A stretch of DNA of 64,000 nt from NCBI GenBank assembly GCA_018696595.1, contig JABHQW010000002.1, positions 1 to 64,000 on the forward strand, given 5' to 3'. The notes beneath the pieces were generated by a model. The model ran no database searches. It had not been told where the DNA came from and worked only from the letters and a program-made list of their open reading frames with translations. Each line of letters opens with the position of its first letter. Positions within the stretch are counted from its first letter, which is position 1. Positions 1-64,000 of the stretch are shown piece by piece. This DNA is from Candidatus Woesearchaeota archaeon. GTDB lineage: Archaea; Nanobdellota; Nanobdellia; Woesearchaeales; GW2011-AR9. The translations under genes and the position numbers were made by a program.

Positions 1-1
1 A

Positions 2-301
2 AAAGAATGGTGGGAAGTTCAGACTAAGAATTTTTATTCTCGCGATGAAGATCTTTGCAAAAACCTTGCTCTAGAGATTATGAAATTTCCCCACCAATAT
101 ATTAGAAGAGTTTCTGAAATTGTTAGCAATTACGCATATACTATTGGTGTGAAATCAGAACCCGTACTTTTTGGAAACAATACGACCGGGCCATGGTGGG
201 TACATCGAACTATTTACAACATAAAAGATTGCTTTGGGTCCCAAAGTGAGACATTGAAAAGAATTGAAAATACTAGAAGAATAGCTGAGGAGGAAAAATA
301 A
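2..301 (+). CDS. Hypothetical protein, 5' end outside window
   Basis: The frame is open from base 2 to the stop at 299-301, so only the last 99 codons are present and the true start lies upstream. An internal ATG at 80 is a possible but less likely start, because the upstream codons (KEWWEVQTKNFYSRDEDLC) read like normal protein. I recognise no domain. The gene ends 2 nt before the next ATG, and its last codons contain the AGGAGG ribosome-binding site of that gene, so the two are probably co-transcribed. Confidence 0.6.
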   Translation, partial: KEWWEVQTKNFYSRDEDLCKNLALEIMKFPHQYIRRVSEIVSNYAYTIGVKSEPVLFGNNTTGPWWVHRTIYNIKDCFGSQSETLKRIENTRRIAEEEK

Positions 302-303
302 AA

Positions 304-630
304 ATGGAAGAAACAAAAGAATTAGAACAAAAATTACAAGATTTAGTACAATCTGCTCCGGTGATGGGGGTTAGAATATCTCCCAATTTAGCAACTCAAG
401 AGCATTTTGACCCTATTTTTGTGGCTTTGGATCTCCTTAAATTGAAAGAAAAAGAAGTTGGAGTTAAAGGAGCAGCCACATATCTGATTGAAGAGATGAT
501 GACTACCCAATATGCTGCAGAATTATTTGTATTTGTAATTGATGTTTATACTCGGAATCGTTTAGAAAGTAATGACCTTCAAGAATTGGTAGATAGTCAT
601 GTTAAGCAATATCGTAAGCTACATGAATAA
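304..630 (+). CDS. Hypothetical protein (108 aa)
   Basis: The ATG at 304 follows a good Shine-Dalgarno sequence (GGAGG near 289-293). The product is a small, mostly helical, acidic protein with no signal peptide, membrane segment or cysteine pattern, and I recognise no family. It sits between two other small unknown genes on the same strand with short gaps, which suggests one transcription unit. Function is unknown. Confidence 0.6.
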   Translation: MEETKELEQKLQDLVQSAPVMGVRISPNLATQEHFDPIFVALDLLKLKEKEVGVKGAATYLIEEMMTTQYAAELFVFVIDVYTRNRLESNDLQELVDSHVKQYRKLHE

Positions 631-661
631 ATTAAAAAATAAATATAGGGGGAAAAATAAA

Positions 662-940
662 ATGGTTGAATACACAAAACGTGAACAAGAACTTATGGGG
701 ACATACTTTGAAAACAAAGGAGAGAAATTAATGAGTAACGAAGAGAAATATGAAGCTTACAAAAATATGACTCCCAACCAAAGAAATCAAAATATAAACG
801 GAATCCAAAACGCAATCTGGGCCAGATTAAGTTTAGACAACGCAGATGTCTTTGATGGAGAAGATGATGGCTGGAAGTTAAAAATGTTACAAGATAACTT
901 AAGCATTCTGGAATTAGTTGCATCTGGGAAAGAATTGTAA
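662..940 (+). CDS. Hypothetical protein (92 aa)
   Basis: I chose the ATG at 662 because a purine-rich AGGGGG site lies about 10 nt upstream. A longer frame from 599 would overlap the preceding gene and lacks such a site. The protein is hydrophilic and helical (starts MVEYTKREQE), with no membrane segment and no recognised motif. It is the last of three small genes of unknown function in a row. Confidence 0.55.
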   Translation: MVEYTKREQELMGTYFENKGEKLMSNEEKYEAYKNMTPNQRNQNINGIQNAIWARLSLDNADVFDGEDDGWKLKMLQDNLSILELVASGKEL

Positions 941-979
941 TAACAAAAGTTATAAACCATAAAAAGATCATTTAAAACA

Positions 980-1567
980 ATGAAAGAAATAATCTTAGCA
1001 TCAACCAGTCCAAGAAGACACGACTTACTTAACCAAATTGGTTTAAAGTTTAAAATTGTTCCTAGTAACTATGAGGAGGACATGACTTTAAAACTTCCTC
1101 CACACAAATTGGCAATGTTTTTAGCTAAGGGAAAAGCTTCAGATGTTGCAGAAAGAAGAAAATCAGGAATTGTTATTGGCGTAGATACTTTTGTAGTTTT
1201 TAACAAAGAAGTCATTGGTAAACCCCACAATAAAGTTAAAGCAAAAGAAACTTTAAAAAAGATTTCTGGGAAAACTTTGAAAGTTTATTCTGGTGTGGCA
1301 ATAATTGATGCTAAGACAAAAAAAGAAATTGTTGATTATGAAATTAGTAAAGTTAAGATCAGAAAGATAACTACTTTAGAAATTAAGAAGTATATTGATA
1401 CTGAAGAACCTTTAGATAAAGCTGGTGCTTTTGGAATGCAGGGATTAGGTGCAATCTTTGTGGCCAAAGTTGATGGCTGCTATTCAAACGTCGTTGGTTT
1501 GCCTTTACATAACTTAGAAAAAAATTTAGCAAAAATGGGTATTGACGTTTTTTCTTATCAAGAATAA
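980..1567 (+). CDS. maf: Maf-like nucleoside triphosphate pyrophosphatase
   Basis: At 195 residues this matches the usual length of Maf proteins, which hydrolyse dTTP/UTP or modified NTPs to monophosphates and pyrophosphate as house-cleaning enzymes. The N-terminus ILASTSPRRHDLL is the Maf signature substrate loop. GVDTFVVF is the ADT-like strand with the catalytic Asp, followed by GKP and by the SGKTLKVYSGVA region. The ATG lies about 25 nt downstream of a TATA-like TTATAAA near 950, so translation is probably leaderless. The family assignment is firm; the exact substrate cannot be read from sequence. Confidence 0.9.
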   Translation: MKEIILASTSPRRHDLLNQIGLKFKIVPSNYEEDMTLKLPPHKLAMFLAKGKASDVAERRKSGIVIGVDTFVVFNKEVIGKPHNKVKAKETLKKISGKTLKVYSGVAIIDAKTKKEIVDYEISKVKIRKITTLEIKKYIDTEEPLDKAGAFGMQGLGAIFVAKVDGCYSNVVGLPLHNLEKNLAKMGIDVFSYQE

Positions 1568-1587
1568 ATAAATTAAAAGAAATAAAA

Positions 1588-1962
1588 TTAAACTAAAACG
1601 CCACAAACAGAACCTTCTTGTCCAGGACGAGAAGTGATTCTTACTTTTCCAAGTTTAGTTTCAACGATTGCTCCTTTTGTAATAACGTTTCTTCTAACCA
1701 AGTTTGGATTTGCTGGATTCTCAACTACGTTTAAAATTTCTGTTTTAGTGGTCTTGCCTTTTTTATCAGTAACACTAATTTGATTAGTAGATAAAGTAGA
1801 TCTTTTTTTATTACCACCAAGAATTCTTTTTAACTTAGTTTTAAGGTCCCCTAATCTAGTGTTTGTTTGGTAACCTGCTAATTCGTACTTCTTTTTAGCT
1901 TGGGTAGATTTGTACCTTCCGCCAGATAATTTTCTTTTTGATTTTGCTTGTGATCTTGCCAT
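1588..1962 (-). CDS. rps8e: Ribosomal protein S8e
   Basis: The 124-residue protein has the archaeal/eukaryotic S8e signature: a basic N-terminus with SKRKLSGGRYK, a middle GxKR segment, and the hallmark RRNVITKGAIVETKLG then VRITSRPGQEG near the C-terminus. It is a small-subunit ribosomal protein absent from bacteria, so it marks the host as an archaeon. The start lies 9 nt after the LonB stop, so it is probably translated from the same transcript. Confidence 0.96.
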   Translation of the reverse strand: MARSQAKSKRKLSGGRYKSTQAKKKYELAGYQTNTRLGDLKTKLKRILGGNKKRSTLSTNQISVTDKKGKTTKTEILNVVENPANPNLVRRNVITKGAIVETKLGKVRITSRPGQEGSVCGVLV

Positions 1963-1971
1963 TGTTATGCT

Positions 1972-3873
1972 TTATATTTGGGTTCGCTTTTTAAAGGTTT
2001 TGGTTAACTTTGGTTTACTTTTGTTTTTTACAATCTTTTCTTTAATGCTCTTATTGCCATTCCAATCTAAAGCAAATTCTAAAACCTCTTCAATCTTCGT
2101 TACAGGGATGATTCTTACTTTTGCTAGTTTGCTTTTATCAACAACAATATCTTGTAAATTAGATCTTGGAACGATGATTGTTTTAATACCAGTATCAATT
2201 GCTGCTTCAACTTTTGAAGAAACCCCCCCTACTGGTAAGACTGATCCTCGCACTGATAATGATCCCGTCATGGCAATATCTTGTTTAACTGGGATATTCT
2301 TTAATGCTGAAATAATGGATGTAGCCACGGCAATACTAGCAGAGTCTCCTTCAACACCTTCATGGGTTTGTAAGAACTGTACAAAAATATCACGGGTTTC
2401 TTTAATGTCTTCTCCAAAGTACTTCATTACAATTGCAGAAACGTTCTTAACTGCTTCTTTAGCGATCTCCCCTAATTTTCCTGTGGCGATAATCTCAGAC
2501 TTCTTTCCACCAGGAGTCACTTCTGCTTCAATTGGTAATAAGATTCCAGAATAAGCAGAACCTGAACCAATTACTGCCAATCCATTAACTCTACCAACTA
2601 GTTTTCCTTTTGTAACAATAACTTCATATTCTTTTTTTCGTTCAATGTGTTTATCTGCTATTTGTTGTTCTAATGGTCTCGCTAATTTCTTTGCCCCTTT
2701 AACATGTTCTGCAGTAACATGGGTGGCTTTTTCTTCCTTTGCTAAATCTCCTGCAGCTCTAACTAAACCTCCTAAACCCCTTAAATGTAAGGTTAAATGT
2801 CCTTTTCTATTAGCTCTTCTTCTTGCTTCTTGAAGTATTGCTTTTACCGCATCAACGTTAAAGTGAGGGATTTTGCCATCTTCTCTTTTAACTTCTTGAG
2901 CAACAAATCTGGCAATTTTGTTTTGGTTAGATTTATTATCAACCATCGTTTCGTTCATATAAATTTCATATCCATAACCACGAATTCTTGAACGTAATGC
3001 TGGATGCATACTTTTGAGAGTTTCCATGTTTCCTGCTGCAACTAAAACAAAGTCACAAGGCACCGGTTCTGTTCTAACCATTGCTCCTGCTGATCGTTCA
3101 GATTGGCCAGTGATCGGAAACTTTTTTTCTTGTATTGCTGATAATAACTCTTGCTGGGTTCTTGGATGTAATGTAGCAATTTCATCTATGAATAATACTC
3201 CCAAATTTGCTTTGTGGATCATTCCACCGACAACTCTTTGATTTGCTGGTGTTCCTAAACCGCCGCTTTGGAAAGGATCATGAAGTACATCTCCTAATAA
3301 TGCCCCAGCATGTGCTCCGGTGGCTTCAAAGAATGATGCTTGTTTTTTACCAAAGTTATCTACAATTACTTTCGGAGCAATCACATTACTTGTTTTAAAC
3401 ATTTTTGGTCCCATACTAGTCATGATCGCAAATGCTGCTAAGAATAACATTCCTCCTAAAAAGAATGCAGTAAACATTAAATCTGATTTGTAATGGTATC
3501 TAATCCACCATGGTGCGATTAATGTAACGATTGCTACAATGAATAATAAGAAATTATTGTTTTTTAGAACTTGTTTGCCATCAATTCGGTATTTTTTAAC
3601 TTCTTCTCGGCCAGTTCCTGCAGGAAGTTCTTTAATTAATGGATGATTATCGTCATTTGGATTGTGGAATGATAAAGTGTCTTTCAATTCTGATTTAGGA
3701 AGAAGTTCAGCTAATGCTAATCCTAGCATCGATTTTCCTGTTCCAGGGTCTCCAATTAATAGCACGTGTCTTCGCTGTTGAGCTGCTTTTTTAATTATCT
3801 CAACTCCTGCTTCTTGCCCAATAACTTGATTGACAATGTCCTTTGGTACTTTGATATCTTTAGTAGTCTTCAT
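1972..3873 (-). CDS. lonB: Archaeal membrane-bound Lon protease (LonB)
   Basis: This is a 633-residue ATP-dependent protease of the archaeal LonB type. The AAA+ domain carries Walker A GDPGTGKS (41-48) and Walker B LFIDE (near 228-232). Two membrane segments (about 108-125 and 132-152) are inserted between them, as is typical of LonB, which degrades membrane and unfolded proteins at the cytoplasmic face. The C-terminal protease domain has the catalytic Ser in GDSASIAVA (Ser512) and Lys in [11 protein letters not shown] (Lys555). It lies between ScpA and S8e on the same strand. Confidence 0.96.
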
Positions 3874-3958
3874 ATTATTTAATTGATTTACAGAACATCT
3901 GACCTCTTATTTATATTACTTTCTTAAGGGTATTTAAAAGAATTGTGGTATTAATCTC

Positions 3959-4693
3959 TTATTTAGCTTTCCTGCCTTTAGCCAGCTTAACATGAATCTC
4001 ATCAAAAGGTTCGCTTTGGGTAGTTTCAACTTTACGTTGGTTTTCCAAATGGAGAAGTGGAATGAATGTGTAAACTTTATCTTGTTTGCTTGGTCTTGGT
4101 GGCAAAAGTCTAGTGAAAGTTAATTTGCTATCCTTTTCTTTGTTGGTGTAATAAGTGATTTTGTGATACAAATCATAGATTACTTCCATGATGTCAATAC
4201 TTTTTTTAGGCATCTGATATTTAACTGGCCTTTGCTTAGCAATAATTCTTTTCTTACTTTCCATTGCTCTTTGCAAAGCATTAACTAAATCATGAATGGA
4301 AACTTTTCTGCTCCTGGGTTGTGGTTGTCTTGGAATTAATTGATATTTTTGTTGTTCTCTTCTTTGTTTATACATTTCTTCGCCAATATCTTCCAACATT
4401 TCTTCTTCAGAAAGATCACCTTGATTGATCAGTTTGTCTAAGTTAGTGATTCCATACTCTAACAAATGACTAGATTTCATTTTTAACAGAATTGCTGCCG
4501 CTAAAACTACTTTCCCAGAAACTTTTAAATCGTGTTCATGCATATCTTTAACTAACTGGATATATCTTTTAGTTAGCATAGAAATATTTACATCCCAGGG
4601 ATTCATCTGTTCCGTTTTAACCAAGTCATACAGAATAGATTTCCAACCAACCTCTTCTTGTTCAATGATTAAATCAAAGATTTTTTGTTGCAT
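3959..4693 (-). CDS. scpA: Segregation and condensation protein A (ScpA-type kleisin)
   Basis: The 244-residue product has the ScpA kleisin layout. An N-terminal segment (EQEEVGWKSILYDLV, then NPWDVNISMLT and KVVLAAAILLKMKSS) would bind the SMC neck. An acidic linker (EEEMLEDIGEE) and a C-terminal winged-helix part follow. Kleisins bridge SMC heads in chromosome condensation. No smc or scpB gene lies beside it here, although they often do in other archaea. LonB follows on the same strand after 85 nt. Confidence 0.88.
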   Translation of the reverse strand: MQQKIFDLIIEQEEVGWKSILYDLVKTEQMNPWDVNISMLTKRYIQLVKDMHEHDLKVSGKVVLAAAILLKMKSSHLLEYGITNLDKLINQGDLSEEEMLEDIGEEMYKQRREQQKYQLIPRQPQPRSRKVSIHDLVNALQRAMESKKRIIAKQRPVKYQMPKKSIDIMEVIYDLYHKITYYTNKEKDSKLTFTRLLPPRPSKQDKVYTFIPLLHLENQRKVETTQSEPFDEIHVKLAKGRKAK

Positions 4694-4750
4694 TTCTTAT
4701 CTTAAAGGAAAATTTATGGTTTTATAAGGTTTATTGTTTTATAACCTCAG

Positions 4751-4904
4751 AGAATAAGATGAATGTAATGGGCCCACCCGGACTGATTTTAAAATAATCT
4801 GTCTCGAACCGGACAAGGTCACTTCACTTCGTTACGTTCGTTGCCCTCTCTCGTCCGGGAATCGCTTCTGAGAATAAGATGAAAATAGTGGGCCCACCCG
4901 GACT
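4751..4904. repeat. Direct repeat copying the tRNA-Val 3' end
   Basis: A 34-nt unit at 4751-4784 recurs at 4871-4904 with three mismatches, exactly 120 bp apart. The right copy contains the last bases of the tRNA-Val gene (acceptor strand and part of the T arm) plus 18 nt of downstream flank. The left copy is followed by a 20-nt insertion and then CGAACCGG, which continues the T-arm sequence, so it looks like a broken tRNA 3' fragment. Repeats of a tRNA 3' end are typical of integration sites, but no integrase lies nearby. Confidence 0.75.
4809..4858. other. GC-rich hairpin beside the tRNA fragment
   Basis: CCGGAC (4809-4814) pairs with GTCCGG (4853-4858), with further partial pairing of AAGG with CCCT inside. 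The loop contains CTTCGTTACGTTCGTTG. It lies between the two copies of the tRNA 3' end repeat and far exceeds the local GC content. It could be a structured RNA, a terminator-like fold, or the remnant of an inserted element. No open frame crosses it. Confidence 0.5.
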
Positions 4905-4980
4905 CGAACCGGGGATCAATGCCTCACTTATTCCTTGCGGAAATGTAAGGGCACTGTCATAGCCACTAGACCATAGGCCC
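4889..4980 (-). tRNA. tRNA-Val(UAC) with 19-nt intron
   Basis: The complement strand folds as a full tRNA. Acceptor GGGCCTA pairs with TGGGCCC (one G-T), the D arm has GTC/GAC, the anticodon stem is GTGCC/GGCAT, the variable loop is TGATC, and the T arm is CCCGG-TTCGAGT-CCGGG. The discriminator is A and CCA is not encoded. The anticodon loop is interrupted after position 37 by a 19-nt intron (4925-4943). The splice region forms a textbook bulge-helix-bulge: helix CTTA/TAAG with 3-nt bulges CAT and TGA, and a TTCC-GCAA-GGAA hairpin. Splicing gives the 7-nt loop CTTACAA and anticodon UAC. Confidence 0.95.
4925..4943 (-). other. tRNA-Val intron with canonical bulge-helix-bulge
   Basis: The 19-nt intron starts after tRNA position 37, the standard archaeal place. 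Cleavage between the second and third bases of each 3-nt bulge, as known for archaeal EndA, would remove TTTCC-GCAA-GGAA-TAAGTG and join CTTACA to AGGCAT. Both bulges and the 4-bp central helix are perfect, so a homodimeric or broad-specificity EndA should be enough. The endonuclease gene is not in this window. Confidence 0.9.
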
Positions 4981-5084
4981 ATTATTAGTTACTAGATTTG
5001 ATTTCATTTAAAAATGTTTCTTTGATTCTGATTAGTTTAATATACGAAACGTTAATAAATAATATTATATTCTTATACTTAAAG

Positions 5085-8009
5085 ATGGGGATTAAAGATG
5101 TTTTAAAATTTAAAAGTACACTTTTTCTGCTTAACCAAGATTTTATTTCTGCTAGATTTGTTGTAAGAAGTACTCGGATGGAGAAAAGAACTGAAAAACG
5201 TCTAGAAGCCGAGATCTTAGAAGAAGGTGAAGTACAACGGTTAAGAACAGAGAACCAAAAAAGAATTTCTGATACTTCTCGTTTATTGGGTAAAGTTGAT
5301 GTTGCTGATGCTCATTCTTTAAAGGAAGGAATTGCTACATTACGTAAAACTTTCCAGTTAGAAAAGATGACTGTTACAGAATTAAAAAAGTATAGTAGAA
5401 ATTTACACAAACAAGTTAGACTGATTGCTAAAATTATTGAAAACCTTCATCAATTAGTGTTAAGAGAAGATTTAGAAGTTGTTCATGATACTCGTGCTCC
5501 ATTAAATGCGGTGGACCATTTTGCTCATCAACTTAAAAAAGTTGTTCCTAAATTATTACGTCAAAAATTATCTCCAGAAGTAGAAAAAAAAGTACGAGAA
5601 ATAGTTAAAGGTATAGGCGAAGAATTAGAAAAACTGGTTGGAGAAGTATTAAGTTTTACAAAAAACAATTTGTCTTTTTATCAAAGTAAAAGTACTAAGA
5701 GAACATTAGCTCAACATTTACGTGAACGTACCACCTTTAAAAGAAAAATCAATGGTAAAGTTCAATGGGTTCTAATTCAAATAAAGGATTTAGAAAACAG
5801 GTTAAGAAAAGAATTAAATTCTAAAGAAACTAAAAGTCTTCAACAAGCGTTACTTAACGAATTAGCATATTTTAGTAAACAATTTGAGGAATTGATTAAA
5901 TTTAGTATTTTAAGGGTACAAATTGCAGAATTTATGATTATTGAAGCAATGAAGAAAGAAAAAGAGTTGACTCATGAATTAATGGGAATAAAAGAAGAGG
6001 CTACAAAGTTTTTTACTAAATTGAATATGCAAAGAATGAAGTTGGTTGTCCGAGGTAAACAACAACATAAAAAAGAATGGTATCAAAGTCGTGCTTGGGC
6101 ATTCTCTGAACAAAAACAGGCTATTGATGCAACAGTTAAAGCATTAGACAAAAAAGTTAGTTTAGAAGAAAATCGCTTTGGTGTTACTTTAGAACTTACA
6201 CGAAGAAATTTAGTTGCTGAACTTAATACTGAATTAAAAAAGGAAGATAAGATTAGACTCCAAGAGGTTAAAGCTGCAAAACAAACTGCTGGTAATGTGG
6301 GTACTCTAATGCGACGTGGCACTCAAGTTTTAGTTGCTGGAATGTTAATGACCCTTGGTGCTAATGCTTTAAACAATGGTCTTCCCAGAATGTCTGTTCA
6401 GGCAGTAGAAGAAAAAGCGATTGAACAAACAATGAGTTCAGAAGATATTGAACGATTAAGAAGAACCCCTAAACTAGCAGCAGAGTTTGCTGAGAAAATT
6501 GGAACAATTATTGAGGATAAAAGTGTTCAAACAGTTGATGCAGTTGAGACATTAGCAGTTAAAGTTGCTAGAGGGATTAAAACTGAATTGGCCGAAGCAA
6601 AGAAACAAGAAGAAGCCGCTAAAAAGAAAGTAGTTGAAACCAAAAAGGAAGAAGCTAAGAAGGCTGAGAAAGTTAAAGTTGCTAGACCTAAGAAGAAAGA
6701 GGAGAAAAAGGAAAATGCTCGAAGAAAACTTGCTGGAGCAGGTAAAGGCCAAGGAAGTAGAGGGATCGACACTAATGTCCCAAAAACACCAATTGATAAA
6801 GAAGTTGGTTTTGCTAAACTTTTATTTAATGGGGCAGGATTTGAATTAGATCAAAACGGAAATACTTATTATTTTAAATTTACTCGCAAAAATGTTGCTA
6901 TTGATTTAGCAAGTTACACAGAACTGATTCAACTGAAAGCGGAAGCGCTTGAACACACTTCTTTCAGAAAACTTGAAATGACTGTACATGAAAACTTAAT
7001 TGTCAAGTCTTTATCTGAAAATGCTGTTCTTAAAGTTACAGTAGATAAACAAAGATTGACTTTTGAATGTTTTGATGTTATTTTAATTGATGGGCCAACA
7101 ACTTTAATTGTTAATGCTGGCAAAGATATTAAAGTTAAATCTACTGGTCGGCCAGATTTAGATTATGCTGGAGATGATTTAGTTAAAGAAGTTCTTTCAG
7201 TTAATCTTGCTGGAAAGAAAGTTGATCAAGTAACTTTGGTGGATGACAATTATTTCCCCGATGTTCCTATTATGGGTAAATACCTTGGCAAATCCTTTAT
7301 TACTGAAAAAGATTTCTTGGATGTTTTGAATAGTATGTTGAAATATCCTGTTTATTGGGGTGCCCCAGGGATTAATGATTCAGATCACTATAATATTGTT
7401 TGTAACGGACTGATGAGGAGTATGTTCTTAGCAATGTTAGGTAACCAATTTATTGTTCATGCTCAAAAGAATGGTTTAGGAAAACCAATTGATATGAGAA
7501 GAAATACTAAATGGAAAAAGTATTTTAGCAAAGTTGGGGTTACAGAAAATATTTTTAGTAAAAATAAACTAAAAAAGATTGTTGATGTTGATGGTAAGCT
7601 CTTAATTAAGAGTGGGCTAAATAAAAAACAAAAAAAGCAATCTAAAAGAGTTGGAAAATTAGAGTTTACTAAATTTGGTGAATATCTTAAGATTATTGGA
7701 GTAAAACCAATGCCTGGTATGGTTATTATGTTAGCTCATAAAGGAACTGGGGGAACGTTAAGACACGCCGTAATTATTGGGGAAGTTGACGGTTATAATA
7801 TTAAGAATGTTTATGCTGCTTCCTCTAAAGAATTTAAAAAAATTGGTGGGGAACGCGGAAGTGGGATGGCTCAAGTCAAGAAACGAACACTTGATATTTA
7901 TGATGGGTATTACGTTGAACAAGTTATTGATAGTTATACTTATCTTGCTAAAATGGGACTTGGTCAACCGCAATTAGCTTATATTGATTCTGTGAATAAG
8001 GTGAACTAA
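5085..8009 (+). CDS. Coiled-coil membrane protein with NlpC/P60-like C-terminal domain
   Basis: The 974-residue protein begins at the ATG at 5085; an upstream in-frame ATG at 4998 would add a poorly fitting N-terminus beside the tRNA promoter. Residues 1-400 are charged and strongly helical. A double Arg (410-411) then leads into one hydrophobic segment (about 414-430), which predicts a cytoplasmic N-terminus and an external C-terminus. A Lys/Glu/Ala-rich linker follows (about 503-558). The C-terminal 250 residues look like a papain-fold NlpC/P60 domain: YWGAPG, Cys773 in NIVCNGLM, and His894 in RHAVIIGEVDG. The stop is 1 nt before the next ATG. The peptidase call is by motif only. Confidence 0.6.
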   Translation: MGIKDVLKFKSTLFLLNQDFISARFVVRSTRMEKRTEKRLEAEILEEGEVQRLRTENQKRISDTSRLLGKVDVADAHSLKEGIATLRKTFQLEKMTVTELKKYSRNLHKQVRLIAKIIENLHQLVLREDLEVVHDTRAPLNAVDHFAHQLKKVVPKLLRQKLSPEVEKKVREIVKGIGEELEKLVGEVLSFTKNNLSFYQSKSTKRTLAQHLRERTTFKRKINGKVQWVLIQIKDLENRLRKELNSKETKSLQQALLNELAYFSKQFEELIKFSILRVQIAEFMIIEAMKKEKELTHELMGIKEEATKFFTKLNMQRMKLVVRGKQQHKKEWYQSRAWAFSEQKQAIDATVKALDKKVSLEENRFGVTLELTRRNLVAELNTELKKEDKIRLQEVKAAKQTAGNVGTLMRRGTQVLVAGMLMTLGANALNNGLPRMSVQAVEEKAIEQTMSSEDIERLRRTPKLAAEFAEKIGTIIEDKSVQTVDAVETLAVKVARGIKTELAEAKKQEEAAKKKVVETKKEEAKKAEKVKVARPKKKEEKKENARRKLAGAGKGQGSRGIDTNVPKTPIDKEVGFAKLLFNGAGFELDQNGNTYYFKFTRKNVAIDLASYTELIQLKAEALEHTSFRKLEMTVHENLIVKSLSENAVLKVTVDKQRLTFECFDVILIDGPTTLIVNAGKDIKVKSTGRPDLDYAGDDLVKEVLSVNLAGKKVDQVTLVDDNYFPDVPIMGKYLGKSFITEKDFLDVLNSMLKYPVYWGAPGINDSDHYNIVCNGLMRSMFLAMLGNQFIVHAQKNGLGKPIDMRRNTKWKKYFSKVGVTENIFSKNKLKKIVDVDGKLLIKSGLNKKQKKQSKRVGKLEFTKFGEYLKIIGVKPMPGMVIMLAHKGTGGTLRHAVIIGEVDGYNIKNVYAASSKEFKKIGGERGSGMAQVKKRTLDIYDGYYVEQVIDSYTYLAKMGLGQPQLAYIDSVNKVN

Positions 8010-8010
8010 A

Positions 8011-9591
8011 ATGATTACTATCGGTTCGCGAAAAGAACTTGCTGGCATTAGTGATGAATTCAAGAACGTTTGGATTACTTTTATTCGAAAATTTAAGCGA
8101 ACTTTTCCTGGAAGAGTAATTCGGAAAAAGATATCTTCTGAAGATTTTTCTAAGAACTTGGATCAACTTCTTGAGTATTTGAAGATTCTTTGGGGTGAAG
8201 TAGTTACAAAGACTAAGGTATTGACGACAAAGGAAGAGTATAATCAAGCAAAGAAAGATTTTATTGGACTTGCAGAAGAAATTGAAGAACTTATTGATAT
8301 TCTCACTGAGATTAAAAAGAAATCCTCACAATTTGGTAGTGTGGTTACTTATAAACAAATTAATATTTATCTTGAACTAGCAACAAAAAACATTACTGAA
8401 ATTAAAGCATTAATTACTGTCGCTGTTGCGTCTTATCTAAGAGTGGGGAGAAGAAGGTTTCTTAAAACAATAGTGAAGGGCGGTGCCGTTGCGGTTGTTG
8501 CATCAATTGGGTTGGGCCATCTTAGTTTAAATTATATGAACCTTTTGTCTAGGCTCGCCAAGAATTTACCTGTTCTTAAAGAAAATGGGCTAGCAATTTT
8601 AATTAGTTATGATATTCATCCAAATTGGTATGAAGAATTAGCATTCAAGTTTAAAGATGAATTTTTACCTGCCTATATTGCTAGAGTTGAGCTCGCTTTT
8701 GGACAAAGAGCTAATGTTGTTAATGGGTATAGGACAGATTTAGAGAAGGTTTCTAAAGATGGTCTGATTAGTGGTGCTTTAAAGAGAGGAGCTACAAGAG
8801 ACGATTTGATTAAAGTGATTAAAGATCCCCTTATTCAGAATATTGTTGTTTTTGGCCATGGGACCTGGACTTCTTGGGTGGCTACTGGAGATGATAATGT
8901 TTGGGCAAATGATTTGATAGGGGAATCTTTGCCGAGAAAGAAAGGCAAATTATTAAAACATACTTGCGGCGTTTATCGCAAGAAATGGGTTGGTAAAGGA
9001 ATAAAATATTCTAAAAAAGATTGGGGCGGAGGAGTTTTAGAAGCGTTAAAAGTAATAAATGGGAGGATGAAAGATCATTTTGAAATTCATGTTTCATTTC
9101 GTGATGCTTACTTTTCTTATCGTGAAAATAATGGGGATCTTGGTGATGGGGAAATTTATGGGTTTATTGATTTTAAGATTAAAGGTAAAGGTAGATTTGA
9201 TTTTTTTGGATTTGGAAAAACTCTTTTTGAATCTAAACTTAGTTCTTTAGATGATGTTCCAGAAATAAGTGATCCCTTGTTATTTAACTTAAAAGAAATT
9301 ATTCAACATACAGATGATCCCAGAGCGATTGAAGACTTAAAGAATTTTCTTCATGAACTAAGATTTTATCTTAAATCTAATTGTTTGAAATTGGATATAG
9401 ATAAAACTCCCCTTTTTGGGACATCGGTTTACAAAGAAAACCGCATTTATGGGTGGGATCGTATAACTTCCCCCATAGACTTTTTGTTTGATCCTTTTGG
9501 AAACAAGCAAGAAGATTATATTTATACTATGGCTGCGGAAGAGAAAGCTAAAGAGAAAGCCGAGAAATCTGCAGAAGAGGCTACTTCTTAA
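8011..9591 (+). CDS. Membrane protein with caspase/CHAT-like His-Cys domain
   Basis: The 526-residue product shares its layout with the gene before it: a helical N-terminus (1-140), then an arginine-flanked hydrophobic segment starting RRRFLK (147-152) and running to about 175, then an outside domain. RRRFLK resembles a twin-arginine motif but sits internally. The C-terminal domain has NIVVFGHGTW (His283) and, 36 residues on, LKHTCGV (Cys319). A hydrophobic strand ending in His-Gly, followed by a strand ending in Cys, is the dyad pattern of caspase-fold peptidases. It ends in an acidic/Ala/Lys tail. Function unproven; co-transcription with the preceding gene is likely (1-nt gap). Confidence 0.5.
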   Translation: MITIGSRKELAGISDEFKNVWITFIRKFKRTFPGRVIRKKISSEDFSKNLDQLLEYLKILWGEVVTKTKVLTTKEEYNQAKKDFIGLAEEIEELIDILTEIKKKSSQFGSVVTYKQINIYLELATKNITEIKALITVAVASYLRVGRRRFLKTIVKGGAVAVVASIGLGHLSLNYMNLLSRLAKNLPVLKENGLAILISYDIHPNWYEELAFKFKDEFLPAYIARVELAFGQRANVVNGYRTDLEKVSKDGLISGALKRGATRDDLIKVIKDPLIQNIVVFGHGTWTSWVATGDDNVWANDLIGESLPRKKGKLLKHTCGVYRKKWVGKGIKYSKKDWGGGVLEALKVINGRMKDHFEIHVSFRDAYFSYRENNGDLGDGEIYGFIDFKIKGKGRFDFFGFGKTLFESKLSSLDDVPEISDPLLFNLKEIIQHTDDPRAIEDLKNFLHELRFYLKSNCLKLDIDKTPLFGTSVYKENRIYGWDRITSPIDFLFDPFGNKQEDYIYTMAAEEKAKEKAEKSAEEATS

Positions 9592-10910
9592 TGTTTAATT
9601 CTGCCGAAAACTATTTTTTGTGTTTGGTAACTAACACTAGTTAATTTACTGAGTCCCAATCCTAAATTATCATAGTGTAATATTGGGTCGTGGCCATTAA
9701 ATATTCTTTCAGCATCTTCTTTTTCTTTTCTTTGAGTAGCAGATAAATCATTTACATCTTCTAACAGAACAACAACATGCCAATAACGATTACTATTTTG
9801 GTCAGCAAAGAAAACTAAATCTCCTTGTTGGACATCTTGGTCATATTTTAATTGGGCAGTGTTTCCTTCTAAATCTGTAATCTCTCCATTTTGGTGTAAT
9901 AGGTATTCATCAGAATATTCTGTTTGTTGTCTTAATCCATCCGCATTTGTGTATTTGTACTTTCTATTCAAATGTCTTGCTGCTCCGACAATTAAATCTG
10001 CACAATCAAATCCTAAATATAATTCTGTTTGGTGAGATCTTTGTGAGTGAGAATGATTTAAACTAGCAGAACCATAAATCCCTGGAACGTTGAAGTATGA
10101 AGTTGTCCAACCCAGAAATGTTTCATCTAACAGATAACAGATTCTTAACACATCACTTTTGATTCCACCCCTTTTTACATTATTGTGGTTGGGGGTGTTC
10201 CATGATTTATCATTTATTCTCAGTTCTAAACTAAAGCGCATTGTTCCTAACTCAAAATTATGGTTTTGCTTAGTGGGTTTAGCATCTGCAAGAATTCGTT
10301 GTAATCCTTTAGTTTTTTCAACTTGTGAGCTGGCGTAATTAATCTTATCTATCCCTAACCATTTTCTAGTATCAGGGTCAGAATTCTCATAAGGAAAATG
10401 AGAATCAATTAATGGTTCAACTTTAGACCATTGCATTATAACGTGTTCTAATTTTGCTCTTGTTTCTTTATTGGGATTAGTTCTAATGTTTTTTCCTTTT
10501 ATTTTTATTTCTGGTGCACTAGAATAATATTCAACTTCTTTACCATTTTTTACCATAACTACAGGATAAAGAAAAATTTCTTCTTTCCCGAATATTGCAT
10601 TCTTTGGTTTATGTGAGGGGGTTTCTTTTTCTACACCAGAAAGAACGAAAACTTGATCAACTTTCTCTTCTAATTCTGAAAGGGCTTCTTTTTCTTCTTT
10701 CATTTTTTCTTTGACGCTAAATTCTTCGAATTTTTCTATTCTTTTTTCTATTCTTCCTATTATTCCTTCTGTATAATGTCCTATTTCTTGAATCTTGGAA
10801 CGCGGAGTAGGAATAGTGAAGCCAATATCTATTGGAGAACCTAATGTTAATCCTAAATAAGTAGCCAAAACCACAAGTAAATTCGGGGGAGTAATAAACA
10901 TTATATTCAT
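9588..10910 (-). CDS. Secreted NlpC/P60-like protein
   Basis: The 440-residue protein starts with a hydrophobic signal or anchor (about 9-24), followed by a Lys/Glu coiled coil (45-90). A C-terminal domain has NlpC/P60 features: Cys303 in GFDCADLIVGA, QGDLVFFAD, and His378 in RYWHVVVLLED, with a possible third residue at His412. NlpC/P60 enzymes cleave amide bonds in peptides or cell-wall crosslinks, but archaea lack murein, so a self substrate is unlikely. It converges with the caspase-like gene and overlaps it by 4 nt. That puts three surface-directed putative hydrolases side by side. Confidence 0.65.
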   Translation of the reverse strand: MNIMFITPPNLLVVLATYLGLTLGSPIDIGFTIPTPRSKIQEIGHYTEGIIGRIEKRIEKFEEFSVKEKMKEEKEALSELEEKVDQVFVLSGVEKETPSHKPKNAIFGKEEIFLYPVVMVKNGKEVEYYSSAPEIKIKGKNIRTNPNKETRAKLEHVIMQWSKVEPLIDSHFPYENSDPDTRKWLGIDKINYASSQVEKTKGLQRILADAKPTKQNHNFELGTMRFSLELRINDKSWNTPNHNNVKRGGIKSDVLRICYLLDETFLGWTTSYFNVPGIYGSASLNHSHSQRSHQTELYLGFDCADLIVGAARHLNRKYKYTNADGLRQQTEYSDEYLLHQNGEITDLEGNTAQLKYDQDVQQGDLVFFADQNSNRYWHVVVLLEDVNDLSATQRKEKEDAERIFNGHDPILHYDNLGLGLSKLTSVSYQTQKIVFGRIKH

Positions 10911-11013
10911 TTTATAATATGAATTATTTAAACTTGACTATTCTCTAGTAGTACTAAGGGGTTGTTGTTGTCAATGGGTAGATTTATTAATTTTATCAAT
11001 TTATATCTATTCA

Positions 11014-12231
11014 ATGGACATTTATCAACCCGCTGAGGATTCGTATTTATTACAAAAACATGTTAAGAAATATGCTTTTGGTAGGGTTTTAGATCTTGGA
11101 ACGGGGTCTGGAATACAAGCTTTAACTGCTATTAAGAATAAAGAAGTTCGAGAAGTTGTTGCTGTTGATGTCAATAAAAATGCAATTGAAGAATTGAACA
11201 ATAAAGTTAAAAGTGAGAAAATAAGAAAAGTAAAAGTTATTTTTAGTCATTTGTTCTCAAATGTAAGAAATAAATTTGACACAATTATTTTTAATCCCCC
11301 TTATTTACCACAAGATAAAGTTGGTAAAGAGATTATTGAAGATGCTGCCCTTTATGGTGGGAAGCATGGTTGGGAGTTATCTGAATTTTTTTTCTCTGAA
11401 GTTAGTAATTATTTAGTTGCTAACGGGAAAATATTATTTTTGTTTTCTTCTTTAACTAACAAAAAGAAAATTGAAGAAATTATCTTTGAGAACTTGTTAG
11501 AATTTAAAGAGTTGATTCAGGAGAAACAACCAATGTTTGAAACATTATATGTTTATTTGATTGAGAAAAGTAAATTGTTACGTGAATTAGAAAGAAAGAA
11601 CATTTCTTCGATTAAATATTTAACTCACGGGAAGCGGGGAAATATCTTTATTGGTATTCTTGATAAAAGTAAGTTTATTAAATCTCATTTTGCTCGAAAA
11701 AATGAAGTTAAAGTAGGAATCAAAGTTAAAAGAGAAGAAAGTTTAGCTGTTGAAAGAATGAGAAATGAAGCTAATTGGTTGAAAGTTTTAAATCGTAAGG
11801 GGATTGGTCCAAAATTTGTTTTTTCTGGGAAAGATTATTTAGTATATGAATTTGTTGAAGGGGAATTTGTGTTAGACTGGATTGTAGATCGAAATGGAAA
11901 AGAGGTTATAGGGATGTTAACTAAAGTTTTAGAACAATGTTTTGTTATGGATAAATTGATGGTTAACAAAGAAGAAATGCATCGCCCTCACAAACATATT
12001 ATTGTTGATAGATTTAATGAAGTAACTATGCTTGATTTTGAAAGATGTAGCAAAACCGAAAAACCTAAGAATGTTACTCAGTTTGTAGAATTCATTTGTC
12101 GGTTGAAAGAAGAGTTGTCTCGGAAAAATATTAATGTTGATGTTGAGCAGTTAAGGAAATTATCTCGGATTTATAAAAAAGAAATTAGTTTAGGTAATTT
12201 TAATTTAATAAAAAGTAGTATTTCCTTCTAA
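11014..12231 (+). CDS. Fusion: HemK/Mtq2-type methyltransferase + Ser/Thr kinase-like domain
   Basis: Residues 1-185 form a class I SAM methyltransferase: motif I VLDLGTGSG (25-33), acidic AVDVN, and the catalytic NPPY tetrad (94-97) typical of HemK/PrmC/Mtq2 enzymes that methylate the Gln of release-factor GGQ. Residues 200-400 resemble the archaeal predicted Ser/Thr kinase family (COG2112): a possible glycine loop (GKRGNIFIG), Lys in GIKVKREES (237-239), GIGPKFVFSGKDYLVYEF, and DFERC (341-345) at the DFG place. The fusion could couple modification of a translation factor with phosphorylation, but that is inference. The 3' end overlaps the converging helicase gene by 27 nt. Confidence 0.72.
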   Translation: MDIYQPAEDSYLLQKHVKKYAFGRVLDLGTGSGIQALTAIKNKEVREVVAVDVNKNAIEELNNKVKSEKIRKVKVIFSHLFSNVRNKFDTIIFNPPYLPQDKVGKEIIEDAALYGGKHGWELSEFFFSEVSNYLVANGKILFLFSSLTNKKKIEEIIFENLLEFKELIQEKQPMFETLYVYLIEKSKLLRELERKNISSIKYLTHGKRGNIFIGILDKSKFIKSHFARKNEVKVGIKVKREESLAVERMRNEANWLKVLNRKGIGPKFVFSGKDYLVYEFVEGEFVLDWIVDRNGKEVIGMLTKVLEQCFVMDKLMVNKEEMHRPHKHIIVDRFNEVTMLDFERCSKTEKPKNVTQFVEFICRLKEELSRKNINVDVEQLRKLSRIYKKEISLGNFNLIKSSISF

Positions 12232-12852
12232 ATTAATTCCTTGTTTAAGTTCTACTGGGCGCCAATTGTCCTGTACTAACTTTGCTCCTAACCAGGCCGC
12301 AAGTTCCTCTGGGTTACCGATCGTCGCTGAGAGGCCAATTATTTGTGGTTTGATTAATTGTTTCAGTAGTGTGATGATGATTTCTAAAGTTGGTCCTCTA
12401 CTAGGGTCGTTCAAAAGATGAATCTCGTCAATTACTACAGTTTTAACTTCATTAATCCAAGAAATTCTGTGTCTAAGTAAAGAATCTAATTTCTCTGTTG
12501 TTAATATTAAGAGATCATAATTTGCTAAGTAAGAGGATTCGGAATCAATATCTCCTGTTGATTGGACAACTTTATAATTTGTGTTTTCTAATAGGTTCTG
12601 GTACTCTTTGAATTTTTCATTAGCTAATGCTTTTAATGGAACAAGATAAATGGCTTTCCCTTCTTTTAGTACGTTAGTGATGGCCATTGTTGCTACTAAG
12701 GTTTTCCCACTAGCGGTTGGGGCACAGATTAATAATGATTCTTCTTTTAGAAGGTTTGCTTTAACAGCTTTTTCTTGTATTGGTGTTAAAGTTGGAAATT
12801 TAGTATAATGTTCTTTAAAGTAATTTGGTAAATGCAACTCTTTTATTAGCAT
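12205..12852 (-). CDS. Hel308-like helicase, first RecA domain only
   Basis: The 215-residue product is the N-terminal part of a Ski2/Hel308-type DNA helicase: a Q-motif-like LTPIQEKAV, Walker A APTASGKT, VPLKALANEK, TGD, LTTEKLDSLLR, Walker B VVIDEIHLL, and motif III LSATIGNPEELAAWLGA. It stops right after the RPVELKQG segment that in Hel308 leads into the second RecA domain. Full Hel308 proteins are about 700 residues, so RecA2, winged-helix and ratchet domains are missing. The sequence beyond the stop is occupied by the converging fusion gene. It may be a remnant or one half of a split helicase. Confidence 0.75.
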   Translation of the reverse strand: MLIKELHLPNYFKEHYTKFPTLTPIQEKAVKANLLKEESLLICAPTASGKTLVATMAITNVLKEGKAIYLVPLKALANEKFKEYQNLLENTNYKVVQSTGDIDSESSYLANYDLLILTTEKLDSLLRHRISWINEVKTVVIDEIHLLNDPSRGPTLEIIITLLKQLIKPQIIGLSATIGNPEELAAWLGAKLVQDNWRPVELKQGINLEGNTTFY

Positions 12853-12900
12853 AGGGTTAATTTTAGTAGGGTTATTTAAAATTGTTTTGTTAGAAATCTA

Positions 12901-13221
12901 TTAAGTAGAAGTACAAAAACAAGTATATTCTCCTTCAAATATTTCACTACAAGAGATTAGTTTTGTTTCATGTTTTGCAAGAATACAAGTTTGTTTAACT
13001 TTAGCACAAGCAAAATTGCAATTTATTTTTTCGTCTCCTGTTACGACAGTTGCACCATTAATCATGTTTAACACTCCATCTATTGTTGGTACTGAACTAG
13101 CTGCTTTCCCTGTCACATTAACATAACTTGCTAACATTAATAGAATACAAAGTACTGAAACTATCATTACTGCGATTACCATTGTTTCGTCCCAGCGATG
13201 TTTATTTTTTGTTTTTTTCAT
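12901..13221 (-). CDS. Small membrane-anchored cysteine-rich protein
   Basis: I chose the ATG at 13221 (MKKTKNKHRW), 4 nt after the stop of the large upstream gene. Longer starts would overlap that gene. The 106 residues contain one membrane segment (about 14-35), immediately followed by VTGKAA, then a short stalk and a C-terminal module C-x3-C-x6-C-x11-C-x8-C-x-C. The same module ends the upstream 1473-residue protein and the 111-residue protein at 18836. It is probably an N-in protein exposing a disulfide-rich tail. Function unknown. Confidence 0.7.
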   Translation of the reverse strand: MKKTKNKHRWDETMVIAVMIVSVLCILLMLASYVNVTGKAASSVPTIDGVLNMINGATVVTGDEKINCNFACAKVKQTCILAKHETKLISCSEIFEGEYTCFCTST

Positions 13222-13225
13222 TTTT

Positions 13226-16200
13226 TTAACAGCAAGTACATTTAGATGATCCTTCTTGATCACATTGGCCTGCGTTTGTAAATATACAAACTTTATTTTG
13301 ATTTGCACAAATCTCGTCGCAGATTCCTTCTTCTTTAACAACTTGGCATTTGTTTAATTCTTCTAATATCTCTTTGTATGAATATATTAATTGTGGTGGT
13401 TCTTGTGGTTCGATTGGTGCTAATCCTGCTTTTGGTGCAGAAACACACTGGTTGTTATAACAAACTGATTCTGTTTGGGAGCTACATGATTGTAAGTTAC
13501 AATCATCATCTTCACAATCAGTTAGGCCGTCATTGTCTTCATCAATTTCTCCAAAGCATACATCTTCTGGCGGATAACAATGTTTTATTGTTGTGGCGTT
13601 TCCGTTACAAGAGAATCCTTCTGGGCACTGTGCGTTGGAGTCACAAACACAAGAACCATCATCACAACCAAGGGGGCAGATAAATTGTTTATACTTTACT
13701 TCAAACTCGCTAGAACAGAATCCTTCTATTAGTCTATCTCCAGAGAAGCAAAAGTCTTCATTATCTTTTTTCTCCCAGGCAAAAATATCTTCGTTATATT
13801 CGGAACCATTAGCAAAACCTTTTATGTAATATGATAGTTCAAATATGTTTTCTGGGCCATTTCCATTATTGAAATTGTCTTCGTCAATACAACAAAACAT
13901 CCCGTCTGGGCCTTCTTTTCCAATACAATCTTCATCCCAACAATCTATTTTTCCATCTTTATCATCATCAATATTATTGTCACAATCTTCGGGAAAGAAT
14001 GGATAACATAAGTTTCCATATCCCATAATTACTTCTTTATAACAAACTGAAGGGTTTAATCCGTCCGCACATAATGGGTAATCTGCTGGGCAATCACTGT
14101 CTTCTGAACAAACTGGGCTGTTTTCCATTACTGGAGCAGATTTATTAGGAACATTCTTTTCACAATAGTTTCCAATAGGACAATCACTATCAGCTTCACA
14201 AGTACATTGGCCTTTAAAACAATCAAACTCACATTCTACGTCTTCTTCTTTAATTTCTAATCCATCTGCCGCACAATAAAATTCTCTCAATGTTTTATCT
14301 TCTGAAGGTAAACAGAAGTCAGTTTTATCATATATTTTATTAGCTAGGTAATTATTGATGTACCTATATCCAGAAAGATCTCCATGTTTGAAAGATGTAA
14401 TCGGATCTAATATTCCCGGTAAAATTCCTTTGTTTTTACTATCTTCATCCATACAACAGAAACCTTCTTCTTCAATCTCTACATAAATTTCTTCTGTGTA
14501 ATCTACCCATTCCCCTTGTCCTTCACAATTACTGAATCCAAACTTATCTGCTAAACAACGACAGATTCCATATACACAGGGTTGATTAATATTTAAACCC
14601 TGATCAAATGGACAATCTGAATTTCCGTTAAAACATAAACCATTCTCATCACATAATTCCTCATCTAAATTATTATTTGCAGAACAACTAACGTGGTCTT
14701 GGTATTTTTGTTTTGTTTCTTCTTGTAATTCTAATGTTGTAATTATTGTTGGATCTCCTGCACAATCTAAGTCCATACAATCGGTTAATCCGTCTCCATC
14801 ATTATCTACTTTATCTCCACATTGGTACCAATTCTCTTTAGACTTACAGGCATCATTATAAGCACAATCATCTTCATCATCACAATCTACAAAGCCATCT
14901 TCATCGTTGTCTATGTTGTCTGAACAGCTTGTTTCTTCTCCACCGCAAATATAATGGAATGAACAATCATTATCGTCACAATTCTTTAGTCCGTCTCCGT
15001 CGTTGTCGAAAACATCTATACAGATATCTTCTGTACATTCTCCTCCTCCCTCTGTATATTGACACTTTCCAGTTGGTAATATAATTCCATTGAAAAATGA
15101 ATTTGCACAAGCTTTTTGATTACAATCAGGATCTTCACAATCCTCTAAGCCGTCATTATCATCATCAACACCATTTAAACAATTTGATTCAACACAAACG
15201 TGCTTTTGGAAATGACATTTGGCTCCAACTTCACAGCCATAATCTGTTTCTCCTAACCAGTCTGGGCTAACTTTTATTGGGAAGTTTGGTAAACAACAAG
15301 TTTCTCCATTTGATTTAACTTCTCCTGCACAATCAGGGTCACTACAATCAGCTAAGTACCAACAGTAACCATTAGGACAGTCTGCATCATTGAAACAGGT
15401 TTCTCCATCATTTTCTCCGCCAGCACATTCATAACCATCATTACTAAAATCATCTTCACAATTTCCAGATTCTGTACAGGTGGGAGAAATTCCACAATCT
15501 GGGTCTTGACAATCTGTTAAAGCAAGACATTCTCCTCCCCCTAAACATTCCGAATCAGAATTACAAGGTTTGCCAATACTGCCTACAAATCCACCAAAAC
15601 ATTCTTTACCATCATTATCAATTCCATCTTCACAATTAACTTCTGTACAAGAACCAATTGGATTTATAGCTCCCCAAAACTTTTTTTCTTGACAAGTTGC
15701 ACTTTCTTCTGCTCCTGCGATAGAACAACTTTGTTCTAAACAATCAGAATCTTGACAGTTCCAATCTCCATCTTGGTCCTCGTCAAAGGAATTCTCAGAA
15801 CAGACCATTTCTTTACATTCTTGATTAACACATTTTGCTAATGCTGGGTTTCCAGTATTATCGCATCCTTGATTATTACAATCAGAATCTTTACAATCAA
15901 TGTTTAAATCACAAATCCCCTCTAAATCACAGTTACAGGTGAATAGGTCATTATTATCATTGTCTCCTTCTCCATCATTTAATGAAAAACAATCTTCGTC
16001 ATTATCCCATTGGTCGTAACATATTAATTCTTTCTTCTTTCCCCCTTCACATTTCCATCCTTCATCTTCTGAGATGAAGCCTTCGTTTTCTGGTAATGTA
16101 CAAGCATCTATCTCTTTGGGGTCTATTTCTTCAATATTGCATTCTTCTATTTTCGTGTTATCATTAGTTATTGTTATTGCTCCATATTGGTTCTCTATTT

Positions 16201-17644
16201 TACATACATCACCATACATTTCTAGTTTGTTATAATTTGGATCTACTGGGGATAAACACTCAAAATCTTCAAGTTGACCATAACAAGGGTAATTTCCTTT
16301 TTCATCTTTTAACCATTGTTTACAATCTTCATTCACTTCTAAAAAGCTTACTGGGCAATTTCCTTTTGTGCCACAATCAATTCCACAATCAGGGTCCTCA
16401 CAATCAGTTTTTAAATCTCCATCGTTATCACTATTATCAGAGCAATCTGTTTCATGACAAACTCCCTCAACTAATTTTGCTCCTGGAAGATAACATTGTT
16501 CTTGAACTTCTTCTGAACAAACTGGTTCTTGTTTTCCTCCCAATAAAGTTTTTGTACTGCATTTTTTAAACGAGATTGTATTTGCATTATCCAAAAAGAT
16601 GGAATAATCTTGTGTATTCATTAAGTAATCTTGCCCCTCTTGATCTAAATTATTGAAAAACACGCAGAACTCCGGCAAATCTCGACATGTTGCAGCAAAA
16701 CTCACTACATTTGACCAAGCCCAGTAGTAATCCCCTCCAGGAGGAGACTCAAACGGAGGAAGATAAAAACATTTATTATTAATACACTTGTGATTTGGAC
16801 CTTCTTCATCTACGCAAGTATCATCATTATCACAATTCGTGTTCGTGATATAGGTGTCTTTTTGATCACAAAAAAAATTCATACACTGACCTTCTTCACA
16901 TTTTGCATAAGTAGGATGGCCTGTTCCAACACAATCAATTTTCTCTTCACATTCTCGAGAACAACAAGTCCCATCATAATAACACCTATCTGTTTCTTTA
17001 GTATAACCTGGCCCTTGGCCTTGTTCCATTGTTTGACCTTCTAATAGTCCCTCAAACTTAAAATCTTCACCAATAAAAAATAATCCGTATTTAATAAACC
17101 CGAGGGAGGGGTTTGGTTCCGTGGGAACTAACTTTATACTGTTGATAATATCATTCACTTCTATTTCAAAGATTTGAAGTGATCCTCCATGTTCACAGGC
17201 AATCCTTTTATCATTTGAATTTGCACAATTTCCATTTAGATCAATTTCTGTTATTTCCCCATTTGAAAGTTCTACTTGGATTATCAAGTCTTGTTCATTT
17301 ATTGCTTTGCCTAAGAAAATAATTGCTTTATCAATGAAAACCCCAAAAGGTGGCAAGTTTTGGAAATCCCAAGATTTCACGAAAAGTTGCCCTTTATATG
17401 TTTGGTCGCAACTAAGAGTATATCCTTCTGGTAAATTACTAGATATCTTTGCCTGAATGTCTGAAGGAATATATTTGATTTCTTGTGTTACTCCTGTTTT
17501 CACATCAAAATAACCATTGGGGTATTGGAGATTTGATGTAAAAAAGTGATGGCATTCAGTAGTTACATAATCGTTATCAGCAACTACAATAGAACTAACT
17601 AATAAGAACAAGACTATTAAAACTATACTGATCCCTCTTTTCAT
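13226..17644 (-). CDS. Giant secreted cysteine-rich protein with DxDxDG-type repeats
   Basis: The start at 17644 (MKRGISIVLIVLFLLVSS) gives a clean signal peptide about 29 nt after a TATA box; 17653 is an alternative. The 1473-residue protein has many copies of a C-x-D-x2-DNDGDG-x2-DC-x-D-x-DC pattern, for example DNDGDGLTDCMDLDC. This resembles Asp-rich calcium-binding repeats of thrombospondin-3 or MopE type. Short Cys-rich EGF-like stretches are interspersed (CVCDSNAQCPEGFSCNG). The C-terminus ends with the C-x3-C-x6-C-x7-C-x7-C-x-C-C module shared with two small neighbours. A calcium-stabilised surface or adhesion role is inference. Confidence 0.8.
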   Translation of the reverse strand: MKRGISIVLIVLFLLVSSIVVADNDYVTTECHHFFTSNLQYPNGYFDVKTGVTQEIKYIPSDIQAKISSNLPEGYTLSCDQTYKGQLFVKSWDFQNLPPFGVFIDKAIIFLGKAINEQDLIIQVELSNGEITEIDLNGNCANSNDKRIACEHGGSLQIFEIEVNDIINSIKLVPTEPNPSLGFIKYGLFFIGEDFKFEGLLEGQTMEQGQGPGYTKETDRCYYDGTCCSRECEEKIDCVGTGHPTYAKCEEGQCMNFFCDQKDTYITNTNCDNDDTCVDEEGPNHKCINNKCFYLPPFESPPGGDYYWAWSNVVSFAATCRDLPEFCVFFNNLDQEGQDYLMNTQDYSIFLDNANTISFKKCSTKTLLGGKQEPVCSEEVQEQCYLPGAKLVEGVCHETDCSDNSDNDGDLKTDCEDPDCGIDCGTKGNCPVSFLEVNEDCKQWLKDEKGNYPCYGQLEDFECLSPVDPNYNKLEMYGDVCKIENQYGAITITNDNTKIEECNIEEIDPKEIDACTLPENEGFISEDEGWKCEGGKKKELICYDQWDNDEDCFSLNDGEGDNDNNDLFTCNCDLEGICDLNIDCKDSDCNNQGCDNTGNPALAKCVNQECKEMVCSENSFDEDQDGDWNCQDSDCLEQSCSIAGAEESATCQEKKFWGAINPIGSCTEVNCEDGIDNDGKECFGGFVGSIGKPCNSDSECLGGGECLALTDCQDPDCGISPTCTESGNCEDDFSNDGYECAGGENDGETCFNDADCPNGYCWYLADCSDPDCAGEVKSNGETCCLPNFPIKVSPDWLGETDYGCEVGAKCHFQKHVCVESNCLNGVDDDNDGLEDCEDPDCNQKACANSFFNGIILPTGKCQYTEGGGECTEDICIDVFDNDGDGLKNCDDNDCSFHYICGGEETSCSDNIDNDEDGFVDCDDEDDCAYNDACKSKENWYQCGDKVDNDGDGLTDCMDLDCAGDPTIITTLELQEETKQKYQDHVSCSANNNLDEELCDENGLCFNGNSDCPFDQGLNINQPCVYGICRCLADKFGFSNCEGQGEWVDYTEEIYVEIEEEGFCCMDEDSKNKGILPGILDPITSFKHGDLSGYRYINNYLANKIYDKTDFCLPSEDKTLREFYCAADGLEIKEEDVECEFDCFKGQCTCEADSDCPIGNYCEKNVPNKSAPVMENSPVCSEDSDCPADYPLCADGLNPSVCYKEVIMGYGNLCYPFFPEDCDNNIDDDKDGKIDCWDEDCIGKEGPDGMFCCIDEDNFNNGNGPENIFELSYYIKGFANGSEYNEDIFAWEKKDNEDFCFSGDRLIEGFCSSEFEVKYKQFICPLGCDDGSCVCDSNAQCPEGFSCNGNATTIKHCYPPEDVCFGEIDEDNDGLTDCEDDDCNLQSCSSQTESVCYNNQCVSAPKAGLAPIEPQEPPQLIYSYKEILEELNKCQVVKEEGICDEICANQNKVCIFTNAGQCDQEGSSKCTCC

Positions 17645-17689
17645 AATACTCATTAACAAATAATTTAATTATATAAAGTTATCGAAAAA

Positions 17690-18784
17690 CTAGTTACTAA
17701 TTACAAATCTATAAACATCTACTTTATCTCCTTCTGGGGCAGTTCCAACAACTCCTATTAACGTTTCTCCATCATAAGCAAGATCAAAAATGTATTGTTC
17801 GTTTCCAAAAAACTGATCTAAGCTAAATTTATTTCCTTGGTTAAAAGGTTCTTCTGCTTCTGGAATAAGTTCCCACACTTTTCTTTGTGCGGCAACCCAA
17901 ATCTTTTCTTCATCCCATCCCAATCCCATATAACCAGAAACATAGTGGACTTCGTCAAGCAATTCTCCTTCTTCATCCATTTTATAAAATCTCATATCTT
18001 TACCACTAACCCATAAATGGTCTTCCACAGAAACTATTCCCCAACAATTGTCTTTTGGTAAAGGAAAAGAAGAAAGAACATCCCCCTCTTGATTGACTTT
18101 GTAAGCGTAAGTTAGTTTTTCATCCACATTTTCAGATAAGTACCACAAATTGTCTCCTTGCCAAGTCATGGTTTTTACTTTATGTTGAACATCAATAGTA
18201 TCTTCGATATCTCCATCCAAACTAATTTTATAAATTTTATAATCTTCTAAATCACTAATCCAAAGACTTTTCCCATGATAAGTTATTCCATAACTATAAT
18301 AATCTGTTTCAAATAATTTTTCAACACATAATTTTCCTTCTAATTCTCCTAATACACAGTTTTCTTCAACAGTAATGTCTTGGTTTGAAATTGTGTCTTC
18401 TTGATTTGTTTCAACTTTGTAATCCTCAATAATTGTATCTACTGGGTTGACGTCTTCTTCGCTTTTTATATCCTCTACATTAACTTCTTCTCCAGCAACA
18501 ACATCGACAGAATCAATTGGAACACAACTGCCAAAAATTTCTCCTGGTTCTTTGTAACAGACACGATCTAAATCAGGACAATTTTCTTCATAATAACAAC
18601 CAGTCATCTCTATACATTCTCCTTCCAAACATATTTCTTTATTAGTTTCACATTGGTCATCTGAAAAACAATCAAAACCGGCTTCTTTACCGGAACAAGA
18701 ATATGCTGCAAAAGCTAATGCTAGAGAACTTACTAATAATTTACTTCCTACACTAAATTTGCTAACTAAATCTGCTAAACTCAT
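17690..18784 (-). CDS. Putative lipoprotein with C-terminal beta-propeller-like domain
   Basis: The 364-residue protein begins with a hydrophobic segment ending in AFAAYSC, which resembles a lipobox with the acylated Cys near residue 30. A Cys-rich stretch (30-90) and an acidic linker (95-140) follow. The C-terminal 220 residues contain repeated units such as SLWISDLEDYKIYKIS, NLWYLSENVD and HLWVSGKDMRFYKM. These look like a propeller of the glutamine-cyclotransferase/SMP-30 sort. It lies with other secreted Cys-rich proteins on the same strand. Ligand and role unknown. Confidence 0.65.
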   Translation of the reverse strand: MSLADLVSKFSVGSKLLVSSLALAFAAYSCSGKEAGFDCFSDDQCETNKEICLEGECIEMTGCYYEENCPDLDRVCYKEPGEIFGSCVPIDSVDVVAGEEVNVEDIKSEEDVNPVDTIIEDYKVETNQEDTISNQDITVEENCVLGELEGKLCVEKLFETDYYSYGITYHGKSLWISDLEDYKIYKISLDGDIEDTIDVQHKVKTMTWQGDNLWYLSENVDEKLTYAYKVNQEGDVLSSFPLPKDNCWGIVSVEDHLWVSGKDMRFYKMDEEGELLDEVHYVSGYMGLGWDEEKIWVAAQRKVWELIPEAEEPFNQGNKFSLDQFFGNEQYIFDLAYDGETLIGVVGTAPEGDKVDVYRFVISN

Positions 18785-18835
18785 TATAATCTTTCAGAAC
18801 GAGCTCAATATATAATAATTTTGTAACTGAACCAC

Positions 18836-19171
18836 TTATTTGGGATAATCACAACACCAGCAAGAAGTGTCTTCTTCTCCAGAATCAAAGTCACAGTTTT
18901 CTTCAACAGGTTTACAAATCTTGTCTCCACAAATATCATTGCAAACTCCTTTTCCAATAACTGGCCCACAATCATTTAATACAATAAGAACTCCTGCATA
19001 CGTTGGTATGTCTGGGTTTAATGTTAATGCTGCTCCTTTTATTGCTTCGACTCGATTGTCTGCTAAGTTTATAGAAATTATTGCTACTATTGCCACTAAT
19101 AAAACAGAACCTAAAATTAATCCGATCTCTTTTTTTTCTTTGCTGGAAATAGTCCTCTTTTTTTTCATCAA
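18836..19171 (-). CDS. Small membrane-anchored cysteine-rich protein
   Basis: The 111-residue product has a basic N-terminus, a membrane segment (about 15-35) followed by a short extracellular stalk, and a C-terminal module C-x3-C-x4-C-x6-C-x10-C-x-C-C ending in CWCCDYPK. Size, topology and module match the 106-residue protein at 12901, and the module also ends the giant protein between them. The three may be partners on the cell surface. The gene's upstream region abuts the AbrB-like gene on the other strand. Confidence 0.65.
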   Translation of the reverse strand: MMKKKRTISSKEKKEIGLILGSVLLVAIVAIISINLADNRVEAIKGAALTLNPDIPTYAGVLIVLNDCGPVIGKGVCNDICGDKICKPVEENCDFDSGEEDTSCWCCDYPK

Positions 19172-19324
19172 TGGTGGGAAAGAAATCTAACTATTTAAAT
19201 TTAACTCTCCTTAGATTTGGCGAAGTAAGTAAAAAAGTAAGTAAAAACCATATTAGAAAAAGAAGTAAAAAAGCTAGCAAAATAGTAAGATTTATAAATG
19301 GGAAAAAAATAAGTAACTATTAAG

Positions 19325-19486
19325 TTGGAATTTAAACGTAAATTGTACACTAGAGGAAGTTCATTTGAAACAACTATTCCAAAGCCTATTCTCTTCAAAT
19401 TAAACTTAGAAAAAAAGAATAAGGTGGTTTTCAAGTATGACACAAAAAAAGATCGGTGGTACTTAGATTTTGAAGAGGATAAATAA
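19325..19486 (+). CDS. AbrB/SpoVT-like small DNA-binding protein (TTG start)
   Basis: A 53-residue frame starts at TTG 19325 (MEFKRKLYTRGSSFETTIPK) and ends at 19486. An in-frame stop at 19310-19312 limits it upstream. A TATA box (TTTATAAAT near 19291) lies about 34 nt before the start. The pattern of an R-G-S-S-x-E-T-T-I-P strand, then LFKLNLEKKNKVVFKYD and RWYLDFEE, fits an AbrB/MazE swapped-hairpin domain. It is oriented towards the giant beta-helix gene 20 nt downstream and may regulate it. It is easily missed because of the TTG start. Confidence 0.7.
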   Translation: MEFKRKLYTRGSSFETTIPKPILFKLNLEKKNKVVFKYDTKKDRWYLDFEEDK

Positions 19487-19505
19487 TACAAATATTTAAA
19501 TATAA

Positions 19506-22500
19506 ATGAAAAATAACAAAATTAAAATTAAAAGAGGGGTACTGAGTTTGAAAAAAAGAGGGTCACTGACCTTATTAGGAGTTATTGTAGTGTTGGTTCT
19601 AGGTATTTCTGCATCTTTATTTTTCGCTAACAATTCTGATAATCAATTAACTGGTGCTTTGATTGGTGTTCAAACTATAAAAGGAGAATGTAATATCTCC
19701 ATTACTGAAGACGTAATTAACATTGGTCATGATTATGAATGTACTAATACAGACGGTTTTCATATTGATGCTGACAATGTTACTTTTGATTGTCAGAACC
19801 ATTATATCAAATGTGTAGGTTCTGGATGTAATAACCATACTGGTCCAGTTACACGAGATTTTGCAGGAATTCTTTTAACTAATCGATCTGGTGTTACTAT
19901 CCAAAATTGTTATCTCTATAACTTTAGTGATGGGATTCGTTTAGAAACTAGATCTACTCGTAACATTCTGCAAAATAATTACTTTTACAATAACACTGAT
20001 GGGGTTGACATTTACAATAGTACTGCTAATAATCTTACTGGTAATAGAATTGAACAAATTGGCTATTGTGGTGTAAATATTTCTCACATGAATAACAATA
20101 TTGTGAATGGAACGACTTATAATCGAATCTGGAACAATAAAATTCATAATAATACTGTTCATCATAATATCTCTGATAATTGGCAAGGAAGTAAAGAGGC
20201 TTGTAATGATGCAGTTAGTTTTAACTTTTGGTATTTGGACAAGAATTGTGCTTCTGGTGTTCAGAATATTTTAGTTGCAGAAACCGGGGGCGGAGGAGAA
20301 TGCCTGGGTGGAAATTGGTGGTTGTCTTACTCTGGTGGTGATTCTACTGGTGATGGTTTAGGAGATACTAATGTGCCTTACAAGGGAACAGGGATTACAA
20401 TAACTGGTTCAGGCACTGCTGCGGGAGATAAACATCCATTAATTGATGTTTGTTCTTCTTTACCGATTGTCATCTCAGAGAATACAACTTGCGGTCCTAA
20501 ACAATTAAACAGTTCTACTGGTGAAGGGGTTGCAATAACAAAAGAGAACAAATACTATAATTGTAATGGCACTATATTAAATGGTAATGCTTCTAGCCAA
20601 ACCCCCGCATATCAAGATGATATGAGAGGAATAGAAATCGTTGGAGTTGATGATGTTATCGTAAGAAATTGTGAAATCTATAACTTTACTTATGGGGTTT
20701 ACATTCAAAATGCTCAGAACGTTACTTTAATTAATTTAACGATCAGAGATAATAACAACGTCGGAATTTATATTGGGTCTTTAGCAACGGGAGTAACCGT
20801 TAGGGATAGTAAGATTCAAAATACTAAAGACACTTATTTACAAGAGTATGGTATTTGGTTGAAAAGTGCTAAACCTGGGTCTATAAATAATCCTGGAAAT
20901 AACATTTCAAACAATGTCATCTCTAATCACAGCGTTGGAATTCATTTGAGTGATAATTCTGATTACAATACTATTGAACACAATACTATTTACAATAACA
21001 CCAACGGCATTTTAATAAATGATTCTCTTGCTGTCTCTATTTACAATAATACTATTTTTAATAATAGTGATTCTGGGGTTAAGTTTATTTCTTCTTCAAC
21101 ATTCCAATATTTTGGTAATGAAACTCTGAAGAACGATATTTATGGGAATAATTATGGGATTCATTCAAATGGGACCACCTCTGAAAGTTATTTAACCGGG
21201 ACTATACATAATAATAATTACGGAATTTACTTGTATAACTCTAACTTGAACATTCGGTACGCTTTGTTACGAAACAATACTAATGCTAGTATTTTGATTA
21301 ACAATTCAAATGATGTTGAAATCGATGCTACAAATATTTCAGGAAGTCAGAGTAGTAGTCCACAAGGAGGCTATGGTCTTAGGGTTTTTAATTCTTTAAG
21401 ATTAAAAGTTTCTATAAGTGATCAAGTTGTGGGAGATAGTTATCTTAGAAATAATACTTATGGGGTTTATTTGAAAAACGTAAGTTATGCCCTCTTAGGA
21501 TCTACTTTTAACTCTTTAATATTTTTTAATAATACTAACAACATAGTGTCTTACAACTCCTCTTATAATAATTATTCCAACTTGAAGATCTACAATGGTT
21601 CTATTGGGATTAATTTAACTAAATCTAATTATAGTAGAATTACGGATAGCAATATATCACATTTTTCAGGTTACAATTTGTTCTTTAATAACTCGTATAG
21701 TAATGTTATTTATAACAACATTATTGATAATTCTACTGGTGGCGTAGATGCTTTTGTTAACACTATTAATAACACCTGGAACTTAACATATGATTGTAGC
21801 GGTTCTAATAGAATTGGTGGAAAATGTAAAGGTGGAAATTATTGGAGTGAGTATTCAGGTGTAGATTTAGATAATGATGGGATTGGCAACAATTTGGTGC
21901 CTTACAATAGTTCTGGAAGAATTAATGGGTCTGGTGATTACTTACCTTTAACAAACAACTTGGCAGGGTGTGGGAATATTTCTCGTTCAGTAACTTTAGT
22001 GCAAAACATTTCTATTAATGGTAGTTGTTTCATAATTCAAGCAAGTAATATTTATATTAATTTTAATGGCTACTTTCTAATTGGAAATGGTTCTGGGATT
22101 GCAATTAACATTTCTGATAAGTCCGGGGTAAAAATTTTAAATGCTAATATTGATAACTTTGCAACTGCAATTTATGCTGACCCCTCAGATTATTTGAACT
22201 TTACAAATAATACTATCATTAATAGTAATCTTGGAATTTTACTATTAAAAGTAAATCATAGCCATGTTTTTGAAAATAAGATTAATGGTTCTACTGTGGG
22301 AATTAACTTAACTAACTCTCATAATAATACAGTCTCTAGGAATAATCTTACGTTGAATACTCTCGGTTTAGATTTAACTTCAGGAGCAGCTTCAAATAAA
22401 ATTTATGATAACTTTTTTAATAATACTGCTAATGCTCAAGATGACGGGAGTACAAATACTTGGAATTTAACTTATAACTGTACTGCTGGTAATGGTGCCA

Positions 22501-25500
22501 ATAATGGAAGTATTATCAATAGAAACTGTTCTGGAGGTAATTTCTGGAGTGATTATTTAGGTAAAGATTCTGGCGGTGGATCTTATCCTTATAATGTTTC
22601 TGATAATGGAATTGGTGATACTAATATCCCTTATATAACGGGGATTACTGGCGGGGATTACTTGCCGTTAACTTCAGATAATGGCACATTAAACCTAAGT
22701 TGTCAAAGTATTACTGCTTCAACCACTCTTAGTGGTAATGTGGATTGTCTTACAGGTGATGGAATTACGATTGCCGCTAATGATGTTACTTTAGATTGTA
22801 ATGGGAAAAATATTTCTGGGGGCGGAACCGGAGCTGGTATCTCTGTAAGTGGGCGAAATAACATTATAATTAAAAATTGTAACATTACTAACTTTTACTA
22901 CGGGATTAAATTATTAAATACCAACAATGTTGACATTATCGAAGGTAATGATTTAAGATTAAATGATTTTTATGGGATTTATTTGTATCAAGCTAATGGC
23001 ACTGAAATAAAAGATAATGATATTGTTAATGACAATAATGGGGTTTATCAAATTAGTTCTAGCGCTACGCGGATAATTAATAATACTATCAATTTGCAAA
23101 AAAAGTTTTATGGTGTTTATTCTTTTAATAGTGAGAGGGGTGTTATCGAGAATAATACTTTCTGGAACAATTATCACAGTATTTATTTAGTTAATTCTTC
23201 TTCCACTAATGTAACTGGGAACAATGTTACTTTGAGTGATGTGTATAGTTTGTTTGTACATAAAGGAACAACTGATTCATATTTCCAAAGCAATAATCTA
23301 ACTTTGGGACAAGAAGCGATAAGGATTAAAGAGAACAGTAATAATAATTATTTCATAAACAATCAAATCTTTGATCATTTGAATTATGGTGTATTTTCTA
23401 CAGGTTCTAACAATAACGACTTTACAAACAACACCTTTGTGAACAATAGCAGAAATATCTATTTAGTAAATTCAGTTAATAGTTTGATAAAGAACAACAC
23501 TATTGGGGATGGTATTATAGGTATACAAGCATTGAACAATTCAGATAATATTAATTTGACTGGTAATATTATTAATGCTACTAATTTGCCTAGTTTAGAA
23601 ATTAATAATAGTGCTAATATTGTGTTAGCAAATAACACCATAATCAATAACACTTACCTTTACAATGTTGATGGTGCAAGAATAGAACAAAATAATTCTA
23701 TCAATGATTTGTTAAATATTACTGCTTCAGACAATTTGACAATCGTTGATAATAGTTTACAAGTTCTATCAGTTCATAATACAAATGGTTCTACTATTGC
23801 TAGAAATATTATCACTTCTAAATTAGTTGCAGTAACTTTTTCTTCAGGAAACGTTTCTGCTAATGGCATTAAGAATACCAATGTTACAGCATTTGTATTA
23901 GAAACAGTTACAAATTCAACCATACATGATAATGATGTTCAAAATAATACTCAAGCAATCCTACTATTTGGTTCTTCAACTGGGAATGGTATATTTAATA
24001 ATTGGTTAAAGGATAATGATGTTGGTTTAAACTTTAGTGACTCAACCAGTAATACTGTTTACAATAATTATTTTGAGAATACAAATAATGTTGAAGATGA
24101 TAGTGACAATACCTGGTTTAATACTTATGCTTGTCAAGAACCTAACATTGTTGGCGGACCTTGTCAAGGAGGAAACTTTTATTCTGATTACTATGGATTA
24201 GACAATGGGCTGGGTGGTTTAGAAGAACAAGGCGATGGTATTGGTGACCAACCTTCTACTTATACCATTAGTGGAAGTACGACTGATAATTATCCATTGG
24301 TGCTTTATGTTGCTAGGCAATATTATGATATGAGTTCTGGTGCATTCCCTGATTATAGTGCTTTATTTGATGCGTATGGAAATGTTTCTGGGCTGTTAAC
24401 AAATGCAGAGGTTGTTCCTAATGCTGTTCAAACAATTAATTATAATGACACCACTACAAAAAAAGCGTACTTAGAATTAATTGGACAATTTAATCAGTCT
24501 GATGTCCATGCAGAAACTTTAAAATTAAATCATAATCCAAATAAAACAAGTGTAAATATTACTGGTGTTACTGGAATTGCAGCAACATACACCGCTTACC
24601 TTTATCACAATAACCAACTGGACTCTGGTGTTTATGTTTGTGAAGATGCTTATAATTTATCTTTGGATCAAACTTGTAGTAACGTTGTACAACTTAAATC
24701 TGGTGGAGTAACTGATAATTATAATTTAAGTCATAGTGGGGATCATTATTTAGTTAGTGGTTTATCAAACCAAAGTATAACTGTTGGAATTAATAAAGCA
24801 TTTAGTTGTGGGGGTAATATTACCCATGATATTATTTTTACTGTAGATGTTAATTGTACTGGGGATGCTTTTGTAATAAAGGCAAATAATGTTACCATTG
24901 ACCTAAATGGATATTCATTAATTGGAAGTGGTTCTGGTGTTGGGATTAATATTAGCAGTTACAATTATACTGTTATTAAGGACGGAGACATTATCAACTT
25001 TACTACTGCTATTTATGCTGATCCTGCAAAAGGAATTAACATTACTAACACAAATATTTCTAGTAACAATAGAGGGGTATATTTCTTCTTAATTAATGAT
25101 AGTTTTGTTGTTTCTAACTGGATTTATAATAATTCCGTTGGAATAACTCTGAATCGTTCATACGGGAATAAAGTTTATGACAACTTTTTCAACAATACAA
25201 TTAATGCTATAGATAACGGAAGTAATACTTGGAACATCTCTTTAACCAGCGGGACAAACATTCTTGGTGGTTCATATCTTGGTGGAAACTTTTGGCACAA
25301 TTATACTGGTTGGGATACTGATTTAAATGGGATTGGTGATACTTTGAATGAAAGTATTCGTAGTTCTGCTGGAACAATTAATGGTACTGATCAATTACCT
25401 TTAACTGCTGTCGGAAAAATTGCTTGTGGTAATGTTAATAAGAATATCACTCTGGGGATGAACGTGTCCGCTTCAGGAATATGTTTTAACTTTACAAATC

Positions 25501-26750
25501 AGGTGAGTTTAGTCTTTGACTGTGCTGGTTATTCAATCATTGGTTCTGCTAGTGGTATTGGGTTAAATCTTACTGACACGAATTTGTCAATAATTAGAAA
25601 TTGTACTATTAAAAATTTCAGCATTGGGATCTTTACAAATCGTTCACATAATAATACTTTATTTAGAAATACAATTATTAATAATAGTTTAGGAATAAAC
25701 TTGACTGGCTCAGGGAACAATACCATTTATAATAATCTTTTCAACAACACTAATAATGCTGATGATAATCTTTTGAATATTTGGAACATTTCCAAAACGA
25801 CAGGTAGCAATATTGCTGGTGGGTCCTATTTAGCAGGTAATTTTTGGAGTAACTATAATGGGAGTGATACGGACAGCGATAAAATAGGAAATACTGATTT
25901 ACCTTACAACAATTCTGGAAACATTACTGGTGGTGGAGATTATTTGCCTTTGACAGATTATACTAGTACGTCAAGTACCCCAGAGACTCCTGCAGATACA
26001 ACCACTTCTCCTGGCGGTGGAGGTGGCGGTGGAAGCTATACTAAGAAAACCACTACAGCAAAAGATAATTGTACGCAGAATTGGCAATGTGGTGACTGGA
26101 GCGAATGTATTGGCGGGGAACAGTTTAGAAATTGTAATGATGTCAATCTATGTGAAAGCAAAGAGGATGCTGGAACAATAAGTCAGTTGTTTAAGAAAAC
26201 TAAACCTTCGGAATCAAGAAGTTGTGAAATGTCAATTGTGCCAGAAGTACAAGAACCTTCCTTACCAGAAGAACCTAGTTTGATCTCAGAATTTATTCCT
26301 GATAGTACAACTGGAAAAGCAATTACTTTATCTTCACTTGCTTTATTGATGGCGGTTGGTGGGATCTTTGTTTACTGGCAGTTTGCTTATACCCCTACTC
26401 GATTAAGAAGAAGACTGAAAAAGTTACGTCCTTTATTAGGGGAAGAGACCGCAGATATTTTGAAGTCTGGTTACTTGGGGGTTTATAATTTATATCTTAA
26501 ACTATCTGAGAAGCATAAGCAGAACTTTTATAGTAAAGTCACTAAAGTTCGTGAAACAATTGAGGGGCAACTTAAAGCAGAGAAGAAGATTGAAGAATTG
26601 TTAGAAGATGCACATAAAGGTGGTATTAAAGAACAGAAAGAGCGCTATTTGGGAATTTATCATGAATATCGTAAATTGCCGGTGAAGGTAAAACACAAAT
26701 ACTATCAGCATGTTGTACATTTACGGGAACGGTTAGAAAGAGGGAATTGA
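19506..26750 (+). CDS. Giant surface protein: NosD-like beta-helix modules, TSP1-like motif, membrane anchor
   Basis: The 2414-residue protein has an N-terminal membrane segment (about 20-41) followed by QLTGALIG. Most of the length is parallel beta-helix of the NosD/CASH type. Six modules each end in a GGN(F/W/Y)W-S-x-Y-x-G-x-D...GIGDT-like box and a DYLPLT tail. N-x-S/T sequons are very frequent, suggesting heavy N-glycosylation. Near the C-terminus come a Gly stretch, a thrombospondin-1-like CGDWSECIGGEQFRNC motif, TTGKAIT, a second membrane segment, and a cytoplasmic tail of about 115 residues. That tail contains two copies of a YLGxYxxYxKLxxKxKxxxY repeat. Likely an adhesin or carbohydrate-binding surface protein. 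Confidence 0.85.
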   Translation: MKNNKIKIKRGVLSLKKRGSLTLLGVIVVLVLGISASLFFANNSDNQLTGALIGVQTIKGECNISITEDVINIGHDYECTNTDGFHIDADNVTFDCQNHYIKCVGSGCNNHTGPVTRDFAGILLTNRSGVTIQNCYLYNFSDGIRLETRSTRNILQNNYFYNNTDGVDIYNSTANNLTGNRIEQIGYCGVNISHMNNNIVNGTTYNRIWNNKIHNNTVHHNISDNWQGSKEACNDAVSFNFWYLDKNCASGVQNILVAETGGGGECLGGNWWLSYSGGDSTGDGLGDTNVPYKGTGITITGSGTAAGDKHPLIDVCSSLPIVISENTTCGPKQLNSSTGEGVAITKENKYYNCNGTILNGNASSQTPAYQDDMRGIEIVGVDDVIVRNCEIYNFTYGVYIQNAQNVTLINLTIRDNNNVGIYIGSLATGVTVRDSKIQNTKDTYLQEYGIWLKSAKPGSINNPGNNISNNVISNHSVGIHLSDNSDYNTIEHNTIYNNTNGILINDSLAVSIYNNTIFNNSDSGVKFISSSTFQYFGNETLKNDIYGNNYGIHSNGTTSESYLTGTIHNNNYGIYLYNSNLNIRYALLRNNTNASILINNSNDVEIDATNISGSQSSSPQGGYGLRVFNSLRLKVSISDQVVGDSYLRNNTYGVYLKNVSYALLGSTFNSLIFFNNTNNIVSYNSSYNNYSNLKIYNGSIGINLTKSNYSRITDSNISHFSGYNLFFNNSYSNVIYNNIIDNSTGGVDAFVNTINNTWNLTYDCSGSNRIGGKCKGGNYWSEYSGVDLDNDGIGNNLVPYNSSGRINGSGDYLPLTNNLAGCGNISRSVTLVQNISINGSCFIIQASNIYINFNGYFLIGNGSGIAINISDKSGVKILNANIDNFATAIYADPSDYLNFTNNTIINSNLGILLLKVNHSHVFENKINGSTVGINLTNSHNNTVSRNNLTLNTLGLDLTSGAASNKIYDNFFNNTANAQDDGSTNTWNLTYNCTAGNGANNGSIINRNCSGGNFWSDYLGKDSGGGSYPYNVSDNGIGDTNIPYITGITGGDYLPLTSDNGTLNLSCQSITASTTLSGNVDCLTGDGITIAANDVTLDCNGKNISGGGTGAGISVSGRNNIIIKNCNITNFYYGIKLLNTNNVDIIEGNDLRLNDFYGIYLYQANGTEIKDNDIVNDNNGVYQISSSATRIINNTINLQKKFYGVYSFNSERGVIENNTFWNNYHSIYLVNSSSTNVTGNNVTLSDVYSLFVHKGTTDSYFQSNNLTLGQEAIRIKENSNNNYFINNQIFDHLNYGVFSTGSNNNDFTNNTFVNNSRNIYLVNSVNSLIKNNTIGDGIIGIQALNNSDNINLTGNIINATNLPSLEINNSANIVLANNTIINNTYLYNVDGARIEQNNSINDLLNITASDNLTIVDNSLQVLSVHNTNGSTIARNIITSKLVAVTFSSGNVSANGIKNTNVTAFVLETVTNSTIHDNDVQNNTQAILLFGSSTGNGIFNNWLKDNDVGLNFSDSTSNTVYNNYFENTNNVEDDSDNTWFNTYACQEPNIVGGPCQGGNFYSDYYGLDNGLGGLEEQGDGIGDQPSTYTISGSTTDNYPLVLYVARQYYDMSSGAFPDYSALFDAYGNVSGLLTNAEVVPNAVQTINYNDTTTKKAYLELIGQFNQSDVHAETLKLNHNPNKTSVNITGVTGIAATYTAYLYHNNQLDSGVYVCEDAYNLSLDQTCSNVVQLKSGGVTDNYNLSHSGDHYLVSGLSNQSITVGINKAFSCGGNITHDIIFTVDVNCTGDAFVIKANNVTIDLNGYSLIGSGSGVGINISSYNYTVIKDGDIINFTTAIYADPAKGINITNTNISSNNRGVYFFLINDSFVVSNWIYNNSVGITLNRSYGNKVYDNFFNNTINAIDNGSNTWNISLTSGTNILGGSYLGGNFWHNYTGWDTDLNGIGDTLNESIRSSAGTINGTDQLPLTAVGKIACGNVNKNITLGMNVSASGICFNFTNQVSLVFDCAGYSIIGSASGIGLNLTDTNLSIIRNCTIKNFSIGIFTNRSHNNTLFRNTIINNSLGINLTGSGNNTIYNNLFNNTNNADDNLLNIWNISKTTGSNIAGGSYLAGNFWSNYNGSDTDSDKIGNTDLPYNNSGNITGGGDYLPLTDYTSTSSTPETPADTTTSPGGGGGGGSYTKKTTTAKDNCTQNWQCGDWSECIGGEQFRNCNDVNLCESKEDAGTISQLFKKTKPSESRSCEMSIVPEVQEPSLPEEPSLISEFIPDSTTGKAITLSSLALLMAVGGIFVYWQFAYTPTRLRRRLKKLRPLLGEETADILKSGYLGVYNLYLKLSEKHKQNFYSKVTKVRETIEGQLKAEKKIEELLEDAHKGGIKEQKERYLGIYHEYRKLPVKVKHKYYQHVVHLRERLERGN

Positions 26751-26822
26751 GTTCTGAGAACAGAAAACTATATAAAATAGTTCAAATGGATGTGTTCTAT
26801 TAAATATAGGAGAGTGGTTATA

Positions 26823-27224
26823 ATGGAAATAAAAGATTTGAAAGCAAATAGTGGAAATGTTGATTTAGTTTTTGAGATTGTTGAGAAAGAAGAACCTCGG
26901 ACTTTTGAGAAGTTTGGTAAAACTGGAAGTGTATGTAGTGCTAAAGTAAAAGATGAAACAGGTTCAGTTAAATTAACACTTTGGAACGAAGACATTGAGA
27001 AAGTTAAAGCAGGAGATAAAGTTCATTTACAAAATGGATGGTGCTCAGAGTTTAAAGATGAATTACAAATTTCTTCTGGAAAGTTTGGCAAATTAGACGT
27101 TGTTGAAGCAATGGAAAATAACACCGTTCTTACTAACGATCCAAAAATGTTAAATCCTGAAACTCCAATGGAAGATTCTGAATCTGAAGATGGTGTGATT
27201 GATGAAGAAGAAGTTGTTGAATAA
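26823..27224 (+). CDS. RPA-like OB-fold nucleic-acid-binding protein
   Basis: The ATG at 26823 follows AGGAGAGTGGT; a longer frame from 26790 includes that site and is unlikely. The 133-residue protein has one OB fold: MEIKDLK, EPRTFEKFGKTGSVCSAKVKD, TGSVKLTLWNEDIEKVKAGDKV, then GKFGKLDVVE. Strands of this kind are typical of archaeal single-stranded DNA-binding/RPA proteins. A disordered acidic tail (ESEDGVIDEEEVVE) follows, as in many SSBs. It heads the cluster of RNase P, proteasome and exosome genes. Confidence 0.85.
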   Translation: MEIKDLKANSGNVDLVFEIVEKEEPRTFEKFGKTGSVCSAKVKDETGSVKLTLWNEDIEKVKAGDKVHLQNGWCSEFKDELQISSGKFGKLDVVEAMENNTVLTNDPKMLNPETPMEDSESEDGVIDEEEVVE

Positions 27225-27229
27225 GAATA

Positions 27230-27565
27230 ATGAAATTAATGCCTAGCTTAAGACAGAAAAAGAGGTACGTTGTTTTTGAAATAGTTGCAGACAAAGAATT
27301 TTCTGTTTTAGAAGTTGAGTTAGAAGTTGTTCGAATTCTTAAGGATTTTTTTGGTCAACTTGGGTTAAGCAAAGCTTCTCCTTTATTTTTGAAAGAGAAA
27401 TTCAGTTCTGGGAAGCAACGATTTGTTGTTAAAGTAAACAATAAACATGTTGATGAATTGAAGGCGGCTTTAACTTTAAGCAAAAGTATTAAAAGTACTC
27501 CTGTAATTATTAAATCTATAATTACATCTGGCACTCTTAAGAAGGCCAGTTTACAATTAAATTAA
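27230..27565 (+). CDS. rnp2: RNase P protein component 2 (Pop5/Rnp2)
   Basis: The 111-residue protein starts MKLMPSLRQKKRYVVFEIV, the Pop5 signature, and continues with an RRM-like ferredoxin fold (LEVELEVVRILKDFFGQLG, RFVVKVNNKHVDELKAAL). Pop5 pairs with Rpp30 to stimulate the catalytic RNA of archaeal RNase P in tRNA 5' maturation. It lies 5 nt after the OB-fold gene and upstream of proteasome alpha, a neighbourhood common in archaea. Its partner Rpp30 is not in the window. Confidence 0.88.
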   Translation: MKLMPSLRQKKRYVVFEIVADKEFSVLEVELEVVRILKDFFGQLGLSKASPLFLKEKFSSGKQRFVVKVNNKHVDELKAALTLSKSIKSTPVIIKSIITSGTLKKASLQLN

Positions 27566-27599
27566 AAAGTTCAAGTACCTAAGATTGGGAAACAATTTA

Positions 27600-27663
27600 T
27601 GGGACTAAGTGAGCTGTGAAGCGAACGCATGTCGCACTTCGCTCCCAGTTGGCGAAAGAACTG
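27600..27663 (+). promoter_or_regulatory. Two hairpins in the psmA leader
   Basis: Between Pop5 and PsmA lies a GC-rich stretch. TGGG (27600-27603) pairs with CCCA (27644-27647), enclosing AGCGAA (27620-27625) with TTCGCT (27638-27643). A second hairpin, CAGTT-GGCGAAAG-AACTG (27646-27663), can form instead of the outer helix since they share bases. It ends just before the GAGGTGG ribosome-binding site (about 27666-27672). The mutual exclusion and position suggest translational control, but this is inference. Confidence 0.45.
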
Positions 27664-27678
27664 TATGAGGTGGATAAA

Positions 27679-28398
27679 ATGAATAAACAAATGGTAGACA
27701 AAATGGGTTACGACCGTTCTATTACTATGTTTTCTCCTGATGGAAGATTATTACAGGTAGAATATGCTAAGAAAACTGTTAAACAAGGTTCAACTGCAAT
27801 TGGTCTTGCTTGTAAAGATGGTGTTGTGATTGTTGCTGATAAAAGAGTTACATCTAAATTATTAGTTGCAGAAGCGATTGAGAAAATGTTTAAAGTTGAT
27901 GATCATATTGTTGCAACGGCAGCAGGAATAATTTCTGATGCTCGTGTACTTGTAGACCGAGTTCAATTAAAATCACAACAACATGCAGTAACTTACGATT
28001 CTAAAATTGATATTCTTTCAATCGTTAAAGATATTTGTGATTTAAAACAAGTTTGTACACAGTCTGCTGGTTTGCGTCCTTTTGGTGTTTCTATGTTAGT
28101 TGGTGGGGTTGAAGAAGATGGCATGATTAAGTTGTTTTTAACAGAACCTTATGGTCTTTATTTTCAGTATCAGGCAGCAGTTATTGGAGAAGGAGATTCG
28201 TCAATTGAACCAGAACTACAAAAGAAGTTTAAACCTACTATGTCTGTAGATGAAGGTGTTAAGTTTGGTCTTGGTTTGTTAAAAGGCTTTTTGAAATCTG
28301 AATTTAGTTTTGAAAGAGTTGATACTGTTGTTATTCGTGTAGGGGATAAAAGGTACACTAAGTTGACTAACGATAAGATGAAAGCTTTGATGAAGTAA
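27679..28398 (+). CDS. psmA: Proteasome alpha subunit
   Basis: The start at 27679 follows GAGGTGG; an upstream GTG frame at 27616 encodes unrelated residues from the structured leader. The 239-residue product has the alpha-subunit N-terminal signature YDRSITMFSPDGRLLQVEYA, which forms the gate of the 20S particle, then the Ntn-hydrolase fold (STAIGLACKDGVVIVADKR, GLRPFGVSMLVGGV). Alpha rings dock the ATPases that feed substrates. No beta subunit is present here. Confidence 0.96.
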   Translation: MNKQMVDKMGYDRSITMFSPDGRLLQVEYAKKTVKQGSTAIGLACKDGVVIVADKRVTSKLLVAEAIEKMFKVDDHIVATAAGIISDARVLVDRVQLKSQQHAVTYDSKIDILSIVKDICDLKQVCTQSAGLRPFGVSMLVGGVEEDGMIKLFLTEPYGLYFQYQAAVIGEGDSSIEPELQKKFKPTMSVDEGVKFGLGLLKGFLKSEFSFERVDTVVIRVGDKRYTKLTNDKMKALMK

Positions 28399-28472
28399 AT
28401 CTTTATTTTATTATTCTTTTTTCTTTATCTTTTTCCAAAAATTAAATAAACTACTCCCTGTTTCTTACATTT

Positions 28473-29165
28473 ATGGCAGAAAAACTAAACTTAGCGAGAA
28501 TTAAAAAATTTGGAGAAAACTTTGAAATTTCAGTAAATCCAGACTTAGCATTAAAGTTCAAAAACGGAGACATCAGAGATGTTAGAGAATGTTTACAGTC
28601 TGAACAAGTTTATTCTGATGCTAATAAAGCGTTAGTAATTCCTTCTGCAAAATTATTAGAAGTTTTTAAAACAGACGATCCGTTGAAGGTTGCCGAGATT
28701 ATTATTAAAGAAGGAGAAATTCAATTAACTTCTGATCACCGAGCAAAAGAAAGAGATCAAAATCTTAGAAAACTAATTGATATGGTTCACAAACAAGCAA
28801 TTGATCCGCAATCTGGATTGCCACATCCTGCTACTAGAATTGAAGCTGCTTTGGAAGAGGGAAAGATCCGATTAGATAATAATAAGTCTGTAGAAGATCA
28901 ATTTGACGATATTATCACTAAGTTAAGGCCAATTATTCCATTAAAAATTGAACAGAGAACTTTACAAGTAACAATTCCTTCTAATTATGTAGGTAAGACT
29001 AATAGTATTATTAGAAACGGCAGTAAGATTCTTGGAGAAGATTGGCGTACTGATGGTAGTTGGAGTGTAAAGGTTGAGATTCCAGCTGGATTTCAAGAAG
29101 AGTTTATTGATAAATTGAATTCTATTACTTCTGGACAAGTTGTGGTTGATGTTTTGGAGAACTAG
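28473..29165 (+). CDS. sdo1: SBDS family ribosome maturation protein (Sdo1)
   Basis: The 230-residue protein has the three SBDS domains. The N-terminal FYSH domain contains NLARIKKFGENFEI, DIRDVRECLQSEQVYSDA and AEIIIKEGEIQLT. The helical middle contains LIDMVHKQAIDPQSGLPHP and TRIEAALEEG. The C-terminal ferredoxin-like domain contains IPLKIEQRTLQVTIPSNYVG. SBDS proteins act in late 50S maturation. Placement between psmA and rrp4 is the classical archaeal exosome superoperon. Confidence 0.95.
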   Translation: MAEKLNLARIKKFGENFEISVNPDLALKFKNGDIRDVRECLQSEQVYSDANKALVIPSAKLLEVFKTDDPLKVAEIIIKEGEIQLTSDHRAKERDQNLRKLIDMVHKQAIDPQSGLPHPATRIEAALEEGKIRLDNNKSVEDQFDDIITKLRPIIPLKIEQRTLQVTIPSNYVGKTNSIIRNGSKILGEDWRTDGSWSVKVEIPAGFQEEFIDKLNSITSGQVVVDVLEN

Positions 29166-29232
29166 TTTCCTCCCAAAACTTTATAAAAACCAGCCATATT
29201 TTATATAAAAGTGAGAGAAAAAATAAAAGGAG

Positions 29233-29271
29233 ATATTCGTTCGAATTCTCACAATATCGAATAACGAATAT
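29233..29271 (+). promoter_or_regulatory. Leader hairpin before rrp4
   Basis: ATATTCGTT (29233-29241) pairs perfectly with AACGAATAT (29263-29271), and an inner CGA/TCG can extend it. The hairpin ends 11 nt before the rrp4 ATG and lies downstream of TATA-like elements at about 29183-29210, so it would be in the mRNA leader. It could control translation, RNA stability or autoregulation by the exosome; nothing in the sequence decides which. Confidence 0.5.
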
Positions 29272-29282
29272 AAATATAAAAA

Positions 29283-29972
29283 ATGAGTAACATACTGAAA
29301 AAAGAAAGAGAAGTAGTTATTCCTGGAGAATGTTTGGCCGAAGGCATGGACTATCTACCTGGAGATAACACTTACAGAGAAGGAGAAAAGATCTTCTCAA
29401 AAGTTTTAGGATTAGTTGGGGTTGCAGGAAGAGTAATGAAAATTACACCTTTATCTGGGCCATATTTACCTAGGACCGGAGACAAAATAATTGCTAAAGT
29501 TTTTGACATTACCATGTCAGGTTGGAGATTTCAAACAAACACAGCATATTCAGCAATGATGAATGTTAAAGACGCATCTTCAAGATTTATTAAAAGAGAC
29601 GAAGATTTAAGTCAGATTTTGTCAATTGGAGATTACGCAGTTGTAAAAATTACAAAAGTAACTTCACAGAACTTAATTGATCTGACTATGAAAGAACCAG
29701 GGATGCACAAAATTTCTGGTGGAAGATTAGTTAAAATTAATTCTCAAAAAGTTCCAAGAATTATTGGTAAACAAGGTAGCATGATTTCTTTAATCAAAGA
29801 AAAAACTGGTTGTAACATTACTGTTGGCCAGAATGGAATTGTTTGGATTAAGGGAGAAGCTGATAAAGAATTACTTGCTGAAAAAGCAGTTAAAATGATT
29901 CAAGAAAGATCTCATGAAGCAGGTTTGACTGACAAAATGGAGAAATTCTTAAGCGGAGGTGCTTCACAATGA
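29283..29972 (+). CDS. rrp4: Exosome RNA-binding cap subunit Rrp4
   Basis: The 229-residue protein has the Rrp4 layout: an N-terminal domain (VVIPGECLAEGMDYLPGDNTY), an S1 domain (about 60-135, GDYAVVKITKV) and a KH domain with VPRIIGKQGSMISLI (GKQG at 162-165). It forms the trimeric cap that guides RNA into the Rrp41-Rrp42 ring for 3'-5' decay and polyadenylation. Its stop overlaps the rrp41 start by 4 nt (ATGA). Confidence 0.97.
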   Translation: MSNILKKEREVVIPGECLAEGMDYLPGDNTYREGEKIFSKVLGLVGVAGRVMKITPLSGPYLPRTGDKIIAKVFDITMSGWRFQTNTAYSAMMNVKDASSRFIKRDEDLSQILSIGDYAVVKITKVTSQNLIDLTMKEPGMHKISGGRLVKINSQKVPRIIGKQGSMISLIKEKTGCNITVGQNGIVWIKGEADKELLAEKAVKMIQERSHEAGLTDKMEKFLSGGASQ

Positions 29973-30670
29973 CTTACACTGAAAGAGTAGACGGAAGAAA
30001 ATTTGATGAACTAAGACCAATGGAAGCAAAAGCTGGAGTTATTCCAAACGCGGATGGTTCTGCTTTAGTTAAGATTGGTAAAACTACTGCTTACGCGGCT
30101 GTTTATGGTCCTAGAGAATTATTTCCAAGATTTAAACAAAATCCAAAAACTGGAATTGTTAGATGCCATTATGGTATGATGCCTTTTTCTGGTAGTGGTG
30201 AGAGAATCCGACCAGGAAATAGTAGACGATCACAAGAAATTGCAATGGTTATGGAAAAATCATTAAAAGTAATGATTGACTTAAGTGCATTTCCAAACGC
30301 AGTTGTAGATATCTATGTTGACTTGCCTCAAACTGATGCAGGCACAAGATGTGCAGCAATCTCTGCGGCATCTATCGCTTTAGCGGACGCAGGTATTCCA
30401 ATGAAAGATATGATTTCATCTGTAGCTGTCGGAGAAGTTGACGGAACTGTTTTAGCAGATCTTTCTTATGACGAAGAAGCTTATGACGCAATTGTTTCAG
30501 ACATTCCTGTAGCAATGACTCATAACACTAAAGAAATTACTTTGTTACAAATGGACGGAGAAATTACTAAAGAAAATCTGATGAAGTCATTAGAAATGGC
30601 TAGTGTAGCAACAGATAAGGTTTACGAACTACAAATGAAAGCTTTGAAAGATAAGTTTTCTAGGGAGTGA
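29969..30670 (+). CDS. rrp41: Exosome catalytic subunit Rrp41
   Basis: The 233-residue RNase PH-fold protein has the Rrp41 signatures: VDGRKFDELRPMEAKAGV, the Arg-rich RNA/phosphate-binding segment SGSGERIRPGNSRRSQEI, DLPQTDAGTRCAAISAAS and the acidic active-site strand VGEVDGTVLADLSYDEE. It is the phosphorolytic subunit of the hexameric ring. The start ATG overlaps the rrp4 stop, showing translational coupling. Confidence 0.97.
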   Translation: MTYTERVDGRKFDELRPMEAKAGVIPNADGSALVKIGKTTAYAAVYGPRELFPRFKQNPKTGIVRCHYGMMPFSGSGERIRPGNSRRSQEIAMVMEKSLKVMIDLSAFPNAVVDIYVDLPQTDAGTRCAAISAASIALADAGIPMKDMISSVAVGEVDGTVLADLSYDEEAYDAIVSDIPVAMTHNTKEITLLQMDGEITKENLMKSLEMASVATDKVYELQMKALKDKFSRE

Positions 30671-30675
30671 TTAAA

Positions 30676-31467
30676 ATGATAAGTAATAAAGAAACAATCG
30701 CACAACTGGCTAAAGAAGGTAAGAGAATTGATGGTCGTGGTTTAATGGACTATCGTCAACCAATTCAGTTAGAAACTAACATCTCTTGGACTGCAGAAGG
30801 TTCAGCTAAAGTTCAAATTGGAGAAACTGTAGTTATGGCTGGAGTTAAGTTAGCAATTGAGAAACCATACAACGATACTTCTGATCAAGGTGGTATTATG
30901 ATTAATGCTGAGTTGCTTCCTTTAAGCTCTCCAGAATATGAATCTGGTCCGCCTGGAATCAAAGCAATTGAATTAGCTAGAGTTACCGACAGAGGTATCA
31001 GAGAAGCTAAAGCAATTGACATGAAAAAACTTTGTATTACTCCTGGTGAGAAAGCTTGGTTTGTAATCATTGACATTGTAACTATTAACGATGCTGGAAA
31101 TCTTTTTGATGCAGCAAGTTTGGCAGCATTAACTGCTTTGAAAGCAGCAAAGTTTCCAGAAGTTGATCCTGAAACCGGAGCAATTAACTATAAGAAAAAA
31201 ACTGATCAGGGTTTACCTTTGTTAAAGGAACCTTTAGCAGTTACCATTTACAAAATTAATGGTCAGTTAATTGTTGATCCAACAACTCAGGAAGAACATT
31301 CTTACGATGCTCGTCTAACCGTAGCTTCTGATGAAAAAGGAACAATTTCTGCTTTACAGAAAGGCGGAGAATTACCTTTAACAATTGAAGAAGTTGGTAA
31401 AATGGTTGACATTGCATTAGAAAAAGCAAAGTTTTTAAGGGCTGAAGTTGATAAGGTTGTAAAATGA
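30676..31467 (+). CDS. rrp42: Exosome ring subunit Rrp42
   Basis: The start at 30676 follows GGGAGTGA with good spacing; a GTG at 30667 overlapping the rrp41 stop is the alternative. The 263-residue RNase PH-fold protein has [44 protein letters not shown] (as short motifs) and [18 protein letters not shown]. It lacks the full acidic catalytic set of Rrp41, as expected for the structural partner that builds the ring. The stop overlaps the RpoK start (ATGA). Confidence 0.96.
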
Positions 31468-31670
31468 AAGAAGAATACACCAAATACGAAAAAGCTAGAA
31501 TGATTGGTTCTCGTGCATTACAGTTAAGCATGGGTGCTCCTTTTTTGATTAAGATGGATCAAGAAGATTTGGAGAAGGTAAGATTTGACCCAATTGAAAT
31601 CGCTATCTTAGAGTTTGACGAAGGTGTATTACCTATTACTGTAAGAAGACCAATTGCTGGTGCTAAATAA
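31464..31670 (+). CDS. rpoK: RNA polymerase subunit K (Rpb6 homologue)
   Basis: The 68-residue protein has the RpoK/Rpb6/omega signature [20 protein letters not shown] followed by PFLI and a C-terminal ELKR-like segment ([21 protein letters not shown]). It stabilises RNA polymerase assembly. It overlaps rrp42 by 4 nt and closes the operon before a T-rich terminator. Confidence 0.96.
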
Positions 31671-31671
31671 A

Positions 31672-31701
31672 CTTTTTATTTTTTTTAAATTTCTTTTTTT
31701 G
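31672..31701 (+). terminator. T-rich terminator after rpoK
   Basis: Immediately after the rpoK stop come three T runs (TTTTT, TTTTTTTT, TTTTTTT) within 30 nt, without a strong hairpin. That is the usual form of archaeal termination. It separates the exosome operon from the following small genes. Confidence 0.7.
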
Positions 31702-31727
31702 TGGTTCTTAGGTGTTTCTGATATAAG

Positions 31728-32102
31728 ATGGAATTAGAGACTGATTTAGAAATAGAATATGGGAGATTGTTTAAAGAACATCTAAAAGAAACTGGTCAAT
31801 TTAAAGTTAGGGTTTGCAGGGCTTTATCTGAAGTGCTTCCTTATTCAGCATCTACTATTAGTAGTTATCTTGATGCTTATGCGGACGGGGCAGTATTTTA
31901 TCCATATGCTGTTCGTGGACATTTGACGTTCGAAGAAAAGAGAGAAAGAAGGTCTCAAATATTTTATGCGTTGGGTGTTAAAGAAGATTCTGAATTAATT
32001 GCTGTGTTAAGAAAACTTGATCCAGAGGCCGAATATCCTCCTACAGAAAAACCTGAACAGATTTCTCCGAAAAAGATGGGGGACAAGGAGGGCCTTTATT
32101 AG
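31728..32102 (+). CDS. Hypothetical protein (124 aa)
   Basis: A soluble helical protein with an N-terminal half rich in charged and aromatic residues (RLFKEHLKETGQFKVRVCRA, then STISSYLDAYADG) and a disordered proline/charged tail. The segment around 30-55 could be a helix-turn-helix-like element, but this is weak. I recognise no family. It follows the exosome operon terminator and precedes a DUF357 gene on the same strand. Confidence 0.6.
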   Translation: MELETDLEIEYGRLFKEHLKETGQFKVRVCRALSEVLPYSASTISSYLDAYADGAVFYPYAVRGHLTFEEKRERRSQIFYALGVKEDSELIAVLRKLDPEAEYPPTEKPEQISPKKMGDKEGLY

Positions 32103-32145
32103 AAATCTTAAATGAAGGGACAACTTTTTATATCAGTGTGGGTAA

Positions 32146-32439
32146 ATGATGAAAATGAACAATACAATAACTAAAGAAAAATTAGAAAAGTATTTCTCTA
32201 TTACTAAAGAAGCGTTAGAGATGGCTAAAGATAAATTTGATTCTTCTCGGATGGTAGAGGCAGAAGATTTCTTTGACATGGCTTCTAGATATTATTCAGA
32301 TGCTGGGCATTTCTTTAAGAAAGAAGATTGGGTTTTAGCTTTTGCAGCTTTGAATTATGCTCATGGCTGGTTAGATGCTGGTGCTAGAATTGGCTTGTTT
32401 CAAGTTAAAGATAGTAGGTTGTTTACAGTTGATGATTAA
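32146..32439 (+). CDS. DUF357 family protein
   Basis: The 97-residue helical-hairpin protein carries the DUF357 hallmark: RYYSDAGHFFKKEDWVLAFA followed by ALNYAHGWLDAGARIGLF. Members are short archaeal proteins of unknown function, often beside information-processing genes. The start is one of two adjacent ATG codons (32146 or 32149). A TATA box (TATATCAG region) upstream is less clear than for its neighbours. Confidence 0.85.
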   Translation: MMKMNNTITKEKLEKYFSITKEALEMAKDKFDSSRMVEAEDFFDMASRYYSDAGHFFKKEDWVLAFAALNYAHGWLDAGARIGLFQVKDSRLFTVDD

Positions 32440-32478
32440 CATATGCTATATATGACTACTAGAAAGTAACAATTAAAC

Positions 32479-32495
32479 CGAAAGCTTTATAAATA
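32479..32495 (+). promoter_or_regulatory. BRE/TATA promoter of the TrmB-type gene
   Basis: CGAAAG (32479-32484) followed by TTTATAAATA (32486-32495) is a near-ideal archaeal BRE plus TATA box. Transcription would start about 25 nt downstream, near 32515-32520. That leaves an unusually long leader of about 85 nt before the regulator at 32603. Confidence 0.8.
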
Positions 32496-32555
32496 CTTTA
32501 GCTTATTTATAGTAATATCAAGTTTAAAGGGGTTCTGGGTTTGTTTAAGAGGAAG

Positions 32556-32606
32556 ATGAAAGAATTAATGTTATATTATAACACCTGGAGGAAAATATCA
32601 AAATGA
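32556..32606 (+). CDS. Leader mini-ORF (16 codons) overlapping the TrmB-type gene
   Basis: An ATG preceded by GAGGAAG opens a 16-codon frame (MKELMLYYNTWRKISK). Its TGA stop shares bases with the ATG of the regulator (aATGA), so ribosomes finishing it could reinitiate. Its own Shine-Dalgarno-like GAGG, and the GGAGG inside it that serves the regulator, argue that it may be translated. There is no proof that it is. Confidence 0.4.
   Translation: MKELMLYYNTWRKISK
32570..32582. promoter_or_regulatory. Palindrome GTTATA-T-TATAAC in the regulator leader
   Basis: A 13-nt perfect inverted repeat with a single central base lies 20 nt before the TrmB-type start and about 60 nt downstream of the predicted transcription start. 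It fits the size of a TrmB-family operator and could mediate autoregulation. AT-rich DNA yields such repeats by chance, so confidence is modest. Confidence 0.4.
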
Positions 32607-33385
32607 TTGTTCAAAAAGATTTTTTAAATAAATTAAAAGACTTCGGCCTAAATTCATATGAAAGTAAATTATGGGTTGCATTATTATCTAGGGGCGTTTC
32701 TACTGCTGGAGAATTATCTGACATTTCTAATGTTCCAAGAAGTAGAGCTTATGACGTTTTAGAAAGCTTAGAGAAAAAAGGTTTCGTTATTGTTAAAGTT
32801 GGAAAACCTATTAAATATTTGGCTGTACCTCCTACTGAAGTTATTGAAAGAGTAAAAAAGAAAGTAGTTGAAGAAGCTGATCAAAGAAATAAAGTTTTAT
32901 CTGATTTAAAAAGTTCTGAAGTTTTAGGAGAACTAAATACTTTACATACTGAAGGTATTAAATTAGTTGACCCTACCGATAAAAGCGGAGCTTTTAGAGG
33001 CAGAGATAAAGTTCATGAACATTTAACAACTATGGTTAAGAATGCTCAAAAGACAATCACATTAATGACTTCTAAAGATGGTTTAGACAGAAAGTTTGAT
33101 TTATTAGTTAATCCTTTAAAGAAAGCGGCTAAGAAAGGCGTAAAGATTAACGTTGGAGTTTCTGCTAACGCAAGTAAAGAAGTTGTAGCTGAGTTATCTA
33201 AGATTGCTACTGTGAAAAGTGGTTTAAAGGGTAGTGCTCGATTCTGTATTGTTGATAGTAAAGATATGTTACTTTTCTTAACAGATGATAAAAAAGTACA
33301 TAAGAGTTACGACTCAGCTGTTTGGGTTGAAGCACCTCACTTTGTTGACTATTTTGGTTCTTTGTTTGAGAAAGAGATGAAGTAA
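32603..33385 (+). CDS. TrmB-family transcriptional regulator
   Basis: The 260-residue protein begins with a winged helix typical of TrmB: LKDFGLNSYESKLWVALLSR, STAGELSDISNVPRSRAYDV, LESLEKKGFVIVKVGKPIKY. A short coiled coil (about 90-110) and a C-terminal sensor-like domain follow (AFRGRDKVHEHLTTMV, ARFCIVDSKDMLLFL), resembling the PLD-like effector domain of the family. Such regulators usually control sugar or energy metabolism. No sugar genes are adjacent, so its targets are unknown. GGAGG precedes the start. Confidence 0.88.
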   Translation: MIVQKDFLNKLKDFGLNSYESKLWVALLSRGVSTAGELSDISNVPRSRAYDVLESLEKKGFVIVKVGKPIKYLAVPPTEVIERVKKKVVEEADQRNKVLSDLKSSEVLGELNTLHTEGIKLVDPTDKSGAFRGRDKVHEHLTTMVKNAQKTITLMTSKDGLDRKFDLLVNPLKKAAKKGVKINVGVSANASKEVVAELSKIATVKSGLKGSARFCIVDSKDMLLFLTDDKKVHKSYDSAVWVEAPHFVDYFGSLFEKEMK

Positions 33386-33389
33386 TAAA

Positions 33390-33701
33390 ATGGAAATAAA
33401 AAAAACTGCAATTTGTGCTTTGGCAGCCGCTTTGAGTATTGGTGCAGCTGGCTGTAAAGGTCCTAAAACTGAAGCAGTTCACTTTCCTGAAAAAGGATGT
33501 TCATTTAATACTTATTATTTCACATTTCAAGATGATGAATTAGTGAGTGTAAATGCTCCTTGTGTTGAGAGTCTTAACACTCGAACATGTCTATACACTC
33601 CTGGAAATGAAGAGCAGTGTAAAGCTAGTGCTCCTTCTAAAGAAATAAGTTCTGAAGCAATAAACGGATATCTTAGAGTTTATGATGAAGGTCAGAAATA
33701 G
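33390..33701 (+). CDS. Small putative lipoprotein
   Basis: The 103-residue protein starts MEIKKTAICALAAALSIG and then AAGCKGP, a hydrophobic signal ending in a lipobox-like AAGC with the Cys near residue 22. The mature part is short and contains four further Cys (CSF, PCVES, RTCLY, EQCKA), probably in disulfides. It starts 4 nt after the TrmB-type stop, so the two are likely co-transcribed. Function unknown. Confidence 0.65.
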   Translation: MEIKKTAICALAAALSIGAAGCKGPKTEAVHFPEKGCSFNTYYFTFQDDELVSVNAPCVESLNTRTCLYTPGNEEQCKASAPSKEISSEAINGYLRVYDEGQK

Positions 33702-33752
33702 TAAGTAAGGATTACAAAATAAAAACTAATAATAAATAAATCACTTTTTAAA

Positions 33753-34136
33753 ATGATTCTAGTCCCAGAACCAAAAGAATATCTTGCTCGTTTGAAAGGC
33801 ACAATTGATGCCTATATGGGTCAACTTGGGGGATATAATAATTATCTTGAATTGGTTTATTTTTTAGATCTTAACTATGGGGAAGAAAAAGTTTTAAATG
33901 ACCATTTTCTTTTACCTAATGAAGTTAATCTTGCTGTTTTTAATGATGCTGAACTTACACTTCTAGAAAGTATACTTGGAAAATATGGTGCGATGGAACT
34001 TAAAGCAGAAGCTGTAAATCTTTTTAATCCTAACAACATAGAACAACAGGAAAAGAGAAATTTAGATCGTTCTACCTATAGTGGTCGAAAACCTGCTGAA
34101 GTAATTTATCTGGATAATCATTTAAACCAAAACTAA
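33753..34136 (+). CDS. Hypothetical protein (127 aa)
   Basis: A soluble protein with a helical N-terminus (MILVPEPKEYLARLKGTIDA) and a hydrophilic C-terminus. There are no cysteines, membrane segments or known motifs. A TATA-like AATAAATAA lies about 25 nt upstream, so it is probably a leaderless independent gene. I do not recognise a family. Confidence 0.55.
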   Translation: MILVPEPKEYLARLKGTIDAYMGQLGGYNNYLELVYFLDLNYGEEKVLNDHFLLPNEVNLAVFNDAELTLLESILGKYGAMELKAEAVNLFNPNNIEQQEKRNLDRSTYSGRKPAEVIYLDNHLNQN

Positions 34137-34164
34137 TTTAAACCATAACAATTTCTTTTACTTT

Positions 34165-34512
34165 ATGACAACATACAAACAAGTGATCTTAGTAAGACAA
34201 GATCTTAAGCTTCCTAAAGGAAAGTTAGCGGCTCAAGCTGCTCACGCTTCTGTTGATGCAGTTCTAAAATCAGATTCAGAGTTAGTTAAAGCTTGGCGTG
34301 CAGAAGGGATGGCCAAGATTGTTCTTAAAGTTAAAGATGAGAAAGAATTAATTAAATATTTTCAGTTAGCTAAAGATGAAGGTTTAACTGCTTCTCTAAT
34401 CACAGATGCTGGCAGAACCGTTATTGCACCTGGCACAAAAACTTGTGTTGGAATCGGACCAGATGAAGAAGAAAAGATTGATGCAGTTACTGGGGAATTA
34501 AGTTTATTGTGA
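34165..34512 (+). CDS. pth: Peptidyl-tRNA hydrolase Pth2
   Basis: The 115-residue protein is a complete Pth2: YKQVILVRQDLKLPKGKLAA, QAAHASVDAVL, KIVLKVKDEKEL, GLTASLITDAGRTVIAPGT, and the C-terminal TCVGIGPDEEEKID. Pth2 releases peptides from prematurely dropped peptidyl-tRNA and is the archaeal/eukaryotic type. The 3' end overlaps the converging thymidine-kinase-like gene by 9 nt. Confidence 0.97.
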   Translation: MTTYKQVILVRQDLKLPKGKLAAQAAHASVDAVLKSDSELVKAWRAEGMAKIVLKVKDEKELIKYFQLAKDEGLTASLITDAGRTVIAPGTKTCVGIGPDEEEKIDAVTGELSLL

Positions 34513-35550
34513 TTCGTTTTGTGGTCGTGCTTCTCTAGAAAATCCCCCTAAGATATTTCTATGTATTCTTGTTGGAACATATAATCCTGATTCTTCATCT
34601 TTTCTGACCCAGTCTTCAAAGGAATGAGATAAAAAAGAAGTAATCTTCTCTGTTAGTAATGAAATATCTAGAATTTCTTTTGGGTCTTTACCTTGACAGA
34701 TGGCATCGTAAACAGCTAAAGTTTCTCTTTGGTATGGTAATCTGGCACAATCTAAGCAAACAGGAACATATTTTACTCTCCCGTCTTTTTCAGCTTCAAT
34801 TCTTAATGTTTCGTCAAAGAAAGGGGCCGCTACGTACTCTCTCCTTACTTCATGTTCTCCTTTATCTGAGAAGTTAAAATATTCCATCTCATTTATTAAT
34901 TGGTTCATGCCCACTTCTTTAACAAAATCTAATGACCAAACTCTTTGAGTATGTTTTGCAGTCTTTATACATTTACGGCCATCTGCTTTAATTGCCATAC
35001 ATGCTGGCTTTTTCTCTTGTTTTCTATCAACATGAGGGTAAATTGAATCCATATGGCCAAACCACATATGTCTAAAATCATGTAACAACCCTGCAACATA
35101 AAGAACCATTTCTTCTTTACGACACCATTGCATAAAACCCAATAAATCGGTCGCTTCTTGTTCACTTAAACAGAATAAATTAACTTCATCTAGACCAATT
35201 ACTTTTAATGGTTTTTTGTAATGAGTTAATCCTTTAATATTTACTTGTCCTTGTTCACCCTGTAGACCAATTCTTTGTGATCCTAAACATTCTATGCGGT
35301 GTTCTAGGTCTTCTCTTAATGCAGAAATACTATCTACTGTTACTGCTGGATATTTGAATTTGCCATCAACAACAATAGCATTTTCTTCTCTTGTGTTTCT
35401 GCTGTGATTATAGGCGATAGAACCCAGATCAAAATATCTTGCTCTTTTTAATTCCTGAATCATTGCTTCTGTTTTTCCACCATTCATTGGGGAAAAGAAG
35501 CCAATACTTTCGCCAAAAAAAGAAGTTGTAGGGTTTTCTCTAATGTCCAT
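34504..35550 (-). CDS. Thymidine kinase-like protein, enlarged
   Basis: I prefer the ATG at 35550 over a TTG four codons upstream. The 348-residue product has a type II thymidine kinase core: P-loop GFFSPMNGGKTEAMI, VIGLDEVNLF (the Walker B DE...FF-like motif) and paired Cys segments (ACMAIKADGRKC, VCLDCARL) like the zinc lasso. Bacterial and archaeal TK1 enzymes are about 190-220 residues, so this one is much longer. It has extra sequence after the P-loop and at the C-terminus. It may phosphorylate a pyrimidine nucleoside or something else. Confidence 0.65.
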   Translation of the reverse strand: MDIRENPTTSFFGESIGFFSPMNGGKTEAMIQELKRARYFDLGSIAYNHSRNTREENAIVVDGKFKYPAVTVDSISALREDLEHRIECLGSQRIGLQGEQGQVNIKGLTHYKKPLKVIGLDEVNLFCLSEQEATDLLGFMQWCRKEEMVLYVAGLLHDFRHMWFGHMDSIYPHVDRKQEKKPACMAIKADGRKCIKTAKHTQRVWSLDFVKEVGMNQLINEMEYFNFSDKGEHEVRREYVAAPFFDETLRIEAEKDGRVKYVPVCLDCARLPYQRETLAVYDAICQGKDPKEILDISLLTEKITSFLSHSFEDWVRKDEESGLYVPTRIHRNILGGFSREARPQNESQ

Positions 35551-35677
35551 AACCTTAACCAAATTCTTTTCATTAATAAGTCTTATTTCTCTCTGAAAGA
35601 TATGTTGGAGTTATTAACCACTATTTAATAGTAAACAAACCAAAACATTTAAAAACTCCCTTTATATTTTTGTTTAT

Positions 35678-36658
35678 ATGAAACCAGATTTTAGGTATGA
35701 AAAAAGTAGGACTGAAAAAGGGCTAATTTGTGAGTCTTATCAATTAATTGATTTAGATGGGAACACCTTTGATCAAGAAAATAACCCAATAGTAATTATG
35801 CCTACGGGATTAGCTGTTAAACCTGGGGATATCGATAATGGCGATTATGTGGCAAAATCTATTTTACCAAATAAAGTTACAAATCCTTTCTTCAAAGGCA
35901 ATTATTTAGGGGACTTTCCTAGTCATCTAGCTGCTCGTCATGGTTTAGATGTTCGAGTACTTTATCAACCGGCAGTTTCTGGAAATGGACACAAAAGGGG
36001 AATGTATTCAGAAGAAACTAAACAATTAATGTTTGAAGAATTTTTGACTCTTGCTGAAGGTAGACCAATTTATCTTGTAAGTCATAGTTTATCTACAGAT
36101 TTACATACAGATATTTTAATGGGCGTTGATTATACAAAAAAGGATCGAGGGCAATTCTTGCCTGGGGCTTTATCTGGAATCATGACAACAGGAAAAGATT
36201 CTTTAACTGACAGGAAAGGTAAGTCTAGAAAGATAGTTGGAATACCTTGGTATTGGGTTTTCAAAACAGCAGAAGTTACATTACCTAGTTTTCCATGTGC
36301 ATTACCTATTTATCCTTTAACCGCTCAAGAATTACATGATGGGTTAGACCTCAAAAAAAAGAATGTTAATTGGGCAGCAGATAGATGGATTAATCCAGCA
36401 ACTGCTAGGGATGTAATGAAGATTGATAATATCAAGAAAACTGAAAGTTATTGTGGACAAGCGCCATTATCAATTATTACAACTGAAGACGCTATCTTTG
36501 ACCCTAAATTACAAGAAGAAGTAGCGAGGAACCTTGGTGCAATATCAAGTAATATTTCTGTGGGGCATCGATGGTTTACTGGTAAAGGTAGAAAAGGTGT
36601 TGCTAGCGATATCGCAGAACATTTGAAATGGTCTAAACCACTAGAATCTCGATTATAA
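35678..36658 (+). CDS. Alpha/beta-hydrolase-like protein
   Basis: The 326-residue protein has features of an alpha/beta hydrolase: a nucleophile elbow YLVSHSLSTDL (S-x-S-x-S instead of the common G-x-S-x-G), TTEDAIFDP that could carry the acid, and GHRWFTG that could carry the His. A long insertion lies between strand 6 and the acid. A TATA box (CATTTAAAAAC) is about 28 nt upstream of the ATG, so it is leaderless. The substrate cannot be guessed. Confidence 0.6.
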   Translation: MKPDFRYEKSRTEKGLICESYQLIDLDGNTFDQENNPIVIMPTGLAVKPGDIDNGDYVAKSILPNKVTNPFFKGNYLGDFPSHLAARHGLDVRVLYQPAVSGNGHKRGMYSEETKQLMFEEFLTLAEGRPIYLVSHSLSTDLHTDILMGVDYTKKDRGQFLPGALSGIMTTGKDSLTDRKGKSRKIVGIPWYWVFKTAEVTLPSFPCALPIYPLTAQELHDGLDLKKKNVNWAADRWINPATARDVMKIDNIKKTESYCGQAPLSIITTEDAIFDPKLQEEVARNLGAISSNISVGHRWFTGKGRKGVASDIAEHLKWSKPLESRL

Positions 36659-36674
36659 TTCTAACTTTTCTTAT

Positions 36675-36760
36675 AATTACAAAAGCACTACGCACGGCGC
36701 CCGAGATTTTGTCGTTACACTCCAAAATGCGCCTCCATTGGCGGTAGTGTCTTTGTAATT
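36675..36760. other. Intergenic structured element, family B copy 1
   Basis: AATTACAAA (36675-36683) and GCACTAC pair with GTAGTGT and TTTGTAATT (ending 36760), giving about 16 pairs. Inside, GGCGC (36696-36700) pairs with GCGCC (36729-36733), with a five-base 5' bulge, then ATTTTG (36706-36711) with CAAAAT (36723-36728). An ATTG follows the GCGCC strand. Copy 2 at 44845-44976 has the same GGCGC-bulge-ATTTT order but a different outer stem sequence that still pairs. There is no open frame. It lies between convergent-spaced genes upstream of rad50. Confidence 0.65.
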
Positions 36761-36821
36761 GATTGATTATAATTCTTCTAACACAATAATCTATATAAAG
36801 CATTTTCTTAACTATAATATT

Positions 36822-39230
36822 ATGCTTTTACAGAAATTGAGGTTGAAGAATGTTCGTTCTTACATGGATGAAACAATTAATTTTCAAGATGGTTCTACTT
36901 TACTTTCAGGTGATATTGGTTCTGGTAAATCTACAATTCTGTTAGCAATAGAATTTGCTCTATTTGGAACAAGTAGGCCAGATCTTCCAGGAGAGGCTTT
37001 ACTGAGAAAAGGTACTATTCTTGCTAGTGTTGAATTAACATTTACACTTAACGGGCAACAAATTATTATTAAAAGGAATTTGAAGAAAGAGAGAGATAAT
37101 ATCAAACAACTAGCTGGTCATTTGATTATAAACAATAGTAAAAGAGATTTAACTCCAGTTGAGTTGAAAGCAGAAATTATTTCTTTGCTAGGGTATCCTG
37201 AGGAGTTTGTTACAAAAAATAAGAATTATATTTTTCGTTATAGTATTTATACTCCACAAGAAGAAATGAAATTTATTTTACAAGATAATCCTGAAATAAG
37301 ATTAGATGTTCTAAGGAAGATCTTTAACATTGATAAATATAAGAATATTCGAGAGAATTTACAGTTATACTTGAAACAAACGAGAACAAATATCGCTGTA
37401 CTGAAGACGAAACTAGAAGATTTTGAAGCCGAGAAAGAAAAGTTAAACAATCTAACAAAAGATAAAGAGACACATAGCTTTGCTTTAGAACAGTTACGTC
37501 CAGAATTAATGAAACTAAGTAAAGATCTTAATTCTCAGAAAGATGAATTACAATTATTAGAAAAGCAGCAGCGACAGTTTATTGAGTTAAAGCAACAATA
37601 TCAAACAAATTTAACTTTAATTGTTGAGAAGGACAAACAGGTTCAACAGTTAAAGAATAAACAGGAACAACTTAATTTAGAAATCTCGGAATTAGCAATA
37701 CCCGAGGAAACTAATCTTGAGATTGTTCAATCTGAAATTAAAAGTTTAGAAGAACAAAAAAGAAACATTTTTACTAAAAAAAGTTCTTTACAAGAGAAAT
37801 TAACTTATCTGCAGGAGAATATCAATAAAAATCAGCAAGAGACTAGCCAGATTAAAGAAGGCCTTTCTCAATTAGAAGAAAAAGAAAAACTGAAACAACA
37901 ATTATTCTCTGAGATTGAACAAAAGGATTCTTTAAGGCAGAAGCAATTACAATTACAAGAATTATTTGAGAAGACTTCTCAATTAGTAACAAAGAATCAA
38001 ACTTTACTTAATCAGTCAAAAGAAATGAAAGAGAAGATTTCTTCTTTAGATAATTGTCCAACTTGTTTACAAACAGTTGCGGAGGGACATAAACAATCTA
38101 TTTTAAGTCAGGAAGAACAAAAAGTGAAACAGGCAGAAAATTTATTGTTTGAATTAAATAAAAAAAAGATACAAATCTATGAACAAAAAGAAACTAACCA
38201 AAATAAAATTGAAGAATTAATTCTTAAAGAAAATCAATTAACTCGAATCAGACTTGAATTATTACAACTAAATGAAAAAAAGGAAAGTTTATCTGGAAAA
38301 CAAGAGCAACTAAAATCTTGGGTGCAAGAGAACAATCAAATTATGCAACAATTACAACAGCTAGATCAAGAGAATGTTCTTTATGAAACTGAACAAAAGT
38401 TATTGGGTCACCGGAAAGTATTGGATTTGTTTAATCAAAAGAATCTTTTGGGTAAGAATTTTCTGGAAGTTAATGAACAATTGAAATTTGCTCAAGAGAA
38501 GGTTAATTTCTTACATCAAAACAATCATGAGGCAGAAACAGTGCTTAGTAATCGGAAAGATTTGACTGCAGTAATTGAAGAAAAGAAAGCCCTGTTTGAT
38601 GGTTTTTTAGAAGAAGAGAAGAAGTTGTCAGTTAAACAAGCAGAATTACAAACTAATTTGAATAATACTTTGCGTTTGGAGAAAGAACTGCAAATAAAAG
38701 TTGACGATTTGAAAGATAAGAAGAATCAATTAACTCGTTTGAAAGAACTTTATCATTGGTTAGAACAGCATTTCTCTAAGTTGACTTACACGATTGAAAA
38801 ACAGGTAATGTTAAACATTCATCATTTGTTTGATCAATTATTTCAAGAATGGTTCTCGATGCTGATTGATGATGAAAATATTTATTCTCGGTTAGATGAT
38901 TCTTTTACACCAGTGATTGAACAGAACGGTTATGAGATCTCTTTTGGCAATTTATCTGGTGGTGAAAAGACTTCTGCGGCACTTGCTTATCGTTTGGCTT
39001 TGAATAAGGTGATTAACGATGTAATTCAAGAGATTAAAACTAAAGATATTATTATTTTAGATGAACCCACAGATGGCTTTTCTTCTGAACAGTTAGATAA
39101 AGTTCGAGATGTTTTAGAAAGATTGAATCTTAAGCAGACAATAATTGTTTCTCACGAAACTAAGATTGAAAGTTTTGTTGAGAATGTTGTTAGAGTTTCT
39201 AAAAGTGGGCATGAAAGTAAAGTTGTTTGA
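36822..39230 (+). CDS. rad50: Rad50/SbcC-type ATPase
   Basis: The start at 36822 (MLLQKLRLKNVRSY) lies 22-30 nt after a TATA box (CTATATAAAG), so it is leaderless; a longer frame adds a spurious N-terminus. The 802-residue protein has Walker A GDIGSGKST (30-38), a long coiled coil broken by the zinc hook NCPTC (Cys412, Cys415), the signature NLSGGEK (about 710-716) and Walker B IIILDEPTDG (Asp747, Glu748). Rad50 works with Mre11 nuclease on DNA double-strand ends. No mre11 gene adjoins it here. Confidence 0.95.
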   Translation: MLLQKLRLKNVRSYMDETINFQDGSTLLSGDIGSGKSTILLAIEFALFGTSRPDLPGEALLRKGTILASVELTFTLNGQQIIIKRNLKKERDNIKQLAGHLIINNSKRDLTPVELKAEIISLLGYPEEFVTKNKNYIFRYSIYTPQEEMKFILQDNPEIRLDVLRKIFNIDKYKNIRENLQLYLKQTRTNIAVLKTKLEDFEAEKEKLNNLTKDKETHSFALEQLRPELMKLSKDLNSQKDELQLLEKQQRQFIELKQQYQTNLTLIVEKDKQVQQLKNKQEQLNLEISELAIPEETNLEIVQSEIKSLEEQKRNIFTKKSSLQEKLTYLQENINKNQQETSQIKEGLSQLEEKEKLKQQLFSEIEQKDSLRQKQLQLQELFEKTSQLVTKNQTLLNQSKEMKEKISSLDNCPTCLQTVAEGHKQSILSQEEQKVKQAENLLFELNKKKIQIYEQKETNQNKIEELILKENQLTRIRLELLQLNEKKESLSGKQEQLKSWVQENNQIMQQLQQLDQENVLYETEQKLLGHRKVLDLFNQKNLLGKNFLEVNEQLKFAQEKVNFLHQNNHEAETVLSNRKDLTAVIEEKKALFDGFLEEEKKLSVKQAELQTNLNNTLRLEKELQIKVDDLKDKKNQLTRLKELYHWLEQHFSKLTYTIEKQVMLNIHHLFDQLFQEWFSMLIDDENIYSRLDDSFTPVIEQNGYEISFGNLSGGEKTSAALAYRLALNKVINDVIQEIKTKDIIILDEPTDGFSSEQLDKVRDVLERLNLKQTIIVSHETKIESFVENVVRVSKSGHESKVV

Positions 39231-39291
39231 GAAAAAGAATTAAATGTTGCAACAAGAGCTTATTATGAAGATATGACAATAGAATTATGAT

Positions 39292-40851
39292 TTATCTTTG
39301 TGGTGGTCGCCAATTCGCTGCGTGTCTTGCAACTGCTCCTCTATGTGATCTATGTAAGTGGACAGCTGCTACATAAGGTTCTCCTCTAAAATATTTTAAT
39401 GCATGCGTTAAACCATTAAATTCGGGAGTACATCTTGGGTTGTCAATTTGTCCATATGGGTCTCCACAAATTATTATTTTTGTTCCACTATCTTGCCTTG
39501 AGGTAATTGTTTGCACCACATCTGGAAGATAATTTTGAACTTCGTCAAACACTAAAACCGTATTTTTCAAGGATCTTCCTCTCATAACGCCACTATGAGT
39601 TAATTCAATTGCTTCTCTATGGGCCGGGAGGTAAGCTTTTTTTCCTTTATTTTTGAAATAAAGATTTTCTGTTCTTGTTATGCCAAAGTCCCCAGGGAAT
39701 TTTGGATGTAAAAACATTTCTAAAAATGGAAAGGATTTCCCCATGGTTGTCATAGAATGTGCATCGTCATATGGTTTCAAGTGATCTTTAAGTTTAGCGT
39801 GCATTGCTCCAGGAAGAAATCCAATGTTTTCTCCTCCAACGGCACTTAATGATTTAAGTAAAATCATTCTTTCATATAATCCTTTATTTTTCCCAGGATT
39901 AGGATAACCTCTAAGTCTCTTTTCTTCTTCTGGATAAGATGATATCTGGTCTGCTGCTGCTGCATAACTTAGAATTGTTTTTCCACTACCTGCTCCCCCA
40001 GTAATAAAAGCAAGTTGGATGTTTGGATTTAAAAGTACATGTTGCATTGCTAAATATTGTTCAACATCTAATGCTTCAATTCCTAATACTCTTTTCATCT
40101 TAGATTTTCCAATGTTCAATTCAAAATTGCTGGGGATGTCAAGTAATTCTAATCTCGGAGAATTAACACTAGTAACTGCATTCCCATCTCTATTCCATAC
40201 TAAATCTCCTGTGACTTGTGCATAACGCCTATTTTTACCACCAATAAATTCTACAAATTGATTTTGATATAATTTTGATCCTTGTAATTCACAAGCTATT
40301 TCTAGGCTCATTGGATTACCTCCCATTCCAAATATTTCTGCAGATAATTCATCAGAAGCTGTAGCAATCCATTCTTCTGCTATCTCTGGTCCAATAACCA
40401 AAAATAGTGGCTTTTCAATTTTAATTCCTCTACTTTCATATTTAATCTGTAAATCGGCTTCTCCTGTTAGTAATGTTGGTCTTCCAGATTCTGATTTAAA
40501 GACTTTAGAAATTTTTTCTTCTAAGGTAGTCATTGAAAACCTACTTTTGTCACAGATGGGTTTATCTACTAAAGCAATGTCTAATCCTTCGCTTGCATGA
40601 TAAAGTGCCACGCCATCTTCTGTTGGGATTCTTTCTGATCTTCTTTGAATTCTTCTGATTTTATTTACAAATTTGTCAGCATCTCCTCCACGGCCGTTTT
40701 TTGCTTGGGAATGTAAATGATTAATAAATGGTAATGGGATCACTACTAAATTTTTATGGTCCTCTTTGGTTAATTCTTCTAATATTGTAGAACCTGCTTC
40801 TTCGTACACATCAGTAAAAGGTACAAAAACTTCATGATATCTCTCTGCCAT
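39292..40851 (-). CDS. PhoH-family ATPase with N-terminal PIN-like domain
   Basis: The 519-residue protein has a C-terminal PhoH NTPase: a Q-x4-L lead-in (VEQYLAMQHVLLNP), Walker A FITGGAGSGKTILS, Walker B VLVFDEVQNY, and IIICGDPYGQIDNP with HRSHRG. The N-terminal 170 residues occupy the place of the PIN nuclease domain of PhoH2/YlaK proteins (NLVVIPLPFINHLHSQAKN), although I cannot pick out the usual acidic residues with certainty. PhoH2 proteins are proposed RNA helicase-RNases. A gene of unknown function lies 5 nt upstream in the same operon. Confidence 0.82.
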   Translation of the reverse strand: MAERYHEVFVPFTDVYEEAGSTILEELTKEDHKNLVVIPLPFINHLHSQAKNGRGGDADKFVNKIRRIQRRSERIPTEDGVALYHASEGLDIALVDKPICDKSRFSMTTLEEKISKVFKSESGRPTLLTGEADLQIKYESRGIKIEKPLFLVIGPEIAEEWIATASDELSAEIFGMGGNPMSLEIACELQGSKLYQNQFVEFIGGKNRRYAQVTGDLVWNRDGNAVTSVNSPRLELLDIPSNFELNIGKSKMKRVLGIEALDVEQYLAMQHVLLNPNIQLAFITGGAGSGKTILSYAAAADQISSYPEEEKRLRGYPNPGKNKGLYERMILLKSLSAVGGENIGFLPGAMHAKLKDHLKPYDDAHSMTTMGKSFPFLEMFLHPKFPGDFGITRTENLYFKNKGKKAYLPAHREAIELTHSGVMRGRSLKNTVLVFDEVQNYLPDVVQTITSRQDSGTKIIICGDPYGQIDNPRCTPEFNGLTHALKYFRGEPYVAAVHLHRSHRGAVARHAANWRPPQR

Positions 40852-40856
40852 CTATC

Positions 40857-41378
40857 TCACTTTGTCAAGGCTCTTTCCAGCTGCCCATAATTCTGATTCA
40901 AAGCATCTATGGTTCTTATCCTTGCTTTATCTTCCATCACCCAATGATATAATTGTGATCCTTGCCTTTTTAATCTGTCTGAAAAATCTTTTCTATGACC
41001 TCTAGTTAATTTTTCTACTAACTTAGATAATAAACCACTAGGTATTGTTGTATCTGGAACAACCCCCTCTTCTACTGCCTGTTGAATATAATCACTCAAA
41101 ACTGGGTTAACTTGTCCCTTTAATTCACACAAGTGACTGTAGGGGTCAGAACTATTACATGCCATTATAGAATTCTCTAATTCTTCATAAGTAGACCGAA
41201 GTTCTTCTAATTCTCTCTCTCTACCTAATTGTTTTGTTTGAGGTTGAAAAGATATTAATCCTTTTACCACAGAATAAGCAACAATTTGTGACAAATCTCT
41301 TTCGTTATCTACATGTGTAGATAATTGTCTAAACAAATGGTAAAATTGCCTATTAGAACTCTTTGTGGGGTTCGTCAT
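40857..41378 (-). CDS. Hypothetical protein upstream of the PhoH gene
   Basis: A 173-residue, helical, hydrophilic protein with two Cys and no membrane segment. The first half includes a coiled coil (RERELEELRSTYEELENSI). The second is basic (SKLVEKLTRGHRKDFSDRL). I recognise no family. Five nucleotides separate it from the PhoH-type gene, so they are translated from one message and may act together, as a VapB-like partner would with PIN-PhoH. That last point is speculation. Confidence 0.6.
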   Translation of the reverse strand: MTNPTKSSNRQFYHLFRQLSTHVDNERDLSQIVAYSVVKGLISFQPQTKQLGRERELEELRSTYEELENSIMACNSSDPYSHLCELKGQVNPVLSDYIQQAVEEGVVPDTTIPSGLLSKLVEKLTRGHRKDFSDRLKRQGSQLYHWVMEDKARIRTIDALNQNYGQLERALTK

Positions 41379-41427
41379 GAATTATTAGAACAGCAATTTA
41401 AATATAAATACTTCTGTCCTCAAAACT

Positions 41428-42252
41428 TCACTTCACAACACTTTCTAAGGCTTTAATACCAACTTCTAACTGTTTATCACTTGGTTCTTTAGTAGTGATT
41501 CTTTGCAACCATAATCCTGGGGCAATGAAAATTTTTATCAAGAAATTATTTTTGTACTTGCCACTTAATTTAATAAATTCATAACTAATTCCCGCAATTA
41601 TTGGTAATAATAAAATCCTGCCAATAAATTTGATCCATAATGGCCCTCTGATTAGGGTAAATAAAACTACAGATAAAATTAATACTACAAATAAGAATGA
41701 AGTTCCGCATCTTGGATGGAATCGTGAATACTTTTTAACATTGTGAACATTTAAATCTTCTTTAGCTTCATAACAAGCAATGCACTTGTGTTCTGCTCCA
41801 TGATATCGAAATAATGTTTTTACATCTTTCATCATTGAGATTACAGTTAAATAACCTAAGAATAGGACAATTCTAATAACGCCATCAAGAACATCAAACC
41901 AAACCCCATCTGAATGGATCCAATTTGCTGCAAAGAAAGGTAATGCTACAAAAATTAGGATTGCAAATAACATTGAAAATGTAATTGTGCCAATAATTTC
42001 TTTTTTAGTAAGTTTTTCTTCAACTTCTAATTGTTGGTTACTGCTCCAGATTAAGGCTTTAATGCCATCATAAAGAGTGTATCCTAATCCAACAATTCCT
42101 CTGATGAACGGTTTTTGAAAGAATTTTGGGAACTTGCTGCTTTCTTCTTTCTTAATTTTGATGTTGCCTTCTTTTGTTCTTACAGCTACTGCGAACTTAC
42201 TTTTGTTACGCATCATAACTCCTTCAATTACTGCTTGGCCCCCTACATCCAT
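41428..42252 (-). CDS. DUF1385 (YqhQ-like) membrane protein
   Basis: The 274-residue protein starts MDVGGQAVIEGVMMRNK, the DUF1385 hallmark, and continues with FIRGIVGLGYTLYDGIKAL, several membrane segments (about 88-110, 125-145, 195-235) and the conserved FRYHGAEHKCIACYEAKEDL and SRFHPRCGTSFLF. The family is widespread, polytopic and of unknown function. The His/Cys pattern suggests metal binding. It lies downstream of PolB on the same strand with a 54-nt gap. Confidence 0.9.
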   Translation of the reverse strand: MDVGGQAVIEGVMMRNKSKFAVAVRTKEGNIKIKKEESSKFPKFFQKPFIRGIVGLGYTLYDGIKALIWSSNQQLEVEEKLTKKEIIGTITFSMLFAILIFVALPFFAANWIHSDGVWFDVLDGVIRIVLFLGYLTVISMMKDVKTLFRYHGAEHKCIACYEAKEDLNVHNVKKYSRFHPRCGTSFLFVVLILSVVLFTLIRGPLWIKFIGRILLLPIIAGISYEFIKLSGKYKNNFLIKIFIAPGLWLQRITTKEPSDKQLEVGIKALESVVK

Positions 42253-42306
42253 AGAATTATAAGAGTTATTAGAATATATAAATGTATTGGAGAAGAGGGG
42301 AAAATA

Positions 42307-44775
42307 CTAAAAGAAACCGCCTAACCCTTGCTGAGAACTATCAGAAGAGAATTCTTCCTCACTGATTCCTAAAACTAAGAAAATGCTATTTACAGCAGGA
42401 ATTAATTGATTATTCAGATAATAATCAGCATCATAATCTCCTTCAGAAACTTCCTCTAACAACCTGGCTCTTTCTCGAACTAATCCAGTGCCTTTGGCAA
42501 TAATATATTCAACAACCATTCCGGGAGAAACTTTAACGCCTTGCTCTAACAATCTTAATGCTACTGCAACATGCGGCCCAATAGAAATATAGTTTTGCAA
42601 TTCTTTAGTAATCTGAGTTTTAATAATTAATTTCTTTTTTTTAATCTCACCATTCCTCAATTTCTCAACAACTTCTTTAACATATTCAAGGGCTTCATCT
42701 TTTTTATCATTAAGAACTAACTCCAAAACTTTCTCTTGTAATTCTTTGGCAAGCAAGGACCAGTTTCTTCTTACCATTTCAAACCCAGTAATTTTCATTT
42801 TACCTTCATCTGATAATAAAGCATACTTTTTCTTTGCCCCTTTATCGGACCCTTTAATTGCAACAAAGATTCCTTTTGGATAATGTCCTTCATACTCTAA
42901 TTCCATATGTCCCGGCAGATCAAAATTAATTTCGTTCATGAATGTCATTGCTTCATCTTTAATTTTATCTCCAAGAAGCAAGAAACAAGAATCTGTGTCT
43001 GCATAAATTACTTCAAAACCTTTTTCTTTAGCTTTTTCAATTGTTCTTTTAATATAATCTCGAGCGTAAGCGGTTGTTGATCGAGCACATTCAATACAGT
43101 ACCAGCGAGCACCAAAGAAACCTAAATATCCGTAAAATGAATTGGCAAGAGTTTTCAATGCGTAAGATCGGGCATCTAAAATACTAGTACTTTCTCCTTT
43201 TTCTTTTGTTTTTTTAATCAATCTTTTCAAATCAACTCTTCTTAAAACTAATCTTTCTAAAACTTTAGATAAAAATGATTTTTTATTTGTACAGAACCAA
43301 TATTCTTCTTGTTCAGGAACTTTAGCTTTTTCTTTACAACAATCACAGGCTAAACTTTCTGGTCCGATATTGTGGGCAGTAATAATTGTTGGATAAAGTG
43401 AACGGAAATCAAAGATCATTATGTCATCATATAATCCCGGAGTGGGTTCATAAACAAATGCACCTTGGAAGGTTTCTTCATTTCTTTGTTCGATCTCGCT
43501 TCTTCCTGGCTTATTGGGGGCTAAAACATTATCTTCAATTGCTCTTTTTAGAATATAATTCTCTACTAATCTGCTAAATCGCATTCTAGTTATATCAAAT
43601 AGTGGTAAGCCAATAATTTTAGCAAACTCAATCATATCAAACATTAATTTTTGACATAACTGTAATGCCAAGTATGCGTCCTGCAAATTATATTCACAGA
43701 ATTCTTCTAACTGTTCTGGGTTATTATCCCAGGCATTGGCAAGATCGGAAATGTCTACATCATGCTTCTGGTGATTTAATAATTCTTTAGAAACAGAGTC
43801 TAAAGAAAAACTTTCTGTTTTAAGATTTTTACCAAAAATATAACGGATGAACTTGAAAATATCTATATGTAAAATTCCATTGATTTTACTTTTTCCTTCT
43901 CTGAAGTCTGTTTTACTTCCAGCACTAAGTTCTGAATAATCTAAGCCGATATCTAATTTAACTTTGTATTTGTCTGCTCTTGTTTTAATATAAGGGAAGT
44001 CAAAACCATCTGAGAAATATCCTGTTAATATGTCCGGTTTGTAATCAAGAATAACTTCTCGAAATCTTTTTAACAATTCAACTTCATCACTAACAACTTC
44101 AAGATAATCTAACTTATTCTCAAATCTTTTCCAAGTTAAGACTTTTTTGAACGGTTTATTATCTTCATCAATTCCATAAAAGCCGATCATCAAGATTGGA
44201 TCCTTTTCTGGGTTGATTGATTTCTGTTTAGCGTATGTTTCAATATCTATTGATAAAATTTTTAACTTCTTTACAGATTCTTTACTAAGCGGTTCAACAT
44301 TTTCTGCCAAAAAGATTGGGACTCTCGTTTTCTTATCCTCAACAAAATCTCCTTCTACTTTAACTAAAGTCATTGGCGAGATCCTTTTATCTCGCAGATA
44401 GCGATGAATGTAAAAGATATCTTTTTCATAACAATCCAGGCCCCAAGAAGAAACTTCTTTACTAATAATTGAAACTGCTTTTGGTTGGTTAACATAAATC
44501 TTCCAGAAATCACTTTTCTTGCCTAACAGTTCTTTTTCTATTGATTCCCATTTGATTACTTTTGCTGGTTCGGAATTCGTTGGAAGCTCTAATGATTTTA
44601 ATCTTTTTTTCAATTGTTCTAAATGGATGTTATGGACTTTAGCGTAGAAATAAGGTAAATAATGTTGAATCACGCAAACTTTTGTATTATCTTCTAGCTT
44701 ACCATACATGTAAACGTAAGGTTGGCCTTCTCTAACTTTGTACTCAAATTCTAACGGGAAGAAGTGTATTTCCAT
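42307..44775 (-). CDS. polB: Family-B DNA polymerase (PolB)
   Basis: The 822-residue replicative-type polymerase has the 3'-5' exonuclease (Exo I LSIDIET, 177-180; Exo II GYFSDGFDF; Exo III YNLQDAY) and the polymerase motifs A DFRSLYPTII (456-465), B (KTLANSFYGYLG) and C YADTDS (591-596). The last eight residues QQGLGGFF form a perfect PCNA-binding PIP box. The usual Asn of Exo II is Phe254, with Asp259 kept. A TATA box (TTTATAAATC on the minus strand) lies about 33 nt upstream. Confidence 0.97.
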   Translation of the reverse strand: MEIHFFPLEFEYKVREGQPYVYMYGKLEDNTKVCVIQHYLPYFYAKVHNIHLEQLKKRLKSLELPTNSEPAKVIKWESIEKELLGKKSDFWKIYVNQPKAVSIISKEVSSWGLDCYEKDIFYIHRYLRDKRISPMTLVKVEGDFVEDKKTRVPIFLAENVEPLSKESVKKLKILSIDIETYAKQKSINPEKDPILMIGFYGIDEDNKPFKKVLTWKRFENKLDYLEVVSDEVELLKRFREVILDYKPDILTGYFSDGFDFPYIKTRADKYKVKLDIGLDYSELSAGSKTDFREGKSKINGILHIDIFKFIRYIFGKNLKTESFSLDSVSKELLNHQKHDVDISDLANAWDNNPEQLEEFCEYNLQDAYLALQLCQKLMFDMIEFAKIIGLPLFDITRMRFSRLVENYILKRAIEDNVLAPNKPGRSEIEQRNEETFQGAFVYEPTPGLYDDIMIFDFRSLYPTIITAHNIGPESLACDCCKEKAKVPEQEEYWFCTNKKSFLSKVLERLVLRRVDLKRLIKKTKEKGESTSILDARSYALKTLANSFYGYLGFFGARWYCIECARSTTAYARDYIKRTIEKAKEKGFEVIYADTDSCFLLLGDKIKDEAMTFMNEINFDLPGHMELEYEGHYPKGIFVAIKGSDKGAKKKYALLSDEGKMKITGFEMVRRNWSLLAKELQEKVLELVLNDKKDEALEYVKEVVEKLRNGEIKKKKLIIKTQITKELQNYISIGPHVAVALRLLEQGVKVSPGMVVEYIIAKGTGLVRERARLLEEVSEGDYDADYYLNNQLIPAVNSIFLVLGISEEEFSSDSSQQGLGGFF

Positions 44776-44844
44776 TATTGTTTTCAGGGGGAAGTTGATT
44801 TATAAACATTGTGAAGAAAATGGCAATGTTTTGAATAAGGAACA

Positions 44845-44976
44845 TTTGTATACTGCGTGCCGGCGCGTGGATTTTTGGAGTAGCGCTAAAGGAGGCACAT
44901 TTTACGAATCTTATGAGTAAAATCTAGGGTGCCGTGCCCTACTCCAAAAATGCGCCTATTGCAGGCAGTATACAAA
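44845..44976. other. Intergenic structured element, family B copy 2
   Basis: A 132-nt near-perfect hairpin. TTTGTATACTGC (44845-44856) pairs with GCAGTATACAAA (44965-44976). GGCGC (44862-44866) pairs with GCGCC (44952-44956). After a short bulge, ATTTTTGGAGTAG (44871-44883) pairs with CTACTCCAAAAAT (44939-44951). GGCAC pairs with GTGCC, and the tip is ATTTTAC/GTAAAAT (44899-44905 with 44917-44923). The core order GGCGC-bulge-ATTTT and the ATTG after GCGCC match copy 1 at 36675. No coding frame. It lies between polB and a small gene on the other strand. Confidence 0.7.
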
Positions 44977-45038
44977 ATAGTGTTATTCTAAACAAAGACA
45001 AAGAAAAATTTAAATAAATCAACTTCTTACCTATTGGA

Positions 45039-45221
45039 GTGGGTGGTAAAACTAAAAAGAGGATTGATACTAGAAACAATAAACGTCTAGATGTGTTTCT
45101 CTCGGATTTGCAAATTGAACAAGAAAAGAAAGAACAGATTATTAATTATGTTGAAGATTTGACTCAGGGAGTTATTAGTAAAAGAAAACAGCCCACGTTG
45201 AGATTAAACAAACCTAAATGA
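45039..45221 (+). CDS. Hypothetical small basic protein (60 aa)
   Basis: The start is a GTG about 28 nt after a TATA-like ATTTAAATAA. The product is highly charged and basic (MGGKTKKRIDTRNNKRLDVF ... KRKQPTLRLNKPK), probably helical, with a tail rich in Lys and Arg that suggests nucleic-acid or ribosome binding. I recognise no family. It ends 27 nt before the converging HIT-family gene. Confidence 0.5.
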   Translation: MGGKTKKRIDTRNNKRLDVFLSDLQIEQEKKEQIINYVEDLTQGVISKRKQPTLRLNKPK

Positions 45222-45248
45222 TGCAGATAGAAATTCTACTTAAGAAGT

Positions 45249-45794
45249 TCAAGGGATTCTTCTAATAGTTTTTAATAAATAATTATCTTTATCTTCTTTT
45301 GACTTTTCTTTCTTAGCACCTTTCCCTTGTTTCTCTACTTTTTCATCAGACTTAGTTTCTTGTTCCTTATTATCTTTAAGAACATTGTCCAACTCTTTAT
45401 TTAGGGTCATTAATGCAGTTTCCATCTCATCTTCCATTAATTGTTTAGGGGCCCAAGTTAAATCCAGTCCATCTTCTTCTCTTCTTGGAATGATATCAAT
45501 GGAGAAATGGGGGACATTCTGATTTGCTCCTAATCCATTTTTAATTAAGATATTTGTACCTTGTGCAGCCAGCCCGTCAAAAACAGCAACGCCAACTTTA
45601 TTTGCTAGATTTGCACACTTTTCTAAAATGTTATTTGGTACTAATTCTAAGATTGTGAAATGTTCTTTTGGAAATACTGTTACTTGACCAGGGCTTACAG
45701 CTAAATCTTTGATCGCAACAACTACTTCATTGTCTTCAAAAATAATTTTTGCTTTACTGTTCCCATTAATGATATCGCAATGTTCGCATTTCAT
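45249..45794 (-). CDS. HIT-family protein with altered active site (1)
   Basis: The 181-residue protein has a HIT fold: a zinc CxxC (Cys3, Cys6), IIFEDNEVVVAIKDL, SPGQVTVFPKEHFT, LIKNGLGANQ and the catalytic segment VPHFSIDIIPR. In active HIT proteins this reads H-x-H-x-H-x-x; here the first His (96) is kept, but the middle nucleophilic His is Ser98 and the third is Asp100. Nucleotide hydrolysis by the usual route is therefore unlikely. A charged, probably disordered C-terminal tail follows. It lies 9 nt downstream of a second HIT gene in the same operon. Confidence 0.85.
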   Translation of the reverse strand: MKCEHCDIINGNSKAKIIFEDNEVVVAIKDLAVSPGQVTVFPKEHFTILELVPNNILEKCANLANKVGVAVFDGLAAQGTNILIKNGLGANQNVPHFSIDIIPRREEDGLDLTWAPKQLMEDEMETALMTLNKELDNVLKDNKEQETKSDEKVEKQGKGAKKEKSKEDKDNYLLKTIRRIP

Positions 45795-45803
45795 TTTATT
45801 ATT

Positions 45804-46574
45804 TTATTTGAATAAGTTAGCTATGTCATCAAGACTAGCATCCCCTTTACTTTCTGGTTCGGCTTTTACTTCAGATTCTTTTTCATCGCCTTCACTTTCT
45901 TTCCCTTCGTCAGTGTCTTCAGTTTCATCTTCACTTTCTTTCTCTTCGTCAGTGTCTTCAGTTTCATCTTCACTTTCTTTTTCTTCAGGCTCTATTTCTT
46001 TCTCTTCTTTAGTTTCATGTTCTTCTTTTTCTTCGGCCTTAACTTCAAGAACTTCTTTCTTAATTCCCATTAATTCATTGAACTTAACTTCCACCAATGA
46101 AGCAACTTTTTCAATCATCTCATTATCAATTAACCTTTCTTCAATATTAAATATTCCGTCACCATCTTTTCTGGGAATAATGTGAATCATAAAGTGTTGT
46201 GCTTTTTGTCCAGCAACTAAGCCATTAGCAATAAAAACACTAGTGCCAGAAACTTTTAGGGCTTTTAACAATAATTGTGACATCTTTTTAGCAATCGTAA
46301 ACAGATGTTTGATTTCCTTTTCAGGAATTTGTGGCATAATGGCGTAATGTTCTTTTGGTATCAATAATAAGTGTCCTTTTGTAGCCGGATTAATATCAAG
46401 AATAACAATACAAGTATCATCTTCAAAGATTTTTTTACTGGGGATCTTTCCTGAAATTAATTGGCAGAAGATACATTGTTGTTTTTGAAATTCCATTAAC
46501 TCTTCAGGAGACATCTTCTTTAGTTTTTCTTCTAACTCTTTACGTTGCTCTTCCGTCAAGTCTTGTGGATTCAT
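45804..46574 (-). CDS. HIT-family protein with altered active site (2)
   Basis: The 256-residue protein has an N-terminal helical extension (DLTEEQRKELEEKLKKMSPE), a zinc CxxC (Cys34, Cys37), the HIT fold (TKGHLLLIPKEHY, FIANGLVAGQ) and QHFMIHIIPR. The first and third His (127, 131) are present, but the nucleophile position is Met129. The C-terminus is very acidic, with a perfect tandem repeat of about 14 residues beginning KESEDETEDTDE. A TATA box 28 nt upstream indicates a leaderless start. Together with the next gene it forms a pair of probable non-catalytic HIT proteins. Confidence 0.85.
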   Translation of the reverse strand: MNPQDLTEEQRKELEEKLKKMSPEELMEFQKQQCIFCQLISGKIPSKKIFEDDTCIVILDINPATKGHLLLIPKEHYAIMPQIPEKEIKHLFTIAKKMSQLLLKALKVSGTSVFIANGLVAGQKAQHFMIHIIPRKDGDGIFNIEERLIDNEMIEKVASLVEVKFNELMGIKKEVLEVKAEEKEEHETKEEKEIEPEEKESEDETEDTDEEKESEDETEDTDEGKESEGDEKESEVKAEPESKGDASLDDIANLFK

Positions 46575-46622
46575 ATTATTAGGATTTGTTCAAGTGTTTA
46601 TAAAATTAATCTCAAGGGAGAC

Positions 46623-46638
46623 ATCACTCCAGAGTGAT
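46623..46638. promoter_or_regulatory. Palindromic operator candidate between divergent promoters
   Basis: ATCACTC-CA-GAGTGAT is a perfect inverted repeat with 7-bp arms. It lies between the minus-strand TATA of the HIT operon (about 46597-46606) and the plus-strand TATA (TTTATAAAT, 46652-46660) of the next gene. That position would allow one regulator to control both. The regulator is not identifiable. Confidence 0.5.
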
Positions 46639-46715
46639 AAAATACAAAAACTTTATAAATCACCCTTCATTTTTAAGCTTAAGTTTAAATAATATAATAT
46701 TTGTGGTGATTAATA

Positions 46716-47540
46716 ATGGGAAATAATGATAATAACGATGATGGAAATAAAAGGTATAAATTAAATTTACTTCGTTCATATTTTAGTGGCTTACTATTGA
46801 CCTCTGAAATTCTTGTAAGAGATCCAGTAACAGATTCTAGTCGTGAACAGTGTACATCTGTCAGAGGTGATCATGATCCCGTAGATTTACTTAATTTTAG
46901 AATTGATGATCTTGGATTTGATCCTTATCTTAAAGTTAAAAATAAGGAAAGTTATTTGGCGGGCATTCCTGTAATTAAAGAACCAGACTTTGGTGCACAT
47001 GATCCTTTTGGCAAGGTGGATGATCCTTGTGGATTAGCTTTACAAAATTTCTCTTTTTATTCTGGGATTAAAACAGAAACAAATCCATCAGAATTCGGGA
47101 TTGATTCAAATGGTGAAATCGTTCTAGATGATGAGTTAACTCCTCAAGAACTGCGAATGCTAAGAAAAGCTTTAGCAAGAGATCATATCACGGGAGATTG
47201 TTATAATCCAGTTGATGGCCCAGATAATGATTGTAATGGACCAGTAACAGGGGAAGAATCTCCTGTTCCAGGAATTATTTTTGATTTTGATGGTCCTTGT
47301 TACGGTCATCCCTGTACTGATGAAGTTTCTGAATATATTGTTCATCCTGTTGATGGCCTAGATAATTCTAAAATTAATCCTGTTAAGGAATCATTTTCTC
47401 CAGATGTTGATCTTGATTCAAAGGTTATTAAGCTTTCACGATTTAAGATGCCATCTATTGAAGAAATTTCTGTTGAGAAATTGGATCAATTTTATGATAA
47501 GTTGATGAATCCTAACTTTGATCCTGATGATGAAGAATAG
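46716..47540 (+). CDS. Hypothetical acidic protein (274 aa)
   Basis: The ATG at 46716 follows GGTGAT and a TATA box at 46652. The product is strongly acidic (many Asp, Pro, Gly), opens with a low-complexity MGNNDNNDDGN stretch, and has no signal peptide or clear membrane segment. Short D-P-x-D-x motifs recur (DHDPVD, NPVDGPDNDCNG, HPVDGLDNS), which may hint at calcium binding. I recognise no family. Confidence 0.6.
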   Translation: MGNNDNNDDGNKRYKLNLLRSYFSGLLLTSEILVRDPVTDSSREQCTSVRGDHDPVDLLNFRIDDLGFDPYLKVKNKESYLAGIPVIKEPDFGAHDPFGKVDDPCGLALQNFSFYSGIKTETNPSEFGIDSNGEIVLDDELTPQELRMLRKALARDHITGDCYNPVDGPDNDCNGPVTGEESPVPGIIFDFDGPCYGHPCTDEVSEYIVHPVDGLDNSKINPVKESFSPDVDLDSKVIKLSRFKMPSIEEISVEKLDQFYDKLMNPNFDPDDEE

Positions 47541-47580
47541 TTTTCTTTCTTCTTTATTTTTTAATTAATTATATTTAGTT
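47541..47580 (+). terminator. T-rich terminator
   Basis: Right after the stop at 47540 come TTTTCTTTCTTC and TTTATTTTTTAATT, a T-rich tract typical of archaeal termination on the plus strand. The reverse direction is served by the A/T-rich tract ahead of the converging coiled-coil gene at 47616. Confidence 0.5.
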
Positions 47581-47615
47581 TTAATTAGATCATAAGAAAA
47601 AATAAAAATAAAAAA

Positions 47616-48179
47616 TTATACTTTGGAAAAACTTTCTAACTTAGTTTCAAAGCCTGCAATACCTTTTAGGATGGCTTCAGTTGAGCTTAACCATTTTATT
47701 AAATCTGCAATGCCTTCTTGAGCATCTGCAAATAGTTTGGTTAATCCTGCATGGATCTTTTCTTTTCTTTCATCATCCTTAAACTTTTCCAATAATTGTT
47801 CATGGGTTTCTATTTTATGTAGATCGTCTCTTAACTCTCCTGTGAACATGGAAGCTGCTTCTAACAATTTTCCTTCTGCAATCTCTAATTGTTTCAATAA
47901 CTTCTCTTCTTCTGCCTTCAGTTCATTAGGAAGAATTTCGCCCAAGCTTTCTAAATCATCAAAGATTTTATGTTCGGTACGGTCAACTTTTCTTTGACCT
48001 CGACCAATCCAACGTAGAATCTTAAATCCTTTTCTAATATCCTTATGCGCATCTTGTGGTTCTTCTTTCTCAATTTTCTCTAAATCTAAGTGTAGCCTCT
48101 TAGCAAAACCATACTCTGCAGCGACTAAACCTATTGCTTCTTCAATATGTTTTTTTAACTTTTGTAAATCATCAGACAT
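47616..48179 (-). CDS. Coiled-coil hypothetical protein
   Basis: The 187-residue protein is almost entirely helical with heptad character (for example EEEKLLKQLEIAEGKLLEA). It has no Cys, no membrane segment and no catalytic motif. It has a GAGGTGA ribosome-binding site 10 nt before the ATG and a TATA box (TTATATAA) further upstream, so it is a well-expressed-looking gene. Function unknown. Confidence 0.65.
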   Translation of the reverse strand: MSDDLQKLKKHIEEAIGLVAAEYGFAKRLHLDLEKIEKEEPQDAHKDIRKGFKILRWIGRGQRKVDRTEHKIFDDLESLGEILPNELKAEEEKLLKQLEIAEGKLLEAASMFTGELRDDLHKIETHEQLLEKFKDDERKEKIHAGLTKLFADAQEGIADLIKWLSSTEAILKGIAGFETKLESFSKV

Positions 48180-48273
48180 AATTATTCACCTCATTTAATA
48201 TTATGATTTTGTTGTTTGATTATATAAAAGTTGTGGGTTTTTTGACTGATGATGCAAATAGCAATTCTATTTA

Positions 48274-48903
48274 TCAATACTCTACTCCTCTTCTAGCCAT
48301 CTGGCCTTTATCAAAATAATGTTTTCTGGGCATCATTTCTGTTATTAAATCAGCGATTACTTTTATTTCTTCTGGGGCATCCCGGCCAGTTAAAACTAAT
48401 TCTGTGTGGACTGGCTTTTTCTCGATTAGTTCCATTACTTCGGCAATATCTAATAAACCTAGGGCCATCGCCACATTAATCTCATCCAAAATAACTAATT
48501 GGTATTGTCCTGAATTAACCACTTCCAATGTTTTTTTAAATGCTTCTTTAGCATAATCTTTCTGAATTTCATCATTCAAGAAACAGTAACGGCAGGTTCC
48601 ACAATCAATATCATCACGGATAAAATCAAACAAAGTTTTATCTCTACTTCCTTTCTGACTAAATCCATCAATCTTAAGCTGTTTCTGTTGTTTTATGCAT
48701 GGTCGGCCAAACTGGGCAATGTCCATTTTTGGAAGGTAATTCTTGATAGCAATATATTCTCCAGTGTAAGCGCCACCTTTCATAAACTGAACTACAAAAA
48801 CCTTAAATCCTTGCCCAATTGCTCTCATCCCTAAACCTAGAGCGGCGGTAGTTTTACCTTTACCTTCTCCAGTATAAACATGTATTAACCCTCTTTTAGA
48901 CAT
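48274..48903 (-). CDS. cobO: Corrinoid adenosyltransferase (CobA/CobO/BtuR type)
   Basis: The 209-residue protein has the P-loop HVYTGEGKGKTTAALGLGMR, VFVVQFMKGG, and the Walker B-like LVILDEINVAMALGLL, then LVLTGRDAPEEI and a C-terminal GQMARRGVEY. It adenosylates cob(I)alamin to the coenzyme form. That coenzyme is what the class II ribonucleotide reductase just upstream on the same strand needs. An unusual CGTCRYC insert (Cys101, 104, 107) precedes the Walker B strand and could bind a metal. Element A1 separates the two genes. Confidence 0.93.
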   Translation of the reverse strand: MSKRGLIHVYTGEGKGKTTAALGLGMRAIGQGFKVFVVQFMKGGAYTGEYIAIKNYLPKMDIAQFGRPCIKQQKQLKIDGFSQKGSRDKTLFDFIRDDIDCGTCRYCFLNDEIQKDYAKEAFKKTLEVVNSGQYQLVILDEINVAMALGLLDIAEVMELIEKKPVHTELVLTGRDAPEEIKVIADLITEMMPRKHYFDKGQMARRGVEY

Positions 48904-48926
48904 TGTTATTTTGTGTATTTTAAATT

Positions 48927-49049
48927 ATGAGCAGGGCCGAGTTCGCTTCTTCTATGTAAAATAAGAGTGCGGTTCCCCCCGGATGGGGCTTCCCCCACCG
49001 CAGACTGATGTTTTCTTCTATAAAACGCTCACGAGTTGGCGCTGCTCAT
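48927..49049. other. Intergenic structured element, family A copy 1
   Basis: Outer arms ATGAGCAG (48927-48934) and CTGCTCAT (49042-49049) pair, with partial extension inward. The core TGCGGT (48968-48973) pairs with ACCGCA (48997-49002). It encloses a C4/G4 hairpin around GGAT and a free CTTCCCCC strand. The core is followed by GATGTTTTC. Copy 2 at 53393 has the same layout with paired substitutions (TGTGGT/ACCACA). It sits between cobO and nrdJ, in front of cobO on the minus strand. It has no open frame and no B12-riboswitch box. Confidence 0.7.
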
Positions 49050-49058
49050 TGTATCTGA

Positions 49059-51596
49059 TTATAACTCACAGCTGCCTTTGAATCCGCACTGGCTGGAACA
49101 TTCTGTACAACCACCAATCTTGACCATCACTCCTTCCTTACAAGCCGGACAACGTTGACCTGCTTTTGATCCGTACTCTTCTGAATTATCAACAAACGAT
49201 TCTTTTTTTGTTGCAATATTTTTTTCAATCTCTTCTTCATTTTTGCCTTCTGCGCTAAGAGCATTCTTAGTTTCAGTATCTTCTGAGGTAGATAAAACTT
49301 GTTCTGCTCTACTTTGGTCCACATAAACTGTTAATCCTTTACAGCCAAGATCATAACCCATCTCATAAATTTTCTTAGTTTCCTCTACAGTGAAGCCACT
49401 TGGAACATTAACTGTTTTACTGATTGAAGAATCTGTCCATTTTTGAATTACTGCTTGTGTTCGAACATGATCTTCTGGTTTTAGGTCCATCGCAGCAACA
49501 AAGTAATTTGGGAAAGACCCATCTTCTTGTTTTGCTTCTTCAGCAATTGGAATTAAGACTTTATGGAATCCTAGTCTTGACTGTTGATAATATTCAAACG
49601 CATAGTAGGGTTCAATTCCAGTAGATGTATTTAACATACTGCCAACAGTGCCAGTTGGTGCTTGAGTAGTTAAAGTTACATTTCTCATTCCATTCTTGTA
49701 AATAGTATCTTGTACTTCTTTAGATAACTGTTTAACAAATTCTGATTGCATAAACTTTTCTCGATTATATCTTGGGAATGAACCTTTTTCACTAGCTAAT
49801 TCGCTAGAAGCTAGGTACATCTCTTCAATAATTGTTTTATACAATTTGTCTAAGAAAATTAAACTATCCTCTGCCCCATACTTGATTCTTAATTTGATTA
49901 GCAGTTCTGCCAACCCTAAAGTGCCAGCACCAATTCTTCTTTCTGATTTCTGGTTCTTTTCATTCTCTGCGAAATGATAAGGGGTTAAGTCAATGATGTT
50001 GTCCAAGAATCTAATCAATATGCGGGCAGATTTCTTTAACTGTTCCCAATCCATCTCATAAATCTTACCAATCGGATCAGTTCCAACTTGTTTAGCAAAA
50101 CTTGCTAAATATAAATGTCCCAAATTACAAACTCCCCAGGCAGGTAAACCTTGTTCTCCACAAGGGTTTGTACAGATTAGTTCATTATAATACCAAGAAT
50201 TGCTTAACTTATTGTACCGTTCCATGAACACTACACCTGGTTCGGCACTTTTATGAGCAGAACTAATAATTAAGTCCCATAATTCTCTGGCATTAATAGT
50301 TTTGTAAACTTTTGTTGGGTATCCTTTCTTTTTCCAAGTTCTAACGTTACCATCCCATTCATTTTCATAAGCTTCAAAATTTTCTTCATAATCTGGATAT
50401 TCTAAATTCCACATGCCATTACTTTTTACTTTTTCCATGAACTCATCTGATACTTTAACAGAAATGTTAGCATTTTCAATCATTCCTTTTTGTTTTTTTG
50501 ATCCAATAAACTCAATTACGTCTGGGTGCCAATCATCTAACATTAACATTAATGCTCCTCTTCTCGATCCGCCTTGTTCAATCAAACCAGTAGCGAAAGA
50601 ATAAATTCCTCCCCACGAAACAGCTCCTGAAGATTTCCCATGTACTCCTCTTACAATCGCATATCTTGGTCTTAATGTTGATAGGCAAAGTCCCACTCCT
50701 CCACCTCGAGACATGACTTCTGTTAATACTCCTAACGTTTCTAAGATTCCTCCCCTTGAATCTTTTGGGGAAGGTAAAACGTAGCAGTTATACAAAGTCC
50801 AATTAGAAATTACTTCTCCTCCTTTGCTAGAGGTTGCTCCAGCCATGATTCTTCCTGCTGGTTGGATTCTTTTTTGTTTAAGTTCTTCTAAAAATTCTTT
50901 TTCCCAAAAGTTTTTTCTCTCAATGTTATCTTCTAAGCTGGAAGCAGCTTTAGCAATTCTTTTGTAAGAATCTAATACTGCTTCTTGCGCTTTGTCAACT
51001 TTCCAGATTGATTGGGAAAACTCTTTTTCTAAATCTATTAAATAGAACTTTCCTAATTCTCCTTCTATTGAAAGAGTAATTGCTAACTCTTTTTTTGGAA
51101 AGCGAGAATCTTCTTTTGTGATAACAATTACTAAGTCACCAACACGAATATTTCTATCTTGATCTTTTTGTGAGTATCGGTCTAAGAAAATTAATCTTCC
51201 TAACTTGCTGAAACCCTTAGAATTGTTTAAAATGTGAATTGCTTGGGCACTTAAATAGATGTCTTTACTTAATAAATTGTCTACATTTTTACAATTACTT
51301 ATTGCGGACTCATTTCTTACTAAAGATCTTCTGTATCTATAAATAATAAACTCTTTTGCTAATTCTACGTGTCCTTCTTCAATCAGAACTTTTTCTACCA
51401 CATCTTGAACAATCTCAATATCGGGAACTTCATCATCCATTAATTCTAAATATTCAGTAATCTTATTTGCCAGTTCGTTTGCTAACGGTAAGTTTGGTTC
51501 TCCAATTGATTGTGATGCTTTAAATATTGCATTAGCAATTCTGGAAACATCAAACTTTGTAGCAATTCCATCTCTTTTTTTAATTTGTTCTATCAT
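49059..51596 (-). CDS. nrdJ: Class II (adenosylcobalamin-dependent) ribonucleotide reductase
   Basis: The 845-residue enzyme reduces ribonucleotides to deoxyribonucleotides. An N-terminal ATP-cone (IKKRDGIATKFDVSRIANAI, EIVQDVVEKVLIEEG) provides dATP/ATP control. The barrel has PAGRIMAGATS, NCYVLPSPKDS, GGVGLCLSTLRP, NPCGEQ (active-site Cys and Glu), CNLGHL and TTQAPTGTVGSM. The C-terminus ends with a Cys-rich tail (CPACKEG, GGCTECSSQCGF). Residues about 148-205 (RVGDLVIVITKEDSRFPKKE onward) form a beta-rich insert not usual at this place. nrdR lies 1 nt upstream and cobO follows. Confidence 0.95.
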   Translation of the reverse strand: MIEQIKKRDGIATKFDVSRIANAIFKASQSIGEPNLPLANELANKITEYLELMDDEVPDIEIVQDVVEKVLIEEGHVELAKEFIIYRYRRSLVRNESAISNCKNVDNLLSKDIYLSAQAIHILNNSKGFSKLGRLIFLDRYSQKDQDRNIRVGDLVIVITKEDSRFPKKELAITLSIEGELGKFYLIDLEKEFSQSIWKVDKAQEAVLDSYKRIAKAASSLEDNIERKNFWEKEFLEELKQKRIQPAGRIMAGATSSKGGEVISNWTLYNCYVLPSPKDSRGGILETLGVLTEVMSRGGGVGLCLSTLRPRYAIVRGVHGKSSGAVSWGGIYSFATGLIEQGGSRRGALMLMLDDWHPDVIEFIGSKKQKGMIENANISVKVSDEFMEKVKSNGMWNLEYPDYEENFEAYENEWDGNVRTWKKKGYPTKVYKTINARELWDLIISSAHKSAEPGVVFMERYNKLSNSWYYNELICTNPCGEQGLPAWGVCNLGHLYLASFAKQVGTDPIGKIYEMDWEQLKKSARILIRFLDNIIDLTPYHFAENEKNQKSERRIGAGTLGLAELLIKLRIKYGAEDSLIFLDKLYKTIIEEMYLASSELASEKGSFPRYNREKFMQSEFVKQLSKEVQDTIYKNGMRNVTLTTQAPTGTVGSMLNTSTGIEPYYAFEYYQQSRLGFHKVLIPIAEEAKQEDGSFPNYFVAAMDLKPEDHVRTQAVIQKWTDSSISKTVNVPSGFTVEETKKIYEMGYDLGCKGLTVYVDQSRAEQVLSTSEDTETKNALSAEGKNEEEIEKNIATKKESFVDNSEEYGSKAGQRCPACKEGVMVKIGGCTECSSQCGFKGSCEL

Positions 51597-51597
51597 T

Positions 51598-52041
51598 TTA
51601 ACTTCCTCCTTTAATAATCGTGTTGATTTCTTTTTTCAATATTTCTGGGTCATCAATTTCTTTATGTACAGAAGCGAATCTGAGATACGATATTTTGTCA
51701 TGTTTTTTTAATTCTTTTAAGACTACTTTTCCAATCTCGCTTGTTTTTAATGGGTTCATCTTTTTGTTTAATATTCTCATTTCAATTTTTTTTGTAAGGT
51801 TGGTTAGAATTTCTTCTGGGGTTTTTCCACAAGCTTTACTTACGCTTTCTTCAATTTTTTTTAGGTTGAATTCTTGCTCTTTCCCATCTCTTTTAATCAC
51901 TTTAAAATGGATCTTAGCTTTTTCATAAGTTGTAAATCTGTTTGTACAATTTAAACATTCCCTTCTTCTCCTTATTGATTCATTGAGAAGTCTAGATTCA
52001 AGCACTTTTGTATCTGTTTTTGAGCAAAATGGACAATACAT
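51598..52041 (-). CDS. nrdR: Transcriptional repressor NrdR
   Basis: The 147-residue protein is a full NrdR: N-terminal zinc ribbon MYCPFCSKTDTKVLESR and RRRRECLNCTNRFTTYE, then an ATP-cone (VIKRDGKEQEFNLKKIEESV, ending SYLRFASVHKEI). NrdR senses dATP/ATP and represses ribonucleotide reductase genes. It is mainly bacterial, so its presence in an archaeon is notable. It is the first gene of an operon with nrdJ and has NrdR-box-like sites just upstream. Confidence 0.96.
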   Translation of the reverse strand: MYCPFCSKTDTKVLESRLLNESIRRRRECLNCTNRFTTYEKAKIHFKVIKRDGKEQEFNLKKIEESVSKACGKTPEEILTNLTKKIEMRILNKKMNPLKTSEIGKVVLKELKKHDKISYLRFASVHKEIDDPEILKKEINTIIKGGS

Positions 52042-52065
52042 CTTTTCACCTTTTTTAATAGCGAC

Positions 52066-52112
52066 ACACTACATCTGGGGGTCTTTGTTGTTTTGGTTTC
52101 CCCATCTTGTGT
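52066..52112. promoter_or_regulatory. Tandem NrdR-box-like sites
   Basis: Two 16-bp sites lie 15 bp apart (31 bp start to start). Box 1 at 52066-52081 has the perfect left half ACACTACATCT. Box 2 at 52097-52112 has the perfect right half ATCTTGTGT. The known consensus is acaCwAtATaTwGtgt, and tandem boxes about three helical turns apart are usual for NrdR. The inner halves are replaced by GGGGG and CCCC, which could also pair. The pair lies 25 bp before nrdR, downstream of a TATA-like TATTTAAA near 52140. Confidence 0.7.
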
Positions 52113-52228
52113 TTTCTGTTTTTTAGAAAAATAATTGGTTTAAATACTTTCTAGTGTTATGGTATATATTCTCTAAACTACAAATGTATTCCAATAATCT
52201 TTTAAACCCAAACATTTTCCTTTAACTT

Positions 52229-52747
52229 ATGATTTTAATGTTAATCTTGAAAAGTTTGTATTTCTTTTTGCCAGCTTACCTAGCAAATCTTATTCCACCA
52301 TTGTTGAAGAATGTTCCTTTTCTAGACAAACCAGTTTCAGAAAAACATTTTGGCAGTCATAAAACTTGGCGAGGAATTGTAGCGGCAATTATTTTAGGGG
52401 GATTTGTATTTTGGTTACAGAAAATTTCTTACTTTAATGGGTATACCAAACTTGCTTTAATTGATTACAATGGTTTTTCGGTCTTGTTAGGCTTTCTGTT
52501 AGGTGCAGGAGCAATCTTTGGAGATTTAGTTAAAAGTTATTTTAAAAGAAAGTCTGGTGTTAAACCAGGAGAATCTTGGAAACCGTGGGATCAACTTGAT
52601 TTTGTTATTGGTGCAATCTTATTATCTTTTTTTGTTTACGTTCCCAGAGCGGAAGTGATTTTAGTTCTTTTACTTGTTAGTCCTTTGTTACACATCTTGT
52701 TTAACTTATTGGGATATTGGCTGAAGATCAACAAGAGTGTTTGGTGA
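52229..52747 (+). CDS. carS: CDP-archaeol synthase (CarS)
   Basis: The 172-residue polytopic membrane protein matches CarS/DUF46: PAYLANLIPPLLKNVPFLDK, SEKHFGSHKTWRGIVA, and the cytoplasmic catalytic region GAIFGDLVKSYFKRKSGVKP, then WDQLDFVIGAI. It activates unsaturated archaeol phosphate with CTP, giving CDP-archaeol for polar lipid synthesis. It ends 2 nt from the end of the converging CDP-alcohol phosphatidyltransferase gene, whose product would use CDP-archaeol. Confidence 0.93.
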   Translation: MILMLILKSLYFFLPAYLANLIPPLLKNVPFLDKPVSEKHFGSHKTWRGIVAAIILGGFVFWLQKISYFNGYTKLALIDYNGFSVLLGFLLGAGAIFGDLVKSYFKRKSGVKPGESWKPWDQLDFVIGAILLSFFVYVPRAEVILVLLLVSPLLHILFNLLGYWLKINKSVW

Positions 52748-52749
52748 CT

Positions 52750-53337
52750 CTACGCTTTTCTTATTTCTTTAACAAAATGCTGTAATTGTAAAGCTAAAGA
52801 ATAAACGATAAACCCACCAACAATTAAGTAAGTTGCCGTAAGGATAAAAGTATTGCCAATTGGGTGAAATAAGATTCCAATTGGATAGAACATGAACGGA
52901 ATTAACAAACCGGTTCTTACAAACACTACTGGGTATTCAAATTTAGAAGAGAAGTAAACTAATTGAGTTATAATTAACAATCCTAATATAATATAAACAT
53001 AGTAATCTTGTAAGTACCAACCTAATTTAATTAAAGTTATAATAGCAATTGTTCTGTCTGTAATCAAATCATAATATTGTCCAAATTTAGTTGGTTGAGA
53101 AGCTTTAGCAATTAGTCCATCTAAACCATCGGCAATTAAATGTAATATTGCAAAGACAACAAATAACAAATGGTTAGAGAATAGAAAGTAAACTGTTAAG
53201 ATTCCTAATATTAATGAGATGGTGGTCATAGTGTTGGCAGAGATTCCTAAATCATAGAAAAACCGACCCCATTTTAAAAAATTCTTTTCTTTAAATTCTC
53301 TGCATTTGGCCACAAACTTTTGATTTGAACTTTCCAT
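52750..53337 (-). CDS. CDP-alcohol phosphatidyltransferase family protein
   Basis: The 195-residue membrane protein has the family motif in the form DGLIAK-x7-G-x3-D-x3-D (FGQYYDLITD), which binds the metal and CDP group, and about six membrane segments. It would attach a polar head group to CDP-archaeol or a related lipid. The spacer before the Gly is seven rather than the usual eight residues. The head group (inositol phosphate, glycerol phosphate, serine) cannot be decided. It is oriented tail-to-tail with carS. Confidence 0.88.
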   Translation of the reverse strand: MESSNQKFVAKCREFKEKNFLKWGRFFYDLGISANTMTTISLILGILTVYFLFSNHLLFVVFAILHLIADGLDGLIAKASQPTKFGQYYDLITDRTIAIITLIKLGWYLQDYYVYIILGLLIITQLVYFSSKFEYPVVFVRTGLLIPFMFYPIGILFHPIGNTFILTATYLIVGGFIVYSLALQLQHFVKEIRKA

Positions 53338-53392
53338 CAGAAAGATATATATAACAGAGACTATATAAAAAGTTTCCTATATAATGGCTTTA

Positions 53393-53532
53393 CAGTAAGT
53401 ATAGTTAGCATCGACTCACTCTTTTGTTTGTGGATCTGATTGTGGTCCTCCCCGTAAGGGACGTCCCCCACCACAGAAAGATGTTTAGTCGATTATATCG
53501 TTCGTATATTGATGCTAACTAAACTTATACTG
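53393..53532. other. Intergenic structured element, family A copy 2
   Basis: Outer arms AGTTAGCATC (53403-53412) and GATGCTAACT (53511-53520) pair perfectly, extended by CAGTA (53393-53397) with TACTG (53528-53532). CGACT/AGTCG forms an inner stem. The core TGTGGT (53441-53446) pairs with ACCACA (53470-53475) around a TCCC/GGGA hairpin and a free CGTCCCCC strand, then GATGTTT. Every helix of copy 1 is present with compensatory base changes. It lies between divergent genes, directly upstream of the short dph2. Confidence 0.7.
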
Positions 53533-53543
53533 CTTATAACAAA

Positions 53544-54197
53544 ATGAAACGACTATTTATTGAGACTAAATATGAAGGCAAACTGACTTTGCCAAAGGAA
53601 TTAATAGAACAATTACCACAAAAGATTGTTCTAGCTATGCCTGTACAGTTTCTTGATTTTGTAGATTCTATTAAAGAACAATTAGTGGGGAAAGAAGTTA
53701 CTTTATTCAAAAGCAAACATGGAATGCATCCTGGACAAGCTTTAGGTTGCGCCATTGAGAAGTTTCCTGGAGATTTTGAAGTGTTCCTTTACATTGGCGA
53801 TGGTAAGTTTCATCCAACAGCTTTATTATATGAGAACGAGAAGAAAGTTTATTGTTACAATCCTTTTAATAATCAGATTGAAATTTTAGATCAAGATTAT
53901 TTAGAAAAAGTTCATAAGAAAAGAAAAGGTCAGTTAGCAAAATTCTTATCTTCAGATAATATTGGTTTATTAGTTACTACTAAACCTGGTCAGAATCAAA
54001 GTAAGAAAGCTGAAGAGTTACGTTTGAAGCTAGAAGAGAAAGGCAAGAACGTTTTTGTTTTCCTTGCCGATGATATTGATTTTAATTCTTTAGAAAACTT
54101 TAATTTTATTGAATCTTGGATAAATACTGCTTGCCCTCGAATTGTTGAGGATTTTAAGTGTTTAAATTGGATGGATTTAGCCGAGATTGGATTCTAA
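53544..54197 (+). CDS. dph2: Diphthamide synthase Dph2-like, lacking N-terminal domain
   Basis: The 217-residue protein matches the middle and C-terminal domains of archaeal Dph2, the radical-SAM-like 4Fe-4S enzyme for the first step of diphthamide formation on EF-2. Seen are LPQKIVLAMPVQFLDFV, GQALGCAIE (Cys69), FLYIGDGKFHPTAL, VTTKPGQNQ and WINTACPRIVEDF (Cys197). Usual archaeal Dph2 is about 340 residues with a first domain holding the first of three cluster cysteines. That domain is missing here, and the upstream DNA is taken by element A2. Confidence 0.8.
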   Translation: MKRLFIETKYEGKLTLPKELIEQLPQKIVLAMPVQFLDFVDSIKEQLVGKEVTLFKSKHGMHPGQALGCAIEKFPGDFEVFLYIGDGKFHPTALLYENEKKVYCYNPFNNQIEILDQDYLEKVHKKRKGQLAKFLSSDNIGLLVTTKPGQNQSKKAEELRLKLEEKGKNVFVFLADDIDFNSLENFNFIESWINTACPRIVEDFKCLNWMDLAEIGF

Positions 54198-54240
54198 TTC
54201 CAGAAATTATTTAAATGATTAACTTGATTTTTTTATTAAA

Positions 54241-54630
54241 ATGGCTGAAGAATTATATGTGATTAATACAGAAGTAGATTCATTTTTTGTTAATCCTTTT
54301 GTAAATGAATGTCTTAGAACATATGCAGGAGCACATCGGGAATTTGTTGCTAAAATACAAGAAGCTCTTCCTTCTTTCAATCTCCCTTATCTTGCTTTGT
54401 TTTCTAATGGTCTCTTTTATGCTCCAGAAATGATTAGGCCGGCTAGTGGAGATAGTGGTAATATCAATAATCTTAGAATTGGTCTTAGTGGGCTTGTTGA
54501 AGAATTATTGGAAGAAGGCCCAGGGATTAAACCAATAACGGCAATAGTAGAATTTTCTTTAGAAGAGCTTTATCCTGAAGAGATGAGACAATTAGGGGAA
54601 AGATACGATCTTAAGAGGATGATTGTTTAA
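54241..54630 (+). CDS. Hypothetical protein (129 aa)
   Basis: A soluble acidic protein with alternating hydrophobic pattern (FVNPFVNECLRTYAGAHREF, LPYLALFSNGLFYAPEMI) and no recognised motif. It follows dph2 by 43 nt on the same strand, with a TATA-like element (TTATTTAAATG near 54207) about 28 nt upstream, so it is probably leaderless and independent. Function unknown. Confidence 0.55.
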   Translation: MAEELYVINTEVDSFFVNPFVNECLRTYAGAHREFVAKIQEALPSFNLPYLALFSNGLFYAPEMIRPASGDSGNINNLRIGLSGLVEELLEEGPGIKPITAIVEFSLEELYPEEMRQLGERYDLKRMIV

Positions 54631-54761
54631 CTTTTAATTCTCTCGTCGGGTATTCGACGGATAAAACACGAAAGATTTAAATACCCTAAAGATTTCTCTT
54701 CAGCTAAGAAAAACTTAGTTTTTCCTAATAAAATAAAACAAAAAGAGGAGGGTGATTGCAA

Positions 54762-55268
54762 ATGGCACAAGTCGTAGCAAAAACTGGAATTAAAAAAGAA
54801 TCAGGCTGGCTATATTTTCTTGATAAAAGTGGAAACGTAGCTTGCGCTCAAATGAGCCGAGCTGGAAGAAAAAAAGGTCGAGCAAAGAAAAAAGTAGTAG
54901 CAAAAGTTGGTGTTAAGAAAGAATCTGGTTATTTATACTTTATCGATAAGAAAGGTAATGTAGCTAGAGCAAAGATGGCTAGAGGAAGAAAAAAGGGCAA
55001 AAAGAAAGTTGCTAAAAAGAAAGCTAAGAAAAAAGTTGCTAAGAAGAAGGTAGTTAAGAGAAAAGTAGCTAAGAAGAAAGTAACTAAAAAGAAAGTAGCT
55101 AAGAAAAAGCCTGTTAAGAAGAAAGCTGTGAAAAAGAAAGCTGTTAAGAAAAAAGTTGCTAAAAAGAAAGCTGTGAAGAAGAAAGTAGTTAAGAAAAAGG
55201 CAGCTAAGAAGAAAGTAGTTAAAAAGAAAGCAGCTAAAAAGAAAGCAGTTAAGAAAAGAAAAAGGTAA
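54762..55268 (+). CDS. Lysine-rich histone-H1-like protein with duplicated N-terminal unit
   Basis: The ATG at 54762 follows an excellent GAGGAGGGTGAT site; a BRE/TATA (CGAAAGATTTAAATA) lies near 54669-54684. The first 80 residues hold two copies of a unit V-A-K-x-G-[IV]-K-K-E-S-G-[WY]-L-Y-F, then [LI]DKxGNVAxAxM. About 85 residues of KKxVAKKKAVKKK-type repeats follow, like the tails of histone H1 and bacterial Hc1. It probably binds DNA or RNA non-specifically in chromatin. The strong ribosome-binding site suggests high expression. Confidence 0.8.
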   Translation: MAQVVAKTGIKKESGWLYFLDKSGNVACAQMSRAGRKKGRAKKKVVAKVGVKKESGYLYFIDKKGNVARAKMARGRKKGKKKVAKKKAKKKVAKKKVVKRKVAKKKVTKKKVAKKKPVKKKAVKKKAVKKKVAKKKAVKKKVVKKKAAKKKVVKKKAAKKKAVKKRKR

Positions 55269-55269
55269 A

Positions 55270-55308
55270 TTCTTTTTTCTTTATTTTTTTTATTTTTATT
55301 TTTTTTTG
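55270..55308 (+). terminator. T-rich terminator after the H1-like gene
   Basis: A 39-nt tract of T runs (TTTTTT, TTTTTTTT, TTTTTTTTT with single interruptions) follows the stop. It is the strongest plus-strand terminator in the window and fits a highly expressed upstream gene. Confidence 0.75.
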
Positions 55309-55345
55309 AGTTAAGTTTAATAATTAAGTGTATTTCTATCAAAAA

Positions 55346-55810
55346 ATGATTCGTAAAACTAAAGAAGATGATTTTGAACAGTTAGTTTATTTAGATGCCA
55401 ATAGTGGACACATATTTTATGAAAAAAAACCGGAATGGAAGAAAGGGATTTCAGAATGGTTTAGAGGAATGTTTGATAACATAAATAATGATTTCTATGT
55501 ATATGAAGAAGATGGTAAAATTGTTGGTGCAATTGGATTAGATAAAGATTTCCCAATACATAATTCTTGCGGGATTATTTTCTTAGCTGTTCTTAAAGAA
55601 GAACACAGGAAAGGTATTGGGAAGAAGTTGGTTCAATTTATTGAGAATAAAGCTAAAGAAAATGGTAATGAAAGAATATTTCTTTATACTGGTGATGACA
55701 ATACTTCAGCTCAAGGGTTTTATTTGAAATTAGGTTATGAGAAAATTAATGAATTTCCGGGATATTATAGTTGGGGACAAACTGCTTTCTTATATGGTAA
55801 GAAATTATAA
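55346..55810 (+). CDS. GNAT-family N-acetyltransferase
   Basis: I chose the ATG at 55346 (MIRKTKEDDFEQLVYLD), the usual GNAT start; a GTG at 55328 would add six residues. The 154-residue protein has the GNAT fold with acetyl-CoA motif A LKEEHRKGIGKKLVQFIE (R/Q-x-x-G-x-G/A form) and motif B (NTSAQGFYLKLGYEKI). It would acetylate a small molecule or protein amine. It lies alone between the H1-like gene and the repeat protein; the substrate is unknown. Confidence 0.88.
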   Translation: MIRKTKEDDFEQLVYLDANSGHIFYEKKPEWKKGISEWFRGMFDNINNDFYVYEEDGKIVGAIGLDKDFPIHNSCGIIFLAVLKEEHRKGIGKKLVQFIENKAKENGNERIFLYTGDDNTSAQGFYLKLGYEKINEFPGYYSWGQTAFLYGKKL

Positions 55811-55833
55811 AAAGAAAAAGAAAAGAAAAAAAA
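55811..55833 (-). terminator. T-rich terminator for the 55834-58038 gene
   Basis: Read on the minus strand, the gap is AATTTTTTTTCTTTTC followed by TTTTTCTTTT, directly after the stop of the secreted repeat protein. It is an archaeal-type oligo-T terminator. Confidence 0.6.
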
Positions 55834-58038
55834 TTAATTAAATAAATTCTTTAAGAAAGTTGAAATTGCTCCACCAGTAATAGCGTTTCCTTCTTCTGGT
55901 TCAGCTTCTGGTTCAGGAGTTGGTTCGGGTTCCACAACTTCGGGTTCGGACTCTTCTTCCTCTTCTTCAACTTCGGGTTCACTTTCTACTACTTCTGGCT
56001 CCTCATTACTTCCAGAATTGTCATCAGAACCTGGTGGGCCACTTTCTCCATAACCTAAGCAAACACATTGACCATCTACACAGTCTGTGTTTTGATCACC
56101 ACACTCTTGTTCACAGCCATCACTACATTCACTTGTTGGGTGAGATTTACATTCACCATACTCACAATAAGTGTCTTCTGGGCAAAGAATTGCATCACAA
56201 CCTTCTTTCCAATCGTCTCCTTCTTTATCATCGTAGTAACATTCACACTGATCATCTATACAATCTGTACTAGAAGCGCCAGGACATTTACTTTCACAAT
56301 CACCGCAACCTCCTTCGTCTGGGAAACATTGTCCATATTGACAACTATATCCTTGCTGGCAATCTATTGCTCCACATCCTTCATTTGAATCTGAAGTGCA
56401 TTTACAATTTTTACCATTGTCATCACAGATGTGTAATTCATCAGCGGCACAATCTTGTTTTGATTCTCCTTCCATTTTCTTTTGAATTTTTTTACATTCA
56501 TCCCAATCTCTTCTTCCAGAACCATCTAACCCTGCATCTAAACATTCTTGTGGGGCTTCTAACTTAAACTGAACCGGTTTACATTTTTTCCATGGGTCTC
56601 TGTCATCGGCAAATTGGTGACATTCCTCTGGCGCATCCAACATGAAAGTAATCTTATTACACTTTTTCCAATCATCTTTACCTTCTCCAGTTAATCCTGC
56701 ATCTAAACACTCTTGTGGAGAATCTAACTTGAAACGGATAGTTTCACATTTCTTCCAATCATCTCTATGTGTTCCATCAATACCTGCATCTAAACATTCT
56801 TGTGGTGCATCTAATTTGAATCTAATTGCATCACACTTCTTCCAATCGTCTCTTCCAGAACCAGTTAAACCCGCATCAATACATTCTTGTGGTGCGTCTA
56901 ACTTAAACATATATTTTTCACATGTTCGGAAACTTTTAAGTCCTGCATCAATACATTCTTGTGGTGCGTCTTGTTTAAACATAATTTGTTCACAAGCTTC
57001 TCTAGAATCTCGTTCATTATTAATGTCGATTTTTCCTGCTTCTAAAGCTTTAACACAAGGTTCAGGACCATGGATCTTAAACATAACTTTTGAACAGGCT
57101 TCTTTACTTTCTGCACCAGCTTCAACACATTCTATTGGAATATGGAAATCATGTTTTGAATCTCCATAATTATCTTCTAAATCTGCCATAACATTTTGTA
57201 AGTAGTCTGGAAGTAAATCTATTGGGTCTCCTGCCTTTTCCATTTCTTTACAAGCTTCTTCATCTCCAGCATCACATTGTGCCGCTAAAGGGGCAATGAT
57301 ATTACATTGTTCTGCAAAAGGTTTTACAGAGATATCATCACATCGACATTCACTAGGATTATCAAAACATTCAGACATAATTTCAAAAAATTCTTTAGCT
57401 TCTTGCTCTTGTTCTTCAGTTAATTCTTCATCTAAATCTCTTTTCCATTTAGGTGCATCATCATCAGTTTTACAAATTTTTGAATATTCTAATGGGTCTA
57501 TGTCTGAGAGGGCTCGACATAGTTCAGCAATCTTATTAGAAATCTTTGCAGCTAAAGCAATTTTATCTTCTTCTTTAAGATTATCATTGATACCATCTTT
57601 AACATCTTCCCAGTCTTCATCTACTTCGAAAGAGTTTAAAATAACTTTTACAGCTTTACTACTTTCTCTAACTTCTCTTTCTATTTCTGGAGATACTTCT
57701 TTTTTAATAATTTTGTTATACCTTTCAACACCTTCTAAAGCTTTTTCTGCTCCTTCTTGGTTGTTATCTTCAATCATTGCTTTTAGTTCTAGAATTTTTT
57801 CCTCTTTATATTCTAAAGCAGTTTCTGGATTGTCTCCCACTAACATATTTTCTAGTAACGTTTCCATAAAATATAACGCACTGTCTGGAGTCATTCCAGC
57901 TTCACCTTTCAACTCAACGTCATTAACATCTTGATAAATATCTTCTTCTAAGACTTCATTGTACTCTTCATCATAATCTTGAGCAGTAACAGTCATTGCT
58001 AATAATATAATTAATAGTACAGAAATTATTTTTTTCAT
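55834..58038 (-). CDS. Secreted repeat protein with DUF5667-like domain
   Basis: The 734-residue protein has a signal peptide (MKKIISVLLIILLAMTVTAQ). A helical domain beginning GMTPDSALYFMETLLENML resembles DUF5667 (about 45-130). The middle has about eight imperfect repeats of DAPQECLDAGL...DDWKKCxxIRFKL (about 300-560), each with two Cys. Cys-rich EGF-like segments, an acidic Pro/Glu stalk and a C-terminal NAITGGAISTFLKNLF follow. It resembles a cell-surface binding protein. The repeats vary most in the loop between the two Cys. Confidence 0.75.
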   Translation of the reverse strand: MKKIISVLLIILLAMTVTAQDYDEEYNEVLEEDIYQDVNDVELKGEAGMTPDSALYFMETLLENMLVGDNPETALEYKEEKILELKAMIEDNNQEGAEKALEGVERYNKIIKKEVSPEIEREVRESSKAVKVILNSFEVDEDWEDVKDGINDNLKEEDKIALAAKISNKIAELCRALSDIDPLEYSKICKTDDDAPKWKRDLDEELTEEQEQEAKEFFEIMSECFDNPSECRCDDISVKPFAEQCNIIAPLAAQCDAGDEEACKEMEKAGDPIDLLPDYLQNVMADLEDNYGDSKHDFHIPIECVEAGAESKEACSKVMFKIHGPEPCVKALEAGKIDINNERDSREACEQIMFKQDAPQECIDAGLKSFRTCEKYMFKLDAPQECIDAGLTGSGRDDWKKCDAIRFKLDAPQECLDAGIDGTHRDDWKKCETIRFKLDSPQECLDAGLTGEGKDDWKKCNKITFMLDAPEECHQFADDRDPWKKCKPVQFKLEAPQECLDAGLDGSGRRDWDECKKIQKKMEGESKQDCAADELHICDDNGKNCKCTSDSNEGCGAIDCQQGYSCQYGQCFPDEGGCGDCESKCPGASSTDCIDDQCECYYDDKEGDDWKEGCDAILCPEDTYCEYGECKSHPTSECSDGCEQECGDQNTDCVDGQCVCLGYGESGPPGSDDNSGSNEEPEVVESEPEVEEEEEESEPEVVEPEPTPEPEAEPEEGNAITGGAISTFLKNLFN

Positions 58039-58123
58039 TTGTATACACCTCTTTGAATTTATCTAAGTATAATTTAGTTATATATAAAAGTAATCTCTCT
58101 TTTCCGAAATCTTTATAAATAAT

Positions 58124-58152
58124 TGTGCATTAATGCAATGCATTGACGCACA
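58124..58152. promoter_or_regulatory. Overlapping palindromes at the winged-helix gene start
   Basis: TGCATTAATGCA (58126-58137) and CAATGCATTG (58136-58145) are both perfect palindromes, enclosed by TGTGC (58124-58128) and GCACA (58148-58152). They lie 4-32 bp downstream of the TATA box (TTTATAAAT, 58112-58120), over the predicted transcription start. A bound dimer would block initiation, which suggests autoregulation by the adjacent winged-helix protein. Confidence 0.6.
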
Positions 58153-58153
58153 A

Positions 58154-58348
58154 ATGAGTAAAACAAAAAAAGAGTTGACAATAGGACTTCTAAAGAAAGA
58201 CACAGATGGTTTGACAATTATTGAGATTGCAAATAAGCTAAAAGTTTCTCGGAACACTGTTCCCGTTATATTGGCAGAACTTAAAGGGGAAGGCAAGATT
58301 CGTATTAGGCCAGTTGGTAAAGCAAAACTTCATTATTGGAAAAAATGA
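58154..58348 (+). CDS. Small winged-helix DNA-binding protein
   Basis: The ATG at 58154 lies just past the predicted transcription start; an ATG at 58133 would fall within the operator and before that start. The 64-residue protein is one winged helix: KKELTIGLLKKDTDGLTIIE, IANKLKVSRNTVPVILAELK, GEGKIRIRPVGKAKLHYWKK. Its TGA overlaps the ATG of the giant surface gene (ATGA), so it is co-translated with it and may control its expression. Confidence 0.8.
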   Translation: MSKTKKELTIGLLKKDTDGLTIIEIANKLKVSRNTVPVILAELKGEGKIRIRPVGKAKLHYWKK

Positions 58349-61300
58349 AGAAAAACATAATTGCAGGAATTGTACTTTTATTCATCGTAGTAGTCTTAGC
58401 TTTATCTATCTCCCAAACAGAAACCGCAATTACTGGTGCGGTTATTGGGATTCATCAAGAAAACTTTACTGTGGATGAAAATGTTACTATTACAATCCCG
58501 GATTCCGAAAAAACAATCTTGGATTTTAATGAAACAATAATTGAAAATGTAACTGAAAAGTTGCCTTTGGGAACAAATGAAACGATTTTTGTTAATGAAA
58601 CTATTGAATTGCCTATTGATGAACCTGAAGAAATTCCTGGTTCGGGGGAAGAATCAACTGAAAACGAAATTACCGGGGGCATTACTGTTGATTTACCCAT
58701 TGAAAATATTTCTGATGAAATTGTTGAACTGCCCATTGAAGAACCTTTAATTATTAATGAAACAATTGAAGGACCAACTGTTAACAAAACCTTTGAAACA
58801 AATAAAAAGGTGGGAGAAATTAACACAACTAATTCTTTAGGAAAATTAAATGCAATTACTCCACTTGATTTAGGATCTCAAAATCTAGTTTTAACTAGTG
58901 GGGGAAATACCCAATCTTCCGATGCTCAAAACACTGCTGAATGGAGGATGCAGGGTCGAGATTTACAACGTACTGCTTATTATCCTGGATCTACACCAGT
59001 AAATATTTCTACTGAAACCCAAATTACTAAAACGGGTTTAAGTTTATCTTCTGCTCAAGCTGCTGTGGCTGGTGGATTTATGTACATTGGTGATAATGCT
59101 CGTCTTTACAAAGTTAATGCTTTTAATGTTAGTCAAGAAATTGATCGTTCGGGAAGTCTCTCAACATTATACATCACTGGCCCTACAGTTTGGGGAGATT
59201 TTGTTTATGTTACTAATGGGGGTACTTATTATCAAATTAACACTTCTAATTTGAGTCAAACTCTTGCTACTTTTTCTGTTGGTAGTCAAAGTTGGGCTAA
59301 TCCCATTATTTATGATGGGCTAATTTATTTTGCTAGTACGAGTACAGACAAGTTATACAAGAATAACGCTAGTAACATTAGTCATTCAATTGCAAGTTAT
59401 TCAATGACTAATTGCGATTCTAACATTGCTATTGATAATAATTTCATGTATATTGCTTGTGGGAATGTTGTAAGTCAACTTAATATGTCTAATCTTTCTC
59501 AAACTTACGCTTCATATAATGTTGGGCATGTAAATAATCGGGGTGGAATAACTATTGGTGGTGGTTTTGCTTATGTTGGAGAAGAAACAAATGACAAGGT
59601 TTGGCAATTAAATGCATCTAATGTTTCGCAGTTGATTGCAACTTATAGTGCTGGTGGAGATGTAGAAGCTGCTGTTGCTTATACTTCAGATTATGTTTAT
59701 GCTGGTAGTTGGGATGGTAATTTATACCAACTAAATGCTTCTAATGTTTCTCAACTAGTTGCTAGCCTTAATACCGGAACTGTGTATTACACCCCTGTTG
59801 TTAGTAATAATCATGTTTTCGTTACGGCTGGTTCTGGTACGACATATCAATTGAATGCTTCTAATATTGCTCAAATTATTACTACTGAAAGTACAGGGGG
59901 TAATTTTAATTCCCCAACAATTGCCAATGGAATTGTTTATGCTCATAGTGGTAGCACTATGTATCAATATGGTAGTGGTGCACCTATTGTAACTTTAAAT
60001 TCTCCTGCAGACAATTATATTAATCAAACTCAAATAGCTTCCATTACATTCAATTGTTCTGCAAGTAGTGGTGTTGGTTTGGCCAATATGAGTTTACATC
60101 TTACTAACTCATCGAACCAGAATTTAACTTCAAACCAAACCACTATCATTAATGGAACTAGTAATTCAACCACCTGGAGTGTGACTTTATCTAATGGGAC
60201 TTACAGTTGGAATTGTTTAAGTTATGATATTAACGGTTTAGAAGGGTGGGGGGTACAAAGAAGTCTTACTATCGGTGATAGTTATGTTCCTACATTTACT
60301 TATACTTCTCCAACCCCTACTGATGCGACAGCACAATCCCAAACAAATGTTAAGATTAATATTTCTATTGAAGAGGCAAACCTAAAAGAATTAAAATATA
60401 ATTGGAATGGAACTAATCATACCATTTACAACGATTCTTTAGTTTTAATGTTTAACTTTGATAATCTTTCTGCTTTAAATGAAAATCACACCTATGTTTT
60501 TGATGTAAGTGGGAATAACAATAATGGGACTTCTGTTAATGAGGCTGGTTCTTTTTCTTCGGGGAAATATGGAGGTGCGTTTGACTTTGATGGCGTTAAT
60601 GATCAAGTGATTACTCCTAGCATTTTTGGAATTGGAACTACTAGTTTTACTATTTCCAGTTGGGTTAATTTGGATTCTATCTCTGAGGGTGGTGCTTTTG
60701 TAAAAATTGGTGGCACTTCACCAAACCAAGGGTTTGCGATTGGTGTTGGGGGAACTACTTTTGATGATACAGGTAATGATTTAATTCTTCTTTACGAAGG
60801 GATAAGATGGATTGATACAAATGATGCAATTGGTACTGGTTGGCACCATGTTGCCATGACTGTTGATAGTAGTGGATATCCTTCAGCATTTATTGATGGT
60901 AATTTAACTTATAGTGATACCACTGGAACTGGGGCAGCACCTCAACAAGATATTACTTATGTTGGTGGGTATACTGGTTCTGGGGCTGAGAATAGACATG
61001 CTGATGTTACTATTGATGAAGTTCGTATTTGGGGTCGTAGTTTAAATGCTCAAGAGATTTACGAACAATACGCATCAAACCTTAGGAAAATAGATTTAGA
61101 CTCTTGGGAATTTTATGTTAACCAAAGTAAGAACTCTACTGCGGTATTAACTGATAGTGCTTATACTTATTCGGTTTATTCCAATGATGTTTACAATCAG
61201 GCGGCCTCTAGCACACAACAAACAATTACCATTGATACTGTCATTCCAACCTTTGTAAATATTAACAATGTTTCAATTGAACATAAGTTTGCATTGGGAA

Positions 61301-64000
61301 ATAATATCAATGCAACAGATACTGTTGCGTTAAGTTGTTTTACTGTTAATGATACAACAAACTTTAAAATTAATTGTTCTGGTTATCTGGAGAATAATAC
61401 AATTGTTGATGTTGCAAGATATGATTTATTAATAACAATCAATGATACTGCAGGAAATACTAATCAACAAACAATGTTTGTTAATATTACTCCAGATGTT
61501 ACTCTACCTACATTTACTACTATTGCAAATCAAACTGTAGAATATGGGGCTTCATTGGGTTATGATATTGAAGCAAGTGATAATAATCAGTTTGACTGTT
61601 TTGTAGTAAATGATACAACAAGGTTTAAAGTTAATTGTTCTGGTTATTTAGAGAATAATACCGTGTTAAGTATTAACCGTTACTGGCTAAATCTTACCAT
61701 TAATGATTCTTCAAATAATGTAAATTATGACACTATGTGGGTTAATGTTTCAGATACTATTTCCCCAACAATTTCTATTGTTTATCCCACTAATGGGACT
61801 AATACCACTAATACTTTACTAAATGTTAATTATACTGTTTCCGATTTAAATACATTATCTTGCTGGTATAGTAATGATACAATGAGTGTGAATACAACTT
61901 TGGTAAGTTGTGCAAATATCACCTCTGTGGTTTGGGGTGAAGGGCAACATAATATCACTGTTTGGGTTAATGACACTTATAATAACAAGAATAGTTCTGG
62001 CATTACATTTACAGTAGATTTATCAGCCCCAACATTTACTGCAATTGCTAACCAAAGCTTTCTAAGCAAGAATTCTTTAGCATATGATGTTGATGCAACG
62101 GATGTTGTTGGGGTGAGTTGCTTTACAGTTAATGACACCACTAATTTCCAGATTAATTGTTCTGGTTATTTACAAAACAATACTGCTTTGAGTGTTGGTA
62201 CTTATTGGTTGAACATTACAGTTAATGACACTTTTAATTTTAACAACTCAGCTTTAATGTATGTTGAAGTAAACACTACTCCCACTATTGGTTTAACTTT
62301 AGTTTCTCCAATGGGTAATATTAATGTTACTCAAAACAAATCTTTTAGTGTTTCTGCGACGGTAAGTTGTAGTAATGCTGATTGTGGAGAAGTTAATGTT
62401 AGTTTAGATCCAGCAACAGATAGAACTCTCAGAACTTGTTCTGGAGTTTGGGGCGCTAGTTGTGTCGGTTCGGACCCAACAACAGGAGATTATAGTTATG
62501 ATAGTTGTGCAGCGGGATCATATTATTCTAATGGTTTCTGGGTTGATGAAGTTCACGTTGACGCCACTACTGTTGCAATAGGGGATACAATCAATATAAC
62601 CTGTGATTATGATTGTTATTCCTCTTCTAGCCTCAACGATATTGCAATTATGTATTATAACGGGACTTGGAATAAGATCTGGCGACAAGATAGTGCTTGC
62701 ACTGATGGGAATTATTCACAAGCTGTTGTTATTAGTGGTGCTGTTGGTGTACAAAAAGCAAGATGTTCCATTGGTTATAATTTGTACCCTAATGATGCAA
62801 CAGATGATGTCTGTTTTGATACCACTTATTCTGATAATGATGATGTTAATTTTACAGTTGTTGCATCTGGGAAATCAGGATTGGTTTCAATGAATACTTC
62901 TGCTACTCCATTTTGGACGTCTGTAACCAATCCCTATAACTTAACATTAAATGTTGGGGAATCTTCTACCATCACTTGGACAGTTAATGCAACTGGAGAC
63001 ACTAATGTCACTCATGAGTTTTTTGTTTATGTTAATCAGACTGCGGACAAAACAATTAGTAATATTACTGCTAAATGGAATGTCACCATTGTTAATTTTA
63101 CTGTTAGTGCACAAGCCCCTTCTGTTAGTATTGTGTATCCAGTTGCGAGTACAAATTACAATACAGATGTTACTCTTATGAATTATACGGTTACTACAGA
63201 TCCTGCTTGGCAAACATTAAATCAGTGTTGGTATAGTACAGATAGTGGAGTGACAAACTCAAGTAAAGTTGCTGGAGGAATTAATTTTACAGGTCTGACA
63301 AGTGTAGCTGATTCAAATACTTGGACCGTTTATTGTGATGATAATAATAGTTTGGTAGGCACAGGTAGTGTTACTTTTCAGAGAATTCCAGTGATCAATT
63401 TGACTTTAGTTTATCCTACTCAGAATATTAATGTTAGTCAAAATGAATTTTTTAATGTTACCACGATAGTAAGTTGTAGCAATGTGAATTGTGGAGAAAT
63501 AAATGTTACATTAGATCCAGAGGTTGGTACTTATTATAACTTTACCACTTGTGGAGCAAGTGGGGTAAATGGACCCACTCAAGCAAATTGCACTGCCAAT
63601 TATACTGGAACAACTCTTGCGGGTCTTGTAACAATAAATACAACTGGTTATCAAGAATTTTTAGTTCCCACAACTGGAACATATCTTATTGGGGCCTATG
63701 GTGCAAGCGGTGGAACTCAACCGCAAAACACACCCGTAAGTGAGGGTGCTTTTATCTCTGGGAATGTGAGTCTTACTGCAGGAACAAAACTGATTATTGT
63801 TGTTGGTCAAGTTGGAGCGAGTAGTGCCATCTCAGATAATGAAGCGGGGGCAGGAGGGGGAACTTTTGTTACTTCTGGAAATAATTATACTATTTCGTCA
63901 CCTTTAATTGTTGCTGGAGGGGGTTCCGGGGCAGGATCGGATAGTAACGGAGGAAATGCATATATTTTAACTGATGGAATTGGCTCTGGATGTACCTTAG
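58345..64000 (+). CDS. Giant modular surface protein, 3' end outside window
   Basis: The frame is open for 1885 codons to the window end. It starts MKKNIIAGIVLLFIVVVLAL, a signal anchor, followed by ITGAVIG. An Asn/Glu/Thr-rich stalk comes next. Then a PQQ-like beta-propeller (about 200-560) has repeats of the form YAGSWDGNLYQLNASNVSQL. A LamG/concanavalin-like domain follows (about 700-910: FNFDNLS, DFDGVNDQV, GWHHVAMTVD, IDEVRIWGRSL). Multiple Ig-like repeats (FTVNDTTNF-INCSGYL) follow, and a Gly-rich segment (GAGGGTFV) begins at the edge. N-x-S/T sequons abound. It is probably an adhesin and is missing its C-terminus only because the window ends. Confidence 0.85.
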   Translation, partial: MKKNIIAGIVLLFIVVVLALSISQTETAITGAVIGIHQENFTVDENVTITIPDSEKTILDFNETIIENVTEKLPLGTNETIFVNETIELPIDEPEEIPGSGEESTENEITGGITVDLPIENISDEIVELPIEEPLIINETIEGPTVNKTFETNKKVGEINTTNSLGKLNAITPLDLGSQNLVLTSGGNTQSSDAQNTAEWRMQGRDLQRTAYYPGSTPVNISTETQITKTGLSLSSAQAAVAGGFMYIGDNARLYKVNAFNVSQEIDRSGSLSTLYITGPTVWGDFVYVTNGGTYYQINTSNLSQTLATFSVGSQSWANPIIYDGLIYFASTSTDKLYKNNASNISHSIASYSMTNCDSNIAIDNNFMYIACGNVVSQLNMSNLSQTYASYNVGHVNNRGGITIGGGFAYVGEETNDKVWQLNASNVSQLIATYSAGGDVEAAVAYTSDYVYAGSWDGNLYQLNASNVSQLVASLNTGTVYYTPVVSNNHVFVTAGSGTTYQLNASNIAQIITTESTGGNFNSPTIANGIVYAHSGSTMYQYGSGAPIVTLNSPADNYINQTQIASITFNCSASSGVGLANMSLHLTNSSNQNLTSNQTTIINGTSNSTTWSVTLSNGTYSWNCLSYDINGLEGWGVQRSLTIGDSYVPTFTYTSPTPTDATAQSQTNVKINISIEEANLKELKYNWNGTNHTIYNDSLVLMFNFDNLSALNENHTYVFDVSGNNNNGTSVNEAGSFSSGKYGGAFDFDGVNDQVITPSIFGIGTTSFTISSWVNLDSISEGGAFVKIGGTSPNQGFAIGVGGTTFDDTGNDLILLYEGIRWIDTNDAIGTGWHHVAMTVDSSGYPSAFIDGNLTYSDTTGTGAAPQQDITYVGGYTGSGAENRHADVTIDEVRIWGRSLNAQEIYEQYASNLRKIDLDSWEFYVNQSKNSTAVLTDSAYTYSVYSNDVYNQAASSTQQTITIDTVIPTFVNINNVSIEHKFALGNNINATDTVALSCFTVNDTTNFKINCSGYLENNTIVDVARYDLLITINDTAGNTNQQTMFVNITPDVTLPTFTTIANQTVEYGASLGYDIEASDNNQFDCFVVNDTTRFKVNCSGYLENNTVLSINRYWLNLTINDSSNNVNYDTMWVNVSDTISPTISIVYPTNGTNTTNTLLNVNYTVSDLNTLSCWYSNDTMSVNTTLVSCANITSVVWGEGQHNITVWVNDTYNNKNSSGITFTVDLSAPTFTAIANQSFLSKNSLAYDVDATDVVGVSCFTVNDTTNFQINCSGYLQNNTALSVGTYWLNITVNDTFNFNNSALMYVEVNTTPTIGLTLVSPMGNINVTQNKSFSVSATVSCSNADCGEVNVSLDPATDRTLRTCSGVWGASCVGSDPTTGDYSYDSCAAGSYYSNGFWVDEVHVDATTVAIGDTINITCDYDCYSSSSLNDIAIMYYNGTWNKIWRQDSACTDGNYSQAVVISGAVGVQKARCSIGYNLYPNDATDDVCFDTTYSDNDDVNFTVVASGKSGLVSMNTSATPFWTSVTNPYNLTLNVGESSTITWTVNATGDTNVTHEFFVYVNQTADKTISNITAKWNVTIVNFTVSAQAPSVSIVYPVASTNYNTDVTLMNYTVTTDPAWQTLNQCWYSTDSGVTNSSKVAGGINFTGLTSVADSNTWTVYCDDNNSLVGTGSVTFQRIPVINLTLVYPTQNINVSQNEFFNVTTIVSCSNVNCGEINVTLDPEVGTYYNFTTCGASGVNGPTQANCTANYTGTTLAGLVTINTTGYQEFLVPTTGTYLIGAYGASGGTQPQNTPVSEGAFISGNVSLTAGTKLIIVVGQVGASSAISDNEAGAGGGTFVTSGNNYTISSPLIVAGGGSGAGSDSNGGNAYILTDGIGSGCTL

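What the first reader, a model, noticed from the sequence alone, without database searches (positions are those of the whole stretch)
5085..10910. Three linked surface-type putative hydrolases: two NlpC/P60-like and one caspase-like
A 974-residue and a 526-residue gene, 1 nt apart, share one architecture: long cytoplasmic helical part, arginine-flanked membrane segment, then an outside enzyme-like domain (Cys773/His894; His283/Cys319). A converging gene encodes a secreted coiled-coil NlpC/P60-like protein (Cys303/His378). An archaeon without murein has no obvious self substrate, so action on a host, a prey or its own protein surface is plausible. I know of no described system with this composition.
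Basis: partly seen in the sequence, partly recalled or inferred. Interest (0 to 1): 0.75.

Follow-up and report, generated by a model that had tools for sequence, protein, structure and literature searches.

The report
Archaeal surface cysteine-hydrolase trio, chance neighbours
A tiny uncultured archaeon carries three neighbouring genes for likely secreted or membrane-held cut-with-cysteine enzymes; one belongs to an unnamed caspase-like family that recurs across its archaeal phylum, but the three do not travel together, so they are probably not one machine.

Summary
The three genes are real and at the stated coordinates, in a Woesearchaeota-type archaeon (1.19 Mb, 97% complete). Gene C (9588-10910, -) is a secreted NlpC/P60-family enzyme: an HMM of 12 independent NlpC/P60 proteins of the order finds it at E=7e-7, and Cys303/His378 are invariant in 6 relatives. 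Gene B (8011-9591, +) carries a caspase-like domain of an unnamed family found in 36 of 336 genomes of the phylum; among 34 members the only columns above 76% conserved are G-H-G and C (His 32/34, Cys 33/33). Predicted strands and helices follow the caspase/haemoglobinase order, with His after strand 3 and Cys after strand 4. Solved-structure searches were not decisive. Gene A (5085-8009, +) has a helical N-terminal module that in relatives carries other C-terminal domains (YkuD in one); its own NlpC/P60 reading rests on motifs only (about 1% of shuffles do as well). The 'system' idea fails: A, B and C are never adjacent elsewhere and do not co-occur beyond chance. Gene C's relatives instead sit beside a different conserved two-gene cassette (6/6 loci). 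Net: chance linkage, but a new caspase-like, probably surface-exposed family worth a bench test.

The parts
5085..8009 (+). Gene A, 974 aa. Residues 1-408 helical module with D135-x-R137-x-P139-L140 invariant in 4 sequences; weak hydrophobic segment about 412-432 after RR; K/E-rich linker about 504-560; C-terminal region about 730-974 with PVYWG, C773-N-G, PGMVIML and RH894AVIIG.
8011..9591 (+). Gene B, 526 aa. Residues 1-146 helical; GRRRFLK 146-152; membrane segment about 150-171; caspase-like domain about 190-330 with G-H283-G and H-T-C319-G; conserved C-terminal tail.
9588..10910 (-). Gene C, 440 aa. N-terminal hydrophobic signal-like segment, window-specific coiled-coil part, family-specific middle domain, NlpC/P60 domain with FDC303AD and WH378VVVL.

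Best explanation
Three unrelated, probably extracytoplasmic cysteine hydrolases lie side by side by chance in one Woesearchaeota genome; A and B may be cotranscribed. C is a Sec-type secreted NlpC/P60 hydrolase, most likely cutting peptide or amide bonds of bacterial cell-wall peptidoglycan (family membership shown by sequence; export and substrate inferred). B is a membrane-anchored cysteine peptidase of caspase-like (clan CD-like) design: a cytoplasmic helical part, one membrane segment, and an outside domain in which His283 would activate Cys319 to cleave a protein (dyad conservation shown; topology, activity and substrate inferred). A is a membrane-tethered protein whose conserved inner helical module carries interchangeable outer domains, here perhaps an NlpC/P60-like hydrolase, in a relative an L,D-transpeptidase-like YkuD domain (module swap shown; membrane tether and function inferred). 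They are not parts of one conserved machine.
For: C: HMM of 12 NlpC/P60 proteins from the order hits only C on the 102-kb contig (E=7.3e-7), hhalign E=2e-5, Pfam NLPC_P60 in 4 of 7 family members, best 1.8e-4, PHROG 329 minor tail protein over the same stretch, 5.8e-5. B: G-H-G and C are the four most conserved columns of 34 sequences (0.94-0.97; next 0.76); His-Cys spacing 32-52, mostly 34-37; predicted order b1-a-b2-a-b3(His)-short b-a-b4(Cys), the order given for the caspase/haemoglobinase fold in PMC4357240; two members with His changed to Tyr or Gln; homologous by profile to a second unnamed caspase-like family (score 48.5 against 17.7 for the best shuffled control). A: module in 4 genomes with different C-termini. 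No linkage. Archaeal peptidoglycan hydrolases that kill bacteria are known, and homologues are prominent in Nanoarchaeota (PMC12352652).
Against: No significant match of B to any solved structure or Pfam family; model confidence modest (core pLDDT 70-86, mean 59). Flank charges of B's relatives are mixed (14 N-in, 6 N-out, 6 ties). A's NlpC/P60 reading is near chance. Sampling is one genome per species, so a linked set in close strains could be missed; absence from draft genomes is weak evidence.
Confidence: 0.6

Rival explanations
1. A real but very young three-gene antagonism or attachment island: A and B as tethered ectoenzymes and C as secreted partner, acting together on a bacterial or archaeal host surface.
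For: 1-nt gap between A and B and convergent C; all three are predicted extracytoplasmic cysteine hydrolases; in relatives C is also convergent with another operon whose large secreted protein bears C...PGDV..GHAIG motifs.
Against: Never repeated in 49 family genomes or in 27 other B-family loci; no profile link between A's C-terminus and that large protein.
Confidence: 0.15
2. B's domain is not an enzyme but a binding or structural Rossmann-like domain; the G-H-G and C residues bind metal or serve structure.
For: Structure searches return a mix of Rossmann-like folds at Z 4-5; no Pfam clan CD hit; one member each with His changed to Tyr and Gln.
Against: The dyad is the most conserved feature and sits at the strand ends where clan CD has it; pseudo-forms are known in orthocaspases too (PMC6426788, abstract).
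Confidence: 0.2
3. The hydrolases act on the archaeon's own surface: maturation of its S-layer or adhesins (B) and remodelling of own surface peptides (A, C), not on other cells.
For: B is predicted to be tethered, which suits processing of own envelope proteins; no host is known. Inference only.
Against: NlpC/P60 substrates known from bacteria are murein peptides (own knowledge); patchy distribution (C in 7 of 49) does not suit a housekeeping role.
Confidence: 0.25

Closest known systems
NlpC/P60 endopeptidases (Pfam PF00877)
   Same: Gene C: DC-[S/A]-x motif, GDxVFF block, HVxxL block, order and spacing; secreted.
   Different: Below Pfam's cut-off in this copy; family-specific middle domain; archaeal host without murein.
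Clan CD cysteine peptidases (caspases, metacaspases/orthocaspases, CHAT, C25, C11)
   Same: Gene B: His-Gly after strand 3, Cys-Gly after strand 4, predicted CHF strand/helix order, rare forms lacking the His.
   Different: No detectable sequence match to any Pfam or PDB clan CD member; internal membrane segment after a cytoplasmic helical part.
Archaeal peptidoglycan hydrolases (PMC12352652) and Woesearchaeota murein transglycosylases (PMC9723730, PMC8204110)
   Same: Same lineage and likely same kind of target for C.
   Different: Those reports describe modular PG hydrolases and GH23 transglycosylases; 'NlpC' and 'P60' do not occur in the main text of PMC12352652.
YkuD L,D-transpeptidases (PF03734)
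   Same: C-terminal domain of L018, which shares gene A's N-terminal module.
   Different: Gene A itself has no YkuD domain.

Membership tests
NlpC/P60 (gene C) | Profile similarity to the family | tested here: met
   order-specific HMM E=7.3e-7; hhalign E=2e-5; Pfam 16.7 of 23 bits for C itself, best member 1.8e-4
NlpC/P60 (gene C) | Catalytic Cys and His invariant | tested here: met
   C303, H378 invariant in 7 sequences
NlpC/P60 (gene C) | Cleavage of murein peptides | not testable with these tools
   needs purified protein
NlpC/P60 (gene A) | Profile similarity to the family | tested here: inconclusive
   hhalign 17.3 against shuffles up to 22.8; block score 17.5, 11 of 1000 shuffles as high
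NlpC/P60 (gene A) | Conserved Cys/His in relatives | tested here: inconclusive
   no homologue of the C-terminal region found in 287 genomes, so nothing to compare
Clan CD peptidases (gene B) | His then Cys dyad, each following a hydrophobic strand | tested here: met
   32/34 His, 33/33 Cys, top conserved columns; spacing mostly 34-37
Clan CD peptidases (gene B) | Caspase/haemoglobinase fold | tested here: inconclusive
   right order of elements in two models, but Foldseek E>0.3 and VIA Z 4-5 with CHAT (8tl0, 7zoq) and caspases mixed with other Rossmann folds
Clan CD peptidases (gene B) | Sequence similarity to a known clan CD family | tested here: inconclusive
   no Pfam, NCBIfam or PADLOC hit; CHAT E=0.17 for one relative
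Clan CD peptidases (gene B) | Peptidase activity, P1 specificity | not testable with these tools
   needs assay
Tat substrates (gene B) | Twin-arginine motif and TatC in the genome | tested here: not met
   R147, R148, F150 invariant in 5 long homologues, but TatC in 0 of 49 family genomes, control positive in 11 of 14

The most novel reading that the evidence does not exclude
Gene B founds a phylum-wide archaeal family of membrane-anchored caspase-like ectopeptidases, and gene A a family of tethered surface enzymes with swappable murein-acting domains (NlpC/P60-like, YkuD, others) on a common inner helical module: together a modular surface arsenal of episymbiotic archaea.
Probability: 0.3. 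Interest if true: 0.7.

Novelty: new variant of a known kind. Interest (0 to 1): 0.45.

Why it matters
Most DPANN archaea cannot be grown, and how they act on the cells they live on is open. A conserved, unnamed caspase-like family likely exposed on their surface, and a membrane module that carries different enzyme domains, give concrete proteins to express and test. If B is an ectopeptidase it would be an unusual place for a caspase-like enzyme; if C cuts murein it adds to the known archaeal weapons against bacteria.

Tried and rejected
Search of IMG/VR viral contigs for A, B and C: no relatives, so no viral origin shown. Plasmid and phage tblastn: nothing significant. Tat export of B: rejected, no TatC. 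HisKA-like reading of A's module (Pfam E 0.025 to 0.003, 18 of 26.9 bits): rejected as function; the would-be phospho-His is Tyr, Phe or Tyr in the three relatives although D-x-R-x-P-L is invariant. CHAT family in the order: 0 of 287. Link of A's C-terminus to the large secreted protein beside C's relatives: no profile support. Caspases and CHAT appear in the structure lists but other folds score equally, so no fold claim is made from them.

Full report
What is there. The window is contig C5:1-64000 of a 1.19-Mb, 97% complete genome; named relatives of gene B are Candidatus Woesearchaeota and unclassified archaea. Three long open frames match the finding: A 5085-8009 (+, 974 aa from ATG), B 8011-9591 (+, 526 aa), C 9588-10910 (-, 440 aa). 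A and B are 1 nt apart; B and C converge. All named residues are in place.

Gene C. Seven proteins of the same family (window plus six genomes, 23-25% identity to the window copy) align over their length, with D302, C303, D305, G363, D364 and H378 invariant. An HMM built from 12 independent NlpC/P60 proteins of the order picks out C, and only C, on the 102-kb contig (E=7.3e-7); hhalign gives E=2e-5; Pfam NLPC_P60 matches four of seven members, best 1.8e-4, though the window copy itself is below the cut-off. The N-terminus is a hydrophobic signal-like segment, also visible in the relatives. NlpC/P60 domains occur in 47 of 287 genomes of the order, 32 above the Pfam cut-off, so the domain is not rare here.

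Gene B. Single-sequence search found relatives in 8 of 49 family genomes, profile search 16 of 287 in the order and 36 of 336 in the phylum. Most are 190-235 aa: an N-terminal membrane segment plus the domain. Across 34 members the four most conserved columns are G-H-G and C (0.94-0.97, next 0.76); His is kept in 32 (Tyr and Gln in the others), Cys in all 33 that reach it. His-Cys spacing is 32-52, mostly 34-37. A compact relative (L039) was modelled with 9 alignment rows: mean pLDDT 59, core 70-86, elements b1-helix-b2-helix-b3-His91-short strand-helices-b4-Cys130. PMC4357240 defines the caspase/haemoglobinase core as four strands with three helices and the dyad at the ends of strands 3 and 4, with short strands between strand 3 and helix 3; the order agrees. 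Structure searches are not decisive: the SAVED-CHAT protease 8tl0 was first for one model (Z 4.9) and several caspases were listed, but unrelated Rossmann-like folds score the same. No Pfam, NCBIfam, PADLOC or PDB sequence match. A second, apparently cytosolic family (8 sequences, IITxPxxD...NGHG...SC...GCFIGY) is related by profile even after removing the shared member: score 46.8-48.5 against at most 17.7 for column-shuffled controls. I therefore call B caspase-like with fair confidence; clan CD membership is unproven.

Topology of B. Long homologues carry (S/T/G)RRxFL before the membrane segment; R147, R148 and F150 are invariant in five. This looks like a Tat motif, but TatC is absent from all 49 family genomes with the control search positive in 11 of 14 genomes. 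The flank charges favour N-inside in 14, N-outside in 6, tie in 6, so an outside domain is likely, not shown.

Gene A. Only about the first 400 residues have relatives: L018, L041, L042. Invariant residues include D135, R137, P139, L140. The C-termini differ: L018 has a YkuD L,D-transpeptidase domain (E=1.5e-4, just below cut-off, with SHGCMHIHP), L041 another unknown domain, L042 is cut by the contig end. So the inner module carries swappable outer domains. A's own C-terminus shows PVYWG, C773NG, PGMVIML, RH894AVIIG in NlpC/P60 order, but profile comparison is at shuffle level and a block model reaches 17.5 against 35.0 for C, with 11 of 1000 shuffles as high. Undecided.

Linkage. In 49 genomes B-type domains are in 8, C in 7, A's module in 2; B and C share the own genome and G045 (different contigs), about what chance gives. 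In 27 other B-family loci neither A nor C nor any NlpC/P60 gene is nearby. C's relatives are instead always (6/6) convergent with a two-gene cassette: a KGQ(V/I)TVFII-anchored protein and a large secreted protein, four of six of which show C...PGDV(I/L)L..GHAIG motifs (motif level only). That cassette is not on the window's contig. The 'one system' reading is thus not supported.

Known background. Peptidoglycan hydrolase homologues occur in about 5% of archaeal genomes, prominently in Nanoarchaeota, and some kill bacteria (PMC12352652); Woesearchaeota murein transglycosylases and 'vampiristic' genes are reported (PMC9723730, PMC8204110). A 2012 survey found caspase homologues in only five archaea, all Euryarchaeota (PMC3501461). 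No held paper contains both 'NlpC' and 'Woesearchaeota', which does not prove absence.

Verdict. Observation partly confirmed; interpretation partly supported; the interest lies in gene B's family and gene A's swappable module rather than in the trio.

Noticed in passing
L106-L111 (relatives of gene C): All six gene C relatives are convergent with a conserved two-gene cassette (KGQ(V/I)TVFII membrane-anchored protein, then a 790-1368 aa secreted protein); three also have a small secreted 159-200 aa protein between. No Pfam match.
   Followed up: partly
L136-L139, just upstream of the cytosolic caspase-like gene: All four cytosolic caspase-like genes examined have a conserved 78-108 aa gene immediately upstream.
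   Followed up: no
window 8446-8466 and long homologues of gene B: Tat-like (S/T/G)RRxFL motif conserved although no TatC was found in the family genomes.
   Followed up: partly
L018 1309-3381: A protein of the same archaeal family with gene A's inner module and a YkuD L,D-transpeptidase domain.
   Followed up: partly
window 4888-4980 (-): tRNA gene of 93 nt with an unresolved four-base anticodon call (Rfam tRNA 53 bits); possibly an intron or long arm.
   Followed up: no
window 12205-12852 (-): 215-aa DEAD-box protein matching only the first 222 residues of a 955-aa helicase in G041.
   Followed up: no
window 58321 to beyond 64000 (+): Open frame of about 3420 codons running off the window end (contig 58321-68580).
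   Followed up: no
window 19506-26750 (+): 2414-aa protein with NosD/beta-helix repeats, a likely surface adhesin.
   Followed up: no

Follow-up and report, generated by a model that had tools for sequence, protein, structure and literature searches.

The two copies of a structured intergenic element at 48927-49049 and 53393-53532 of the window, by which we mean the whole stretch of 64,000 nucleotides that was analysed, are old insertions of a short mobile element found across the Woesearchaeales. The family to which they belong has the attributes of MITEs, i.e., its members are short (120-170 bp), gene-less, multicopy and dispersed on both strands, they carry terminal inverted repeats and target duplications, and the corresponding sites in relatives are empty. 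We favor the view, with a probability of roughly 0.7, that these elements make up a MITE superfamily (non-autonomous DNA transposons) with a folded core, which would be moved in trans and whose fold would serve, in cis, the propagation of the element itself.

Each element is a single long hairpin, imperfectly paired and ~120-170 bp in length. Its terminal inverted repeats are followed, on the way inward, by the stem P1, which varies, by an asymmetric loop that on the minus strand contains a tandem G·A motif, by helix P2, and by the hairpin P3 with a fixed C-run next to it. Copy 1 (48927-49049) lies between the stop codon of a ribonucleotide reductase gene (RNR; 49059) and the start of cobO (48903), both on the minus strand. 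On the plus strand, to which the coordinates of all parts refer, its P1 outer arm pairs 48929-48938 (GAGCAG..GCC) with 49038-49047 (GGC..CTGCTC), as indicated by folding and by the P1 swap test on the family described below. Its internal motif sets GT-TC-GC (48941-48946), which gives tandem GA on the minus strand, opposite GC-TC-AC (49027-49032), and its P2 pairs TGCGGT (48968-48973) with ACCGCA (48997-49002), both pairings being supported by covariation in the family; P3 is the hairpin CCCC-CGGAT-GGGG (48976-48988, with CCCC at 48976-48979 and GGGG at 48985-48988), and the conserved C-run occupies 48992-48996. Copy 2 is an inserted segment at 53378-53543 (net ~165 bp) between the divergent genes for a CDP-alcohol transferase (minus strand) and a diphthamide-synthesis protein (plus strand), with the palindromic element proper at ~53393-53532. 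The inner part of its P1 pairs GTTAGCATC (53404-53412) with GATGCTAAC (53511-53519), and the arm extends outward to 53393 and 53532. The internal motif consists of AC-TC-AC (53414-53419) and GT-TC-GT (53500-53505) and P2 of TGTGGT (53441-53446) and ACCACA (53470-53475), again with family covariation, while P3 is TCCC-CGTAA-GGGA (53449-53461, with TCCC at 53449-53452 and GGGA at 53458-53461) and the C-run lies at 53465-53469. A sequence-only reading had described the core in both copies, with C-G pairs exchanged for T-A pairs in P2 and in P3 and with outer arms that are self-complementary within each copy and different between copies, and all of this is borne out here. Both copies folded better than dinucleotide-preserving shuffles of their sequence, with z-scores of -2.7 and -4.4 on the plus strand and of -2.2 and -5.3 on the minus strand.

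The similarity between the window copies is real, and it extends to matches elsewhere by BLAST and by covariance model, so that the earlier count of two has to be raised to 13 for the genome of origin, made up of nine A-type and four B-type copies. BLAST with copy 2 found more copies on contigs C2, C3, C6 and C8, down to E 1e-20, and a covariance model (R1) built from six own-genome copies added others on C7 and C1 plus another on C8; an exact-pattern search within the same genome sees the window copies only, and the family was recovered by BLAST and covariance models. The B-type subfamily (L015, L016, L307 and L308, on C2, C6, C3 and C2, respectively) has continuous P1 pairing, TTCAAAATTC/GAATTTTGA, in place of the tandem G·A, with P3 and the C-run the same as in the A-type.

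Beyond this genome, the covariance models identified well over a hundred further copies, every one of them in the Woesearchaeales. With R1, at E<=0.01, 16 out of 49 genomes from the same family contained members, the number of copies per genome ranging from 0 to ~44. A second model (R2), built from 41 diverse members, recovered them from at least 19 genomes in a sample of 378 from the class; these genomes belong without exception to the same order and are distributed over 11 families, and the R2 counts are lower bounds, since few candidates per genome were scored. The search for homologues by covariance model that had been proposed from the sequence alone thus found relatives in the element's own family of archaea and in the wider order, with helices that covary. 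The exact core pattern occurred in 48 stretches among 84,980 species genomes, 45 of them in MAGs labelled Woesearchaeota or Nanoarchaeota; the remaining three, in Actinomadura, are not recognized by the covariance model and are taken as chance matches. The same pattern was not found in viral contigs.

The elements are mobile, as is evident from their terminal repeats, target duplications, near-identical multicopy families and empty orthologous sites. Target-site duplications lie exactly outside the inverted-repeat ends in 42 of 102 members, as compared to 1 of 300 controls in which left and right flanks were taken from different copies; they are mostly 7-10 bp long, most of them measuring 9 bp where the ends are GGCTCTGT-like and 8 bp where they are GTAATACTT. 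In one Woesearchaeota MAG (G001), which has ~44 copies, the element is a 168-bp unit with the ends GTAATACTTTAG...CTAAAGTATTAC, and many of its insertion sites, which are unrelated to one another, show exact 8-bp target duplications. The earlier reading was not right in setting a selected fold against a simple repeat, as the flanking duplications that it had named as contrary evidence are present in relatives. One 88-bp derivative in G022 (L272:2225-2313) consists of ends and P1 without a core, with the 9-bp duplication CGACATAGC alongside, and its core may have been lost after insertion.

In the other two genomes of this genus, G013 and G014, neither of the sites orthologous to those of the window copies is occupied. 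The interval between RNR and cobO measures 155 bp in the window vs 40-41 bp in these relatives (~115 bp longer in the window), and that between the CDP-alcohol transferase and diphthamide-synthesis genes 206 bp vs 40-41 bp; the empty sequence at the second site is CAGAAAGATATATATAACAGAGACTATATAAAAACTTTCCG in G014 and near-identical in G013, and the promoter region to the left of the insertion has been kept in the sister genomes except for single changes. The own-genome copies have arms and lack a recognized type of terminal repeat, and when the flanks of the window copies and of the other own-genome copies were inspected, no clear target duplication was found at any of them, so that for these copies mobility rests on kinship with the rest of the family and on the empty sites. 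The sequence-only reading had leaned toward a housekeeping ncRNA or riboswitch-like cis-regulator, as might be suggested by compensatory changes in an element that lies upstream of cobO and of the CDP-alcohol transferase gene. Target duplications and empty orthologous sites largely refute that explanation, and a family whose copy number ranges from 0 to ~44 per genome and which shows no preferred orientation to neighboring genes (20 vs 19 at tandem sites) also speaks against it. We consider it very improbable and, because the elements are mobile, place them in a MITE superfamily rather than among riboswitches or housekeeping ncRNAs.

A recognized repeat type is present at both ends of 44 of the 102 members, and one and the same core is carried by at least three end types, i.e., GGCTCTGTNNNAAA/GGTTGKTGCGAAA/GGCTTCATCCAA (mostly with 9-bp duplications), GTAATACTTYAG (8 bp) and GTATTTAGT-like. 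Different ends can even be found on the same core inside one genome (G008, where L093 has a 9-bp duplication and L252 and L253 have 8-bp duplications). With two or more lengths of duplication and at least three kinds of ends around one core, the fold is kept independently of the ends, and the 8-bp and 9-bp duplications would point to at least two kinds of DDE transposase. A search with PF13610, PF01609 and end-sequence patterns yielded no autonomous partner with matching ends. Transposases of the IS6 (PF13610) and DDE_Tnp_1 (PF01609) types were rejected as partners, as matching ends were present at no locus; a repeat end following a transposase ORF on contig C33 of G008 is wrongly oriented and lies where the contig stops; and the 20 loci with solo GGCTCTGT ends are MITEs or decayed copies that have no transposase between the ends. 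The IS903 group of the IS5 family generates 9-bp duplications and has ends resembling GGCTxTGTxxxAAA, and the likeness of our elements to this group in duplications and ends is a lead only, no transposase with matching ends having been found here.

Mobilization by a Y1 transposase that recognizes imperfect hairpins, as in elements of the IS200/IS605 type, would be another way to account for solo, gene-less copies with an imperfect hairpin and conserved mismatches. Elements derived from IS200/IS605, such as PATE and REP, are dispersed imperfect hairpins without a gene, and in this respect they are like the family described here; the target duplications and long inverted-repeat ends of the latter set the two apart. 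Y1 elements are not known to generate target duplications, and the presence of duplications at the inverted-repeat ends makes this explanation very unlikely. The attC sites of integrons lie in tandem arrays next to an integrase, and the copies observed here are scattered over both strands. Two observations on ends and their surroundings may be added. Two MITEs in G023 (L261:2160-2334 and L263:2189-2339) have the same GGCTCTGTAGAAAA ends around another palindromic interior, GTCGCCTTGGCC...GGCCTAGGCGGCGAC, and are possibly a sister family that uses the same transposase. Many elements of the GGCTCTGT type (e.g., L215, L216 and L219) have the motif CTTCGCTCGGG in the 5' outer loop between terminal repeat and P1, in three same-direction copies per element, and this motif is similar to the TCGCTC of the inner loops.

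P1, P2, P3 and the internal motif all covary. Among the 102 aligned members, 88.5% of the cells in P2 and P3 are paired vs 72.8% after shuffling, and the covariation score for these helices is 0.49 vs 0.20 shuffled (reached in 0 of 500 shuffles), with slid partners giving 0.07-0.15. In the P1 swap test, arms folded with their own partners had a mean of -17.6 kcal/mol as compared to -8.3 kcal/mol with the arms of other members (0/2000). The internal motif, which had escaped notice in the sequence-only reading, has the plus-strand form y2y1-TC-z1z2 opposite z2'z1'-TC-y1'y2'; at the four positions that flank it, Watson-Crick pairs occur in 84-90% of members vs 42-63% when shuffled (0/500 for each). 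On the minus strand the motif is a tandem 5'-Y-GA-R-3' on both sides, a context found in 63/63 and 62/63 cases on sides that had not been selected by the search, and one that favors sheared tandem G·A pairs in RNA and DNA alike. In some subfamilies (L197, L199 and the B-type copies) the tandem G·A motif has been swapped for continuous pairing. The fold is thus under selection, since the compensatory changes are real and are seen in the family as a whole.

Compensatory change could in principle be produced by mutation rather than by selection, i.e., these could be plain MITEs in which the palindrome is maintained by templated repair of quasi-palindromes and the core fold is unselected. The elements are near-palindromic along their whole length, paired changes can arise by template switching in hairpins, and a neutral decay of single copies is apparent; all of this would be expected of such a bias. 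What it leaves unaccounted for is the conservation over 11 families of core sequences that do not pair, namely the C-run, the Y-GA-R motif and an asymmetric AAATT loop, and the persistence of TC/TC mismatches, which templated repair would make paired. We therefore regard an origin by mutation bias as unlikely and retain the reading of a MITE with a selected core. An earlier suggestion that the C-run competes for the G-run finds no support: the CCCC is constant whether P3 reads GGGG, GGGA, GGAG or GGAA, so that the C-run does not covary with the G-run, though C-run/G-run pairing is sometimes used in single-sequence folds. Two familiar motifs were considered and rejected as descriptions of the core. 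A GNRA tetraloop is not a fixed feature, as the loops vary (GTAA, GGAT, GTGA, GTAG, GAA), and a kink-turn does not fit an arrangement in which two Watson-Crick pairs separate the asymmetric loop from the GA motif with no directly adjacent three-base bulge. In ten members (L104, L105, L112, L149, L195, L249, L250, L267, L268 and L270) the P3 tip is extended or replaced by at least one extra hairpin of ~30-150 bp, in the same place in the fold every time.

Whether the fold acts as RNA or as DNA is a separate matter, and selection on a fold, as had been proposed from the two copies, finds more support in the family than does its proposed RNA nature. Mismatches within the helices are almost equally divided between G·T and A·C (13 vs 11 in P2 and 33 vs 28 in P1; a tRNA control of 24 pairs is too small for comparison), and the elements show no preferred orientation to neighboring genes, with 31 at divergent, 39 at tandem (split 20/19) and 7 at convergent sites. 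The near parity of G·T and A·C and the lack of an orientation preference leave a strand-specific role as a host cis-RNA unsupported, and the depletion of convergent sites (7) rules against a terminator. The tandem G·A motif can be understood only as a feature of the minus strand, and that strand is slightly the stabler (by a mean of -2.1 kcal/mol, in 55 of 88 cases, vs -0.8 for flanks). It is possible, though we hold it with no great confidence, that the core is a structured RNA carried by the MITE and transcribed with it, which would bind the transposase or its message or would make insertions harmless by serving as an insulator or mRNA processing site. The strong covariation of P2, P3 and the internal motif, the presence on one strand only of a tandem GA in the Y-GA-R context typical of RNA motifs, and the stability of the minus strand would all agree with such an RNA, and stem-loops are known from the transcripts of prokaryotic MITEs, some of which are cut by RNase III (PMC10969869). 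The mismatch parity, the symmetric orientation to neighboring genes with its rarity of convergent sites, and the fact that no Rfam match was obtained at either the gathering or a low threshold point the other way. The parity could also result from neutral decay of single copies, in which case the active master copies may still work as RNA.

In the MITE reading that we prefer, DDE transposases acting on the terminal repeats would move the elements in trans. The folded core, most likely folding on the minus strand, might be retained for a cis role in propagation, either as a DNA hairpin or as a transcribed RNA, and would serve no host regulatory function at each site; we put the odds that the fold is kept for propagation of the element rather than for host regulation at about even. 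A bolder version, which we offer tentatively, is that the core is a selfish structured module. Throughout an archaeal order, compensatory change would have preserved its fold even as the transposon ends, and with them the transposase, were exchanged, because a factor that recognizes the fold, as DNA hairpin or as RNA, promotes its spread whatever the transposase.

The two insertions adjoin genes for cofactor, DNA-precursor, lipid and translation-factor enzymes, the expression of which they may change. Insertion 1 splits RNR from cobO within a single minus-strand cluster (48274-52041) of nrdR, an ATP-cone ribonucleotide reductase and cobO (corrinoid adenosyltransferase). Insertion 2 has the conserved promoter region on one side and the start codon for diphthamide synthesis on the other, so that it may now form a leader of the diphthamide-synthesis gene. 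Two TATA-like boxes to its left (53345-53371) are conserved in sister species, and the insertion separates one of them from the diphthamide-synthesis gene. Farther along (54756-55268), the window encodes a protein whose tail is a very long series of lysine/alanine repeats (KKKVAKKK) and which presumably binds nucleic acid.

Prokaryotic MITEs, e.g., QMITE2, Correia elements and RUP, have been reviewed (PMC10969869), and the present family is like them in being short, gene-less and intergenic, with terminal inverted repeats, 7-10 bp duplications and predicted palindromic transcripts. Unlike the MITEs covered in that review, it is conserved over an order in its core rather than at its ends, with covariation in the inner helices; the non-Watson-Crick motif and exchanged ends set it apart from prokaryotic MITEs in general. 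The BOX elements of Streptococcus pneumoniae, as described in the same review and as generally understood, are also modular structured repeats with a variable central part, comparable to the expanded P3 tip here. They differ from the archaeal elements, which are unrelated in sequence and have clear target duplications and a conserved central core with interchangeable ends. In the literature that we searched, no paper deals with MITEs in DPANN archaea and none joins the Woesearchaeales with insertion sequences. Strong compensatory change is commonly accepted as proof of a functional RNA gene, and it can also mark a transposable element, which may mislead the search for ncRNAs in metagenome-assembled archaea. 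The conserved folded middle probably matters for the element's spread, and a MITE that is conserved in its folded middle instead of at its ends raises a testable question: what reads the fold?
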